Shown here: piece after piece, positions 1 to 36,597 of the stretch
How positions within the stretch are numbered: position 1 is the stretch's first letter
How the letters are laid out: the number at the start of each line of letters is the position of its first letter
DNA from: a virus
IMG/VR virus record: IMGVR_UViG_3300044998_000621
Span: 1-36,597 of that record
Strand: one strand, 5' to 3'
Length of the DNA: 36,597 nt
Made by a program: the position numbers and the translations under genes
Notes under the pieces: generated by a model
Database searches by the model: none
What the model was told of the DNA's origin: nothing
Seen by the model: only the letters and a program-made list of their open reading frames with translations

Positions 1-337
1 TTCGTAACCCTAACATAGATGGCGCTCTCACTATTTCTAATACAATTCTTTTCACTGTATTGTTGTACTCCTGCACAAACACCACACCACCACGCCAATT
101 TGGGTCACGTATAGCTAATCGGTTATATAAAATCCACCATGCCTGCGCTTCTCTGATATGTGCAGGGATAGGGCGACGAATTGCCAATTTGTACGGAAAA
201 TATTTAACATCGTTTTCCGAAAAATCCCGCCAGCCATTACTGAACCACTCATCGCCATCCCGCCACTTATCTACTTCTGGAATCAGCAAAACGTGCGTCG
301 GAAGTTTTTCGTAGACAGCTTTGATCTCCGGTGTCAT
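1..337 (-). CDS. Hypothetical protein, cut off by the window edge (C-terminus missing)
   Basis: An open frame starts with ATG at 335-337 and runs off the left edge after 112 codons without a stop. The start reads MTPEIKAVYEKLPTHVLLIP. The protein is rich in Trp and Arg, with a WRDGDEWFSNGWRDFS segment near residues 25-40. It lies 7 bases after the stop of the next gene upstream, the same tight spacing as its neighbours, and GGGTAA is the only weak ribosome site. I recognise no domain. The frame is supported by its length, the lack of stops and its position in a leftward operon. Confidence 0.7.
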   Translation of the reverse strand, partial: MTPEIKAVYEKLPTHVLLIPEVDKWRDGDEWFSNGWRDFSENDVKYFPYKLAIRRPIPAHIREAQAWWILYNRLAIRDPNWRGGVVFVQEYNNTVKRIVLEIVRAPSMLGLR

Positions 338-344
338 TTACTTA

Positions 345-542
345 TTACCCTATCCTATTACCAAGAATGCGCTCAACCTTGTTCTTGCATTCCATAAGTG
401 AAAGATTTGTTGTTTTCTTGTATAATTTAATACACTCTGCTAAACTAAATGTTTCACCCCACTTTTCGATGATCTGTTTTTTGAGTTCAGCATTTTTACT
501 GCTGAACCCTACATAACTTACCTCAAAGCACAAAATTTTCAT
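345..542 (-). CDS. Small hypothetical protein (65 aa)
   Basis: The ATG at 540-542 overlaps the TGA stop of the preceding gene as ATGA, and a strong AGGAGG lies six bases upstream, so translation is probably coupled. The protein is mostly helical by eye, with a segment KKQIIEKWGETFSLAECIKLYKK near the middle (shown only in part: KWGETFSLAECIKLYKK). No family is recognised. It belongs to the last transcription unit of the window, which starts near 4692. Confidence 0.7.
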   Translation of the reverse strand: MKILCFEVSYVGFSSKNAELKKQIIEKWGETFSLAECIKLYKKTTNLSLMECKNKVERILGNRIG

Positions 543-838
543 TCTACTACCTCCTCATAGGTTTTCTCGAAAACGTCCGGCTTAACTGGATAAAACTCTC
601 CGTTTATGCCTTTGACAATATAATCGCCATGTTTTGCGATCATTACACCTTCAAGTGTTGGTATTGACATCTCAATATACTCCGGCCCCGGTTCTCCGCA
701 GGTGTCCGAGTAGCTTAAAGATCTCCTTGCTGGGTTCTGCTCTGAAATAACGCCCGGCATAAAATCACCTAACGCATTCCAGTTCCTCCACGAAACTTGG
801 ATAGCCTCGATTGCAACTGGTTTCTTCCTATATTTCAT
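539..838 (-). CDS. Conserved phage protein of the MKYRKKPV...GDYIVKG...KPDIFEKTYE family
   Basis: This 99-residue protein begins MKYRKKPVAIEAIQVSWRN and ends with HGDYIVKGINGEFYPVKPDV followed by FEKTYEEV. That arrangement is the hallmark of a small protein found in very many tailed phages and prophages, whose function is unknown to me. Its length is normal for the family. AAGAGGTAAAAT precedes the start. It is followed by the 65-aa gene with an ATGA overlap. Its presence supports a phage origin for this end of the window, which otherwise has few recognisable genes. Confidence 0.88.
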   Translation of the reverse strand: MKYRKKPVAIEAIQVSWRNWNALGDFMPGVISEQNPARRSLSYSDTCGEPGPEYIEMSIPTLEGVMIAKHGDYIVKGINGEFYPVKPDVFEKTYEEVVE

Positions 839-841
839 ATT

Positions 842-925
842 TTACCTCTTGTTGGTTTTCTTTCTGTTTGACTTCTCAACTGGAACGACCGCGCGAATAA
901 TTATATTGTTTTTAATGTGTTTCAT
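842..925 (-). CDS. Possible 27-aa basic peptide
   Basis: In the 162-base gap between two genes a short frame starts with ATG at 923-925. It has CGGGAG nine bases upstream and ends with a TAA that overlaps the ribosome site of the next gene. The peptide starts MKHIKNNIIIRAVVP and ends in a run of Lys, Arg and Asn. The position and the ribosome site are the only support; it could equally be an untranslated spacer. A 12-codon frame (ATG at 958-960) sits just before it. Confidence 0.3.
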   Translation of the reverse strand: MKHIKNNIIIRAVVPVEKSNRKKTNKR

Positions 926-1000
926 TTTTTGTAACTCCCGTTATCTTGTTCTGGGGTCATTTACTTGTCTCTCGAATCCAGAACCACAACAGTTTTTTCT

Positions 1001-1246
1001 CTACAGCATAAGTATCATATATGGAGTTACGCTGGTACATTTTCCATTGCGGAACTCGACAATAGTTCCGCCTATAAAACCATAGTAATACCAACGTTCA
1101 CTTTTCTCATCAAAGGACGTAGTATCGCTGACTCCACACGATGCTTGCACTTCTGCTTTAGTCATGCCAAAAGTGGCACACTTATCTTTATAGTGCGAAC
1201 AGCTTTGAATCAGTAACAAATTCATCAATAGTAATATCGTTTTCAT
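1001..1246 (-). CDS. Small BamE/SmpA-like lipoprotein
   Basis: The 81-residue product starts with a short hydrophobic signal, MKTILLLMNLLLIQSC, which ends in a lipobox (LIQS followed by Cys16). It should therefore be exported, lipidated and anchored in a membrane. The mature part has GMTKAEVQASCGVSD near residues 27-41 and later YYYGFIGGTIVEFRNGKCTSV (seen here as IVEFRNGKCTSV). This resembles the short alpha/beta unit of the SmpA/OmlA/BamE group, in which a 'G-M-x-x-x-E-V' helix is followed by beta strands ending in 'F-x-x-G-K'. The start has GAGAGGAAAGC. Phage lipoproteins often act in superinfection exclusion or as spanin subunits, but nothing here decides between these. Confidence 0.75.
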   Translation of the reverse strand: MKTILLLMNLLLIQSCSHYKDKCATFGMTKAEVQASCGVSDTTSFDEKSERWYYYGFIGGTIVEFRNGKCTSVTPYMILML

Positions 1247-1274
1247 GCTTTCCTCTCTATTGCTTCTTGTGGGG

Positions 1275-1484
1275 TCATAGTTTCCTTAAAACTCTTAAAC
1301 CAAGAATTTCCTGCGATGTCATCGAATGAAGAACTACCCGTCGAGTTTCAGAGACATAATCGCTTGGTGAGCATGTCCACAGTATACTTGGGGGGCCGCC
1401 AACGATAACCCTTTCTTCTCCGTCGATACTTACGACGATTCCTGATAAATTACCTGTGAGGTCTTTTACACGTAATTCAGACAT
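1275..1484 (-). CDS. Small hypothetical protein (69 aa)
   Basis: The start is well marked by CGGAGG seven bases before ATG 1482-1484, and the first codons overlap the end of the upstream gene by 8 bases. The protein begins MSELRVKDLTGNLSGIVVSI. It looks like a compact beta protein in its first half, with GEERVIVGGPPSILW in the middle, followed by a helical end. I recognise no family. Confidence 0.7.
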   Translation of the reverse strand: MSELRVKDLTGNLSGIVVSIDGEERVIVGGPPSILWTCSPSDYVSETRRVVLHSMTSQEILGLRVLRKL

Positions 1485-1857
1485 TTTTTTCCTCCGGGCC
1501 TTTTAACTTAGATTCTATAACGTAGTAACCACGATTGCACCATACAGAGGACTTACTGCCATCTCTTTTAAGTTTGCGCAACTTGTAAGCTGGACTTGGA
1601 GTATTTTTATCCGCATACTCTGAAACAAATGGACTATATTCCTCAACAACAGCAGGTATTTCATGTGTTTTACCACGACGATATTCTGTGTAGATTACAA
1701 TAGAACCGGGCTTCCACTTGCATACAGCTAAGCCAAGTTGATCCTTACAGCGTTTTTCAACAGCTTTGGCGTTTTCGTAATGAAATTTCGCAAGTTCAGC
1801 CTTAGCAATAGCTTCTTTGTATGCCTTATATTCTGGTAAATCTTGAAATTTTATCAT
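1477..1857 (-). CDS. Hypothetical protein (126 aa), coiled-coil N-terminus
   Basis: I place the start at ATG 1855-1857, which has TTGAGGGAGCA directly upstream. The frame is open 20 codons further, but that longer start would overlap the previous gene by 43 bases. The first 50 residues (MIKFQDLPEYKAYKEAIAKA onward) are Lys/Glu/Ala-rich and probably form a helix or coiled coil. The second half has beta-like stretches such as WKPGSIVIYTEYRRGKTHEI and ends in a charged tail. The function is unknown. Confidence 0.7.
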   Translation of the reverse strand: MIKFQDLPEYKAYKEAIAKAELAKFHYENAKAVEKRCKDQLGLAVCKWKPGSIVIYTEYRRGKTHEIPAVVEEYSPFVSEYADKNTPSPAYKLRKLKRDGSKSSVWCNRGYYVIESKLKGPEEKNV

Positions 1858-1874
1858 TGCTCCCTCAATACTTA

Positions 1875-2060
1875 TCACTGAATTGGGATTAGGAAACCTA
1901 TTAGAAGACTGTACCATATAATTACAGATGCTACGATTAGCATTTGTAGATAATAGTTAAGTATTCCAAATCTTTCCAGTAGCTCCTTGCCATAGCGTCC
2001 AATACAGTAGCCTCCTATACCTGCAAGGAGTAATCTAATTGCAAATAATGAAATTGTCAT
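1875..2060 (-). CDS. Small two-helix membrane protein (61 aa)
   Basis: ATG 2058-2060 has GGAGGAAGGC directly upstream and overlaps the TGA of the preceding gene as ATGA, so I prefer it to an in-frame start four codons earlier. The protein starts MTISLFAIRLLLAGIGGYCI and has two hydrophobic segments, about residues 3-20 and 36-57, joined by a short charged loop (GRYGKELLERFG). Size and topology are those of small class II holins or of accessory membrane proteins. No endolysin is adjacent, so a lysis role is only a possibility. Confidence 0.65.
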   Translation of the reverse strand: MTISLFAIRLLLAGIGGYCIGRYGKELLERFGILNYYLQMLIVASVIIWYSLLIGFLIPIQ

Positions 2061-2359
2061 GCCTTCCTCCATTTATCTGACAGAAATTCTTTATAGGTCA
2101 TTTGTTTTCCTGTTTTGCCGACACCGGTAGCAATGAATGTCCCACGAGAAAAGTGGACAGCTTTTACACCACGCATCTTTTTACGTGTCAAAAAGGGTTC
2201 GTATTCAAAATCTTGACACCCAGTGCCGTCGCAAGTTAGACATATAACGGGCTCACCCTTCTTCTCGAACAATCCTTCATATAGACCCGTACCACCGCAT
2301 GACCCACAAACAGCCTTAACTATCTTATTCTTGGTTTTCTTCTTTTTTGCCTTTTTCAT
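2057..2359 (-). CDS. DnaJ-type zinc-knuckle protein (100 aa)
   Basis: The product has two CxxCxGxG motifs, CGSCGGTG near residue 18 and CLTCDGTG near residue 41. This is the pattern of the cysteine-rich zinc-binding domain of DnaJ. No J-domain is present, so it is a free-standing zinc module like those seen in many phages, probably used to bind protein or nucleic acid. The N-terminus is very basic (MKKAKKKKTKNKIVK). I chose ATG 2357-2359, with GGGGGGCG upstream, because the longer frame would run 20 bases into the previous gene. A second protein of this kind lies at 10780-10935. Confidence 0.75.
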   Translation of the reverse strand: MKKAKKKKTKNKIVKAVCGSCGGTGLYEGLFEKKGEPVICLTCDGTGCQDFEYEPFLTRKKMRGVKAVHFSRGTFIATGVGKTGKQMTYKEFLSDKWRKA

Positions 2360-2375
2360 CGCCCCCCAAGTTTTA

Positions 2376-2804
2376 TCAAACAAGCTCAAATACAAGTTTC
2401 TTCACGCGCCACCTCAGATTATCGTGGTAAAAGGCATAAATAGCATCATTCTTATGATCGAAAATTGTAGCTTTATCTACAGCCTCCACGAAAACGATAT
2501 TATTATTCTCTCTCGCTTTTTGAGCGATATACCGACCCTGATAGTATTTGGAAAATTTTGTGGCTCCAGTTATTTGAATTACCCATTTATAGATGGCCGG
2601 TTTGCCGGTAGGCATATCAACCAGCTCAAAAGTTAACCTCTCAGGTTTCACGCCTGTTAATTTATCATAGTGAATGATTGTTTCTTGTTTCGTATCGCCA
2701 GTGATGGCATTGCTCAATTTAGTAGTCAAGGCTCTATTACCTGTTCTGTTGTAGGACAGAAACCTACCATCTTCTGCCTGTAAAACCCACTTTTTAATTT
2801 TCAT
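2376..2804 (-). CDS. Two-domain repeat protein, copy A (142 aa)
   Basis: This protein and its upstream neighbour are clear paralogues: ELVDMPTGKPAIYKWVIQ here matches ELVDTPTGKPAIHKWVIQ there, with high DNA identity over that stretch. Each protein is also an internal duplication. Residues 1-64 run from KKWVLQAEDGRFLSYN to RLTFELVD. Residues 72-142 run from YKWVIQITG to RWRVKKLVFELV. The unit therefore starts with a KWxxQ strand and ends with an LxFELV strand, suggesting two small beta domains. The start is preceded by TAGGATATAAAAT. The function is unknown. Confidence 0.78.
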   Translation of the reverse strand: MKIKKWVLQAEDGRFLSYNRTGNRALTTKLSNAITGDTKQETIIHYDKLTGVKPERLTFELVDMPTGKPAIYKWVIQITGATKFSKYYQGRYIAQKARENNNIVFVEAVDKATIFDHKNDAIYAFYHDNLRWRVKKLVFELV

Positions 2805-2846
2805 ATTTTATATCCTACTTTCTTTTGCTTTTATAGATTCCGTAAA

Positions 2847-3272
2847 CTATCCAACAAGCTCAAACACGAGTTTTTTCACTTTCCATTTTACATACGAGTA
2901 TGAAAAGCAAAGTGCATCTTCCCTACTGTCATAATGACATGCTCTTCTTACATCCTTAACGAAAGTGACATTATCATACCTATCGTAGGTGGCGTACCAA
3001 CCATCGACTGTTGAACTTATCCTACCGCCGTCATCGGTGACTTGTATCACCCACTTATGGATAGCCGGTTTGCCAGTAGGCGTATCAACCAACTCAAAAG
3101 TTAGTTTTTTAGGCTTTGTCTTTAGGGACTTATCGGCGTATGACATTATGTCTTTTTTCGTATCCCCCATAATAGCCTTACCTACGTCAGTAGTTAAGAG
3201 CATACGCCCCTTTTTGTTGTAAGACAGAAACCTACCGCCTTCTACTTGCATGGCCCATTTTCTAATTTTCAT
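2847..3272 (-). CDS. Two-domain repeat protein, copy B (141 aa)
   Basis: This is the paralogue of the next gene downstream, with the same two-unit layout. Unit 1 goes from RKWAMQVEGGRFLSYNKKG to KKLTFELVD and unit 2 from HKWVIQVTDDGG to WKVKKLVFELVG. Its ATG overlaps the TGA of the preceding gene as ATGA. The two copies are separated by 42 bases. The GRFLSYN motif is kept in the first unit of both copies, while the second units have drifted further. A recent tandem gene duplication on top of an older domain duplication explains the pattern. Confidence 0.78.
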   Translation of the reverse strand: MKIRKWAMQVEGGRFLSYNKKGRMLLTTDVGKAIMGDTKKDIMSYADKSLKTKPKKLTFELVDTPTGKPAIHKWVIQVTDDGGRISSTVDGWYATYDRYDNVTFVKDVRRACHYDSREDALCFSYSYVKWKVKKLVFELVG

Positions 3273-3739
3273 ACTTCACCGCTTTCTTTACCTTCTTTGA
3301 GCAGCTTGAAATCCACTTTGACAAAGCGCTGGTACATGGTTTCACCATGCTTGTCGATCATGTAGGGGAGAAATACCTCAAAGGCGTCTGCTTGCTGTAA
3401 CCTGACCATGGTGCATTGGACTTCCACCCAATCGCGAACAATACGCCAAGCAGTGCGCTCCGCTTGCTCTCGGTAACCCTCCTCTGCGCGTTTTTGGATT
3501 CGCCGGCCTTTTGTCATAACGCTGTAAACGACATCGGGCTTTGCTGGGATGGAAAACACCCTTTTAATGCCAGCACCGGGCAACTCAACGATGAACTTTA
3601 GCCCGCAGATTTTCTTATCCAGATACTCTTTTTGAAAGCCAGTAGCACCGATCTCCACCAGCAACCCTTCGATCTCAGCGATAGACTTTGAGGCGGGAAC
3701 TCTACTTGTGTAATTTAGGATACGCTTATGCCTTGCCAT
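3269..3739 (-). CDS. Conserved phage/mobile-element protein (MARHKRILNYTSRVP family)
   Basis: The 156-residue protein has the features of a family I know from phages and integrative elements: an opening like MARHKRILNYTSRVPASKSI, a central beta segment with FSIPA, and a C-terminal helix containing RTAWRIVRDWVEVQ then FEVFLPYM. The function is unknown to me. The start has GAAGAGGAAAA. It is followed by copy B of the repeat protein through an ATGA overlap. Its size is typical for the family and no part seems missing. Confidence 0.8.
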   Translation of the reverse strand: MARHKRILNYTSRVPASKSIAEIEGLLVEIGATGFQKEYLDKKICGLKFIVELPGAGIKRVFSIPAKPDVVYSVMTKGRRIQKRAEEGYREQAERTAWRIVRDWVEVQCTMVRLQQADAFEVFLPYMIDKHGETMYQRFVKVDFKLLKEGKESGEV

Positions 3740-3754
3740 TTTTCCTCTTCTTCT

Positions 3755-4048
3755 CTACATATCTTTTGACACGTGTAAAACACAGCCGAATTTATCATCA
3801 TCACATGCTTCTTTTTTAGTTTTACCACATGCCGCACCCTTTCGTTCTCTTAACCGTTGACAAAGTTTTTGCATTGCTTCGATGCCACCTCTATTCAATG
3901 CGCATACGATTGTCGAATACGATATTTTTGTTTCTTGCGAAAGAATCCTTAGCGAGCCTGCTTCACTCGCTAAATCGCGCACATATTCACGATACAACTT
4001 TAACGCCGTATCAGCATGTGCGCGTGCTACCGCAAATTTGTCACTCAC
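3755..4048 (-). CDS. Small helix-turn-helix protein, candidate regulator (97 aa)
   Basis: I place the start at GTG 4046-4048, preceded by AAGGTTTCTC. The frame is open 17 codons further to 4099, but those codons lie inside the preceding gene. Residues about 35-65, around LRILSQETKISYSTIVCALN, have the length and pattern of a Cro/cI-type helix-turn-helix ('LSQxTxIS-x-STI...AL'). The end is Cys/Lys-rich (CGKTKKEACDDDKFGC). A DNA-binding role is an inference from that motif alone. Confidence 0.65.
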   Translation of the reverse strand: MSDKFAVARAHADTALKLYREYVRDLASEAGSLRILSQETKISYSTIVCALNRGGIEAMQKLCQRLRERKGAACGKTKKEACDDDKFGCVLHVSKDM

Positions 4049-4310
4049 GAGAAACCTTTTTGAAAATACGCAACAAGCCACGCAGTTCAGATGCTGCAAC
4101 TTTGTTGTTCACTTTCACGAATGCCCGGACACGCTCTGCTGTGTTAATCGCCAAAGCAATGCGCTGATGCGGCACATAATTCTTGTTGAAATCTGCTGGC
4201 ATCTTCACGAATTTGTTAATCGTATCACACAAATGATCGACAAACTCACGTGTCGCGCTTTTTTCAGGCGCTGCCACATACTTCCGATTTGTTTCGATGA
4301 TCTGTTTCAT
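4041..4310 (-). CDS. Hypothetical protein (89 aa)
   Basis: The start is preceded by GTGAGGTAAA, the commonest ribosome site of this genome. The protein is helical by eye, with basic residues throughout (MKQIIETNRKYVAAPEKSAT at the start, RGLLRIFKKVSRE at the end). It overlaps the GTG of the next gene by 8 bases. No family is recognised. Confidence 0.7.
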   Translation of the reverse strand: MKQIIETNRKYVAAPEKSATREFVDHLCDTINKFVKMPADFNKNYVPHQRIALAINTAERVRAFVKVNNKVAASELRGLLRIFKKVSRE

Positions 4311-4329
4311 TTTACCTCACTTTTTTTTA

Positions 4330-4692
4330 TCACATTTCACGTATCATTTTTTCACGGTGCTCATCGAGTTTTTTTGAATGCACTGCAAGATCGTGCATAT
4401 TGGCAATCATCTTTTCTACCAAATCGACAACAGAATCTTTGAAAGAAAAGTCAACTCTGTTATCATCAAGAATTTTCATTGCACGCGCAGCACGCATTAT
4501 CAATTTTCTATTAGCGCGATTGCCATTTCTTGCAAGACTAACTAACTCTTGAATATCTTTGCGTGCTTGAATTGCTGACTGACCGACTGCGCCAAATTGC
4601 GCAGACATGATCTGCTCATTCAGCGACTTAAAAAGCTGATACAGCGGATTCTTTTCGTTTTTGTTTTCATTTTCATGCTCTTGTGTTTCCAT
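4330..4692 (-). CDS. Hypothetical helical protein, first gene of a leaderless unit (120 aa)
   Basis: I start it at ATG 4690-4692, four bases after the TGTGCATATAT promoter element. Ten more codons are open upstream, but these would lie inside the promoter. There is no Shine-Dalgarno site, as expected if the mRNA begins at the ATG. The protein starts METQEHENENKNEKN, an acidic low-complexity stretch, and then is helical (LVSLARNGNRANRKLIMRAA in the middle, DEHREKMIREM at the end). The function is unknown. It heads the unit that runs to the left edge. Confidence 0.75.
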   Translation of the reverse strand: METQEHENENKNEKNPLYQLFKSLNEQIMSAQFGAVGQSAIQARKDIQELVSLARNGNRANRKLIMRAARAMKILDDNRVDFSFKDSVVDLVEKMIANMHDLAVHSKKLDEHREKMIREM

Positions 4693-4696
4693 ACAC

Positions 4697-4729
4697 ATAT
4701 ATGCACAAGAACATATCAATCGGTGTCAC
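4697..4729 (-). promoter_or_regulatory. Phage promoter P4692 (GTGACAC-N15-TGTGCATATAT)
   Basis: Read on the minus strand, GTGACAC (4723-4729) is followed by 15 bases and TGTGCATATAT (4697-4707). Four bases later comes the ATG of the 120-aa gene. It matches the other copies at 7004, 11489, 25548, 30303 and 32821 in both boxes and in spacer length. The upstream box starts 19 bases after the preceding gene's stop, leaving little room for a terminator. Confidence 0.85.
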
Positions 4730-4747
4730 AGATTTATGATTTTTTTA

Positions 4748-5050
4748 CTAATCGTAATTTCTGTATTGTATCTTTTCGGGGTCTGCCATGTCTGCTGGCA
4801 GCACTGTACAAACTAAACTTGCTTTTCTGTTATATACAGCAACAATTCTTATCCCCAACATATCGACTATCCACACAGAGCGTGTGATCGTTTGCCGCAT
4901 CTTAAAGTGCGCATAATCACGATTGTGCTTTATTGCCGCCGTCATCTGCCGATACTGTTCTTCTGTCAGGTCGATATTGTAGCGTTCAAGCATACGCATT
5001 TTTGTATGCTTGAATAGCTCTTTGAATCCTTTGCGTTTCCATTTACGCAT
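4748..5050 (-). CDS. Small phage protein of a toxin-like or DNA-binding fold (100 aa)
   Basis: ATG 5048-5050 overlaps the TAA of the preceding gene (ATGCGTAA). The protein has a basic helical start (MRKWKRKGFKELFKHTKMRM), an ERYNIDLTEEQYRQM helix and a C-terminal sheet, SVWIVDMLGIRIVAVYNRK followed by LVCTVLP. Small phage proteins with an 'RERYG' helix and a sheet ending in 'VYDR...IVTVLP' are common, and this layout also resembles RelE-like toxins. It follows two ribbon-helix-helix genes, so a toxin-antitoxin-like relation is possible but unproven. Confidence 0.65.
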   Translation of the reverse strand: MRKWKRKGFKELFKHTKMRMLERYNIDLTEEQYRQMTAAIKHNRDYAHFKMRQTITRSVWIVDMLGIRIVAVYNRKASLVCTVLPADMADPEKIQYRNYD

Positions 5051-5234
5051 TGTTTTTTGGGAACATCGCATTTGCCATTCCCGTATCGATATAATTTCGA
5101 GCCGCCTCTGTTAATACATCACAAGCGTTTACACGATTTTGTTTCGCAAAACGCACAATGTCTTTGTACACAGATTCTCTGATGCGTATTGAAATCAATT
5201 TTCCTGCTGTGCTATTCGTTTTTGCGCCTTTCAT
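5043..5234 (-). CDS. Ribbon-helix-helix DNA-binding protein (63 aa)
   Basis: The segment KLISIRIRESVYKDIVRFA, followed by VNACDVLTEAARNYID, fits the beta-strand, helix, turn, helix pattern of CopG/Arc-type ribbon-helix-helix proteins, which bind operator DNA as dimers. The ATG overlaps the TGA of the preceding gene as ATGA. Its partner genes are another RHH protein upstream and the possible toxin-like gene downstream. Confidence 0.72.
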   Translation of the reverse strand: MKGAKTNSTAGKLISIRIRESVYKDIVRFAKQNRVNACDVLTEAARNYIDTGMANAMFPKNNA

Positions 5235-5620
5235 ACATTCTCCTGTTCATTATTTTTCACAAACTCAATGTAATGCCTTACCGCTTTATTAACAAATTCA
5301 GTTCTGCAAAGTTTGTGTTTCGATAAGTATTCATCGATGAACATTTTTTCTTCAACAGTGATATTGACAACGATTTGTGCATAATTTTTATACACGGCAT
5401 TTCTGTGTGCTGCGTTGTATTTGCTTTTTGCAGACTTCAAACCATTACGCAAGAGCCAGCGTCTGAATGCCTGAAAATTGTATCCATGCTCACGACAAAT
5501 ATCGCGCAACGTCTGCATATATCCATCGCGCAATTCTGCTGCCTCAATCGCTGCATTTATAGCTTTTGCTGCGTATGGCGAATTGTGATTGCCAAAATCA
5601 TTTTTTTTTATCAATTTCAA
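5231..5620 (-). CDS. HTH plus ribbon-helix-helix protein (129 aa)
   Basis: Two possible DNA-binding parts are visible. Residues about 37-62 (TLRDICREHGYNFQAFRRWL) look like a helix-turn-helix. Residues about 85-122 (IVVNITVEEKMFIDEYLSKH then TEFVNKAVRHYIEF) fit a ribbon-helix-helix. The start is TTG 5618-5620 with TGTGGGGTA in front, inside the last codons of the preceding gene; a later start cannot be excluded. A local regulator is the likely role. Confidence 0.68.
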   Translation of the reverse strand: MKLIKKNDFGNHNSPYAAKAINAAIEAAELRDGYMQTLRDICREHGYNFQAFRRWLLRNGLKSAKSKYNAAHRNAVYKNYAQIVVNITVEEKMFIDEYLSKHKLCRTEFVNKAVRHYIEFVKNNEQENV

Positions 5621-5804
5621 TACCCCACAAATCTTTGATGCGTTCTTTTGCTTTGCCGATCAATTGCCAATGTGTTGCTTGTCGTAAATGAGTTTGGCAC
5701 AGCGCGACACCGCAAAATTCCGAAACAGCTTTCCGCCCACAAAACAGAAAGCTGTTCTTTGTCGAAAGATGCGTGCGTCGCGCTTTACAGTTTATTCGTG
5801 CCAT
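5598..5804 (-). CDS. Small Cys/His protein (68 aa)
   Basis: The protein starts MARINCKARRTHLSTKNSFL and has a cluster FCGRKAVSEFCGVALCQTHL, whose Cys and His spacing could bind one zinc. The C-terminal 25 residues are a basic helix. No clear Shine-Dalgarno site precedes the ATG at 5802-5804. It overlaps the next gene's start by 23 bases. The function is unknown. Confidence 0.6.
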   Translation of the reverse strand: MARINCKARRTHLSTKNSFLFCGRKAVSEFCGVALCQTHLRQATHWQLIGKAKERIKDLWGIEIDKKK

Positions 5805-5818
5805 GCTAATTGTTAATA

Positions 5819-6145
5819 TCAGCGACCGATCAAACGCTTATACCACGGTGATGATGTTGATTGAATCGTTAACGTTCTTGATTGCAACAGCCTGATAAGC
5901 TCATGTACTTTTTCTGGCCTCACAACAAGCGCAAATTCTACGTCGCGCATATTATGTACCTGATCGTTGACACCAAGTATTCTTGCATCACCTGTTTCAG
6001 TATTTAGATCAATTGCATCAAAGCTATTGTTTTTTGTCTGCGTGAAAATATCAACAATACCGATATTATCAGAGCGCAGCTTAGGAACTTTTCTTACGGT
6101 GAAGCACTGTGCTGCTTCACCGAGTTCATTTTTGCTGACGATCAT
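5819..6145 (-). CDS. Hypothetical protein (108 aa)
   Basis: The start ATG 6143-6145 follows AGGATTCTATA and overlaps the end of the preceding gene. The protein reads like a mixed alpha/beta fold, with NIGIVDIFTQTKNNSFDAID and DVEFALVVRPEKVHELIRLL as its most regular parts. No family is recognised. Confidence 0.68.
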   Translation of the reverse strand: MIVSKNELGEAAQCFTVRKVPKLRSDNIGIVDIFTQTKNNSFDAIDLNTETGDARILGVNDQVHNMRDVEFALVVRPEKVHELIRLLQSRTLTIQSTSSPWYKRLIGR

Positions 6146-6411
6146 TATAGAATCCTGTGATTGTTTACGACGATCTCAGTGCGATTCAGAATGCGCGGCA
6201 CAGCGATTTCGACAGTGACTTCGCCTTTACACTTCACTGTGTAAAACGCGCGATTACCTTTCATGTCTTTATCGACCGTAAACGGTTCAGCAGCCCTTAT
6301 TGCTGTTGCCAGTTCAGCAGCTTCTGACACTTTTTTCTCAACACGTTTGTTGCGCCGTGGCGATTGCTTTTTTTTCACCGGGCGCGATTTCTTTTTGTTT
6401 TTTGTTTTCAT
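6145..6411 (-). CDS. Hypothetical protein with basic N-terminus (88 aa)
   Basis: Residues 1-28 are almost all Lys, Arg and Ser (MKTKNKKKSRPVKKKQSPRR at the start), and a small beta domain follows (RAFYTVKCKGEVTVEIAVPR). TTGGAGAAAAAAG precedes the ATG at 6409-6411, which lies 74 bases inside the preceding gene in the +1 frame. The basic tail suggests nucleic-acid binding. The overlap is discussed as a finding. Confidence 0.65.
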   Translation of the reverse strand: MKTKNKKKSRPVKKKQSPRRNKRVEKKVSEAAELATAIRAAEPFTVDKDMKGNRAFYTVKCKGEVTVEIAVPRILNRTEIVVNNHRIL

Positions 6412-6787
6412 CTTTTTTCTCCAAAATTTTTTTTGATTTATGCCTTAGATATATAACCGCTGGCAACCAATACTCAACAGCATTGATAAAAAAATCTGCA
6501 CGCCAATCCGTATCAGCCACCACGAATAAATCTATGCAGTGAACCTGTAGATTTTCCAGCAATTCAAAACTTTCGACTTCGACAGCGCAAGCCAACGCCT
6601 GCATACCCGTTATAGTCAATGCGCTCTGACCAAACAATCCATACCACTGATGGAAACGATGCCGCAAACGCTCTTTTTCACCGTCAGGAACGCCGTCAAA
6701 ATCAATTCTGAGGCCATTTTCCGGCATTTTCCCGGCTCTTAAAAGCGTTCCTGCCACTACCCTACCACCCTGCACGGTATAACGCAC
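6338..6787 (-). CDS. Hypothetical protein (up to 149 aa)
   Basis: The frame begins with GTG 6785-6787, 31 bases inside the preceding gene, with only a weak AGG before it. An alternative start is ATG at Met21, after GAGCCGGGAAA. The core (IDFDGVPDGEKERLRHRFHQ, then ALTITGMQALACAVEV and FFINAVEYWLPAVIYLRH) is well structured. The last 35 residues are Lys/Glu/Ala-rich and overlap the next gene. The function is unknown. Confidence 0.6.
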   Translation of the reverse strand: MRYTVQGGRVVAGTLLRAGKMPENGLRIDFDGVPDGEKERLRHRFHQWYGLFGQSALTITGMQALACAVEVESFELLENLQVHCIDLFVVADTDWRADFFINAVEYWLPAVIYLRHKSKKILEKKDENKKQKEIAPGEKKAIATAQQTC

Positions 6788-6999
6788 CTAAAGCCGTATT
6801 TTCCGCCCGCAGCCTTATCTGTTGGTGTTGGCTGTGTCACAAACTCAGAATCAAATATCAGCTTTGAATCAGGCTTTGTGCCATCACCAATATCGATCTG
6901 TATTGCCATGCCTGCATTATTTTTCTTTGCCATTGCAAGAAACGGCTTTGCTTGCTTAAACAGATTTTCAAACTCCGTTGCTGAAATAATCACTTTCAT
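6757..6999 (-). CDS. Hypothetical protein, first gene of a leaderless unit (80 aa)
   Basis: ATG 6997-6999 comes four bases after the TGTGCATATAT element. Nine more upstream codons are open but lie within the promoter. No ribosome site is present. The protein starts MKVIISATEFENLFKQAKPF and has a beta-rich second half (AIQIDIGDGTKPDSKLIFDS). No family is recognised. Confidence 0.72.
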   Translation of the reverse strand: MKVIISATEFENLFKQAKPFLAMAKKNNAGMAIQIDIGDGTKPDSKLIFDSEFVTQPTPTDKAAGGKYGFRCVIPCRVVG

Positions 7000-7003
7000 G
7001 TTT

Positions 7004-7036
7004 ATATATGCACATTTATCATGCAAACAGTGTCAT
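7004..7036 (-). promoter_or_regulatory. Phage promoter P6999 (ATGACAC-N15-TGTGCATATAT)
   Basis: On the minus strand, ATGACAC (7030-7036) and TGTGCATATAT (7004-7014) are separated by exactly 15 bases, and the ATG of the 80-aa gene follows after four bases. The upstream box lies two bases from the stop codon of the STAS gene, so the two units are back to back with no terminator visible between them. Confidence 0.85.
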
Positions 7037-7038
7037 GT

Positions 7039-7359
7039 TCATGTTTCAGTCCACTCGATTTCAAAAATTGCTTCAAGTTTCGTTATTTCAACAAGATGCG
7101 CAATGTCAGATTTTTTTTTAATTCTCAGTCTGAGTTGCGCATTTTTCTTTTTCAATTCTCTGTGGCAATTCAACAATATGCTAAGCGCAGCACTGTTGAT
7201 GAAAGGCGTTCTCGTAAGATCAAGAATGATGTCTTTATCGGGCGCATCATGTATAAGCACCTCAATTGCATCAGCAAAATCAAACTCCATACCACCTTTC
7301 ACAGGTGATAAAACACTGATGATTCTATCTTGAATTTTCATTTTCAAACTGCTTACCAT
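7039..7359 (-). CDS. STAS-domain protein, anti-sigma factor antagonist-like (106 aa)
   Basis: The protein has the SpoIIAA/RsbV pattern: a strand DIILDLTRTPFINSAALSIL around residues 43-62, with Ser56 at the place phosphorylated in anti-sigma antagonists, then a helix and LRLRIKKKSDIAHLVEITKL and a final IFEIEWTE. In bacteria such proteins bind anti-sigma kinases and free a sigma factor, in a partner switch controlled by that serine. The length is normal for a single STAS domain. ATG 7357-7359 has GAGAGGGAGT. It is the last gene of the 11461 unit and lies next to promoter P6999. Whether it acts on a host anti-sigma factor is inference. Confidence 0.82.
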   Translation of the reverse strand: MVSSLKMKIQDRIISVLSPVKGGMEFDFADAIEVLIHDAPDKDIILDLTRTPFINSAALSILLNCHRELKKKNAQLRLRIKKKSDIAHLVEITKLEAIFEIEWTET

Positions 7360-7367
7360 ACTCCCTC

Positions 7368-7643
7368 TCAAAGCCACGGTGTGATTTTTATTTCTTTTGC
7401 AATTTGCGCGGCTTCAAACTGCTCATCTTTTAGCAAAGCATTGACGATTGATTTACGTGTTGCTTCTGCTATATTAACAATAAACTCAACTCTGCCTTTA
7501 TGACTTTTTATGTCAGACAAAATATGAGCCTGAATATCTATGTATTCAGATTCTGTCAGAATCGGCTTTGAAACCCTATTCATAACCGATTCTGACAGCT
7601 TGCGCATTCTGCCAATACGCCGTGCGGTAAACTCATCAAGCAT
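7368..7643 (-). CDS. Hypothetical protein (91 aa)
   Basis: The product is helical by eye (MLDEFTARRIGRMRKLSESV at the start, NIAEATRKSIVNALLKDEQF later). Its ATG lies 8 bases inside the end of the helicase gene, and it precedes the STAS gene by 8 bases. No family is recognised. The tight spacing on both sides supports it as a real gene. Confidence 0.68.
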   Translation of the reverse strand: MLDEFTARRIGRMRKLSESVMNRVSKPILTESEYIDIQAHILSDIKSHKGRVEFIVNIAEATRKSIVNALLKDEQFEAAQIAKEIKITPWL

Positions 7644-8997
7644 TGTAAACGTGAACTACTTTACTTGCGCGTGAATATGCAACATAACGACATTGATTGC
7701 GCTCGACAATTCGCTTGTTGAGTTCAATATCGATTTCGTGAATGAAAACTTCTGAGTATGTCGAACCTTGCGATTTGTGCACAGTCATCGCATACCCATA
7801 TTGAACATCAGCAAACCGTTCTTTTTCAGCGTAATATTTTTTCCACTTTTCACGGTCTTTGTCAACGATTGCTGTTTCTTTCAATGCTTTCAAATAGCGT
7901 TTGTGTGCCTTCAAACCTTCTGCTGAAAGTATATTGAAATACTCTGTGCGACCATCAGACAACATTTGCGCCGTAACATTAAATCCTGCGTATTTATCAT
8001 CAAACATTTTCTTTGTGAAATTTTTGATGATAAATTCTTCTGAGTTCTGAACAGCAGTGATTTGCTTAGTGCTCACACCATCGTCGAATGAAATCTTGAT
8101 TGGCGAATTTGCAATCATAAATTCACCAATCACAAGTTCTTCTTCAACGTCAGGATACAAAACGCTGCGAACATAATTGTTAATATTTTTCACGCGGTTA
8201 TTAGACCACGCGAGACACTTGATTGAACGTAGCGCATCATTCTTTGCAGCATTCAAAAACGCTTTTGAAATAGCTCGCAAAAACTGCACCTTTTCTTTGT
8301 AGAAATAAACTCCACCAAGTTCGTTTACATTGTTTGTTCTACTGAACGGCATTGTTGGCTTGTTCAAATTGTTACGAATGATCGTCAGGTACTTTATGAT
8401 TGGATTATCATTCGCTGTTCTGACAACTTCATCAAGTGTAACACTATCGCCTTGATCGAACGACTCGCTTTTTTCTTCACCAATTGGCGGCAACTGCGCT
8501 TCATCGCCAATGAAGATAAATTTCGTACTTGAAAAATCAGCCTGTTGTGTAATCAGCTTCATCAGGCGCTTGTCAATCATTGATGCTTCATCAACAATAA
8601 CAACGTGGGCTGTATTAGGCCGCGTTCCATGCACAGCTTCAAATTCCTGTGTCATCACGTGGCCTTCTTTATCATACTTCAATACTTGTTTAACGCCAAG
8701 GTATTGATGTATCGTCATCGTATCAAAATGCAGACCTGCTTTGTGTTGCATTTGACGAATAACATTTACGGCTTTGTTTGTCGGCGCTGTTACAGTTATC
8801 TTTAACGCGTCATTATTACAATGCGCAATGACGTGATTAATGACTGTTGTTTTTCCAGTACCTGCGTAACCTTTAAGACAAAAAAACAGTTTATCGCTAT
8901 CGATAAACTGTTTAATTGCATCAACGGCGGCGAATTGTTTTTCTGTTAGTACGATTTGATTTTGATTTTGCATTTGTGTTGCTGATGTTTGGTTCAT
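7636..8997 (-). CDS. Dda/RecD-like SF1B DNA helicase
   Basis: The 453-residue protein has the superfamily 1B motifs in order: Walker A GYAGTGKTT (43-51), motif II VIVDEASMID (133-142), motif III FIGDEAQLPPIG (162-173), then VHKSQGST (406-413) and YVAYSRASK (437-445). The size and short N-terminus match T4 Dda, a 5'-3' helicase that helps start replication and clears proteins from DNA. I start it at ATG 8995-8997, with GGTGAGG nine bases upstream. This lies 77 bases inside the preceding gene. An in-frame later Met (residue 9) would lessen the overlap only slightly. Confidence 0.92.
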   Translation of the reverse strand: MNQTSATQMQNQNQIVLTEKQFAAVDAIKQFIDSDKLFFCLKGYAGTGKTTVINHVIAHCNNDALKITVTAPTNKAVNVIRQMQHKAGLHFDTMTIHQYLGVKQVLKYDKEGHVMTQEFEAVHGTRPNTAHVVIVDEASMIDKRLMKLITQQADFSSTKFIFIGDEAQLPPIGEEKSESFDQGDSVTLDEVVRTANDNPIIKYLTIIRNNLNKPTMPFSRTNNVNELGGVYFYKEKVQFLRAISKAFLNAAKNDALRSIKCLAWSNNRVKNINNYVRSVLYPDVEEELVIGEFMIANSPIKISFDDGVSTKQITAVQNSEEFIIKNFTKKMFDDKYAGFNVTAQMLSDGRTEYFNILSAEGLKAHKRYLKALKETAIVDKDREKWKKYYAEKERFADVQYGYAMTVHKSQGSTYSEVFIHEIDIELNKRIVERNQCRYVAYSRASKVVHVYNA

Positions 8998-9322
8998 CTT
9001 TTTTTGCCTCACCTGTCTGAAATTGTTTCACGTGCTCATCACAATATGGAACATAGCCGATATAGCCCGACTTTTTCTTATAGTGCGCAAGTGTTGTTGC
9101 TTGCTTACCACAAACATTACACTTGATTGATGAAAGTTTTTCGAGTGAAAAAACTTGTGGCTTATCAAAATAACGCTCTGCGTCAATATCGACACCAGCG
9201 TCTTTCATGTATTCAGAAAACCGTTTGAGTTCATCATCAGTGAACCTTATCACATTCATGCCGCGCTCGACTTCAAACAACAGCTTTGCTGTTTTTCTTT
9301 TCTTCTTAAACAATCCTAACAT
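8921..9322 (-). CDS. Zinc-finger-like small protein (133 aa)
   Basis: ATG 9320-9322 has GTGAGG nine bases upstream, overlapping the end of the preceding gene by 17 bases. A possible zinc site is CNVCGKQAT near residue 69, completed by YCDEHVK near residue 93. The N-terminus is basic (MLGLFKKKRKTAKLL). The last 30 residues are Ser/Asn/Lys/Arg-rich, unstructured by eye, and overlap the start of the helicase gene. A nucleic-acid-binding helper of the helicase is possible but only from position. Confidence 0.68.
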   Translation of the reverse strand: MLGLFKKKRKTAKLLFEVERGMNVIRFTDDELKRFSEYMKDAGVDIDAERYFDKPQVFSLEKLSSIKCNVCGKQATTLAHYKKKSGYIGYVPYCDEHVKQFQTGEAKKDEPNISNTNAKSKSNRTNRKTIRRR

Positions 9323-9644
9323 TTTCAATAACCTCACTTTGTTTTTTTATTTTTTCCAATTGTGACTTCAACTCAAACTGAGTTTTGCGCATCTGCTGAT
9401 ATTGAGACAACAGCGTTTTAATTTTCGCCATCGCATCATCAAATTTCAAAATAGAAACCTCGTCAGCAATTATACGTATAGTTATTTCATAACTACCCCA
9501 GTCTGCAATTTCACCAAGTGGAATTGATGAGCGCAAATCAAAAAAACGCAACTCTCTCTGCAAATCATTTTTCAAATTTTGAATTGCTAATCCAATATCT
9601 GTAATTTCGTTAATGAGTTGCGCTTTGTCTTTGGTTACAATCAT
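9306..9644 (-). CDS. Coiled-coil hypothetical protein (112 aa)
   Basis: The start overlaps the stop of the HDAC-like gene as ATGA, with AGGTTATCT upstream. Two long heptad-like helices are visible: residues about 8-35 (AQLINEITDIGLAIQNLKND) and about 75-105 (IKTLLSQYQQMRKTQFELKS). A short beta part lies between them. The function is unknown; a dimeric partner of the adjacent enzyme is possible. Confidence 0.68.
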   Translation of the reverse strand: MIVTKDKAQLINEITDIGLAIQNLKNDLQRELRFFDLRSSIPLGEIADWGSYEITIRIIADEVSILKFDDAMAKIKTLLSQYQQMRKTQFELKSQLEKIKKQSEVIENVRIV

Positions 9645-10783
9645 AGATAACCTGCAACGATTTCAATTATCAAATCTGCTTTTGTATCTTCATCGTATGT
9701 GTCATCGCGCAAAACATCAAGTATTTCTGATTTTGCTGCGCTCAGATGATCTACCAAGGTTGATGTTGCACTCTCTCGTTCGAGCAAATCAAAATCAAAA
9801 TCGTTAGGCAATGAATCGATAGGCAAATTGCGCTGCATTCCATCATACGATCTGATTGTATCAGACTTGAAAAGCAAACGCTTTTCCCAAAAGCCTGAAT
9901 CAACAACATGGCGCATAATATCAGCATCAACACCATCGACGAACACATTGATTGATGCGATAAAACTGTTAATATGTCCAACCAGCACAGGCTCTATTAT
10001 ATCAAGATGGTGTTCTGCAATTTCCTGCTCAGTCAGTCTTGCATAACCACCTGCAAGATTCAGAACAATCGGTACGCGGTATTCTTTCGCAACAGCACAT
10101 ATCATGTATGTGCGTTCATACAGTTCTTGATAGGTTAAGCCACCACCAAGCGTATCGAATTTGTACGCATCAAGACCGTCTTGAAACAAAATAATATCTG
10201 GTCTGAATCTTTCGATGCGCTCGGTAAGATTTTCTGCTGCTGCACTTGCACGCACTCTGCCTGCATAACTGACATACTCAAAATCAGAATCATCTTTTGT
10301 GCAAGCAACAGTGCCATCACCAAAGTGCGCATCGCCATCGACGATTAAAATGCGCTGTGCAAGTTTTTTCTTACGCAGCATTCTGCCTGTTATCGATAAT
10401 CCTTCAAACGTGCAAAAGCCACCACCATGATTAGGGTGTGCATGATGAAAGCCTGAACAGAACGCCCACGCAACGCCATCACGCAATGCTTGAACGGCAG
10501 CACAATATTCTGCGCCGACGATATACGGCAATGCAGAAGCGACTTCCATCAAATTGTTGCCAAATCCATTTTTGAATACACAATCGAGAACGCCATCAAC
10601 ATACTCAGCCGTATGTGATAACATAATGTCTGCACGTGACACAGGTTTGACGCGTTGCGCCTGCATAGGCAATGCCAAACGCTGCACTCGCTCATGCAGT
10701 TTTTTTGGTTTCAATGGTGACAGACTAAAGCTGTCAGCATCAGCAATCATTTTGTCATCGTAAAAATATGATATTTTTTTCAC
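9641..10783 (-). CDS. Histone-deacetylase-family (HDAC/AcuC/acetylpolyamine amidohydrolase-like) enzyme
   Basis: The 380-residue protein carries the whole zinc-hydrolase active site of the arginase/deacetylase fold. GFHHAHPNHGGGFCTF (111-126) contains the paired catalytic His113-His114. IVDGDAHFGDGT (147-158) supplies the zinc ligands Asp151 and His153. FQDGLDAYKFDTLGGGLT (200-217) supplies Asp205, and AGGYAR contains the transition-state Tyr247. Such enzymes remove acetyl groups from lysines or polyamines. I start it at GTG 10781-10783, with AAGGAAAGCT upstream, overlapping the TGA of the 51-aa zinc-knuckle gene as GTGA. A longer TTG-started frame lies inside that gene. The substrate in an infected cell is unknown. 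Confidence 0.93.
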   Translation of the reverse strand: MKKISYFYDDKMIADADSFSLSPLKPKKLHERVQRLALPMQAQRVKPVSRADIMLSHTAEYVDGVLDCVFKNGFGNNLMEVASALPYIVGAEYCAAVQALRDGVAWAFCSGFHHAHPNHGGGFCTFEGLSITGRMLRKKKLAQRILIVDGDAHFGDGTVACTKDDSDFEYVSYAGRVRASAAAENLTERIERFRPDIILFQDGLDAYKFDTLGGGLTYQELYERTYMICAVAKEYRVPIVLNLAGGYARLTEQEIAEHHLDIIEPVLVGHINSFIASINVFVDGVDADIMRHVVDSGFWEKRLLFKSDTIRSYDGMQRNLPIDSLPNDFDFDLLERESATSTLVDHLSAAKSEILDVLRDDTYDEDTKADLIIEIVAGYL

Positions 10784-10935
10784 AGCTTTCCTTTTCCCCC
10801 ACAATTTGAACACTTCACACGCATCGGCCAATAACCATTTTTACCTTTGCCTTTACAAACCGGACATGGAAGCGTTATTCGTGCATTCACGTCTTTGCGC
10901 GGCTTTAATTTCTGCATTATCGCTTTCATGTTCAT
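10780..10935 (-). CDS. Zinc-knuckle mini-protein (51 aa)
   Basis: A short frame starts at ATG 10933-10935 with AGAGG six bases upstream and ends in a TGA overlapping the GTG start of the HDAC-like gene. It has two CxxCxGKG motifs, CPVCKGKGK near residue 24 and CSNCGGKGK near residue 42, separated by NGYWPMRVK. This is the layout of a single DnaJ-type zinc site. The product is translationally coupled to the deacetylase-like enzyme, which hints at a shared role. Its first 83 bases overlap the end of the ribbon-helix-helix gene in another frame. Confidence 0.75.
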   Translation of the reverse strand: MNMKAIMQKLKPRKDVNARITLPCPVCKGKGKNGYWPMRVKCSNCGGKGKL

Positions 10936-11113
10936 CGATAACCTCTCTTAGCAGTCTGTATAGCAGATTTGTCGATTTCAAGCCAACTGCATCTGCCATA
11001 TTGTTCAATGCCGCTTTTTCTGTAGGCGTCAGCCGCACCGTAACCCACTCTGATCGTGGGTCACCAACTCTGTACGGCGTTGGTATTTTTTTTAGGCGCT
11101 CTATTATTTTCAT
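10853..11113 (-). CDS. Ribbon-helix-helix-like protein (86 aa)
   Basis: The segment SEWVTVRLTPTEKAALNNMA, then LKSTNLLYRLLREVIDE, fits a strand-helix-turn-helix of the CopG/MetJ/Arc kind. The last 28 residues are not conserved-looking and lie over the start of the zinc-knuckle gene. A stem-loop with a GCAA loop lies just before its start and could control it. No clear Shine-Dalgarno site is present directly before the ATG at 11111-11113. Confidence 0.65.
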   Translation of the reverse strand: MKIIERLKKIPTPYRVGDPRSEWVTVRLTPTEKAALNNMADAVGLKSTNLLYRLLREVIDEHESDNAEIKAAQRRECTNNASMSGL

Positions 11114-11119
11114 AAAATA

Positions 11120-11143
11120 ACGCAGCGGATTGCTCCGCCGCGT
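11120..11143 (-). other. Stem-loop with GCAA tetraloop
   Basis: The minus-strand transcript can fold ACGCGGCGGA-GCAA-TCCGCTGCGT: ten pairs including one G-U, closed by a GNRA loop. It stands 7 bases before the ATG of the ribbon-helix-helix gene and is followed by TTATTTT. It could be an attenuator, a processing site or a terminator. Seventeen of its bases recur exactly at 23826-23842. Confidence 0.65.
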
Positions 11144-11149
11144 CTCGCC

Positions 11150-11461
11150 TTATTCAGCAGATGCTGCTTCTGCCACCGCCGCTCGTTTACGCTCGCGACG
11201 TGCTGCGATTTCTTTCAACAACTCACGCGGCGTCATATTCAGCTTTTCACAGAGTATTTCAACGTACTCTGTTGTTGTACCTTGCCTGCACAATTGCTGC
11301 AAGGCTTCTTCATCAGTCATTTCAGGTTTGCGGAAACCGTTTTCCATCAAAAAACGAATGTAGCTCGCGTTACCGCCGCCCATTTCGTTACGTTTAACAA
11401 CAAGATAGTCAAGCGTTTCCAGCACTTCCTGTTCTGTGAAATTTGATGTTTCGTTTTGCAT
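11150..11461 (-). CDS. Hypothetical protein, first gene of unit 11461 (103 aa)
   Basis: The start ATG 11459-11461 has a proper GTGAGGTAAAT ribosome site and lies about 23 bases after the predicted transcription start of promoter P11461. The protein is acidic to mixed and helical (FTEQEVLETLDYLVVKRNEM, then YVEILCEKLNMTPRELLKEI) and ends in an Ala/Arg/Glu helix. The MTPRELLKEI segment may be a small helix-turn-helix. No family is recognised. Confidence 0.7.
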   Translation of the reverse strand: MQNETSNFTEQEVLETLDYLVVKRNEMGGGNASYIRFLMENGFRKPEMTDEEALQQLCRQGTTTEYVEILCEKLNMTPRELLKEIAARRERKRAAVAEAASAE

Positions 11462-11488
11462 ATTTACCTCACTAAATTTGATTTATAT

Positions 11489-11521
11489 ATATATGCACAA
11501 AAACATCAATTTTTGTGTCAC
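11489..11521 (-). promoter_or_regulatory. Phage promoter P11461 (GTGACAC-N15-TGTGCATATAT)
   Basis: GTGACAC (11515-11521) and TGTGCATATAT (11489-11499) are 15 bases apart on the minus strand. Unlike four other copies, the gene start is 27 bases past the element and has its own Shine-Dalgarno site. The base four positions past the element is followed by an A at 11484, as in all other copies, which I take as the transcription start. Confidence 0.85.
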
Positions 11522-11528
11522 ACTTTTT

Positions 11529-12902
11529 TCACTTTTTTTTACGTTCGACTAATTGCACGTAAACATCGCCATCACGTTCCATGTCGTGATATGCCAAATC
11601 CTTATTTGTTAATATCTTACCTGTCTTTGCAGATTTTATGACAGGTATGTGCTTTTGCGGATTTATTTCAGACCACCAATGCAAGCAATGCGGGTGTGAA
11701 GGAATCGATGGCGTCTTACCTTTGTCTGTGTTTGTTTTTCCCGGCCAAACAACAAACTTAGCAAACGGGTCGCCTGTTAGTCTACCTGATCTGCGCGGTG
11801 ATTCAGACAGCAAGCAAATTGTTCCAAGCCACTTGTTGCAATCTGTCGGCGAACCGAATTTATCATCGATAGAAAAATGACCATCGTAATAAACATATTT
11901 TTTCTCTCCCGGCTCTGCGCTATCTGCAACAGACAGCAAATAGCCGTTATTCATTGCAATCGACAATTCTGTACGTGCGACTCTGCGCCAATCGCGATTG
12001 ATTGCATTGATATTTGCTTCACGCAAATTAGCTGGCAACTGATCTGATGTGTCAGTGTAAAACAGACGCTGTGACAATTCCTGTGGCGAAAGATTTTCTT
12101 GTAATCCTTGAACAATTTGCTGACGTACTGCATCGACAAGTGCATTTCTGATTCTGCCTTGTGGGACACGCAATAAATTGCCAGCATTCTCTTTTGCAAA
12201 TTCAACTGCTCTTACGATCTGACTATCTGGCTTCAATTTTTCTTTTTCTGTCAGTTCAGCGATTGTTGACGGCACGCCATATTTTTCATTAAGTTCTGCA
12301 TAAGACATATTTTTCGTTTTTTCATGCGATATACCTTTCTGCTCAAACTTGCGTTGCAGCAAACCCATGAACGCAGACTTGACTGCGATTTCTTCATCAG
12401 TGCCATTAAGTCTGTCACCTAAAAATTCCGTAATGTCATTTGCAATCTGTTCAAATTCTGCGTTTGTTAGCAACTTCCCGGTAACAGGATTATACATCAC
12501 CTTTTTGTTAATTTTCAGCGGCTCTGTTTTTTTTCTACCAAAATAACCTTTTGCTTTCCTGAAAAATGGTCGCATCTTATTCACAAACTCTGACAAATCC
12601 ATCGCTTTCACCAAACCGCTTTCAGGTATTTCATACTCAAACGATTTGGTGAAATACATTTTTTCAGCACCCAAATATTTCTGAGCAACCATTTCTACAC
12701 AATCATGCAAAACTGTATAGATATACGAATCGGCATCTTTCAAAAACTCATCAACGAATTTGAACTTAGGTCTTTCCGCTTTGTGATTATGACCATCATC
12801 ATCATAATCTTCAAGTTCTTCATTGATTTTAGATTTGATTAAGGCAATGAACTGTTTATGATCTAAAGCAATATCATCGCCATGCTCAATATAAATTTTC
12901 AT
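11529..12902 (-). CDS. MuF/SPP1 gp7-like head morphogenesis protein
   Basis: The 457-residue protein follows the portal gene through an ATGA overlap, the normal place for a MuF-like minor head protein. In its second half it has WRRVARTELSIAMNNGYLLS, the helix that marks this domain, and later a Cys/His region ending PSIPSHPHCLHWWSE, equivalent to the usual 'HPNCRC' end. The N-terminal 150 residues are specific to this phage. Proteins of this group join the portal or enter the procapsid during assembly and in some phages carry extra enzymatic domains. None is evident here. Confidence 0.85.
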   Translation of the reverse strand: MKIYIEHGDDIALDHKQFIALIKSKINEELEDYDDDGHNHKAERPKFKFVDEFLKDADSYIYTVLHDCVEMVAQKYLGAEKMYFTKSFEYEIPESGLVKAMDLSEFVNKMRPFFRKAKGYFGRKKTEPLKINKKVMYNPVTGKLLTNAEFEQIANDITEFLGDRLNGTDEEIAVKSAFMGLLQRKFEQKGISHEKTKNMSYAELNEKYGVPSTIAELTEKEKLKPDSQIVRAVEFAKENAGNLLRVPQGRIRNALVDAVRQQIVQGLQENLSPQELSQRLFYTDTSDQLPANLREANINAINRDWRRVARTELSIAMNNGYLLSVADSAEPGEKKYVYYDGHFSIDDKFGSPTDCNKWLGTICLLSESPRRSGRLTGDPFAKFVVWPGKTNTDKGKTPSIPSHPHCLHWWSEINPQKHIPVIKSAKTGKILTNKDLAYHDMERDGDVYVQLVERKKK

Positions 12903-14503
12903 AGCGTGAATGTCACTTTGACTTTCTTTTTACCATCTTCACTTTTGAAAAGACCTGCTGTCATTTCTTCAAGTTCTTCATCTGTCAAACCGACATCTGC
13001 ATCCATTGCAGCACTTTCTCCACTACCGGAACCATCGCCATTGTCGCTGCCTGCGCTGCCACCAAAACCGCCGCCTGTATCAGAGCCTGATTCCTTGGAC
13101 ATTTGTATACGTTGATAATTCTGATAATATGTTGCGTCTGCAATTATTTCACCGCCTTCGATTGGCGGTAAGTCTTTTTCTTTCCGCTTTTCGTTTATTG
13201 TTTTCCAGCTTTTGATTTCACGTTCATCAATGCCTTGCATTCCTTCGATGTCACGTTCGTTTATGCCAGTGAAATACATTTCATAATTATGCCAGCCACG
13301 CGCTTTGTTTTTTGATATGATCTTGTTGTAAAAATTTTGAGCAAAACCCAATAATGTTCTCAAACCACGATCTTTGCTGAAAGCGATTTTAGCGCCTTGA
13401 TTTTCATTCAAGACATTCTGAGCCTGATTCAAACGTAATCCGAGTTCGGCAGGGTCGATTGAATATATCGAACACAGAAACGACGCCATCATCTGAATGT
13501 ACTGATTAAATTCAAGGTCTTTGTTTGATGGTACAAGCGCCTGCCATATCGGTTTGTTTTGCAGGAAAGCAATTTTGTGTTGGCCACGTGGCCCACTAAA
13601 ACTGGCGCGCCAATAACGCGCAAGTTCTTTTAATTGCGCTTCACTTATGTTGCTGCCTTCAAAAGCAAGTATCCCTTTCGGTACAGAATTTTCTGTGAAC
13701 ATATTGCGGTTATATTGAACAGCATTGATAAAACTCGAAATAATAGCAATCGCTTGTTCCATGTATGAATAGCCATAGCCATTCGCCTTCAAGTCAGTTC
13801 GTTTGTTTTGAAAATCAAACACGATGTCTTTCGGTTCATACAATGCGTACACACGGCCATCGATTTCCTGCGCAAACCTGTATGATGCAAGTTCAGGCGA
13901 TTGAATTGTAACTGATTTTGTTTTGTTTATCCGCTTAATCGTTGCTGCATCAAGCATCCAAAAATCCATCAATTCACCTTTACGATTCCATCTGCACTCA
14001 GCAGCAACTTGATCGATGGTCAATTGTTCGCGTGCAATTTTTTCAAGAGTGTCTGCAAAACGATCTTCACGTTCTTCTTCACCATTGAAATCGCGATAGC
14101 CGGTTTCCATCAGCCACTCTTCAATTTCTTCAATTGTCTTTTTATCTTCTTTGGCAGGCGCGCTGCTGCGCTTTTTCATGCGCACTTTGAAACCGGGCTT
14201 ATCGTCACTCTCAGAAACAGTAGCAAACGCTTTCACGGTCATACAACGATTGTTTATGATTGAGCCGATAATAATGTTTTTCTCAGGTATCATTCTGAGA
14301 ATATCAAAATCGTTTTGGAAAAATCTTTCCAAAAGCTGATTCTGATTTGTTTGCAATTGATCTGGATAATATAGCTGACCCGCAACAGGATTCAGTGCAC
14401 CATCTGAAACAAAGTGTTCATAATCTGAATATGTTTTTTTCTCAGATTTTATCAACGCCTGTGGCGCACTCAGATGTTGATTTTTTTTGTGTTTCTTAGC
14501 CAT
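12899..14503 (-). CDS. Portal protein
   Basis: The 534-residue product has the portal core: YSYMEQAIAIISSFINAVQY, FTENSVPKGILAFEG, ARYWRASFSGPRGQHKIAFL, then SLCSIYSIDPAELGL-type sequence (SIYSIDPAELGL). It lies between the large terminase and the MuF-like gene, the standard order. The portal is the dodecameric ring through which DNA is pumped. The C-terminal part is Gly/Ser/Asp-rich (GGGFGGSAGSDNGDGSGSGE) and probably flexible. I use ATG 14501-14503; a GTG five codons upstream at 14518 is also possible, since TAGG lies near both. Confidence 0.9.
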   Translation of the reverse strand: MAKKHKKNQHLSAPQALIKSEKKTYSDYEHFVSDGALNPVAGQLYYPDQLQTNQNQLLERFFQNDFDILRMIPEKNIIIGSIINNRCMTVKAFATVSESDDKPGFKVRMKKRSSAPAKEDKKTIEEIEEWLMETGYRDFNGEEEREDRFADTLEKIAREQLTIDQVAAECRWNRKGELMDFWMLDAATIKRINKTKSVTIQSPELASYRFAQEIDGRVYALYEPKDIVFDFQNKRTDLKANGYGYSYMEQAIAIISSFINAVQYNRNMFTENSVPKGILAFEGSNISEAQLKELARYWRASFSGPRGQHKIAFLQNKPIWQALVPSNKDLEFNQYIQMMASFLCSIYSIDPAELGLRLNQAQNVLNENQGAKIAFSKDRGLRTLLGFAQNFYNKIISKNKARGWHNYEMYFTGINERDIEGMQGIDEREIKSWKTINEKRKEKDLPPIEGGEIIADATYYQNYQRIQMSKESGSDTGGGFGGSAGSDNGDGSGSGESAAMDADVGLTDEELEEMTAGLFKSEDGKKKVKVTFTL

Positions 14504-14547
14504 ATACCACGCACTCACCTATTGAAAAGCAATGCGTAAAGCAAAAT

Positions 14548-16425
14548 TCAAAACACATCGTCGCCAATAGCACCAAGCGGATTTTTACTACGTTTCGTTA
14601 GCTTTTTCCAACCAAAATACGAATAAAGCAATGCGTGCGCAAAATGGTCTGCACCTGTGCTAATCATCACTTCATATTCTCTGCCATCATCTGTTTTGCG
14701 CGTAAGTATATTACACGCTTTTATATGCTCAATCATTTGATCGATAATAGGGTCACGCGCTGGAAAAATAATTTCGCCTTCCTGAATCAAAGTGAGCAAC
14801 AATTTGAACGCAACAGTTCTATTCAAAGTCACAATCCTTTTTGTCTCATTCCATGCAGGTTCAATATACTTTGTCGCTCTGAAATCTTTATTTATCAATT
14901 GTTTTTGGTCGCCTTGCGTATCGTAAAACGCGCCATACGTTGTACCATCAGGCAATGCTTCATATAGATAAGCGTTTTTATCTGCGCCGATTCCGTTTGC
15001 ATCATTCACACTTATGTCTGCATTAAATAACGTACAAATCTGATGCACACGCTTTTGATGCGATAACTCAGATGGTTTTAAGCCAACACTAATCAAATGA
15101 TCGTTGTCGATTCTTGCTGCATAAGCGACAGTGAAACGATCATCATTAGCATCAGAACGCGAACCACCAACAATTGTCCACGATTCAGTTTTTCCCCAGT
15201 CAGTGCCTACCGACGTTCTGTCAAAAAAATTGTTGTTTGATACAACATTGCGCAAACCATAATTGATGCAGCGTTCAAACACATCATCGCTTATGCGTCT
15301 TTCTTCTGAAAGAAATGCTCGTCCCATAATTTCGTTCCAGAACTGCTCAACGAACTGAAACGCGTGATACTTGTGCAAAATTTCTTTGCCTGTTTTCCAA
15401 GGTAACATCATCTGATTTATCGCATAGCCATTACGTACACCGACAAGATGTTTGTGTTTAGGAACCCACAGACTGTTTTTCAAATAGAACTCACCTGTTC
15501 TATTAACATAAGTCTTGCAATAGCGACATCCTAAGTACACTTTTTTAAGCCTGTCGTAATACTCAGGCGATTCCATTTTGACAGTTTCTTTTCCAAAGTA
15601 ATTTATCAAATTGTACGGAAACTCAAATGATTGCCAGCGCTTACAACACTCACACTTGAACTTCCAAACAAATTGGCAACTCGCTGAATACGCTCTGTCA
15701 ATTGGGCCGTTTGGTATTGTCGGTGTTGAAAGTTTTACTTCGCGCTGAATCTTACTGTGCGACATTGATTCAGCATACACTTCTTTGATCTTTGGATTCT
15801 GAAATTCAAACTCATCATACGTGATTTTGTCAGCACTCTGACCACGGCCACCCGAATCATTAAAACTCCCAAGCAGTGAATAGAACGAATTATTATCTGC
15901 CGCTTTCGTTGTAATGTTGTACGGGCGCATCATGCGTTTGAAAATATTTGGGCTTTGACGAACAATCACATCGACTTTTTTCTTAGCGATTTCATTTGCC
16001 ATGCCCGCTGTCGGGAACAAATGCAGTATGTTAATGTTTGGCATGGTCATCAACATATATAGGTTTTCGTTTATTTCACCCTGTGAATTTTCAGACTGCC
16101 TTGGTTTTATGATCGTTTTATCGTGACAGAAATCTGACACAAGTGCTTTCAGATACGGTCTGTGAAATAGATCAGGGCGCTTGTCTGTGTCTGCCAACTG
16201 CATGACACTGCCTTCTGCTGTGTATGAAAAGTTTTTTCCAGCTAAGACAATGTTTTTTTCCACCCATGTTTGCAGGTTATCGTCACCGCGAATATAGTTC
16301 GCATAATCCAATATACTATCAGCCTTGCTTGCATACAAGCCAGCAAGCGATTCCTTTTCCCTATCGACATAAACTATATCATGCTCTAAGAAACGTCTTA
16401 CGTCAGCTATGCTGTTTATTTGCAT
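14548..16425 (-). CDS. Large terminase subunit, GpA type
   Basis: The 625-residue packaging motor has the lambda GpA layout. The P-loop region is deviant, TIIKPRQSENSQGEIN (104-119), with the lysine before the loop as in lambda. Walker B is TYDEFEF (202-208), followed by the coupling motif LSTPT (231-235). Between them and the nuclease lies a zinc site, KCECCKRW (256-263) with GCRYCK (298-303). The nuclease acids are in VGTDWGK (about 407), NDANGIG (about 477) and TGADHFAHA (about 595). It overlaps the preceding gene by 23 bases. It cuts concatemers and drives DNA into the head with the portal. Confidence 0.93.
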   Translation of the reverse strand: MQINSIADVRRFLEHDIVYVDREKESLAGLYASKADSILDYANYIRGDDNLQTWVEKNIVLAGKNFSYTAEGSVMQLADTDKRPDLFHRPYLKALVSDFCHDKTIIKPRQSENSQGEINENLYMLMTMPNINILHLFPTAGMANEIAKKKVDVIVRQSPNIFKRMMRPYNITTKAADNNSFYSLLGSFNDSGGRGQSADKITYDEFEFQNPKIKEVYAESMSHSKIQREVKLSTPTIPNGPIDRAYSASCQFVWKFKCECCKRWQSFEFPYNLINYFGKETVKMESPEYYDRLKKVYLGCRYCKTYVNRTGEFYLKNSLWVPKHKHLVGVRNGYAINQMMLPWKTGKEILHKYHAFQFVEQFWNEIMGRAFLSEERRISDDVFERCINYGLRNVVSNNNFFDRTSVGTDWGKTESWTIVGGSRSDANDDRFTVAYAARIDNDHLISVGLKPSELSHQKRVHQICTLFNADISVNDANGIGADKNAYLYEALPDGTTYGAFYDTQGDQKQLINKDFRATKYIEPAWNETKRIVTLNRTVAFKLLLTLIQEGEIIFPARDPIIDQMIEHIKACNILTRKTDDGREYEVMISTGADHFAHALLYSYFGWKKLTKRSKNPLGAIGDDVF

Positions 16426-17242
16426 CAGTTGTTACCAATTCAGAACCCATCTGCCTCAAACCAATTGCGAACTTTTCGAGTTTTGTTATGTCATTCGCAC
16501 AAATGTCTTTAACAAGAAATTCAAAACGATTAAAAATCATTTCGACAATCTCAACGCGAAAAGTAACTTGCTTACCATACAGAATTTCATGCTGACGCTG
16601 CTTCATCCTGTTATATGCTTCAAGCATAGATGAAAGTTGTGGGCCAAATTTTAGCCATGCAGTTTCAGGCCATTCAAGAGGCAGCGGCGACAGATTGCGG
16701 GGTTTTTCTTCACCTGTTTCTTCATCAATCTCAGGCTCAGAAAAAAATTCCCGCTCCATATTTTCTTTGAAACGCTCAATCAGTTCTGCATCAATCTGTT
16801 CAAGGCGTTCAATTTCTTCAATGAACTTATATATGTTGATTTTTTGTATCGCAAGTTCTTCATCATTTTTCGTTGTGATTTCTCTGTTCTTTTGAAACAT
16901 AGCAACACGCGACATGAAATCTGATTTTGTCGCTGTGTATTCTATAGGCCGAGACGATTTTGGATTGCGCTGTTTTGCACTTATGCTGCGCGCGTTGTTT
17001 AGATGTTTCCTGCAAAATCCATTTGAAAGTGCACGATTTTCACACTGCGCGATTGTACCACCACGGATAGCCTGACAGCGTGCTGAACCGTCAGGCATCA
17101 ACGCGATATATTTTTCCGCTTTGTATTTTCTCAATACACTTTGCGGAACATCTGATGCCTTTGTCTCAGGCGTCAGATTAGCGATTTGACTTGCATCAAA
17201 TCGCTTTTTCTTTGCGCTGTTTTTTTTCTTTGCTGCGGCCAT
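16403..17242 (-). CDS. Candidate small terminase subunit (279 aa)
   Basis: The gene stands directly before the large terminase. After a Lys/Ala start (MAAAKKKNSAKKKRFDASQI) comes a Cys/His region, ARCQAIRGGTIAQCENRALS followed by GFCRKH, with spacing fit for one zinc ion. Then come a long helical part rich in Glu and Arg and a C-terminal helix RFEFLVKDICANDITKLEKF. A DNA-binding N-terminal part plus an oligomerising helical part suits a small terminase, but I see no diagnostic motif, so the call rests on position and shape. Confidence 0.55.
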   Translation of the reverse strand: MAAAKKKNSAKKKRFDASQIANLTPETKASDVPQSVLRKYKAEKYIALMPDGSARCQAIRGGTIAQCENRALSNGFCRKHLNNARSISAKQRNPKSSRPIEYTATKSDFMSRVAMFQKNREITTKNDEELAIQKINIYKFIEEIERLEQIDAELIERFKENMEREFFSEPEIDEETGEEKPRNLSPLPLEWPETAWLKFGPQLSSMLEAYNRMKQRQHEILYGKQVTFRVEIVEMIFNRFEFLVKDICANDITKLEKFAIGLRQMGSELVTTDANKQHS

Positions 17243-17715
17243 TAAGCCTTTTTCTTAGCTTTCTTTTCTTCTTTCTGTTGTTGCTCTTGCAAGAGTGCTT
17301 CTGCCTCTGCATCTTCATTCTCAGACAAACCAACTTCTTCTTTCAGAGTTTCTGGCAGTTCGTCTTTCTGTTCTGGCTGCTCAGGCTGTGTAAGTTTTTC
17401 ACGATACGCCTTGATGATCGTTACAAGTTTTTGATACTTGTCTTTGCTGTTCGACTTCACGATTTCGGAATAGGCTTTGCAAATTTGCTGCCACAAAAGC
17501 ACATCAGCTTGCAGGTCTTTTCTGAATTGCTGATACAACTCATTGTCATCATTCAACCCCATCAGCGCATAATGCGCAGTGTATGTTTGCAGATTGCGGT
17601 AAAACGAACGTGATGATAATTCAGGTGTATCACCAACGCTGAAATCAAAATCTGGGAACAGGGCTATCTGTTCCAACAGAAAGTCCAAAAATTTTTTATA
17701 GTTATTCTTTTGCAT
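17242..17715 (-). CDS. Hypothetical helical protein with Gln/Glu tail (157 aa)
   Basis: The first 110 residues look like a helical bundle (NNYKKFLDFLLEQIALFPDF at the start, QICKAYSEIVKSNSKDKYQK later). The end is a low-complexity Glu/Gln/Lys tail (EAEALLQEQQQKEEKKAKKK). Its start overlaps the preceding gene by 14 bases and its TAA shares a base with the next ATG. The function is unknown; packaging accessory is possible from position. Confidence 0.7.
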   Translation of the reverse strand: MQKNNYKKFLDFLLEQIALFPDFDFSVGDTPELSSRSFYRNLQTYTAHYALMGLNDDNELYQQFRKDLQADVLLWQQICKAYSEIVKSNSKDKYQKLVTIIKAYREKLTQPEQPEQKDELPETLKEEVGLSENEDAEAEALLQEQQQKEEKKAKKKA

Positions 17716-18010
17716 CTTCTTTTTCTCCCTTGTTTATTTCAAGTTTCTCAAAGTGTTTTTTGATGTCTTGATTGCGTTTCTGCTTTATTGCTTCGACTTT
17801 ATCTTTAAGCTCATTTTCGGTGACAATCCCTTTTTCAATCAGTAAACCTGTGATTGCAAATATGAAATCGCCATTCCGTGTCGTCAATGTTGTAAGACCG
17901 CGTTGCACTTCCTGAATCTCATTCAGACCATTCTGAATTTCTTTCTGCGCTGCCGCTATTTGCTCATTTTTCACTTTTCGTTCTTCCCTTATCCTTTCAC
18001 CCTTTCCCAT
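17702..18010 (-). CDS. Coiled-coil hypothetical protein (102 aa)
   Basis: Residues 1-48 form a probable coiled coil (REERKVKNEQIAAAQKEIQN) and residues 62-95 a second charged helix (ENELKDKVEAIKQKRNQDIK), with a short turn FIFAITGLLIEKG between. It overlaps both neighbours by 14 bases. No family is recognised. Confidence 0.7.
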   Translation of the reverse strand: MGKGERIREERKVKNEQIAAAQKEIQNGLNEIQEVQRGLTTLTTRNGDFIFAITGLLIEKGIVTENELKDKVEAIKQKRNQDIKKHFEKLEINKGEKEDAKE

Positions 18011-18419
18011 TTATTGTAACCCTTATCCCTGTAAATTTCGACGGACAAACAATCTTGTATGTTTCGCGTTTTATGTGATTTGTGTCGTCATCAGCCAGCA
18101 CACAAGCTGACACCAAACAATCTTGCACCCACTTTAAGCCGCCAATAAAGTTGTTTAAGTCACGACGATTGCTTTTCTCAAAATGTATCTGCCACGCAAT
18201 ATTAACAATTTCAAACAACGGTTTTGCATACCGCCTGAAAACAAATTTGCGTTTTTTTCTCTTTGTTTCAACAACGTGCAGCTTGGTGTTTATATCCACT
18301 TCAAGGTATTCAGTAAGCTGTGCATAGATTTCACGTTTGAATTTATCTTTCAGCCAACGTGATGCAAGCATTTCATTTAACGACAGCGGTTTGATGGCAA
18401 ACTCATACACGGCTTTCAT
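17997..18419 (-). CDS. RusA-like Holliday junction resolvase
   Basis: In this 140-residue protein RRDLNNFIGGLKWVQDCLVS, followed by ACVLADDDTNHI, matches the active-site block of RusA ('D-x-D-N-xx-K-xx-D-x-L...DD'), which carries the metal-binding acids. The N-terminal strand and the LNEMLASRWLKDKFKREIYA helix also suit the fold. The first Asp of the usual 'DxDN' is replaced, as the text reads RDLNN. RusA enzymes cut four-way junctions; phages use them to debranch DNA before packaging. It lies between recombination nucleases and terminase genes. The ATG overlaps the TGA of the flap-nuclease gene. Confidence 0.75.
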   Translation of the reverse strand: MKAVYEFAIKPLSLNEMLASRWLKDKFKREIYAQLTEYLEVDINTKLHVVETKRKKRKFVFRRYAKPLFEIVNIAWQIHFEKSNRRDLNNFIGGLKWVQDCLVSACVLADDDTNHIKRETYKIVCPSKFTGIRVTINGKG

Positions 18420-19246
18420 GCAATTAGTCCTGCGTACTCAATCAAAGACTTGATACCATATTTTTCCATCGCGGCACGTATGATATTTTCAGCATCATGG
18501 TGCTTCATAGATAGTATTTCAACTTCACAAAGCATTGGCCTCACAAGAAAATAATTATCCATGATCTTATCGGCAACTTCTGCGTATTCAGAGCCAAGTT
18601 TGATATTAACAATATTGTCGATCTGCATTGCTATTTCTTTCGCTTTTTTTGCATCGAAAACACTTTTGACATTATTGTGACTGCAACCGTTCAGTGCGTT
18701 ATAGAGCACGATTTTTTCTACCGGCACGGGTGAATGCTTTTCTTCAATGATTGTTTTTGTTAATATTTTTTTGCCATCAAACAAATCCACATCGCCACGT
18801 TTAGTGAAATAATACCAATCGCTGTCTTGCGTATATAACAGAACTTTTTTGTCAGAACTTGGAACGATGCAATCTTCATTGCGATAAAGTAACGTGTATG
18901 CACAATCATCAGCTTCATATTTTTGTGCGGATACATAAACGATTTTTGATGAATGTGATAGGATTTGGCGTAGCTCTTTTATCTGTGTCCAAAAATCACC
19001 AACAACTGCGTTCTGCCTGTCTGCTTTATACCCAAGCCCTGCTTCTTTTTTCCATGTCATTTCAGAATCAGAACAGATATAGATACGACCTTCAAAACCC
19101 TTCTTGTAAAAGCCAATCAGTGAACGCATCATCGAATAGATAAGTCCTGTTGGTTGTCCCTGCCAACTTAAATGTTTTGATGTGGCATACAGCCTGTGGC
19201 ACAAATTCATTTCATCAACGATAAGATGCGAATAGCTATCAAACAT
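18416..19246 (-). CDS. 5'-3' exonuclease / flap-endonuclease-like protein
   Basis: The 276-residue protein starts with a PIN/FEN strand, HLIVDEMNLCHRLYA, that supplies the first metal-binding Asp. A basic clamp-like stretch, WKKEAGLGYKADRQ, follows. The central acids are in YEADDCAYTLLY (about 116-127) and TQDSDWYYF (about 146-154). The helix-hairpin stretch that follows (LYNALNGCSHNNVKS) is only loosely like the GDxSDNIPG motif of flap nucleases. T4 RNase H and T5 D15 do this job in phages, removing RNA primers and 5' flaps. The start overlaps the HNH gene by 8 bases. Confidence 0.85.
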   Translation of the reverse strand: MFDSYSHLIVDEMNLCHRLYATSKHLSWQGQPTGLIYSMMRSLIGFYKKGFEGRIYICSDSEMTWKKEAGLGYKADRQNAVVGDFWTQIKELRQILSHSSKIVYVSAQKYEADDCAYTLLYRNEDCIVPSSDKKVLLYTQDSDWYYFTKRGDVDLFDGKKILTKTIIEEKHSPVPVEKIVLYNALNGCSHNNVKSVFDAKKAKEIAMQIDNIVNIKLGSEYAEVADKIMDNYFLVRPMLCEVEILSMKHHDAENIIRAAMEKYGIKSLIEYAGLIA

Positions 19247-19550
19247 CGTACTTCACCGCCTGCAACACATCATAAAAGTCAAATCCGAATGCACGGCACA
19301 TTGCATACCGCATGATCTGTTCTTCTGCTGAACTGACATCGTTCGTTGCTTTACTGTGACATTTGAAACACAGCGTCACTCCGTTTAGCATACTGTATCT
19401 TAACTTTTCACACGTCCTGCCAACAATGTGACAGGCTTGCAAACCACTACGTGAACCACACAATTTGCATTCTTTGTCACGCTCTTTTATGCGGCGGCTC
19501 CATTCCGCATCGCCTTTAACATTGCTGGCTTCAAGCAATTCGACTGTCAT
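19239..19550 (-). CDS. Small HNH endonuclease
   Basis: The 103-residue protein has an HNH core with two zinc-binding CxxC pairs: CKLCGSRSGLQACHIVGRTC, then LNGVTLCFKCHSK. The His of ACHIV and the Asn of LNGV are the catalytic pair. It is free-standing and sits between the SbcC-like gene and the flap nuclease. HNH proteins in phages are homing nucleases, packaging nicking factors or recombination nucleases. The ribosome site is weak (GAGAAATAA). The 53 bases before it carry no recognisable feature. Confidence 0.87.
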   Translation of the reverse strand: MTVELLEASNVKGDAEWSRRIKERDKECKLCGSRSGLQACHIVGRTCEKLRYSMLNGVTLCFKCHSKATNDVSSAEEQIMRYAMCRAFGFDFYDVLQAVKYDV

Positions 19551-19603
19551 TTATTTCTCATGTTTCAATATAGATATGCCACTATCGTATTGATCTATTT
19601 TTT

Positions 19604-21520
19604 TCATGCTGCCTCAATTCGCGTAAAACCATTTTCGTCTTTGCTGAATTTGAAAACTGCCTCTGCAATATCAGAATCTTCATTGTGACTGATGATGAAT
19701 ATTTGTTCAAAATCTTTTGCAAGCATCTTAATCATCTTTGACACTGCTTCGCGACTTTTTGAATCGATAGCACCAAACATTTCATCAAGCCATATCACGC
19801 GATATTTCATGCCGAATAGATCGATTAAGATGTATGTCAGTGCAAGCCTGACGCTAAAAGTGAATATCGCTTTTTCACCGCCTGACAAATCTGCATATTC
19901 CTTATCACCAAACTTCGACACTGCATAAAAATTTATCGCCGCATCGTCTGAAACAATTTTAACCCTGTGTGTGTCGTCAAGCTGTGATATAATTTCATTT
20001 GCTTTATTTTCCCAAACAGGCAACACGTTTTCAAACAGATATTTTGGAACACCTGCATTGCCAAACGCTTCGAGCAAAATGGCACACTTACGTTTTTCAG
20101 TATTGATCTGAGCAATTTCTTCTTTGCGTTCTGCTATCGCTTTTTTCGCTTCATCACTTTGCGCGATTTCCAACTTCAACTGTTCTTCTTTGCGCATCGT
20201 CTGAGCAATTTTATCAGAAAGTTCATCGTGCTCGTTCTGCAATTTTTGACGTTCTAATTTAGCAGATTTGTAACGCGCAATAATGTCGATGTATTTTTCA
20301 CGCTGCTGTTTTTTCCGGCTAAGTTCGTTTGCGTAATCTATACGTCTCGTCAGACGCTTCGCTGTTGATAAATCAATGTGCTTTTTTTCTGATACAGCGA
20401 GCAATTCTGAATGTTTTGCAACTTGCTTTTCAATCATGCTCAAATCTTTTTTCAGCTTCTCAATCGTCTCCTGCACTTCTGGTATGCGTTTGGTATGTTG
20501 ATCGTATCCATCGCGCCCGCATGTGGGACATATATCGCCTTGCTGATTCAGCTTTTTCAAATCTGATTCGTGTTCGTTCAACAAACGCTTTATTCTATTC
20601 AGTGACGAATTTCCATCAGCAACAGAATCTTTAAGACTTCTTATTTCATTTTCAAGTGATTCAATTTCTGAATCCTTATCGAGCGTATAAACAACACCGG
20701 CGGTTTCAAGTTCTTTCAGAGCGCGACGTGTTTCATGCTCATCATAATTTACCTCTTTCAGCTTTGTCGTCATTTTGTTAATATCGGCATCAAGCTGTTC
20801 TGATTGGCGAATTGCATCTGCGTTACTTGACTCATCTGGCAGAACAGCAATTTTTTTATTAACAATCGAAATCAATTCTTGATATTTTTCGCGTGCTTGC
20901 TTTGTCTCTGCGATTTGTGATTTTATTTCAGCTATCGCTTCTGCACTCAACACACGCACTTTCAATTCTGATATTCCACCATTGATTTCATCAATGGATT
21001 TTACTGCTGCTTTGTAGCGCGCATCTGCATCTTTGAAACACTTTTTGAATAGATCGAAATTGAATATCCTGCGCATCAATTCCATACGTGGGCCGCCTGA
21101 CCCGGTGAATAACAAATCGGCTTCGCCTTGCTGAAAATAATATGTATTCATAAATACGTCGATGTCGCAACCAAACAAGTTATTAAATTGTTCCTGTGCC
21201 TCGGTGATTTTTTTTGATTCGTAATGTTTTTCATTGTAGTCAAACACCAATGACTGACCAACTTTTTTATCAGATCGACTTATCTGCCATTTTTCATTCG
21301 CAACAGTCTGTTTCACCGCAACGGTAAAATTTTCATCTTGGCCCATCATTTGCAAATTTTTCGTGCGGCCTTTACCGAAATACGCAACGGCAACTGCTTC
21401 AAACAGTGAAGACTTCCCTGAACCTTTAGGGCCAACAAAGTTCACTGTTTTGACAGCAGGTATTTTAACAGTGACATCATCAAGAGTTCTGAATTTTTTT
21501 GCGCTGATTTCCTGTATCAT
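19604..21520 (-). CDS. SbcC/Rad50-like recombination ATPase (T4 gp46-like)
   Basis: The 638-residue protein has Walker A FVGPKGSGKSSLF (28-40), long coiled coils on both sides of a zinc hook CPTCG (about 332), the ABC signature DLSGGEKAIF (about 544), Walker B RVIWLDEMFGAID (about 576-588) and the His switch IISHNED. With its partner gene just upstream it should form the gp46/gp47 complex that resects double-strand ends for recombination and degrades host DNA in T4. The ATG overlaps the partner's TGA as ATGA. The coiled coils are short compared with E. coli SbcC, as usual in phages. Confidence 0.95.
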   Translation of the reverse strand: MIQEISAKKFRTLDDVTVKIPAVKTVNFVGPKGSGKSSLFEAVAVAYFGKGRTKNLQMMGQDENFTVAVKQTVANEKWQISRSDKKVGQSLVFDYNEKHYESKKITEAQEQFNNLFGCDIDVFMNTYYFQQGEADLLFTGSGGPRMELMRRIFNFDLFKKCFKDADARYKAAVKSIDEINGGISELKVRVLSAEAIAEIKSQIAETKQAREKYQELISIVNKKIAVLPDESSNADAIRQSEQLDADINKMTTKLKEVNYDEHETRRALKELETAGVVYTLDKDSEIESLENEIRSLKDSVADGNSSLNRIKRLLNEHESDLKKLNQQGDICPTCGRDGYDQHTKRIPEVQETIEKLKKDLSMIEKQVAKHSELLAVSEKKHIDLSTAKRLTRRIDYANELSRKKQQREKYIDIIARYKSAKLERQKLQNEHDELSDKIAQTMRKEEQLKLEIAQSDEAKKAIAERKEEIAQINTEKRKCAILLEAFGNAGVPKYLFENVLPVWENKANEIISQLDDTHRVKIVSDDAAINFYAVSKFGDKEYADLSGGEKAIFTFSVRLALTYILIDLFGMKYRVIWLDEMFGAIDSKSREAVSKMIKMLAKDFEQIFIISHNEDSDIAEAVFKFSKDENGFTRIEAA

Positions 21521-22770
21521 ATATTTCGCTCCATAATTGTTATACCAAGTTCACGCGTGCTCTGAGCAATATCCTCATTGTCCTTATCGCCATCAAATCG
21601 CATATCAAACCAAGCCTGCAATGCCTGTTTTGGCGTCATTGTGGTAAGCGCAGCGCGCGCCTGCACTGTCGCTTTATCATTTACGACCTCGTGTCTGATT
21701 TCAAACTCAGTGTCTGCATTATCGTGCAAATAATCAGCGATTTCATCAAAATCGATTAGCTGCCTTGATTCAGCGCGGTATCTGATAACGACATGAGCAA
21801 AACATCCATCAATGTCTTTCGCGATTTGCTTCAAGCCTTTCTGTTTAAGTTCCTCAATAGTGAACGGCGATTTGCGGCGTTGCACATCAAGATCGAAAAA
21901 TACACGCTTCCATTTTTGCACACGTAACGGTCTGAATTTGAATTGCGCTTTCTCATTGAGTTCAATAAACCCTTTCTGATCTTCTGCTTCACTAATGTCA
22001 TTGCAAATCAATGAGCCTGTATAATAGAAAAAGTCATCAATGATTTGCGGCTTATGAATGTGGCCGCTAACTACTGCATCAATTTTGAATGTCTTGCGAA
22101 TTTCTGCGAATGATGCACTGCCAAGCGTGTTAGCAGTATTTGCAAGCAGCAGTTTTTCAGCGCCCGGTATAGCTTTTTCATTCTCAAAATGCCCTAACAG
22201 GTAACGGCGTATAGGTTTGCCGCCACTTAACTGAATTTCATTTTCAATTTTTTCAAGAGCATCACGCAAATAATCAGCAGGTGACAACTGCAATTCGTTG
22301 CAGTTTTTCGCATGAATGTGCGGCACGATATAGTACAACACCAATCCTTTTTCATCAAGAAAACCAAATGGTTTTTTATAGATGTGTATATATTCACTGT
22401 TGGCATACGTTTCGCATAATGTATCAAATATCGTCGCACCAAATTCATTCGCCTCATGGTTGCCATCAAACGCATGAACGTGTATTTGATTAAGAATACA
22501 GCGATTGAGAAATTTTGCAAAGCGCAACTCATCTTCTGGCAATGGACGTTTCTTGTCAAATACATCACCCAAAATAAAGATTCGTCTGATACCATGATCG
22601 ATTGCGTAATCAACAAGCTGACTCGACGCATCTTCAATCTGATCGTTCTGTGTTTTTTCAAATATCTTGCGTTCACGATCATGGCCGTAGTGCCAATCAG
22701 CAGTAAACATTGCAGGTAAAATATCTGTCTGCAATTTCAAATGATTTGTGCTTTGTATTTTTTTTGGCAT
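21517..22770 (-). CDS. SbcD/Mre11-like nuclease (T4 gp47-like)
   Basis: The 417-residue protein has the calcineurin-type phosphoesterase motifs in order: FTADWHYG (22-29), ILGDVFDKKR (66-75), DGNHEANEF (102-110), LLGHFENEK and VVSGHIHKPQI. These provide the ligands of two manganese ions. It is the nuclease half of the resection complex with the downstream ATPase. The C-terminal 130 residues correspond to the capping and ATPase-binding part. The start is preceded by GAGTGACAGT, a rather weak ribosome site. Confidence 0.95.
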   Translation of the reverse strand: MPKKIQSTNHLKLQTDILPAMFTADWHYGHDRERKIFEKTQNDQIEDASSQLVDYAIDHGIRRIFILGDVFDKKRPLPEDELRFAKFLNRCILNQIHVHAFDGNHEANEFGATIFDTLCETYANSEYIHIYKKPFGFLDEKGLVLYYIVPHIHAKNCNELQLSPADYLRDALEKIENEIQLSGGKPIRRYLLGHFENEKAIPGAEKLLLANTANTLGSASFAEIRKTFKIDAVVSGHIHKPQIIDDFFYYTGSLICNDISEAEDQKGFIELNEKAQFKFRPLRVQKWKRVFFDLDVQRRKSPFTIEELKQKGLKQIAKDIDGCFAHVVIRYRAESRQLIDFDEIADYLHDNADTEFEIRHEVVNDKATVQARAALTTMTPKQALQAWFDMRFDGDKDNEDIAQSTRELGITIMERNI

Positions 22771-22774
22771 ACTG

Positions 22775-23881
22775 TCACTCTTTCAGTTTTTCTGCAACTG
22801 CCTGTATGAATTTTTCGTCATTAACGATTTTCTCAAAAAATGTTTTATGCGCAATATCTTTGCCTTTATACTCAATCGATTTGCCAGTATCTGACATTTT
22901 GATTAAGCCTAAATCAGCATAGAACGACAAACGCGAAAACTGTTCATCAAATCCTTTGCCATAAAACAGGCGCATCTTTGTTTCACTCCAAGGCGCTGCC
23001 GATTTATTTTTCAAAATTTTTACACGCACATCTTTTCCGAGTTCTTTCAGGCGCTTCTGATCGTCGTCAATACGCTCTGTATCGTATGCACTCAAATCGC
23101 CTGACACAACCTTGTCGCCGCGCGGGTCAAAAAAGCGTGCGCGATACGACAGCCAATATTTCAATGCTCTGCCGCCCCGCGTATCAAGCGGGTCACCCAT
23201 GCTGCCAATTTTGTTAGTAAGCTGATTTACAAACAAAATTACAGCTTTGTGTTTTGCAACCAAATGACGCAACACACTTGTTTCTTTGCTCACCAAGCGT
23301 GCGTGTAAGCCCATGTGATGATCTTCTGCTTTGCCTGTCATAATCGCCATCGGTACATTGCCCGGTATTGAATCATTCACGATAAACCGATAGCCCGTCT
23401 TTACAGCTTCTTTAAGCTGTTCAAATGCTTCTTCACCTGTCGCCGGGCGTTTCACGTGCATCAAATTTGGATTTGCACCAAGTGCTTTTGCGTATGTTGC
23501 ATTCAGGCGTTTTTCTGAATCGCAAAAGAACCACGGTTCATTGAACTGATTTTGAAAATCAACTCCAACTTGAATGCAAAATGTTGTTTTGCCGCAATCA
23601 TCTTCACCTGTGATTTCAGCCATCCGTCCCCACTCGAATAACACATCGCGTGTTCCAGTGAATGCAAGATTTAAGTTAATAAAACGCGAACCTATACCTT
23701 CTGCTTTTTCACGCTCAAACGTGAACTCATCGCCTTTGCTCCATCGCTTATCATTGATAAACAGATCGAACTTAGGATTTATTTTAGGTTCTTTTTGCTT
23801 TTTTGCTGATACAGATGAAGCAACGGCGGATTGCTCCGCCGCTACTTTCACTGCCGATTTTTTTTTACGACCTCTCGGCAT
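22775..23881 (-). CDS. RecA/UvsX-like recombinase
   Basis: The 368-residue protein has the RecA core with Walker A ITGEDDCGKTTF (90-101), Walker B and filament features around FIVNDSIPGNVP, an L1/L2 area with HMGLHARLVSKE, and VNQLTNKIGSMGDPLDTRGG, which matches the 'NQ...GG' motif before loop 2. The N-terminal 35 residues are Lys/Ala/Ser-rich and unstructured. It catalyses strand exchange for recombination-dependent replication and repair. Neighbours are the SSB upstream and gp47/gp46 downstream. The P-loop acids (EDD) replace the usual PESS. GTGAGGAAAA precedes the ATG. Confidence 0.95.
   Translation of the reverse strand: MPRGRKKKSAVKVAAEQSAVASSVSAKKQKEPKINPKFDLFINDKRWSKGDEFTFEREKAEGIGSRFINLNLAFTGTRDVLFEWGRMAEITGEDDCGKTTFCIQVGVDFQNQFNEPWFFCDSEKRLNATYAKALGANPNLMHVKRPATGEEAFEQLKEAVKTGYRFIVNDSIPGNVPMAIMTGKAEDHHMGLHARLVSKETSVLRHLVAKHKAVILFVNQLTNKIGSMGDPLDTRGGRALKYWLSYRARFFDPRGDKVVSGDLSAYDTERIDDDQKRLKELGKDVRVKILKNKSAAPWSETKMRLFYGKGFDEQFSRLSFYADLGLIKMSDTGKSIEYKGKDIAHKTFFEKIVNDEKFIQAVAEKLKE
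23824..23842 (-). repeat. Copy of the GCAA stem-loop inside the recombinase gene
   Basis: CGGCGGA-TTGC-TCCGCCG on the plus strand forms a perfect seven-pair stem; the transcript strand has a GCAA loop. The 17 bases 23826-23842 are identical to 11125-11141. Here the sequence encodes AAEQSA in the unstructured N-terminus of the recombinase, so the DNA is free to vary, yet it is the same. Confidence 0.6.
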
Positions 23882-23891
23882 TTTTCCTCAC

Positions 23892-24779
23892 TTAGATGTC
23901 ATCATCATCGTCGTCATCTTTCGTGCGGCCTTTTTTTCTGTCGGTCTTTTTTTTGCCGTCATCTTCATCTTCATCGCCAAGGTCATCATCTTCATCTTCA
24001 TCGTCAGATGATGCACCATTGTCGATAAACGCCTGATACTGCGCTTTGAACTCGTCACGCGAAAGGGGCTTGTACTGTTCAGCGCAATCGGCAATCATAT
24101 CTTTTAGCAAAGACTCATCAATCTCAGGCAGCTTTTCCATATTCACTTTATCGAAAAGTGACCATGTGATCTTCTTTGTTTTCGGGTCTTGCGTTGCGCA
24201 GATGATAAACTTGGTGACATCTTTTGCTTTGTGAAAATCCGCCGCTGCGCCTTTATCGCTTTCAGGCCACTCCGACTTAATCGAATGCAACAGTGAATTT
24301 GTACGCGCCTGAGAAAGAATCAGAATACCCGGTTCTGCTGTGTATGACTTGCTTTTGAAAATCACCACTTCTTCCTCATCGCCTTTTGCATTTTCGCGAA
24401 TCACGACTTTACCTTTCAGCGCGACAAAACGTGCAGAGTATGTTGACCGCACTTTTTTCGCTTTCTCTAAAAGTTTCTTAGCCGATTCTTTATCGCCTTC
24501 TTTTTCGAGTTTGCGAGCCTGTTTGAAAGTTTTTTCGCACCACGCATCAAACGCATCTTCTTCTGGCGAATATCCTTTTGCCTGATTCACTGATGGAATC
24601 GGTGTTGGATAATCCGCTGTTGTTTTCGCCCAGTGATGATGTCCGCCTGAAAAATTCGTGCTCAGCAACAAAAAGTAATTTGTTCCCGGCTCAAATTTGA
24701 ATACAGGGTATTTACCACCGCTACCTTTTGACGCGTCTAAGTGCGCATCAATGTCACTTTCGTTTGCCAAATCTGCCAT
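23892..24779 (-). CDS. Single-stranded DNA-binding protein, gp32-like
   Basis: The 295-residue protein has a core with aromatic and glycine-rich strands (KYPVFKFEPGTNYFLLLSTN), a Lys/Glu helical insertion, a core Cys/His pair and a very acidic C-terminus (DDEDEDDDLGDEDEDD, then a Lys-rich patch and DDDDDDDI). The acidic tail is the mark of phage SSBs, used to recruit partners and keep the protein off double-stranded DNA. Position beside the recombinase supports the role. The Lys-rich patch splitting the tail (KKKTDRKKGRTK) is unusual. GTGAGGTAAAGCAA precedes the ATG. Confidence 0.85.
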   Translation of the reverse strand: MADLANESDIDAHLDASKGSGGKYPVFKFEPGTNYFLLLSTNFSGGHHHWAKTTADYPTPIPSVNQAKGYSPEEDAFDAWCEKTFKQARKLEKEGDKESAKKLLEKAKKVRSTYSARFVALKGKVVIRENAKGDEEEVVIFKSKSYTAEPGILILSQARTNSLLHSIKSEWPESDKGAAADFHKAKDVTKFIICATQDPKTKKITWSLFDKVNMEKLPEIDESLLKDMIADCAEQYKPLSRDEFKAQYQAFIDNGASSDDEDEDDDLGDEDEDDGKKKTDRKKGRTKDDDDDDDI

Positions 24780-24789
24780 TTGCTTTACC

Positions 24790-24933
24790 TCACTTTGCTT
24801 TGGAAAGTTTCTTTTTCAGGTCTTTGATTTTTTGACTTACTGCATCAATTTTTGCCTTACGCTTGTCGTTGGCTTCTTGCAACTTTGCGATTTTGGCGGT
24901 GATGCTATCTGCCGTCATTTTTCGTCCTGCCAT
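24790..24933 (-). CDS. Short coiled-coil protein (47 aa)
   Basis: I place the start at ATG 24931-24933, as a longer frame to 25035 lies within the preceding gene. CGGAG is found ten bases upstream. The product is one Lys/Ala-rich heptad helix from about residue 8 to the end (ITAKIAKLQEANDKRKAKID). It is too short to assign. It lies between the possible UvsY-like gene and the SSB, so a recombination accessory role is possible. Confidence 0.55.
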   Translation of the reverse strand: MAGRKMTADSITAKIAKLQEANDKRKAKIDAVSQKIKDLKKKLSKAK

Positions 24934-24976
24934 TTTACTTTCACTCCGTTTTATTTTATTGACTATAAATAGTCCG

Positions 24977-25543
24977 TCAGATTCCGTCGTCATTGGCGAA
25001 ATCATGTCTACCTGTCGGTGGTGTCTCTTTATCACGCAGCGTTCCCCACATCATTCCTGCAACAGCGTTCAATGCGCGTTCCTGATAACGCATACATTCT
25101 TCTGCAAGAGTCAGACGCTGTTCATACACCTCTAAGTCACTCAGAATAGCGAACTTTTCTTCATATTCGACAAGATTTTTTTGCTTGATAATACGCTCGC
25201 GCTCTTTCTGCGTTCCCTTATCCATTTTATCAGGCAACTGGTTCAGTTTTTCTGCATACCAATGCGAATACTGTTCTTGCTTTTTCGCAATCATTTCTTT
25301 GATCGTAATACGTGCCTGACCAAAAAAATTTTTCATACGTGGTGCATTCGCGAGTTTTTCTGCAACAGCTAAAGGATTGTTGTAATCAACCTTCAAGATG
25401 TTGTCCAAATCTTCACGAATCTGTATCCAATCAGCAGATACGTTTATCTGTGATATTCGATTGAATATTTCAGCATCTGTTGATTGCATTGTTGTTTCAA
25501 CACCGTCGCTGCTTGATTGTGCAGCCACTTTACGTTTTGTCAT
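24977..25543 (-). CDS. Possible UvsY-like recombination mediator (188 aa); first gene of a leaderless unit
   Basis: The ATG at 25541-25543 lies four bases past the TGTGCATATAT element and has no ribosome site. After about 40 variable residues the protein is helical: RMKNFFGQARITIKEMIAKK, then EYEEKFAILSDLEVYEQRLT, then MRYQERALNAVAGMMWGTLR. T4 UvsY has the same order of a 'WL..HS..K.E' helix, a long polar helix, and a final helix that ends about 20 residues before a flexible tail. The gene stands at the head of the SSB-UvsX-gp47-gp46 run, where a mediator is expected. The similarity is by eye and weak. Confidence 0.5.
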   Translation of the reverse strand: MTKRKVAAQSSSDGVETTMQSTDAEIFNRISQINVSADWIQIREDLDNILKVDYNNPLAVAEKLANAPRMKNFFGQARITIKEMIAKKQEQYSHWYAEKLNQLPDKMDKGTQKERERIIKQKNLVEYEEKFAILSDLEVYEQRLTLAEECMRYQERALNAVAGMMWGTLRDKETPPTGRHDFANDDGI

Positions 25544-25547
25544 ACAA

Positions 25548-25580
25548 ATATATGCACAATTCCAGTGTTTTTGGTATCAC
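25548..25580 (-). promoter_or_regulatory. Phage promoter P25543 (GTGATAC-N15-TGTGCATATAT)
   Basis: GTGATAC (25574-25580) and TGTGCATATAT (25548-25558) are 15 bases apart, and ATG follows after four bases. This promoter should drive the longest unit of the window, from the mediator candidate to the MuF-like gene, 14 kb without another copy of the element. The upstream box starts seven bases after the DNA polymerase stop codon. Confidence 0.85.
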
Positions 25581-25587
25581 GCTTTTC

Positions 25588-28500
25588 TTATTTTTTAATG
25601 GCAGCAATCTTACTGATTGCAAGCATAAACCCTGAATATTGACCTGTATTGCGCTTAAACTTTGTTTTGTATAGCAAACCCGGTGTCAAATCAGCCTTGA
25701 TTTCCTTCAAATCACTGGCGAATATCGGTATCACTTCTGTGTGTCCTGTCTTATCAGCACACTCCATAAATGCCATCTTGTTGCCGCGCTTGTCTTTTGC
25801 ATATCTTATTGATTTGAGCAAAAAAATGAATATCGGCGCTGCACCCGGTTCTAAATCATTAAAGTCAGCGGTAAATCTGGCATTGCGCTCACACAAACGG
25901 CGTTTCTCATCAGCATAACCAAGTGCTTCCCACATATCGCGCTCTGTGTATCCAACAAGATCAATTTCAAGTCTGCACTTTTCATTATCTGTCATCGACG
26001 GTATCTGAGCATCAACTACTGCTGCATTTGCATATATCACAGACACATCGGGGTAATCGGCTTTGAATTTTTTTTGCCAAATCCTATCACCGTTATGTTT
26101 TTTCTTGTATTCAGCTTTGACTGCTGCGACAGCTTCATTGTTTGCATGGTTAATTTTGGCAAGTTTAGTATTCTCACGCATCAACTTCAATGAAAAGTCA
26201 TTGGTTGAATACGTCGCTTGCTTAACAGAGCGCAAATAATAAGTCAGCCACTGTATTAACAAATTTCTGTCTGTTGTAATTTCGTCAAAAAATCCAAACT
26301 GAATCAATATCTTCTGAACCTCAAAATTGACAACACGATAATCCATGTGTTCATTATCGAAAAAATCTTTCAGCGTTTTCAGCTTCTTGATCTTATCGAC
26401 GCGCTTGATTTCACGCGCTGCCAGTTCACCAATACCTTTGACATTTGTTAAGCCAAGGTATAGAGCATCGCCATCAATCATTACGTGTTCATCAAACTTT
26501 GACAGTATTGGCAATTTCAATTTCAGGCCAAAATGCTGCATTTCGCTCGCTATAGCTGCGATTTTTTCTACTGGCTCATGCGCTATGTATGCTGCATAAA
26601 ACTGTGCAGGATAATGCGCCTTCATATACGCAGTCTGCAAACTGATAAATGAATACGCGTATGAATGTGATTTATTAAAACAGTATCCGCCAAACTTTGC
26701 TAAGTATTCCCAAAGTCTGTTGCTCTTTTCTGTGCTTAAACCATTTTTTGCAAAGCCAGCAAACATAGTTTTTTTCATAGCAACAATCGCGTCATTATTT
26801 TGAGCCTTACTAATTGCTTTACGCACAAGGTTCGTATCAGCAAGACTGATGCCACCAAGTTCGTGACAAATCTGCATCAATTGTTCCTGATAAACAAGAA
26901 CACCCTTGCTGTATCCCAAAATATTTTTCAGTTTTGGATGTATGTATGATGCTTTGTTGGCGCGTTTATTTTCCAAATACATTTCATCAAGTTTGGCACT
27001 CAACGGAGCAGGTCTGTATATCGCGCTAATGTCAGACACTTCTTCAAATGATTCTGGCTTAACCTTTCTCGCAAACTCTGTGATACCACGACCTTCAAAC
27101 TGAAATATGCCAAGCGTAAGACCTTTCTGAAAAATCCTAAACACTTTCTTATCATCAAACGGGAACTTGTCAGGTGAAATTTCGTCAGTGATGTCACGTT
27201 GTAAATATTTCGATACAGCGTTCTTGTACTTCAATGTCTTAACACCGAGAATGTCAAACTTAACCCAACCAAACTTTGAAAGTATCGCGTGTGTTCCTGA
27301 CTCTGGAAATCCTGTTTGCTGTTCACCATCAACAAACACAACAGGCATTTTCTTATACAAATCATCATACACAACAATTCCGCCTGCGTGCGTACCAAGG
27401 TATTTGTACTGATTCAACAATACGTCGATATGTTCATTGATTTCTGGATAGCGTTTTGAAAATCCTGTCATCTTAGCAACATCAGCATATATTTTCAGCA
27501 ACGCGTCTTTTTCTATTTTTTCAACAGGCGGTATGTTGTTGTCACGGCGATAACGCTTCTGTTCAGCTTCAAGAACTTTGGCGAACTGATCGACAATTTC
27601 AAGCGGCACGCTAAACGCTCTGCACACATCACGAAACAGACTGTTAAGATTGAAAGTGCCAAACGTACTAATCAAAGCAAAATTATCGCGTCCAACATAG
27701 TCTCGTATCAACTCTTTGATTTTGTTGTTGTCGTCAAAATCAATATCTATGTCAGGAAAATCATTACGCTCATAGTCCAAAAACCGTTCAAAAAACAGAC
27801 CATACTTTATCGGGTCTAAGCCTGTAATGCCAAGCAGATAGTTTACTAAGCTACCGCCCGCACTACCACGGCCAACACCAACAGTGATTTCGTTATCGTT
27901 TGCTAACTCAATGAATTTTTCAACAAGCAAAAAATAATCATAAAATTTCTTCTGCTTGATAACGGCAAGTTCATGTTCGAGACGCTTTATATATACAGGG
28001 TCTTTCGCGTGCTGTGTTTTTTTCAGTTTAGCATAACACTTTTTTTTCAAAGTCTCAAAGCCATCATCGACACCGTATATCTGATAAATTTTTGGCTTAT
28101 CGTTTAGTTGTATGACATCGATTTTCGCTTCGATTTCAAGTGTATTCTGTAATGCTTTTTCAAGCACGTTGTTTTTCAAATTCTTTTGCCAGATGTCGCG
28201 CTGCCGGAAAATCTGTGACGTGTCTTTTAGATATAAATGCTTTGCTTCAAATTCCCATGCAACGCCCGATTGCGCCGCTTGTTCATCTGTGATTTTTTCG
28301 TTAGGCATTTTACCAATCTGCAAATTAAGCAGAATTGAATGTGTCTTTGCATGATTCTCACACAGATAATGATTGTCGTTACTGAAAACGATTCTGTCTT
28401 TATCAAGATCGATTAGCGCATTATTCACTTTCGCCTGATCTGCAATTTCATTGATCTGCACTTCAAGATAATAATCGTTCTTGAATATCTTTTTGAACTC

Positions 28501-29061
28501 TTTATATAAAGTCTCAATGTGCTTATCGTATTTGCCTAATACAATCTGCGCCAATTGACCGGCAAGGCACGCACTTGTTGCAACTACATTGCCGCGTATC
28601 TTTTCATTCTCACGCAGCCGTTTCATGTCGATACATGGCTTGTAATACCGACCATGTTTCCACGCAAACTGATTCAACTCAAATAGCCCTTCAAGACCTG
28701 TTTCGTTTTTCGCAAGCAAAATTAGGTGAAAATATTGACGCAGCTTTTTTCTCTCTGCCGCAATCTGCTCTTTGGTGAGCAACTTTTCCTTAACCAACTT
28801 TTCCAACGCTTCACGTTGTGTGTTAATAAAATCGACATCTTCACGTAGATAGAACTCGCACCCATGAATCACTTTGAAATCAGGGTTTTTCTTCTGCCAT
28901 AATTGCGCATCAGCAACATGAAACAGATTGCCATGATCTGTAAAAGCGTGCGCTTTGAACCCTTTGGCTTTAGCAAGATCAAGTATTTCTGAAACCTGAC
29001 CCATGCCATCTTGTAATGAATAAGTTGTATGAGTGTGAATATTAACATATTGCTGTTTCAT
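25588..29061 (-). CDS. dnaE: DNA polymerase III alpha subunit, DnaE type
   Basis: The 1157-residue replicative polymerase starts with a PHP domain whose metal residues are kept (NIHTHTTYSLQDGMG at 7-21, AFTDHGNLFH at 39-48, IHGCEFYL at 65-72). The C-family palm follows: VGRGSAGGSLVNYLLGITG, FPDIDIDFDD (about 435, the two catalytic Asp), QYKYLGTHAGGIVVY and KFDILGVKTL (about 603, the third Asp). The FNKSHSYAYSFISLQTAYMK motif and a C-terminal OB-like part complete it. It is near full DnaE length. An intact PHP site suggests built-in proofreading. No separate proofreading exonuclease, clamp or clamp loader gene is seen here. I use ATG 29059-29061, after GGGACTAAATAGC. Confidence 0.96.
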   Translation of the reverse strand: MKQQYVNIHTHTTYSLQDGMGQVSEILDLAKAKGFKAHAFTDHGNLFHVADAQLWQKKNPDFKVIHGCEFYLREDVDFINTQREALEKLVKEKLLTKEQIAAERKKLRQYFHLILLAKNETGLEGLFELNQFAWKHGRYYKPCIDMKRLRENEKIRGNVVATSACLAGQLAQIVLGKYDKHIETLYKEFKKIFKNDYYLEVQINEIADQAKVNNALIDLDKDRIVFSNDNHYLCENHAKTHSILLNLQIGKMPNEKITDEQAAQSGVAWEFEAKHLYLKDTSQIFRQRDIWQKNLKNNVLEKALQNTLEIEAKIDVIQLNDKPKIYQIYGVDDGFETLKKKCYAKLKKTQHAKDPVYIKRLEHELAVIKQKKFYDYFLLVEKFIELANDNEITVGVGRGSAGGSLVNYLLGITGLDPIKYGLFFERFLDYERNDFPDIDIDFDDNNKIKELIRDYVGRDNFALISTFGTFNLNSLFRDVCRAFSVPLEIVDQFAKVLEAEQKRYRRDNNIPPVEKIEKDALLKIYADVAKMTGFSKRYPEINEHIDVLLNQYKYLGTHAGGIVVYDDLYKKMPVVFVDGEQQTGFPESGTHAILSKFGWVKFDILGVKTLKYKNAVSKYLQRDITDEISPDKFPFDDKKVFRIFQKGLTLGIFQFEGRGITEFARKVKPESFEEVSDISAIYRPAPLSAKLDEMYLENKRANKASYIHPKLKNILGYSKGVLVYQEQLMQICHELGGISLADTNLVRKAISKAQNNDAIVAMKKTMFAGFAKNGLSTEKSNRLWEYLAKFGGYCFNKSHSYAYSFISLQTAYMKAHYPAQFYAAYIAHEPVEKIAAIASEMQHFGLKLKLPILSKFDEHVMIDGDALYLGLTNVKGIGELAAREIKRVDKIKKLKTLKDFFDNEHMDYRVVNFEVQKILIQFGFFDEITTDRNLLIQWLTYYLRSVKQATYSTNDFSLKLMRENTKLAKINHANNEAVAAVKAEYKKKHNGDRIWQKKFKADYPDVSVIYANAAVVDAQIPSMTDNEKCRLEIDLVGYTERDMWEALGYADEKRRLCERNARFTADFNDLEPGAAPIFIFLLKSIRYAKDKRGNKMAFMECADKTGHTEVIPIFASDLKEIKADLTPGLLYKTKFKRNTGQYSGFMLAISKIAAIKK

Positions 29062-29066
29062 GCTAT

Positions 29067-29381
29067 TTAGTCCCATTGCACTTTTGTTGCCAAAAAAACA
29101 TGAGTGTTCTCTTTACGAATCCAGTACCATTTGACTGACAAACTTGTCAGAATAATATTGAATCGTGATTTGTTCAGGCGCTGCGTTTTGATAATAAACG
29201 ATGAACCTTTTAAGCGACGCATGATTCTCTCATGCGCCTCATCTTCATTGCGAAGCAATCCTGTGTAGATCATATCGATTGTTTTACCATCGGCTTTTTC
29301 AATCAAGATAAATTTGCAGACTTCGCTGCCTGTAAATTCTGCGCATATCTGCTTTGCGATTTCATGCTCAATAGTTATCAT
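29067..29381 (-). CDS. Hypothetical protein (104 aa)
   Basis: ATG 29379-29381 has AAGGATTGACC upstream; a TTG two codons earlier is less likely. The protein is alpha/beta by eye (ITIEHEIAKQICAEF, then CKFILIEKADGKTIDMIYTG and later FNIILTSLSVKWYWIRKENT). It lies directly before the DNA polymerase gene, overlapping the first possible ATG of that gene. No family is recognised. Confidence 0.68.
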   Translation of the reverse strand: MITIEHEIAKQICAEFTGSEVCKFILIEKADGKTIDMIYTGLLRNEDEAHERIMRRLKGSSFIIKTQRLNKSRFNIILTSLSVKWYWIRKENTHVFLATKVQWD

Positions 29382-29383
29382 GG

Positions 29384-29563
29384 TCAATCCTTAACTGAAT
29401 GCAAAATATTAACAATAGCTTTTTGTTGCTTTTCGGTCATTTTTTCAGTCTTGATGATCGTATCGGAAATACCATTTAAGGTCTTTTCAGCGAATTTGTA
29501 TTTGCTGTCGCGCAGCATATAGTTAATCACTTCAAGACCTTCCTGCCAGCTTTTGATTTTCAC
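29384..29563 (-). CDS. Small helical protein (59 aa)
   Basis: The GTG start at 29561-29563 overlaps the TGA of the membrane-protein gene as GTGA, and the TGA stop lies two bases before the next ATG. The translated sequence starts VKIKSWQEGLEVINYMLRDS and continues as a charged two-helix protein ending QQKAIVNILHSVKD. The perfect fit between its neighbours and the coding look support it. The function is unknown. Confidence 0.68.
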   Translation of the reverse strand: MKIKSWQEGLEVINYMLRDSKYKFAEKTLNGISDTIIKTEKMTEKQQKAIVNILHSVKD

Positions 29564-30267
29564 TTTCTTGATTTTCTGACAACACCACGTCGCGCACCAC
29601 CACGCTTTCCTTTGCCTCTACCACGGCCACGCTTTGCCTTCCCACGGCCACGCTTTGCTCTGCGATACTTTTTGAAATACAGACGGCGTTCAATGCGTTC
29701 TTCTTCACGCTCAACATACAGTTCAACCATCGAAAATTGCGTCGCGGCTGCTTTGATGACTCCAATTGCAATAAACTGAATGAAACCTGAAAAGAAAAAT
29801 GCTTCTATGTGATTCAAAATATCACAATACGCAATTATGTTTTTCCAGTTAAGTACAATGCCACCTTCGATTTTGTTTGCAGCGGTGTATTCGGCAAGAT
29901 GCCTCTCATATTCAAAACGCAAGTTTGCAGCAGTGCTGATGACAACAATCACCCATAACATCGACCAGATATGCCAACGCTTTGCCTGCATTGATTCTGC
30001 GTTGCGAATCGATCTGTTAAACAAACCTGATGCAAGCTCAATACCAAGCGCTTTGAAAAATCCCGCTACAGTGTATGAACCGTGTCCAAATGCGTACCAC
30101 AATTGCCACCCACTCGCTGTTAGCAAAAAATACACAACATAATCGTAATACTTAATTAGCCTACTTGCTTGTTGAGCAAGCAACATATAGTTGTGTTCAA
30201 ATTTTTCTGTTGCTTGCGACTTGAATTTACGGTAAAGGCGAATTACAAACTTAATTGATTGAATCAT
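29560..30267 (-). CDS. Membrane protein with Arg/Gly/Lys-rich tail (235 aa)
   Basis: I place the start at ATG 30265-30267, with AGGGG ten bases upstream; a TTG ten codons earlier is possible. Four hydrophobic segments are visible: around YYDYVVYFLLTASGWQLWYA, AGFFKALGIELASGLF, IWSMLWVIVVISTAANL and FFFSGFIQFIAIGVIKAA. The last 45 residues are extremely basic (RAKRGRGKAKRGRGRGKGKR), like an RGG/nucleic-acid-binding tail. It heads the unit that ends in the DNA polymerase. A membrane anchor for phage DNA or the replisome is an attractive guess, not shown by the sequence. Confidence 0.78.
   Translation of the reverse strand: MIQSIKFVIRLYRKFKSQATEKFEHNYMLLAQQASRLIKYYDYVVYFLLTASGWQLWYAFGHGSYTVAGFFKALGIELASGLFNRSIRNAESMQAKRWHIWSMLWVIVVISTAANLRFEYERHLAEYTAANKIEGGIVLNWKNIIAYCDILNHIEAFFFSGFIQFIAIGVIKAAATQFSMVELYVEREEERIERRLYFKKYRRAKRGRGKAKRGRGRGKGKRGGARRGVVRKSRK
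29621..29658 (-). repeat. 21-base tandem repeat encoding AKRGRG units
   Basis: The 17 bases CCACGGCCACGCTTTGC occur at 29621-29637 and again at 29642-29658, a 21-base period equal to seven codons. The translated unit is AKRGRG plus one residue. Slipped-strand expansion of this unit probably built the basic tail of the membrane protein. Confidence 0.75.
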
Positions 30268-30302
30268 TTTTTTTGAACCCCTGTTTGATATTAACAATAA
30301 CT

Positions 30303-30335
30303 ATATATGCACAAATTAGCGTGGTTTAGTACCAC
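30303..30335 (-). promoter_or_regulatory. Phage promoter P30267 (GTGGTAC-N15-TGTGCATATAT)
   Basis: GTGGTAC (30329-30335) and TGTGCATATAT (30303-30313) keep the 15-base spacing. The predicted start at A30298 leaves a 31-base leader with a Shine-Dalgarno site before the membrane-protein ATG. Unlike other copies, the upstream box and the spacer are part of a perfect inverted repeat, and they overlap the end of the sigma factor gene. Confidence 0.82.
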
Positions 30336-30341
30336 GCTAAT
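30315..30341. repeat. Perfect 11-bp inverted repeat over promoter P30267
   Basis: ATTAGCGTGGT (30315-30325) and ACCACGCTAAT (30331-30341) are exact reverse complements around a five-base loop TTAGT. The repeat covers the TAA stop of the sigma gene, the upstream promoter box and most of the spacer. It could be an operator for a dimeric protein, an RNA hairpin ending the sigma-factor unit, or both. No long U-run follows on the minus strand (only TTTG). Confidence 0.75.
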
Positions 30342-30892
30342 CGATTTTTTTCGGTTTTTGTCCACTCAGCAGCCATCATTCTGATCGATGATATGATACG
30401 CATGACTGTGCTTTCTGACACGCGCAAAACTTCTGCGGCCTTTTGTTTAGTCAAATAGCCATAGAGCGTCGTCGCGTTGATGTAACGAATTTCGTTATAG
30501 CGTTTCTGTTTACGCAAAAACTCGACAAACGATTCAATCACTGCCTCGTTTTCAATCTGTTCAAGTGACTTGTCCGGCGCTGAAAAATATTCAGCAGATA
30601 CTGTAGCTTCCAACAGATTTTTTTTGGTATTCGCTTCACGATGCAGTGTCTGAAAAAATCGCTTAATGCCTTGTTCAGCAAGACGCGCGACATACGTTTG
30701 TATCGCAGCTTTATCGATGTCAAATGAACCGATGTGCGCATAGACGTACAACAGCGTTTCTGAATATAACTCGTCGTAAAACGCCGTGTCCATTGCAGTA
30801 CGCTTTCTTGCATAATAACGAACCTGACTTTTAATAATCGCGCCGTACTCTTGGGCCAACGCGTTTGCTTTTGTTATGTTTTTTATTTTCAT
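30326..30892 (-). CDS. Sigma-70-family (ECF-like) RNA polymerase sigma factor
   Basis: This 188-residue protein has a sigma region 2 from about residue 16 to 85 (AIIKSQVRYYARKRTAMDTA, then YDELYSETLLYVYAHIGSFD and AIQTYVARLAEQGIKRFFQT). Region 4 lies near the end (LTKQKAAEVLRVSESTVMRI), a typical helix-turn-helix for the upstream promoter box. Regions 1 and 3 are lacking, as in ECF sigma factors. It should direct host core RNA polymerase to phage promoters. The best candidate target is the repeated RTGRYAC-N15-TGTGCATATAY element of this window. Its own unit lacks a full copy of that element. Confidence 0.83.
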   Translation of the reverse strand: MKIKNITKANALAQEYGAIIKSQVRYYARKRTAMDTAFYDELYSETLLYVYAHIGSFDIDKAAIQTYVARLAEQGIKRFFQTLHREANTKKNLLEATVSAEYFSAPDKSLEQIENEAVIESFVEFLRKQKRYNEIRYINATTLYGYLTKQKAAEVLRVSESTVMRIISSIRMMAAEWTKTEKNRLAWY

Positions 30893-30936
30893 CTTACGTT
30901 TCCTTTTGCCGTATTTTTTTGATGATCTTGAATCAC

Positions 30937-31095
30937 TTATCGGAACATGAGAATCGCCCGTGATGCGATAAACGATTTACCGCCGCGCTCACCTGCGATT
31001 TTTTTCAAATACTCGTGTGCTTCTTTCGTGACAGCTACCCTGCATGGATAGTTGTTGTTTTCTTTTTTCTTTTTTGACTCAACGAGTTTTTTCAT
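30937..31095 (-). CDS. Small ribbon-helix-helix-like protein (52 aa)
   Basis: ATG 31093-31095 has CAGGAG nine bases upstream and lies 17 bases inside the preceding gene. After a Lys/Glu start (MKKLVESKKKKENNN), YPCRVAVTKEAHEYLKKIAG and then KSFIASRAILMF match a strand-helix-helix pattern of RHH proteins. It directly precedes the sigma gene, so a local transcription role is reasonable. Confidence 0.65.
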   Translation of the reverse strand: MKKLVESKKKKENNNYPCRVAVTKEAHEYLKKIAGERGGKSFIASRAILMFR

Positions 31096-31291
31096 GTTGT
31101 ATTTCTCCTGCTTGTATTTTAGCAACAAATTCGTTCATCAGGCTATCGTAAATCATATTGATGTCCAATAAGCCCTCAAAACGCGAATCTGGCTGTGCCT
31201 TTACAAATTCTTGAAATTTATTGTAAAACATTTTTTGACTTTGCTCTACAATATCCATCAAATGATCTTGCACCATTTCTGCTACCTTCAT
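31079..31291 (-). CDS. Small helical protein (70 aa)
   Basis: I start it at ATG 31289-31291 after GAGAGGGAAA; an earlier start four codons upstream would be in the preceding gene's end. The product is helical (MKVAEMVQDHLMDIVEQSQK, then DINMIYDSLMNEFVAKIQAG). No family is recognised. Confidence 0.62.
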   Translation of the reverse strand: MKVAEMVQDHLMDIVEQSQKMFYNKFQEFVKAQPDSRFEGLLDINMIYDSLMNEFVAKIQAGEIQHEKTR

Positions 31292-31299
31292 TTTCCCTC

Positions 31300-31590
31300 T
31301 CAATAATCTGACGGCAACAATACCGTCGTTGTTGTTGAATATTCACCGTGTCCAAAATCAGTGATAACCCAAATCGTAATTTTGTTAATAGTATGCGCAG
31401 ACAAAATTCTACCTTGTTTTGTTTTTGCAGCTTCGCTATTCACGCGTGCATCATTGCCTGTCGTTTCACCCCAATCACAATTCATCTGTTTGATTATCAA
31501 ATCGCTGATCTGCTTTTTAGATAGGGTTTCCGATTCAATAAGGTTCGTGATACCGTGCGCTATCACTATGCGCCCTAAGTTTATTTTCAT
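31300..31590 (-). CDS. Conserved plasmid/phage protein (MKINLGRIVIAHG family, 96 aa)
   Basis: The protein begins MKINLGRIVIAHGITNLIES, has a central WGETTGNDARVNSEAAKTKQ and RILSAHTINKITIWVITDF, and ends STTTTVLLPSDY. This order (LGxIVxTxGA, W-G-x-x, N-x-x-A-x-x-x-x-x-R-x-L-S-A-Y, I-W-I-I-T-E, T-V-L-L-P-E-x-Y) is a small family widespread on plasmids and mobile elements, often wrongly labelled as a restriction subunit. Its function is not known to me. The ATG overlaps the preceding TGA as ATGA. Confidence 0.8.
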   Translation of the reverse strand: MKINLGRIVIAHGITNLIESETLSKKQISDLIIKQMNCDWGETTGNDARVNSEAAKTKQGRILSAHTINKITIWVITDFGHGEYSTTTTVLLPSDY

Positions 31591-31937
31591 ACCGCCTCAC
31601 TTGATAAAGCAAACATCTGCTGCGTTCTCATCAATTCTTCTTGCGTTTCAATTGTTTCCAACATATAGCTGCCGTTGTCAATTTCAAACACAAGTTTTTC
31701 AGGAGTTGCTTGAATAACAGTAACGTGCGGCAAACCGCTAAGTGATAAACCCCACGATTCAAGTTCATTCCATTTCCAGTCAGATATGAACTGTTCACCG
31801 TCAATGTAAAATTCAAGCAAATCTTCACCTGTATCGACTTTGCGAATGTCGTGTCCTGTCTCTCCCATAATTTTCATCAAGCGCCGTGCGTTCACACTTG
31901 CACTCCACTTGTTTGTAAATGTAAATGTGTTTTTCAT
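31587..31937 (-). CDS. Hypothetical protein (116 aa)
   Basis: The product is beta-rich by eye (MKNTFTFTNKWSASVNARRL at the start, PHVTVIQATPEKLVFEIDNG later) with a helical, Gln/Glu-rich end. The ATG follows GGGAGAGC. No family is recognised. It sits between the 58-aa gene and the plasmid-type gene with overlaps or short gaps on both sides. Confidence 0.68.
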   Translation of the reverse strand: MKNTFTFTNKWSASVNARRLMKIMGETGHDIRKVDTGEDLLEFYIDGEQFISDWKWNELESWGLSLSGLPHVTVIQATPEKLVFEIDNGSYMLETIETQEELMRTQQMFALSSEAV

Positions 31938-31946
31938 GCTCTCTCC

Positions 31947-32123
31947 CTAAGCCAATGCTTCAAATTTTTTATGATTCTGTTCACGCAGTGCTCTTGCAAG
32001 TGCTGTGAATTGATCTGAGACATTTTGATACAGCATCGCATGTGACAATGCCGCATACTTGCTGTACTTATCTGCAAGCAGATCGAGTTCTCGCGTAACG
32101 ATTTTCAATTCCTGTTCTGACAT
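31947..32123 (-). CDS. Small helical protein (58 aa)
   Basis: A frame of 58 codons starts at ATG 32121-32123 with TTGAGGGCGGTG upstream and ends in TAG at 31947-31949, nine bases before the next ATG. The protein reads MSEQELKIVTRELDLLADKY and continues as one or two helices to REQNHKKFEALA. Its composition, spacing and ribosome site are those of a real gene. No family is recognised. Confidence 0.7.
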   Translation of the reverse strand: MSEQELKIVTRELDLLADKYSKYAALSHAMLYQNVSDQFTALARALREQNHKKFEALA

Positions 32124-32144
32124 TATACACCGCCCTCAATTGCA

Positions 32145-32222
32145 CTAATTACATCCTGTTGTGACAGTTGCTTTTGAATGCCGACCTGTAAATTTATTGA
32201 TTTGTGTTATTGTTGTTTTCAT
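32145..32222 (-). CDS. Possible 25-aa leaderless peptide
   Basis: A short frame starts at ATG 32220-32222, exactly four bases after a degenerate copy of the promoter element (TGCGCATTATAT). It would encode MKTTITQINKFTGRHSKATV plus five residues. The exact four-base spacing seen at real leaderless genes is the main reason to list it. It may be a leader peptide or chance. Confidence 0.35.
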   Translation of the reverse strand: MKTTITQINKFTGRHSKATVTTGCN

Positions 32223-32226
32223 ACAT

Positions 32227-32238
32227 ATATAATGCGCA
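32227..32238 (-). promoter_or_regulatory. Degenerate promoter element before the sigma-factor unit
   Basis: On the minus strand TGCGCATTATAT resembles TGTGCATATAT with one change and one added base, and is again four bases before an ATG. I find no RTGRYAC box at the right distance. If it is a promoter it is probably read by a different RNA polymerase form from the perfect copies. Confidence 0.4.
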
Positions 32239-32256
32239 AGAACGCACCAAAGGGCC

Positions 32257-32295
32257 AAAAAAATTCAATTTTTTGAAATTTATTTCAATTTTTTT
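32257..32295. repeat. AT-rich nested inverted repeats in the 32223-32333 gap
   Basis: This 111-base gap between units holds TTGAAAT-TT-ATTTCAA (32273-32288, a seven-pair hairpin) nested inside AAAAAAATT (32257-32265) and AATTTTTTT (32287-32295). There are three alternating TTCAA/TTGAA half-sites, about ten bases apart. It lies after the stop of the 160-aa gene, so it could terminate that unit. An operator or a melting site for replication is also possible. Confidence 0.55.
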
Positions 32296-32333
32296 GTTAA
32301 TAACTTGCCCTGACTGCTGTTTTTGGGCCAATT

Positions 32334-32816
32334 TCAAAGCCAAATCGGGGTTTCTCGCCGGGTAAATACCATTAAATTACGCTTCGCCCGTCTGTAATAG
32401 CGCCTATACGTCTCTGTGATCGACTCTTTGGCAAATCGTCTGACATTACCTACATAGATCATTTTCCTGTCAGGAAACACAAAATCTGCTCGCTCAAACC
32501 AATTCTGTCGTGGCATATTGCGCTGAAACCATTTCAACAATCTTGCCGCTTTGTGCTTTTTACCGAAACGAAATTCATACTCATCGAGCAAAGAACGCCA
32601 CAAACCAAACAGCCAAATCCAATGCGCGAAAGACTGCCTTGCCCATTTCTGCGGATAGTGATTTTGGTGTGTTAATTTATATGGGGCTTTCTTGCCGTTC
32701 AACCAATACACGCTGCAAAGTTGTTGCGCGTATTCGATAACCATTTTTCTGACGTGCGCATCGCAATGCTCTTGCGCTGCCTGCACTACATCGTGATGCA
32801 AAATAAAAATGTTCAT
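32334..32816 (-). CDS. Conserved phage protein (MNIFxLxxDxxxAAxxHCDxHVxKMxxExAQ family); single-gene leaderless unit
   Basis: The 160-residue protein starts MNIFILHHDVVQAAQEHCDA followed by HVRKMVIEYAQQLCSVYWLN. It continues with YKLTHQNHYPQKWARQSFAH, WLFGLWRSLLDEYEFRFGKK and HKAARLLKW. I know this layout from a family spread over many tailed phages, with strictly kept His, Cys and Asp residues that suggest an enzyme. The function is not known to me. The ATG lies four bases after TGTGCATATAT with no ribosome site, and the unit seems to hold only this gene. Confidence 0.85.
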   Translation of the reverse strand: MNIFILHHDVVQAAQEHCDAHVRKMVIEYAQQLCSVYWLNGKKAPYKLTHQNHYPQKWARQSFAHWIWLFGLWRSLLDEYEFRFGKKHKAARLLKWFQRNMPRQNWFERADFVFPDRKMIYVGNVRRFAKESITETYRRYYRRAKRNLMVFTRRETPIWL

Positions 32817-32820
32817 GTTA

Positions 32821-32853
32821 ATATATGCACACGAACATTTTTATCAGTGTCAT
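32821..32853 (-). promoter_or_regulatory. Phage promoter P32816 (ATGACAC-N15-TGTGCATATAT)
   Basis: ATGACAC (32847-32853) and TGTGCATATAT (32821-32831) are separated by 15 bases, and ATG follows after four. The upstream box covers the TGA stop of the primase gene (32850-32852), so the promoter is partly inside coding sequence. Confidence 0.85.
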
Positions 32854-33887
32854 GGATTTGCAAAAAACTTTCCGAACACCTCATCAAGCTGTTTCGGGGT
32901 CATTGAGTTTGGGTCTTGTCCATCTGGCAATCGCACAACAGTCACTTGAATGAATGCTGCCAACTTGTCACACAGACGTTTCATCACTTTGCGTTTTTCT
33001 TCTGTGTCAAACATATCCGAATCAAGCGCAACATAAACATGATCGAAATTTTTAACAACATCGGCAATCTGATTGCTGCTGATACTTGTTGAACCCAATC
33101 CGTATGCCCTGTAGTTATTCTGCTGCATATACATTGCGTCGAACTCGCCTTCGACAAGTATTGCTTCATTCTCAGCGCCTTTGAACCCGCTGACGTTCAC
33201 ATTGCCAATCGAATCATACAAACCATACAGCGACGGCTTCGGTTGCGTTCCAACAACTGAAAGCATTTTGATTCTTTTGCCATTGTCAGGCAAATATGTT
33301 CGTGTCTTTACTGTTAATATTTTTCCTGTCTTTCCGTAATACGGTATTGCTATGCGCTGTTTGTGCTTTCCTTTTTCAATCTGTCTCAAACAAAACTTTG
33401 CTATAGTTTCAGGCGTTAGTTTGCGCTTATCACTTTGCAAATATTTCAAGCCACGTCCTGTCGGTTTTGACAAGGCGTGAAATTTCGCCATGTTGATAGT
33501 CCTGTATTTGATTGGCTGTATTTGCGATTTCTTCTTCAACATCTGAATCGCTGTTTTCAGCAAAAAATCTATATCTGTCGTATCGCCAAAAAATTGCGAA
33601 ACAGCATCGCGATACGACACTCCATCAAGATGTGAAATCAGATGAAAAAAGTTTCCACTTGCGCCGCAACCGTTGCAGTACCACAAACCATATTTATTCG
33701 GGCGCAAACTTATCACCGCCGATGGTGTTGAATCCTGATGATTAGGCATTACGCAATGTGCTTTCAAATTCGCGCCTGATGTCTTACTGTACGCAAGACC
33801 GCGTTCAGCAAGTTCGTGTTCAATATCGATATGTGATATATCGATTTTCTCAATCAACGACAAATCTGTGTCTTGCATTTTATTCAC
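32850..33887 (-). CDS. DnaG-type DNA primase
   Basis: The product of about 345 residues has an N-terminal CHC2-type zinc site (HCVMPNHQDSTPSAVI, then GLWYCNGCGASGNFFHLI). The TOPRIM core follows, with AILVEGEFDAMYMQQN carrying the catalytic Glu and YVALDSDMFDTEEK the Asp-x-Asp. It makes RNA primers for the DnaE polymerase and should work with the helicase encoded just upstream. It is shorter than DnaG and lacks the C-terminal helicase-binding domain. The start is GTG 33885-33887 with AAGGAAAAA upstream, or ATG three codons later. Confidence 0.92.
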   Translation of the reverse strand: MNKMQDTDLSLIEKIDISHIDIEHELAERGLAYSKTSGANLKAHCVMPNHQDSTPSAVISLRPNKYGLWYCNGCGASGNFFHLISHLDGVSYRDAVSQFFGDTTDIDFLLKTAIQMLKKKSQIQPIKYRTINMAKFHALSKPTGRGLKYLQSDKRKLTPETIAKFCLRQIEKGKHKQRIAIPYYGKTGKILTVKTRTYLPDNGKRIKMLSVVGTQPKPSLYGLYDSIGNVNVSGFKGAENEAILVEGEFDAMYMQQNNYRAYGLGSTSISSNQIADVVKNFDHVYVALDSDMFDTEEKRKVMKRLCDKLAAFIQVTVVRLPDGQDPNSMTPKQLDEVFGKFFANP

Positions 33888-33975
33888 TTTTTCCTTGCAT
33901 GAACGCAGCAATAATTATTGCTACATAAATACATATTACAAATACGACGATAGCGATTTTAATTTTTTGCGGCAT
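33880..33975 (-). CDS. 31-aa single-span membrane peptide
   Basis: Between helicase and primase a short frame starts with ATG 33973-33975, which overlaps the helicase stop as TGATG. It ends in a TAA that overlaps the primase GTG. The peptide begins MPQKIKIAIVVFVICIYVAI and is one hydrophobic helix with a short polar end, AFMQGKSE. The coupling on both sides and the clean hydrophobic segment support it. A membrane tie of the priming complex or a toxic mini-protein are possibilities. Confidence 0.55.
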   Translation of the reverse strand: MPQKIKIAIVVFVICIYVAIIIAAFMQGKSE

Positions 33976-35357
33976 CACTCAATGTCCTGCACGCCTGTTG
34001 GCAAATCAAAATCAGTAATGCGCATAAAATCAAATTGCGGGCGCAACTTTATCACATCGGTCGGTGATTCAGTATCACGTGTTTTGACAATGTTTACTGT
34101 TAATAAATTTTCAAGAATATCGTCTTGTGTCTGACTCATACCAATTGCAAAAGGACAATGCTCTAAAATACCTCTTGCATACCGTACTTCACTTTTGGAC
34201 ACAATGCCTGATTTGTTATTTTTATCCTGTGTCCGTTGATTTGGTGTCCAAATTGTTACACCGACACCACCATTAAACTCAGCCGCAAGCATTTTAATGT
34301 CCCATGACACATCAGCTTGGTCACTCCAATCTTTCGATTGTGTCTTGCTTGCATTTGATGTCATCAGATTCAAATAGTCAATTCCAAGCAAATCAAACTG
34401 CACTCCGTACTTATCTTGCAAACGATATGATTCATTACGCACTTCATCAGCGCACGCGCTGCGTTGCATATACGAAACGCAATACTTATTACGCATCGCC
34501 TGCATTTCATCAATCTTGCGTTTCCACTTGCGTTTATCAGCAGCAGTCAGTTCACCTGTGCGAAATTTCTTGTATGCAATGTCTGCAAGGTTTGCATCGC
34601 TTCTGTTAAACACTTGGTTTACTGGCATTTCAAAACTGATATAGTGAACATTTTTATTGAACTGATAATAGTTGTTTGCACAAATCACTTGTAACAAAAT
34701 ACTTTTACCAGCGCCCGTGTCGGCAATTATCAAACCCCACTCTGTTTTCTTCAACGCTCCGATCAACGCATCAATTTTATGTATGCCTGTTTTACAACCG
34801 ATGTTATCAAAATTTTCTTTCAGATACTCAGCCTGATTCAAACGCGATGCAAAGCCTTCTACATACTCATCGCTCTGAATCAAATTGCTTGCACCGTTCA
34901 ATGCGCTGTATTCAGATATTGCCTTTACAATGTCTGCATGACTTTTCTGTTCTGCCGCTTTGATTATATTGATGGATAAGCGCACGCCTTCACGCAACAA
35001 ATAATCCTGCCGTAAGTTCTCATACAGCAATTCAACATTCTTTGGATTCAAGTCGCCGATGTCGCGCTTGTAAATACGCTTGATGATTTCAATGTTTGCT
35101 GTATAATCTTCTTTGATCTTAGCTTTTTTCTTGAAATAATCACGCACATGATCGTAAGTAATGCTTGAACGCGCAGACTGAATAATATCATAAAGCGTTT
35201 TGTTAATTTCCGTTGTGAAATAATCACGTTTTACTGTGTTCAAACCGCTTTGATCTTTGCGTAACATATATGACAAAACCTTGCGTTCAAGATCAAGGTT
35301 TTTGTTTTCATCGTATGCAGGTAACTGCGTCAGTTCTATATTTGCCAAGTCCATCAT
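33975..35357 (-). CDS. DnaB-like replicative helicase
   Basis: The 460-residue protein has an N-terminal helical domain (NLDLERKVLSYMLRKDQSGL) and a RecA-type motor with Walker A LIIADTGAGKSILLQ (about 210-224), HYISFEMPVNQVF, Walker B FDLLGIDYLNLMTS and a Q-motif-like VTIWTPNQRT. This is the DnaB hexamer layout. It unwinds the fork in the 5'-3' direction on the lagging strand. It is loaded by the DnaC-like protein upstream and works with the primase downstream. The first ATG, five bases after TTGAGG, is the start. Confidence 0.92.
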   Translation of the reverse strand: MMDLANIELTQLPAYDENKNLDLERKVLSYMLRKDQSGLNTVKRDYFTTEINKTLYDIIQSARSSITYDHVRDYFKKKAKIKEDYTANIEIIKRIYKRDIGDLNPKNVELLYENLRQDYLLREGVRLSINIIKAAEQKSHADIVKAISEYSALNGASNLIQSDEYVEGFASRLNQAEYLKENFDNIGCKTGIHKIDALIGALKKTEWGLIIADTGAGKSILLQVICANNYYQFNKNVHYISFEMPVNQVFNRSDANLADIAYKKFRTGELTAADKRKWKRKIDEMQAMRNKYCVSYMQRSACADEVRNESYRLQDKYGVQFDLLGIDYLNLMTSNASKTQSKDWSDQADVSWDIKMLAAEFNGGVGVTIWTPNQRTQDKNNKSGIVSKSEVRYARGILEHCPFAIGMSQTQDDILENLLTVNIVKTRDTESPTDVIKLRPQFDFMRITDFDLPTGVQDIE

Positions 35358-35364
35358 ACAAACC

Positions 35365-35607
35365 TCAATGTTGTTTAGGCTTCACGAAACCTTTTTCAAT
35401 TGCATCTGCCGATGTTGCAAGCGCCGCATCAACAATCGCAAGCGTATTAAAATATGTCGTAACACAAATTGCCAAATGTGGGTCTGTATTCTGTAACCTG
35501 TTCACTTCAACTGCATTTTGTTGAGCAATATTGATGATACCGTTTCTGATTTTTTTCAGATTATCGATGATGTCTGTTATTTTTGTAATCTCATTTACTT
35601 GAATCAT
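35365..35607 (-). CDS. Small helical protein between loader and helicase (80 aa)
   Basis: The ATG overlaps the TGA of the loader gene as ATGA. The product is helical (IQVNEITKITDIIDNLKKIR, then LAIVDAALATSADAIEKGFV). Position suggests a replisome accessory factor; the sequence alone does not show it. No family is recognised. Confidence 0.7.
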   Translation of the reverse strand: MIQVNEITKITDIIDNLKKIRNGIINIAQQNAVEVNRLQNTDPHLAICVTTYFNTLAIVDAALATSADAIEKGFVKPKQH

Positions 35608-36410
35608 TTTTTTTCACCCCTGTTGTTTTCAAACCACTCTGTTGCATCGCTTTGCAATACAGGATACAAGTCCCTTTCTTTTTCATTTTTCTTGTTCTTC
35701 ATCATCAGCGTATCCCAGACATTCTGTCTGTTCTCTGACACATCTTTTCCCACAAATTCAATCAACTTCAAATTTCGCCTCACCAATGACGATACCGAAG
35801 CATTAAACGCCGTTGAAAGCTGTTCAGCATTCAGGTTGCTGCAAAGTATCATCACTTTATTGCCACCTAAGTATTCGCGCAAATAGTTTTCAAGTTTCTT
35901 TAGCGCATACTTGGTTTTTTCATTGATGTAAATTTTGTCTGCATCAAATTCATCCATCAAGATGACTTGCGATTGGTTCAAACGATTCAGTATGATTTCG
36001 CGATTTTCACTATTCTCGAAATCTTTTTCAAAATCGATGAATGTTTGTGCTGTTATATAAGTGCAACTCACACCGCGCTTCATCAACTCAATACAGATTG
36101 AAACACTTGTTGATGTTTTGCCGCGTCCATTCTTGCCATAAAAAAGCAAACCTAATCCGTTATCAAGTGCCGTCTGATAGTTTTCAAGAAACAGTTTTGC
36201 AACACGTTTCATATCGTTGTCGATTTGCAATTTGAAATACGAACCAATTTTCCAATAATGTTTTGGTATACGAGAATGCACCAACTCTTTAATCCAAAGA
36301 TACTTGATGTAATCGTCTGAATATTCACCTGTTTTAGAAAACACCGTTGTTTTGTTACGCAACTCTTTTAGCTGCGCAAACTCAAACGGCAAAAACTTTC
36401 TGTCGCTCAT
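35604..36410 (-). CDS. DnaC-like helicase loader (AAA+ ATPase); first gene of a leaderless unit
   Basis: The 268-residue protein has Walker A LLFYGKNGRGKTSTSVSI (about 87-104), Walker B SQVILMDEFDADKI and a sensor region KVMILCSNLNAEQL. This is the IstB/DnaC group. An Arg pair, SLVRRNLKLIEF, stands where the arginine finger is expected. It should load the helicase encoded two genes downstream onto single-stranded DNA. The ATG lies four bases after the promoter element and no Shine-Dalgarno site is present. Confidence 0.88.
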   Translation of the reverse strand: MSDRKFLPFEFAQLKELRNKTTVFSKTGEYSDDYIKYLWIKELVHSRIPKHYWKIGSYFKLQIDNDMKRVAKLFLENYQTALDNGLGLLFYGKNGRGKTSTSVSICIELMKRGVSCTYITAQTFIDFEKDFENSENREIILNRLNQSQVILMDEFDADKIYINEKTKYALKKLENYLREYLGGNKVMILCSNLNAEQLSTAFNASVSSLVRRNLKLIEFVGKDVSENRQNVWDTLMMKNKKNEKERDLYPVLQSDATEWFENNRGEKK

Positions 36411-36414
36411 ACCA

Positions 36415-36447
36415 GTATATGCACAGATTTCAGACTACACGTACAGA
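36415..36447 (-). promoter_or_regulatory. Phage promoter P36410 (downstream half only)
   Basis: TGTGCATATAC (36415-36425, minus strand) is again followed by four bases and ATG. At the 15-base distance the upstream heptamer is TCTGTAC, which matches RTGRYAC poorly. It may be a weaker or differently regulated member of the promoter set. Confidence 0.65.
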
Positions 36448-36474
36448 AAAAGCGTTACGTTTTTTTTCATTTTG

Positions 36475-36507
36475 ATGACACCAAAAATCAAAATTTTGTG
36501 CATATAT
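36475..36507 (+). promoter_or_regulatory. Rightward phage promoter (ATGACAC-N15-TGTGCATATAT)
   Basis: ATGACAC (36475-36481) and TGTGCATATAT (36497-36507) stand on the plus strand with the same 15-base spacer as the leftward copies. The expected start is A36512. No gene starts in the remaining 86 bases; an ATG at 36526 is followed at once by TAA. It must drive rightward genes outside the window, so 36411-36474 is a divergent control region. Confidence 0.82.
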
Positions 36508-36533
36508 ATTTAGCACCGCAGGTAAATGTAATC

Positions 36534-36547
36534 TATACTATAGTATA
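36534..36547. repeat. 14-bp perfect palindrome downstream of the rightward promoter
   Basis: TATACTATAGTATA is its own reverse complement and lies about 22 bases past the expected transcription start, in an extremely AT-rich stretch that runs to the window end. It could be an operator or chance in AT-rich DNA. The rest of 36411-36597 shows only the two promoters. Confidence 0.45.
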
Positions 36548-36597
36548 TCTATTATATATATACCTATATGAATTAAGCAATAGTAATACAGTAATAG

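Follow-up and report, generated by a model that had tools for sequence, protein, structure and literature searches.

An HDAC-fold zinc deacylase gene in an uncultured virus belongs to an apparently distinct subfamily shared by phages and bacteria

The 36,597-nucleotide virus record IMGVR_UViG_3300044998_000621, analysed over its whole length and referred to here as the window, encodes on its minus strand at 9641..10783 a 380-residue protein with the fold of the histone deacetylases (HDACs) and an intact zinc site. Its open frame, a Pfam match, an AF2 model, a Foldseek search, a family alignment and a tree together assign it to a group of putative zinc deacylases that we call SPS, a name coined here from the L1 motif SPSAxKP. 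The explanation that we prefer, and hold tentatively as a whole, is that SPS proteins are stand-alone zinc deacylases whose acylated substrate is small or in some other way non-peptidic, and that they have been kept in many phages as well as on bacterial chromosomes. In the part of this explanation that concerns the catalytic class, by contrast, we have high confidence.

The gene is a single uninterrupted frame of 380 codons followed by a TGA stop. Its GTG start at 10783 shares bases with the TGA stop of the upstream gene (GTGA), and a Shine-Dalgarno-like stretch, AAGGAA, lies 4 bases ahead of it at 10788-10793; initiation from the TTG at 10831 is less likely. The product matches the Pfam family Hist_deacetyl (PF00850) with E=3.6e-32 and 112.3 bits, against a cut-off of 27.9, and searches of PHROGs and NCBIfam returned no match to it. 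An AF2 model computed from an alignment of 30 family members has a mean pLDDT of 86.7, mostly exceeds 90 up to residue 280, and is disordered only at 300-336. The best PDB matches found for this model by Foldseek were all HDACs, which places it in the arginase/deacetylase fold, and its closest structural neighbours were Vibrio cholerae HdaH and Leptospira HDAC11. Model and alignment also delimit a C-terminal extension of ~95 residues (9644..9928, minus strand), acidic in composition (22 D/E, 10 K/R), flexible and then helical, and far longer than in nearly all relatives.

The sequence-only reading had named H113, H114, D151, H153, D205 and Y247 as the active-site residues of an HDAC-like protein, and all six stand in the PF00850 gene at the numbering that it gave. 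Its description of the product as an HDAC-like amidohydrolase whose zinc site is intact is likewise borne out by the Pfam match, the model and the conservation of these residues across the family, which we assessed in an alignment of 123 non-redundant members, the window protein included and an AcuC record left out. On the minus strand, F112-H113-H114 (10442..10450) comprise the foot-pocket gatekeeper Phe and the catalytic double His; both histidines are invariant in 123/123 rows, and F112 is Phe in 119 of them. The zinc ligands of D151-A152-H153 (10325..10333) are equally invariant (D151 and H153 in 123/123 rows), as is the third ligand, D205 (10169..10171), and the catalytic Tyr of the AGGY motif, Y247 (10043..10045), is Tyr in 51/52 phage rows, the remaining row having a gap, and in 71/71 bacterial rows. 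Relatives were retrieved by FCTF(S/N/E)G(L/Q) and by FCTFNGL / P..(W/F).LAGGY stretches, patterns that inflate the conservation at F123-G128; Y247, included in one of the two bacterial patterns, is inflated likewise in some of the bacterial rows, and the other five catalytic residues were in no pattern. No relative in which the six residues align (51/51 phage, 71/71 bacterial) has lost any of them, so that the mutated sites which the same reading had named as evidence against an active enzyme did not appear.

This conservation is set against considerable divergence of the window protein itself, whose best identity to a relative is 41% and whose end branch measures 1.77-2.49. The family has 56 columns conserved at 90% or more, of which the window protein keeps 45; the losses comprise 11 of the 50 non-catalytic positions and 0 of the 6 catalytic ones. 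Because the catalytic residues are all kept while 11/50 other conserved positions have changed, the pattern points to a zinc deacylase still selected for catalysis, and on these residues the protein is very probably active. Given its pocket-side departures from the family consensus (A202D, A204L, H207Y, P211T and W241L), its substrate could differ from that of the rest of the family.

To place the family, we built a quick tree that also held canonical PF00850 paralogues from 20 bacterial genomes carrying a relative. In this tree, which has no bootstraps, contains 4 HDAC11-like rows and leaves out genuine cluster-4 acetylpolyamine amidohydrolase (ApaH) sequences, the window protein, on a long branch, forms one clade with the other phage and bacterial relatives (SH-aLRT 99). 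The SPS clade is sister to HDAC11-like class IV, the two sides being separately supported (99 and 95), and SPS and class IV together are split from class I/II and AcuC with a support of 99. The phylogeny proposed by the earlier reading thus yields neither an AcuC nor a class II affiliation, and the window protein falls beside the class IV clade rather than inside it. The signatures of the subfamily are SPSAxKP, NGFGN, SGFHHA, FCTFNGL and YQAGADPH; in the window protein we find S-x-S-x-x-K-P, NGF, GFHH, FCTFxGL, Q-x-G-x-D, LAGGY and a shortened segment between H153 and D205 where class I/II and AcuC proteins have a full-length one. Phage and bacterial members are interleaved, with at least three label changes forced by well-supported branches and 14 on the best tree, and this interleaving implies repeated gene exchange between phages and bacteria. 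Bacterial enzymes have been divided into five clusters, the fifth with sub-clusters 5a-5g (Graf et al. 2024, PMC11532494). Compared with class I/II, AcuC and HDAC11-like sequences, SPS is apparently a distinct and uncharacterised subfamily.

Among known systems, class IV or bacterial cluster 5 (HdaH, 9gkv/9gky; Leptospira HDAC11, 9gz5; human HDAC11) has the same fold and zinc site as SPS, and shares with it xGF/xGYHH without RPP, xGGY, an RD after the D-x-LG element, and the sister position in the tree. The two differ in that SPS forms its own supported clade, has FCTFNGL rather than FCxFND, and is ~10-20 residues shorter before the third zinc ligand. AcuC (cluster 2c) has PF00850 and the six catalytic residues in common with the window protein, but belongs to a different clade and keeps a longer H153-D205 segment, and SPS genes lack the acuA-like acetyltransferase neighbour. 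ApaH (cluster 4) and HDAC10 share the PF00850 catalytic core with SPS. The ApaH/HDAC proteins of giant viruses (Klosneuvirus, Tupanvirus, Hyperionvirus, Yasminevirus) are virus-encoded HDAC folds too, but their hosts are eukaryotic and as structural matches they are ~14-18% identical to the window protein. Finally, gp202 of Rhodococcus phage E3, a named phage copy annotated as 'putative histone deacetylase', is an early-branching member of the same clade (99); its H153-D205 spacing is 72, and it is ~31% identical to the window protein.

The features that set SPS apart lie largely on the substrate side of the pocket. The segment between H153 and D205 (10172..10324, minus strand) spans 52 residues in the window protein. 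Most relatives have 57-66 here, AcuC has 87 and HDAC11-like proteins have about 75, the last figure counted from a structural-match alignment; family members in the 20 genomes leave a gap at about positions 163-210 of the Pfam profile. The corresponding segment of class I/II HDACs, ahead of the third ligand, forms one wall of the acyl-lysine tunnel (HDAC8 Phe208), and alignment and spacing suggest that this wall is shortened in SPS. The position that we take to be equivalent to the HDAC10 gatekeeper Glu274 is Leu212 in the window protein and L/Y/F/V/H, never Glu, in the family. Region 57-113, read with no cluster-4 sequence aligned directly, is short and shows no L2 polyamine-specificity insertion. 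With no gatekeeper Glu and no L2 insertion seen, HDAC10-type polyamine activity is unlikely.

At the entrance to the pocket, the L1 motif FSLSPLKP (10706..10729, minus strand; FSPSAxKP in the family) occupies the place of the HPFDAxKW of HDAC11 clade B (PMC13325672), in a comparison whose HDAC11 register was set by hand. The L2 rim, NGFGN (10556..10570, minus strand), carries no acidic residue at the place of HDAC8 Asp101 or HDAC11 clade B Glu94; positions 72-77 are acidic in 0/0/0/8/2/0 of the 123 rows, with a register uncertain by one residue. This acidic rim residue grips the peptide backbone, and its loss is linked to loss of peptide activity; class IV clade A enzymes, which lack a Glu94 equivalent, show no peptide activity, and non-peptidic substrates have been proposed for them (PMC13325672). 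The missing residue is part of the case for a non-peptidic substrate of SPS. Against that choice, the Phe gatekeeper at F112 is of the clade B type, which goes with peptide defatty-acylases (PMC13325672). SGFHH stands where the RPP motif, a criterion for robust deacetylases (PMC11532494), would be. On these alignments, canonical peptide deacetylation by SPS is less likely.

HDAC genes had been called rare in phages. Among named phages this holds: a tblastn search of 50,697 phage records recovered Rhodococcus phage E3, the huge-phage records LR756501/503, LR756504 and LR756511, and three Staphylococcus records. Among uncultured phages it does not, since an alignment-based scan of IMG/VR yielded 148 HDAC-encoding stretches, and surveys confined to named phages would miss most phage HDACs. 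GTDB genomes contributed a further set of 409 HDAC-encoding stretches. No papers on phage HDACs were found in the literature searched, and the words phage and virus are absent from the main texts of PMC11532494 and PMC13325672; in the papers searched, phage HDAC-fold enzymes are essentially undescribed. The two longer Staphylococcus hits, in phages SA 1306 Kay (L004) and UPMK_1 (L006), were put aside because their AcuC-type sequence and spacing make carry-over of a host AcuC probable. These records seem to hold the host acuC, probably by assembly carry-over, and in L004, though not in both, an acuA-like GNAT gene lies directly upstream. In LR756511 (L007:4947-5857) the HDAC is spread over two overlapping frames, through a frameshift, a sequencing error or recoding. 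Conversely, certain loci labelled bacterial may be phage contigs inside MAGs; one of them (L091) has the same type of MoxR gene as a phage locus (L012). The gammaproteobacterial genome G001, which holds locus L092, apparently has three SPS-type HDAC copies in addition to canonical ones.

Across the other phages the HDAC gene has no fixed partner. Recurrent neighbours are ThyX (3), a YfbR/DatZ-like HD protein (3), thymidylate synthase, thymidylate kinase and NadM-Nudix, and in one phage clade the gene lies within a cluster of PurZ-like, MazZ-like, DatZ-like HD and family-A polymerase genes. Such a set is the kit of 2-aminoadenine (Z) genomes. The loci with this Z-type cluster are L050, L057, L062, L069, L072, L077 and L079 with their near-copies, and a zinc-ribbon protein recurs directly upstream in them. 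Around the bacterial copies (L088-L167), gene densities within 2 kb of the HDAC exceed those farther out 6.4-fold for WYL/HTH regulators (17 vs 5 genes), 5.5-fold for ADP-ribosylglycohydrolases (4 vs 1) and 9.7-fold for a Nudix-linked family (7 vs 1), counts from related loci, partly MAG contigs with mechanical gene calls, that serve as leads only. The Nudix-linked family is 103 residues long (L139:353-661) and has no Pfam match. A macro-domain gene overlaps one bacterial HDAC copy, and another is flanked by an IetA-like AAA ATPase (PADLOC 1e-46) and a DUF2779 protein (L117:5816-7978, 8892-10394). In Lysobacterales the gene has a HemN-type radical SAM gene and one of the Ham1/RdgB type close by, neighbours by which we judge it to be chromosomal. 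The idea that the HDAC is itself a known defence gene was discarded, as PADLOC returned no defence model for the window protein or for three bacterial relatives.

The window locus has its own surroundings. Upstream of the HDAC are a ribbon-helix-helix (RHH)/NikA-like gene and a gene for a 51-residue zinc-knuckle mini-protein (CPVCKGKG...CSNCGGKG; 10780..10935, minus strand), which overlaps the HDAC start through GTGA. Downstream, a 112-residue probable coiled-coil protein (9306..9644, minus strand) overlaps the HDAC stop through ATGA and is followed by a CxxC protein gene and then a Dda-like helicase. The coupling to the zinc-knuckle and coiled-coil genes that had been proposed from the sequence is real insofar as both 4-nucleotide overlaps exist, but the functional unit drawn from it, with these or with the RHH neighbour, was abandoned because 36 of the 59 gene junctions in the window (61%) overlap in the same way, and because no homologue of the zinc-knuckle, coiled-coil, RHH or CxxC protein occurs in the 166 other HDAC-bearing loci. 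The virus is an orphan within IMG/VR, where single-protein scans with its HDAC, terminase, DnaE, RecA and Dda-like helicase found no close kin; its terminase is ~25% identical to SPO1-like terminases, and the 36.6-kb record is probably a fragment. Its genes include an SPO1-like terminase, DnaE, RecA-like and SbcCD-like proteins, a primase and DnaB, and every clear gene reads from the minus strand, with a uniformly negative GC skew over 1-36597. A STAS-domain protein (PF01740, E=9e-9) is encoded at 7039-7377, two genes downstream of the helicase, and a sigma-70 region 2-like protein (E=1e-5), possibly a phage sigma factor, at 30326-30892. Two adjacent, similar proteins of 141-142 residues (2376-2804 and 2847-3272) have the look of a tandem duplication and no Pfam match.

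Other readings of the enzyme were weighed against these data. It is possible, though we doubt it, that the protein works during infection as a lysine deacetylase or short-chain deacylase, undoing the acetylation of host or phage proteins. Fold and site are as such an enzyme would have them, and acyl-lysine peptides are substrates of classical deacylases from several bacterial clusters (PMC11532494). The acetyl-lysine substrates suggested by the sequence-only reading keep that much of their footing but are weakened by the family-wide lack of the acidic residue (Asp101/Glu94) that holds the peptide backbone; the shortened tunnel-wall segment speaks against them as well, as does the absence of any acetyltransferase among the recurrent neighbours of SPS genes, unlike the acuA-acuC arrangement. 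The lack of a Glu94 equivalent at the rim, together with an L1 that is not HPFD, similarly makes it unlikely that SPS enzymes remove long-chain acyl groups from lysine in the manner of HDAC11 clade B or V. cholerae HdaH, for in HDAC11 mutation of Glu94 mostly lowers defatty-acylase activity (PMC13325672). This reading draws on the closest solved structures, HdaH with decanoic acid and Leptospira HDAC11, and on the Phe gatekeeper and the SGFHH in place of RPP (PMC11532494, PMC13325672). Very unlikely is an acetylpolyamine amidohydrolase, with the spermidine it releases going to packaged DNA or to translation. Giant-virus enzymes have this activity (PMC9992855), and acetylated polyamines were among the substrates proposed by the sequence-only reading, but that proposal is opposed by the missing gatekeeper Glu (Leu212), by an L2 region in which no insertion is seen and by the lack of any grouping with class I/II in a tree without genuine cluster-4 ApaH, and outside Imitervirales a published search turned up no viral ApaH homologues (PMC9992855). 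We give the least credence to a catalytically decayed protein or non-enzymatic scaffold: a long branch, losses near the pocket and the example of HDAC11 clade A enzymes without peptide activity (PMC13325672) would suit decay, which is opposed by the retention of every catalytic residue in the midst of change elsewhere.

The neighbourhoods bear on two further readings. A counter-defence enzyme would strip the acyl group from a molecule of host defence or signalling, or undo acylation by a host GNAT-type toxin. Carriage by many phages without a fixed partner would suit such an enzyme, and the WYL, ADP-ribosylglycohydrolase, Nudix and macro genes beside bacterial copies are themes of conflict islands (PMC9122601). 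With no PADLOC defence model matching the enzyme, and with the Lysobacterales copy in its chromosomal HemN-type and Ham1/RdgB-type neighbourhood, such a counter-defence role appears improbable. Somewhat easier to entertain, if still unlikely, is that SPS acts on a nucleotide- or ADP-ribose-linked substrate in WYL-regulated stress or conflict cassettes of bacteria, and was taken up by phages, including Z-genome phages, to manage the same metabolite during infection. A substrate of this type is weakly suggested by the gene neighbourhoods, but phages often carry nucleotide genes in any case, and the window shows no partner of the ADP-ribose or nucleotide-synthesis kind.

Returning to the preferred reading of SPS as a stand-alone deacylase of non-peptidic substrates, catalysis would follow the usual HDAC mechanism, in which a zinc-activated water acts with the His pair and the intermediate is stabilised by Tyr. 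The bond cleaved would be an amide or another acyl bond, possibly an ester, in a substrate that is small or non-peptidic in another way and may be linked to a nucleotide or to ADP-ribose. The enzyme would be delivered early in infection and would alter the metabolite pool of the host, acting alone rather than in complex with the products of neighbouring genes.

The enzyme class is a familiar one; what is new is its distribution, its altered pocket and the question of its substrate. The SPS signatures provide testable features that separate this clade from peptide and polyamine deacylases. SPS also offers a handle on the non-peptidic substrates of HDACs, a question that it shares with HDAC11 clade A. 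That one clade is common to dozens of phage lineages and to bacteria, with catalysis kept amid divergence, suggests that zinc deacylation is useful in many infections.
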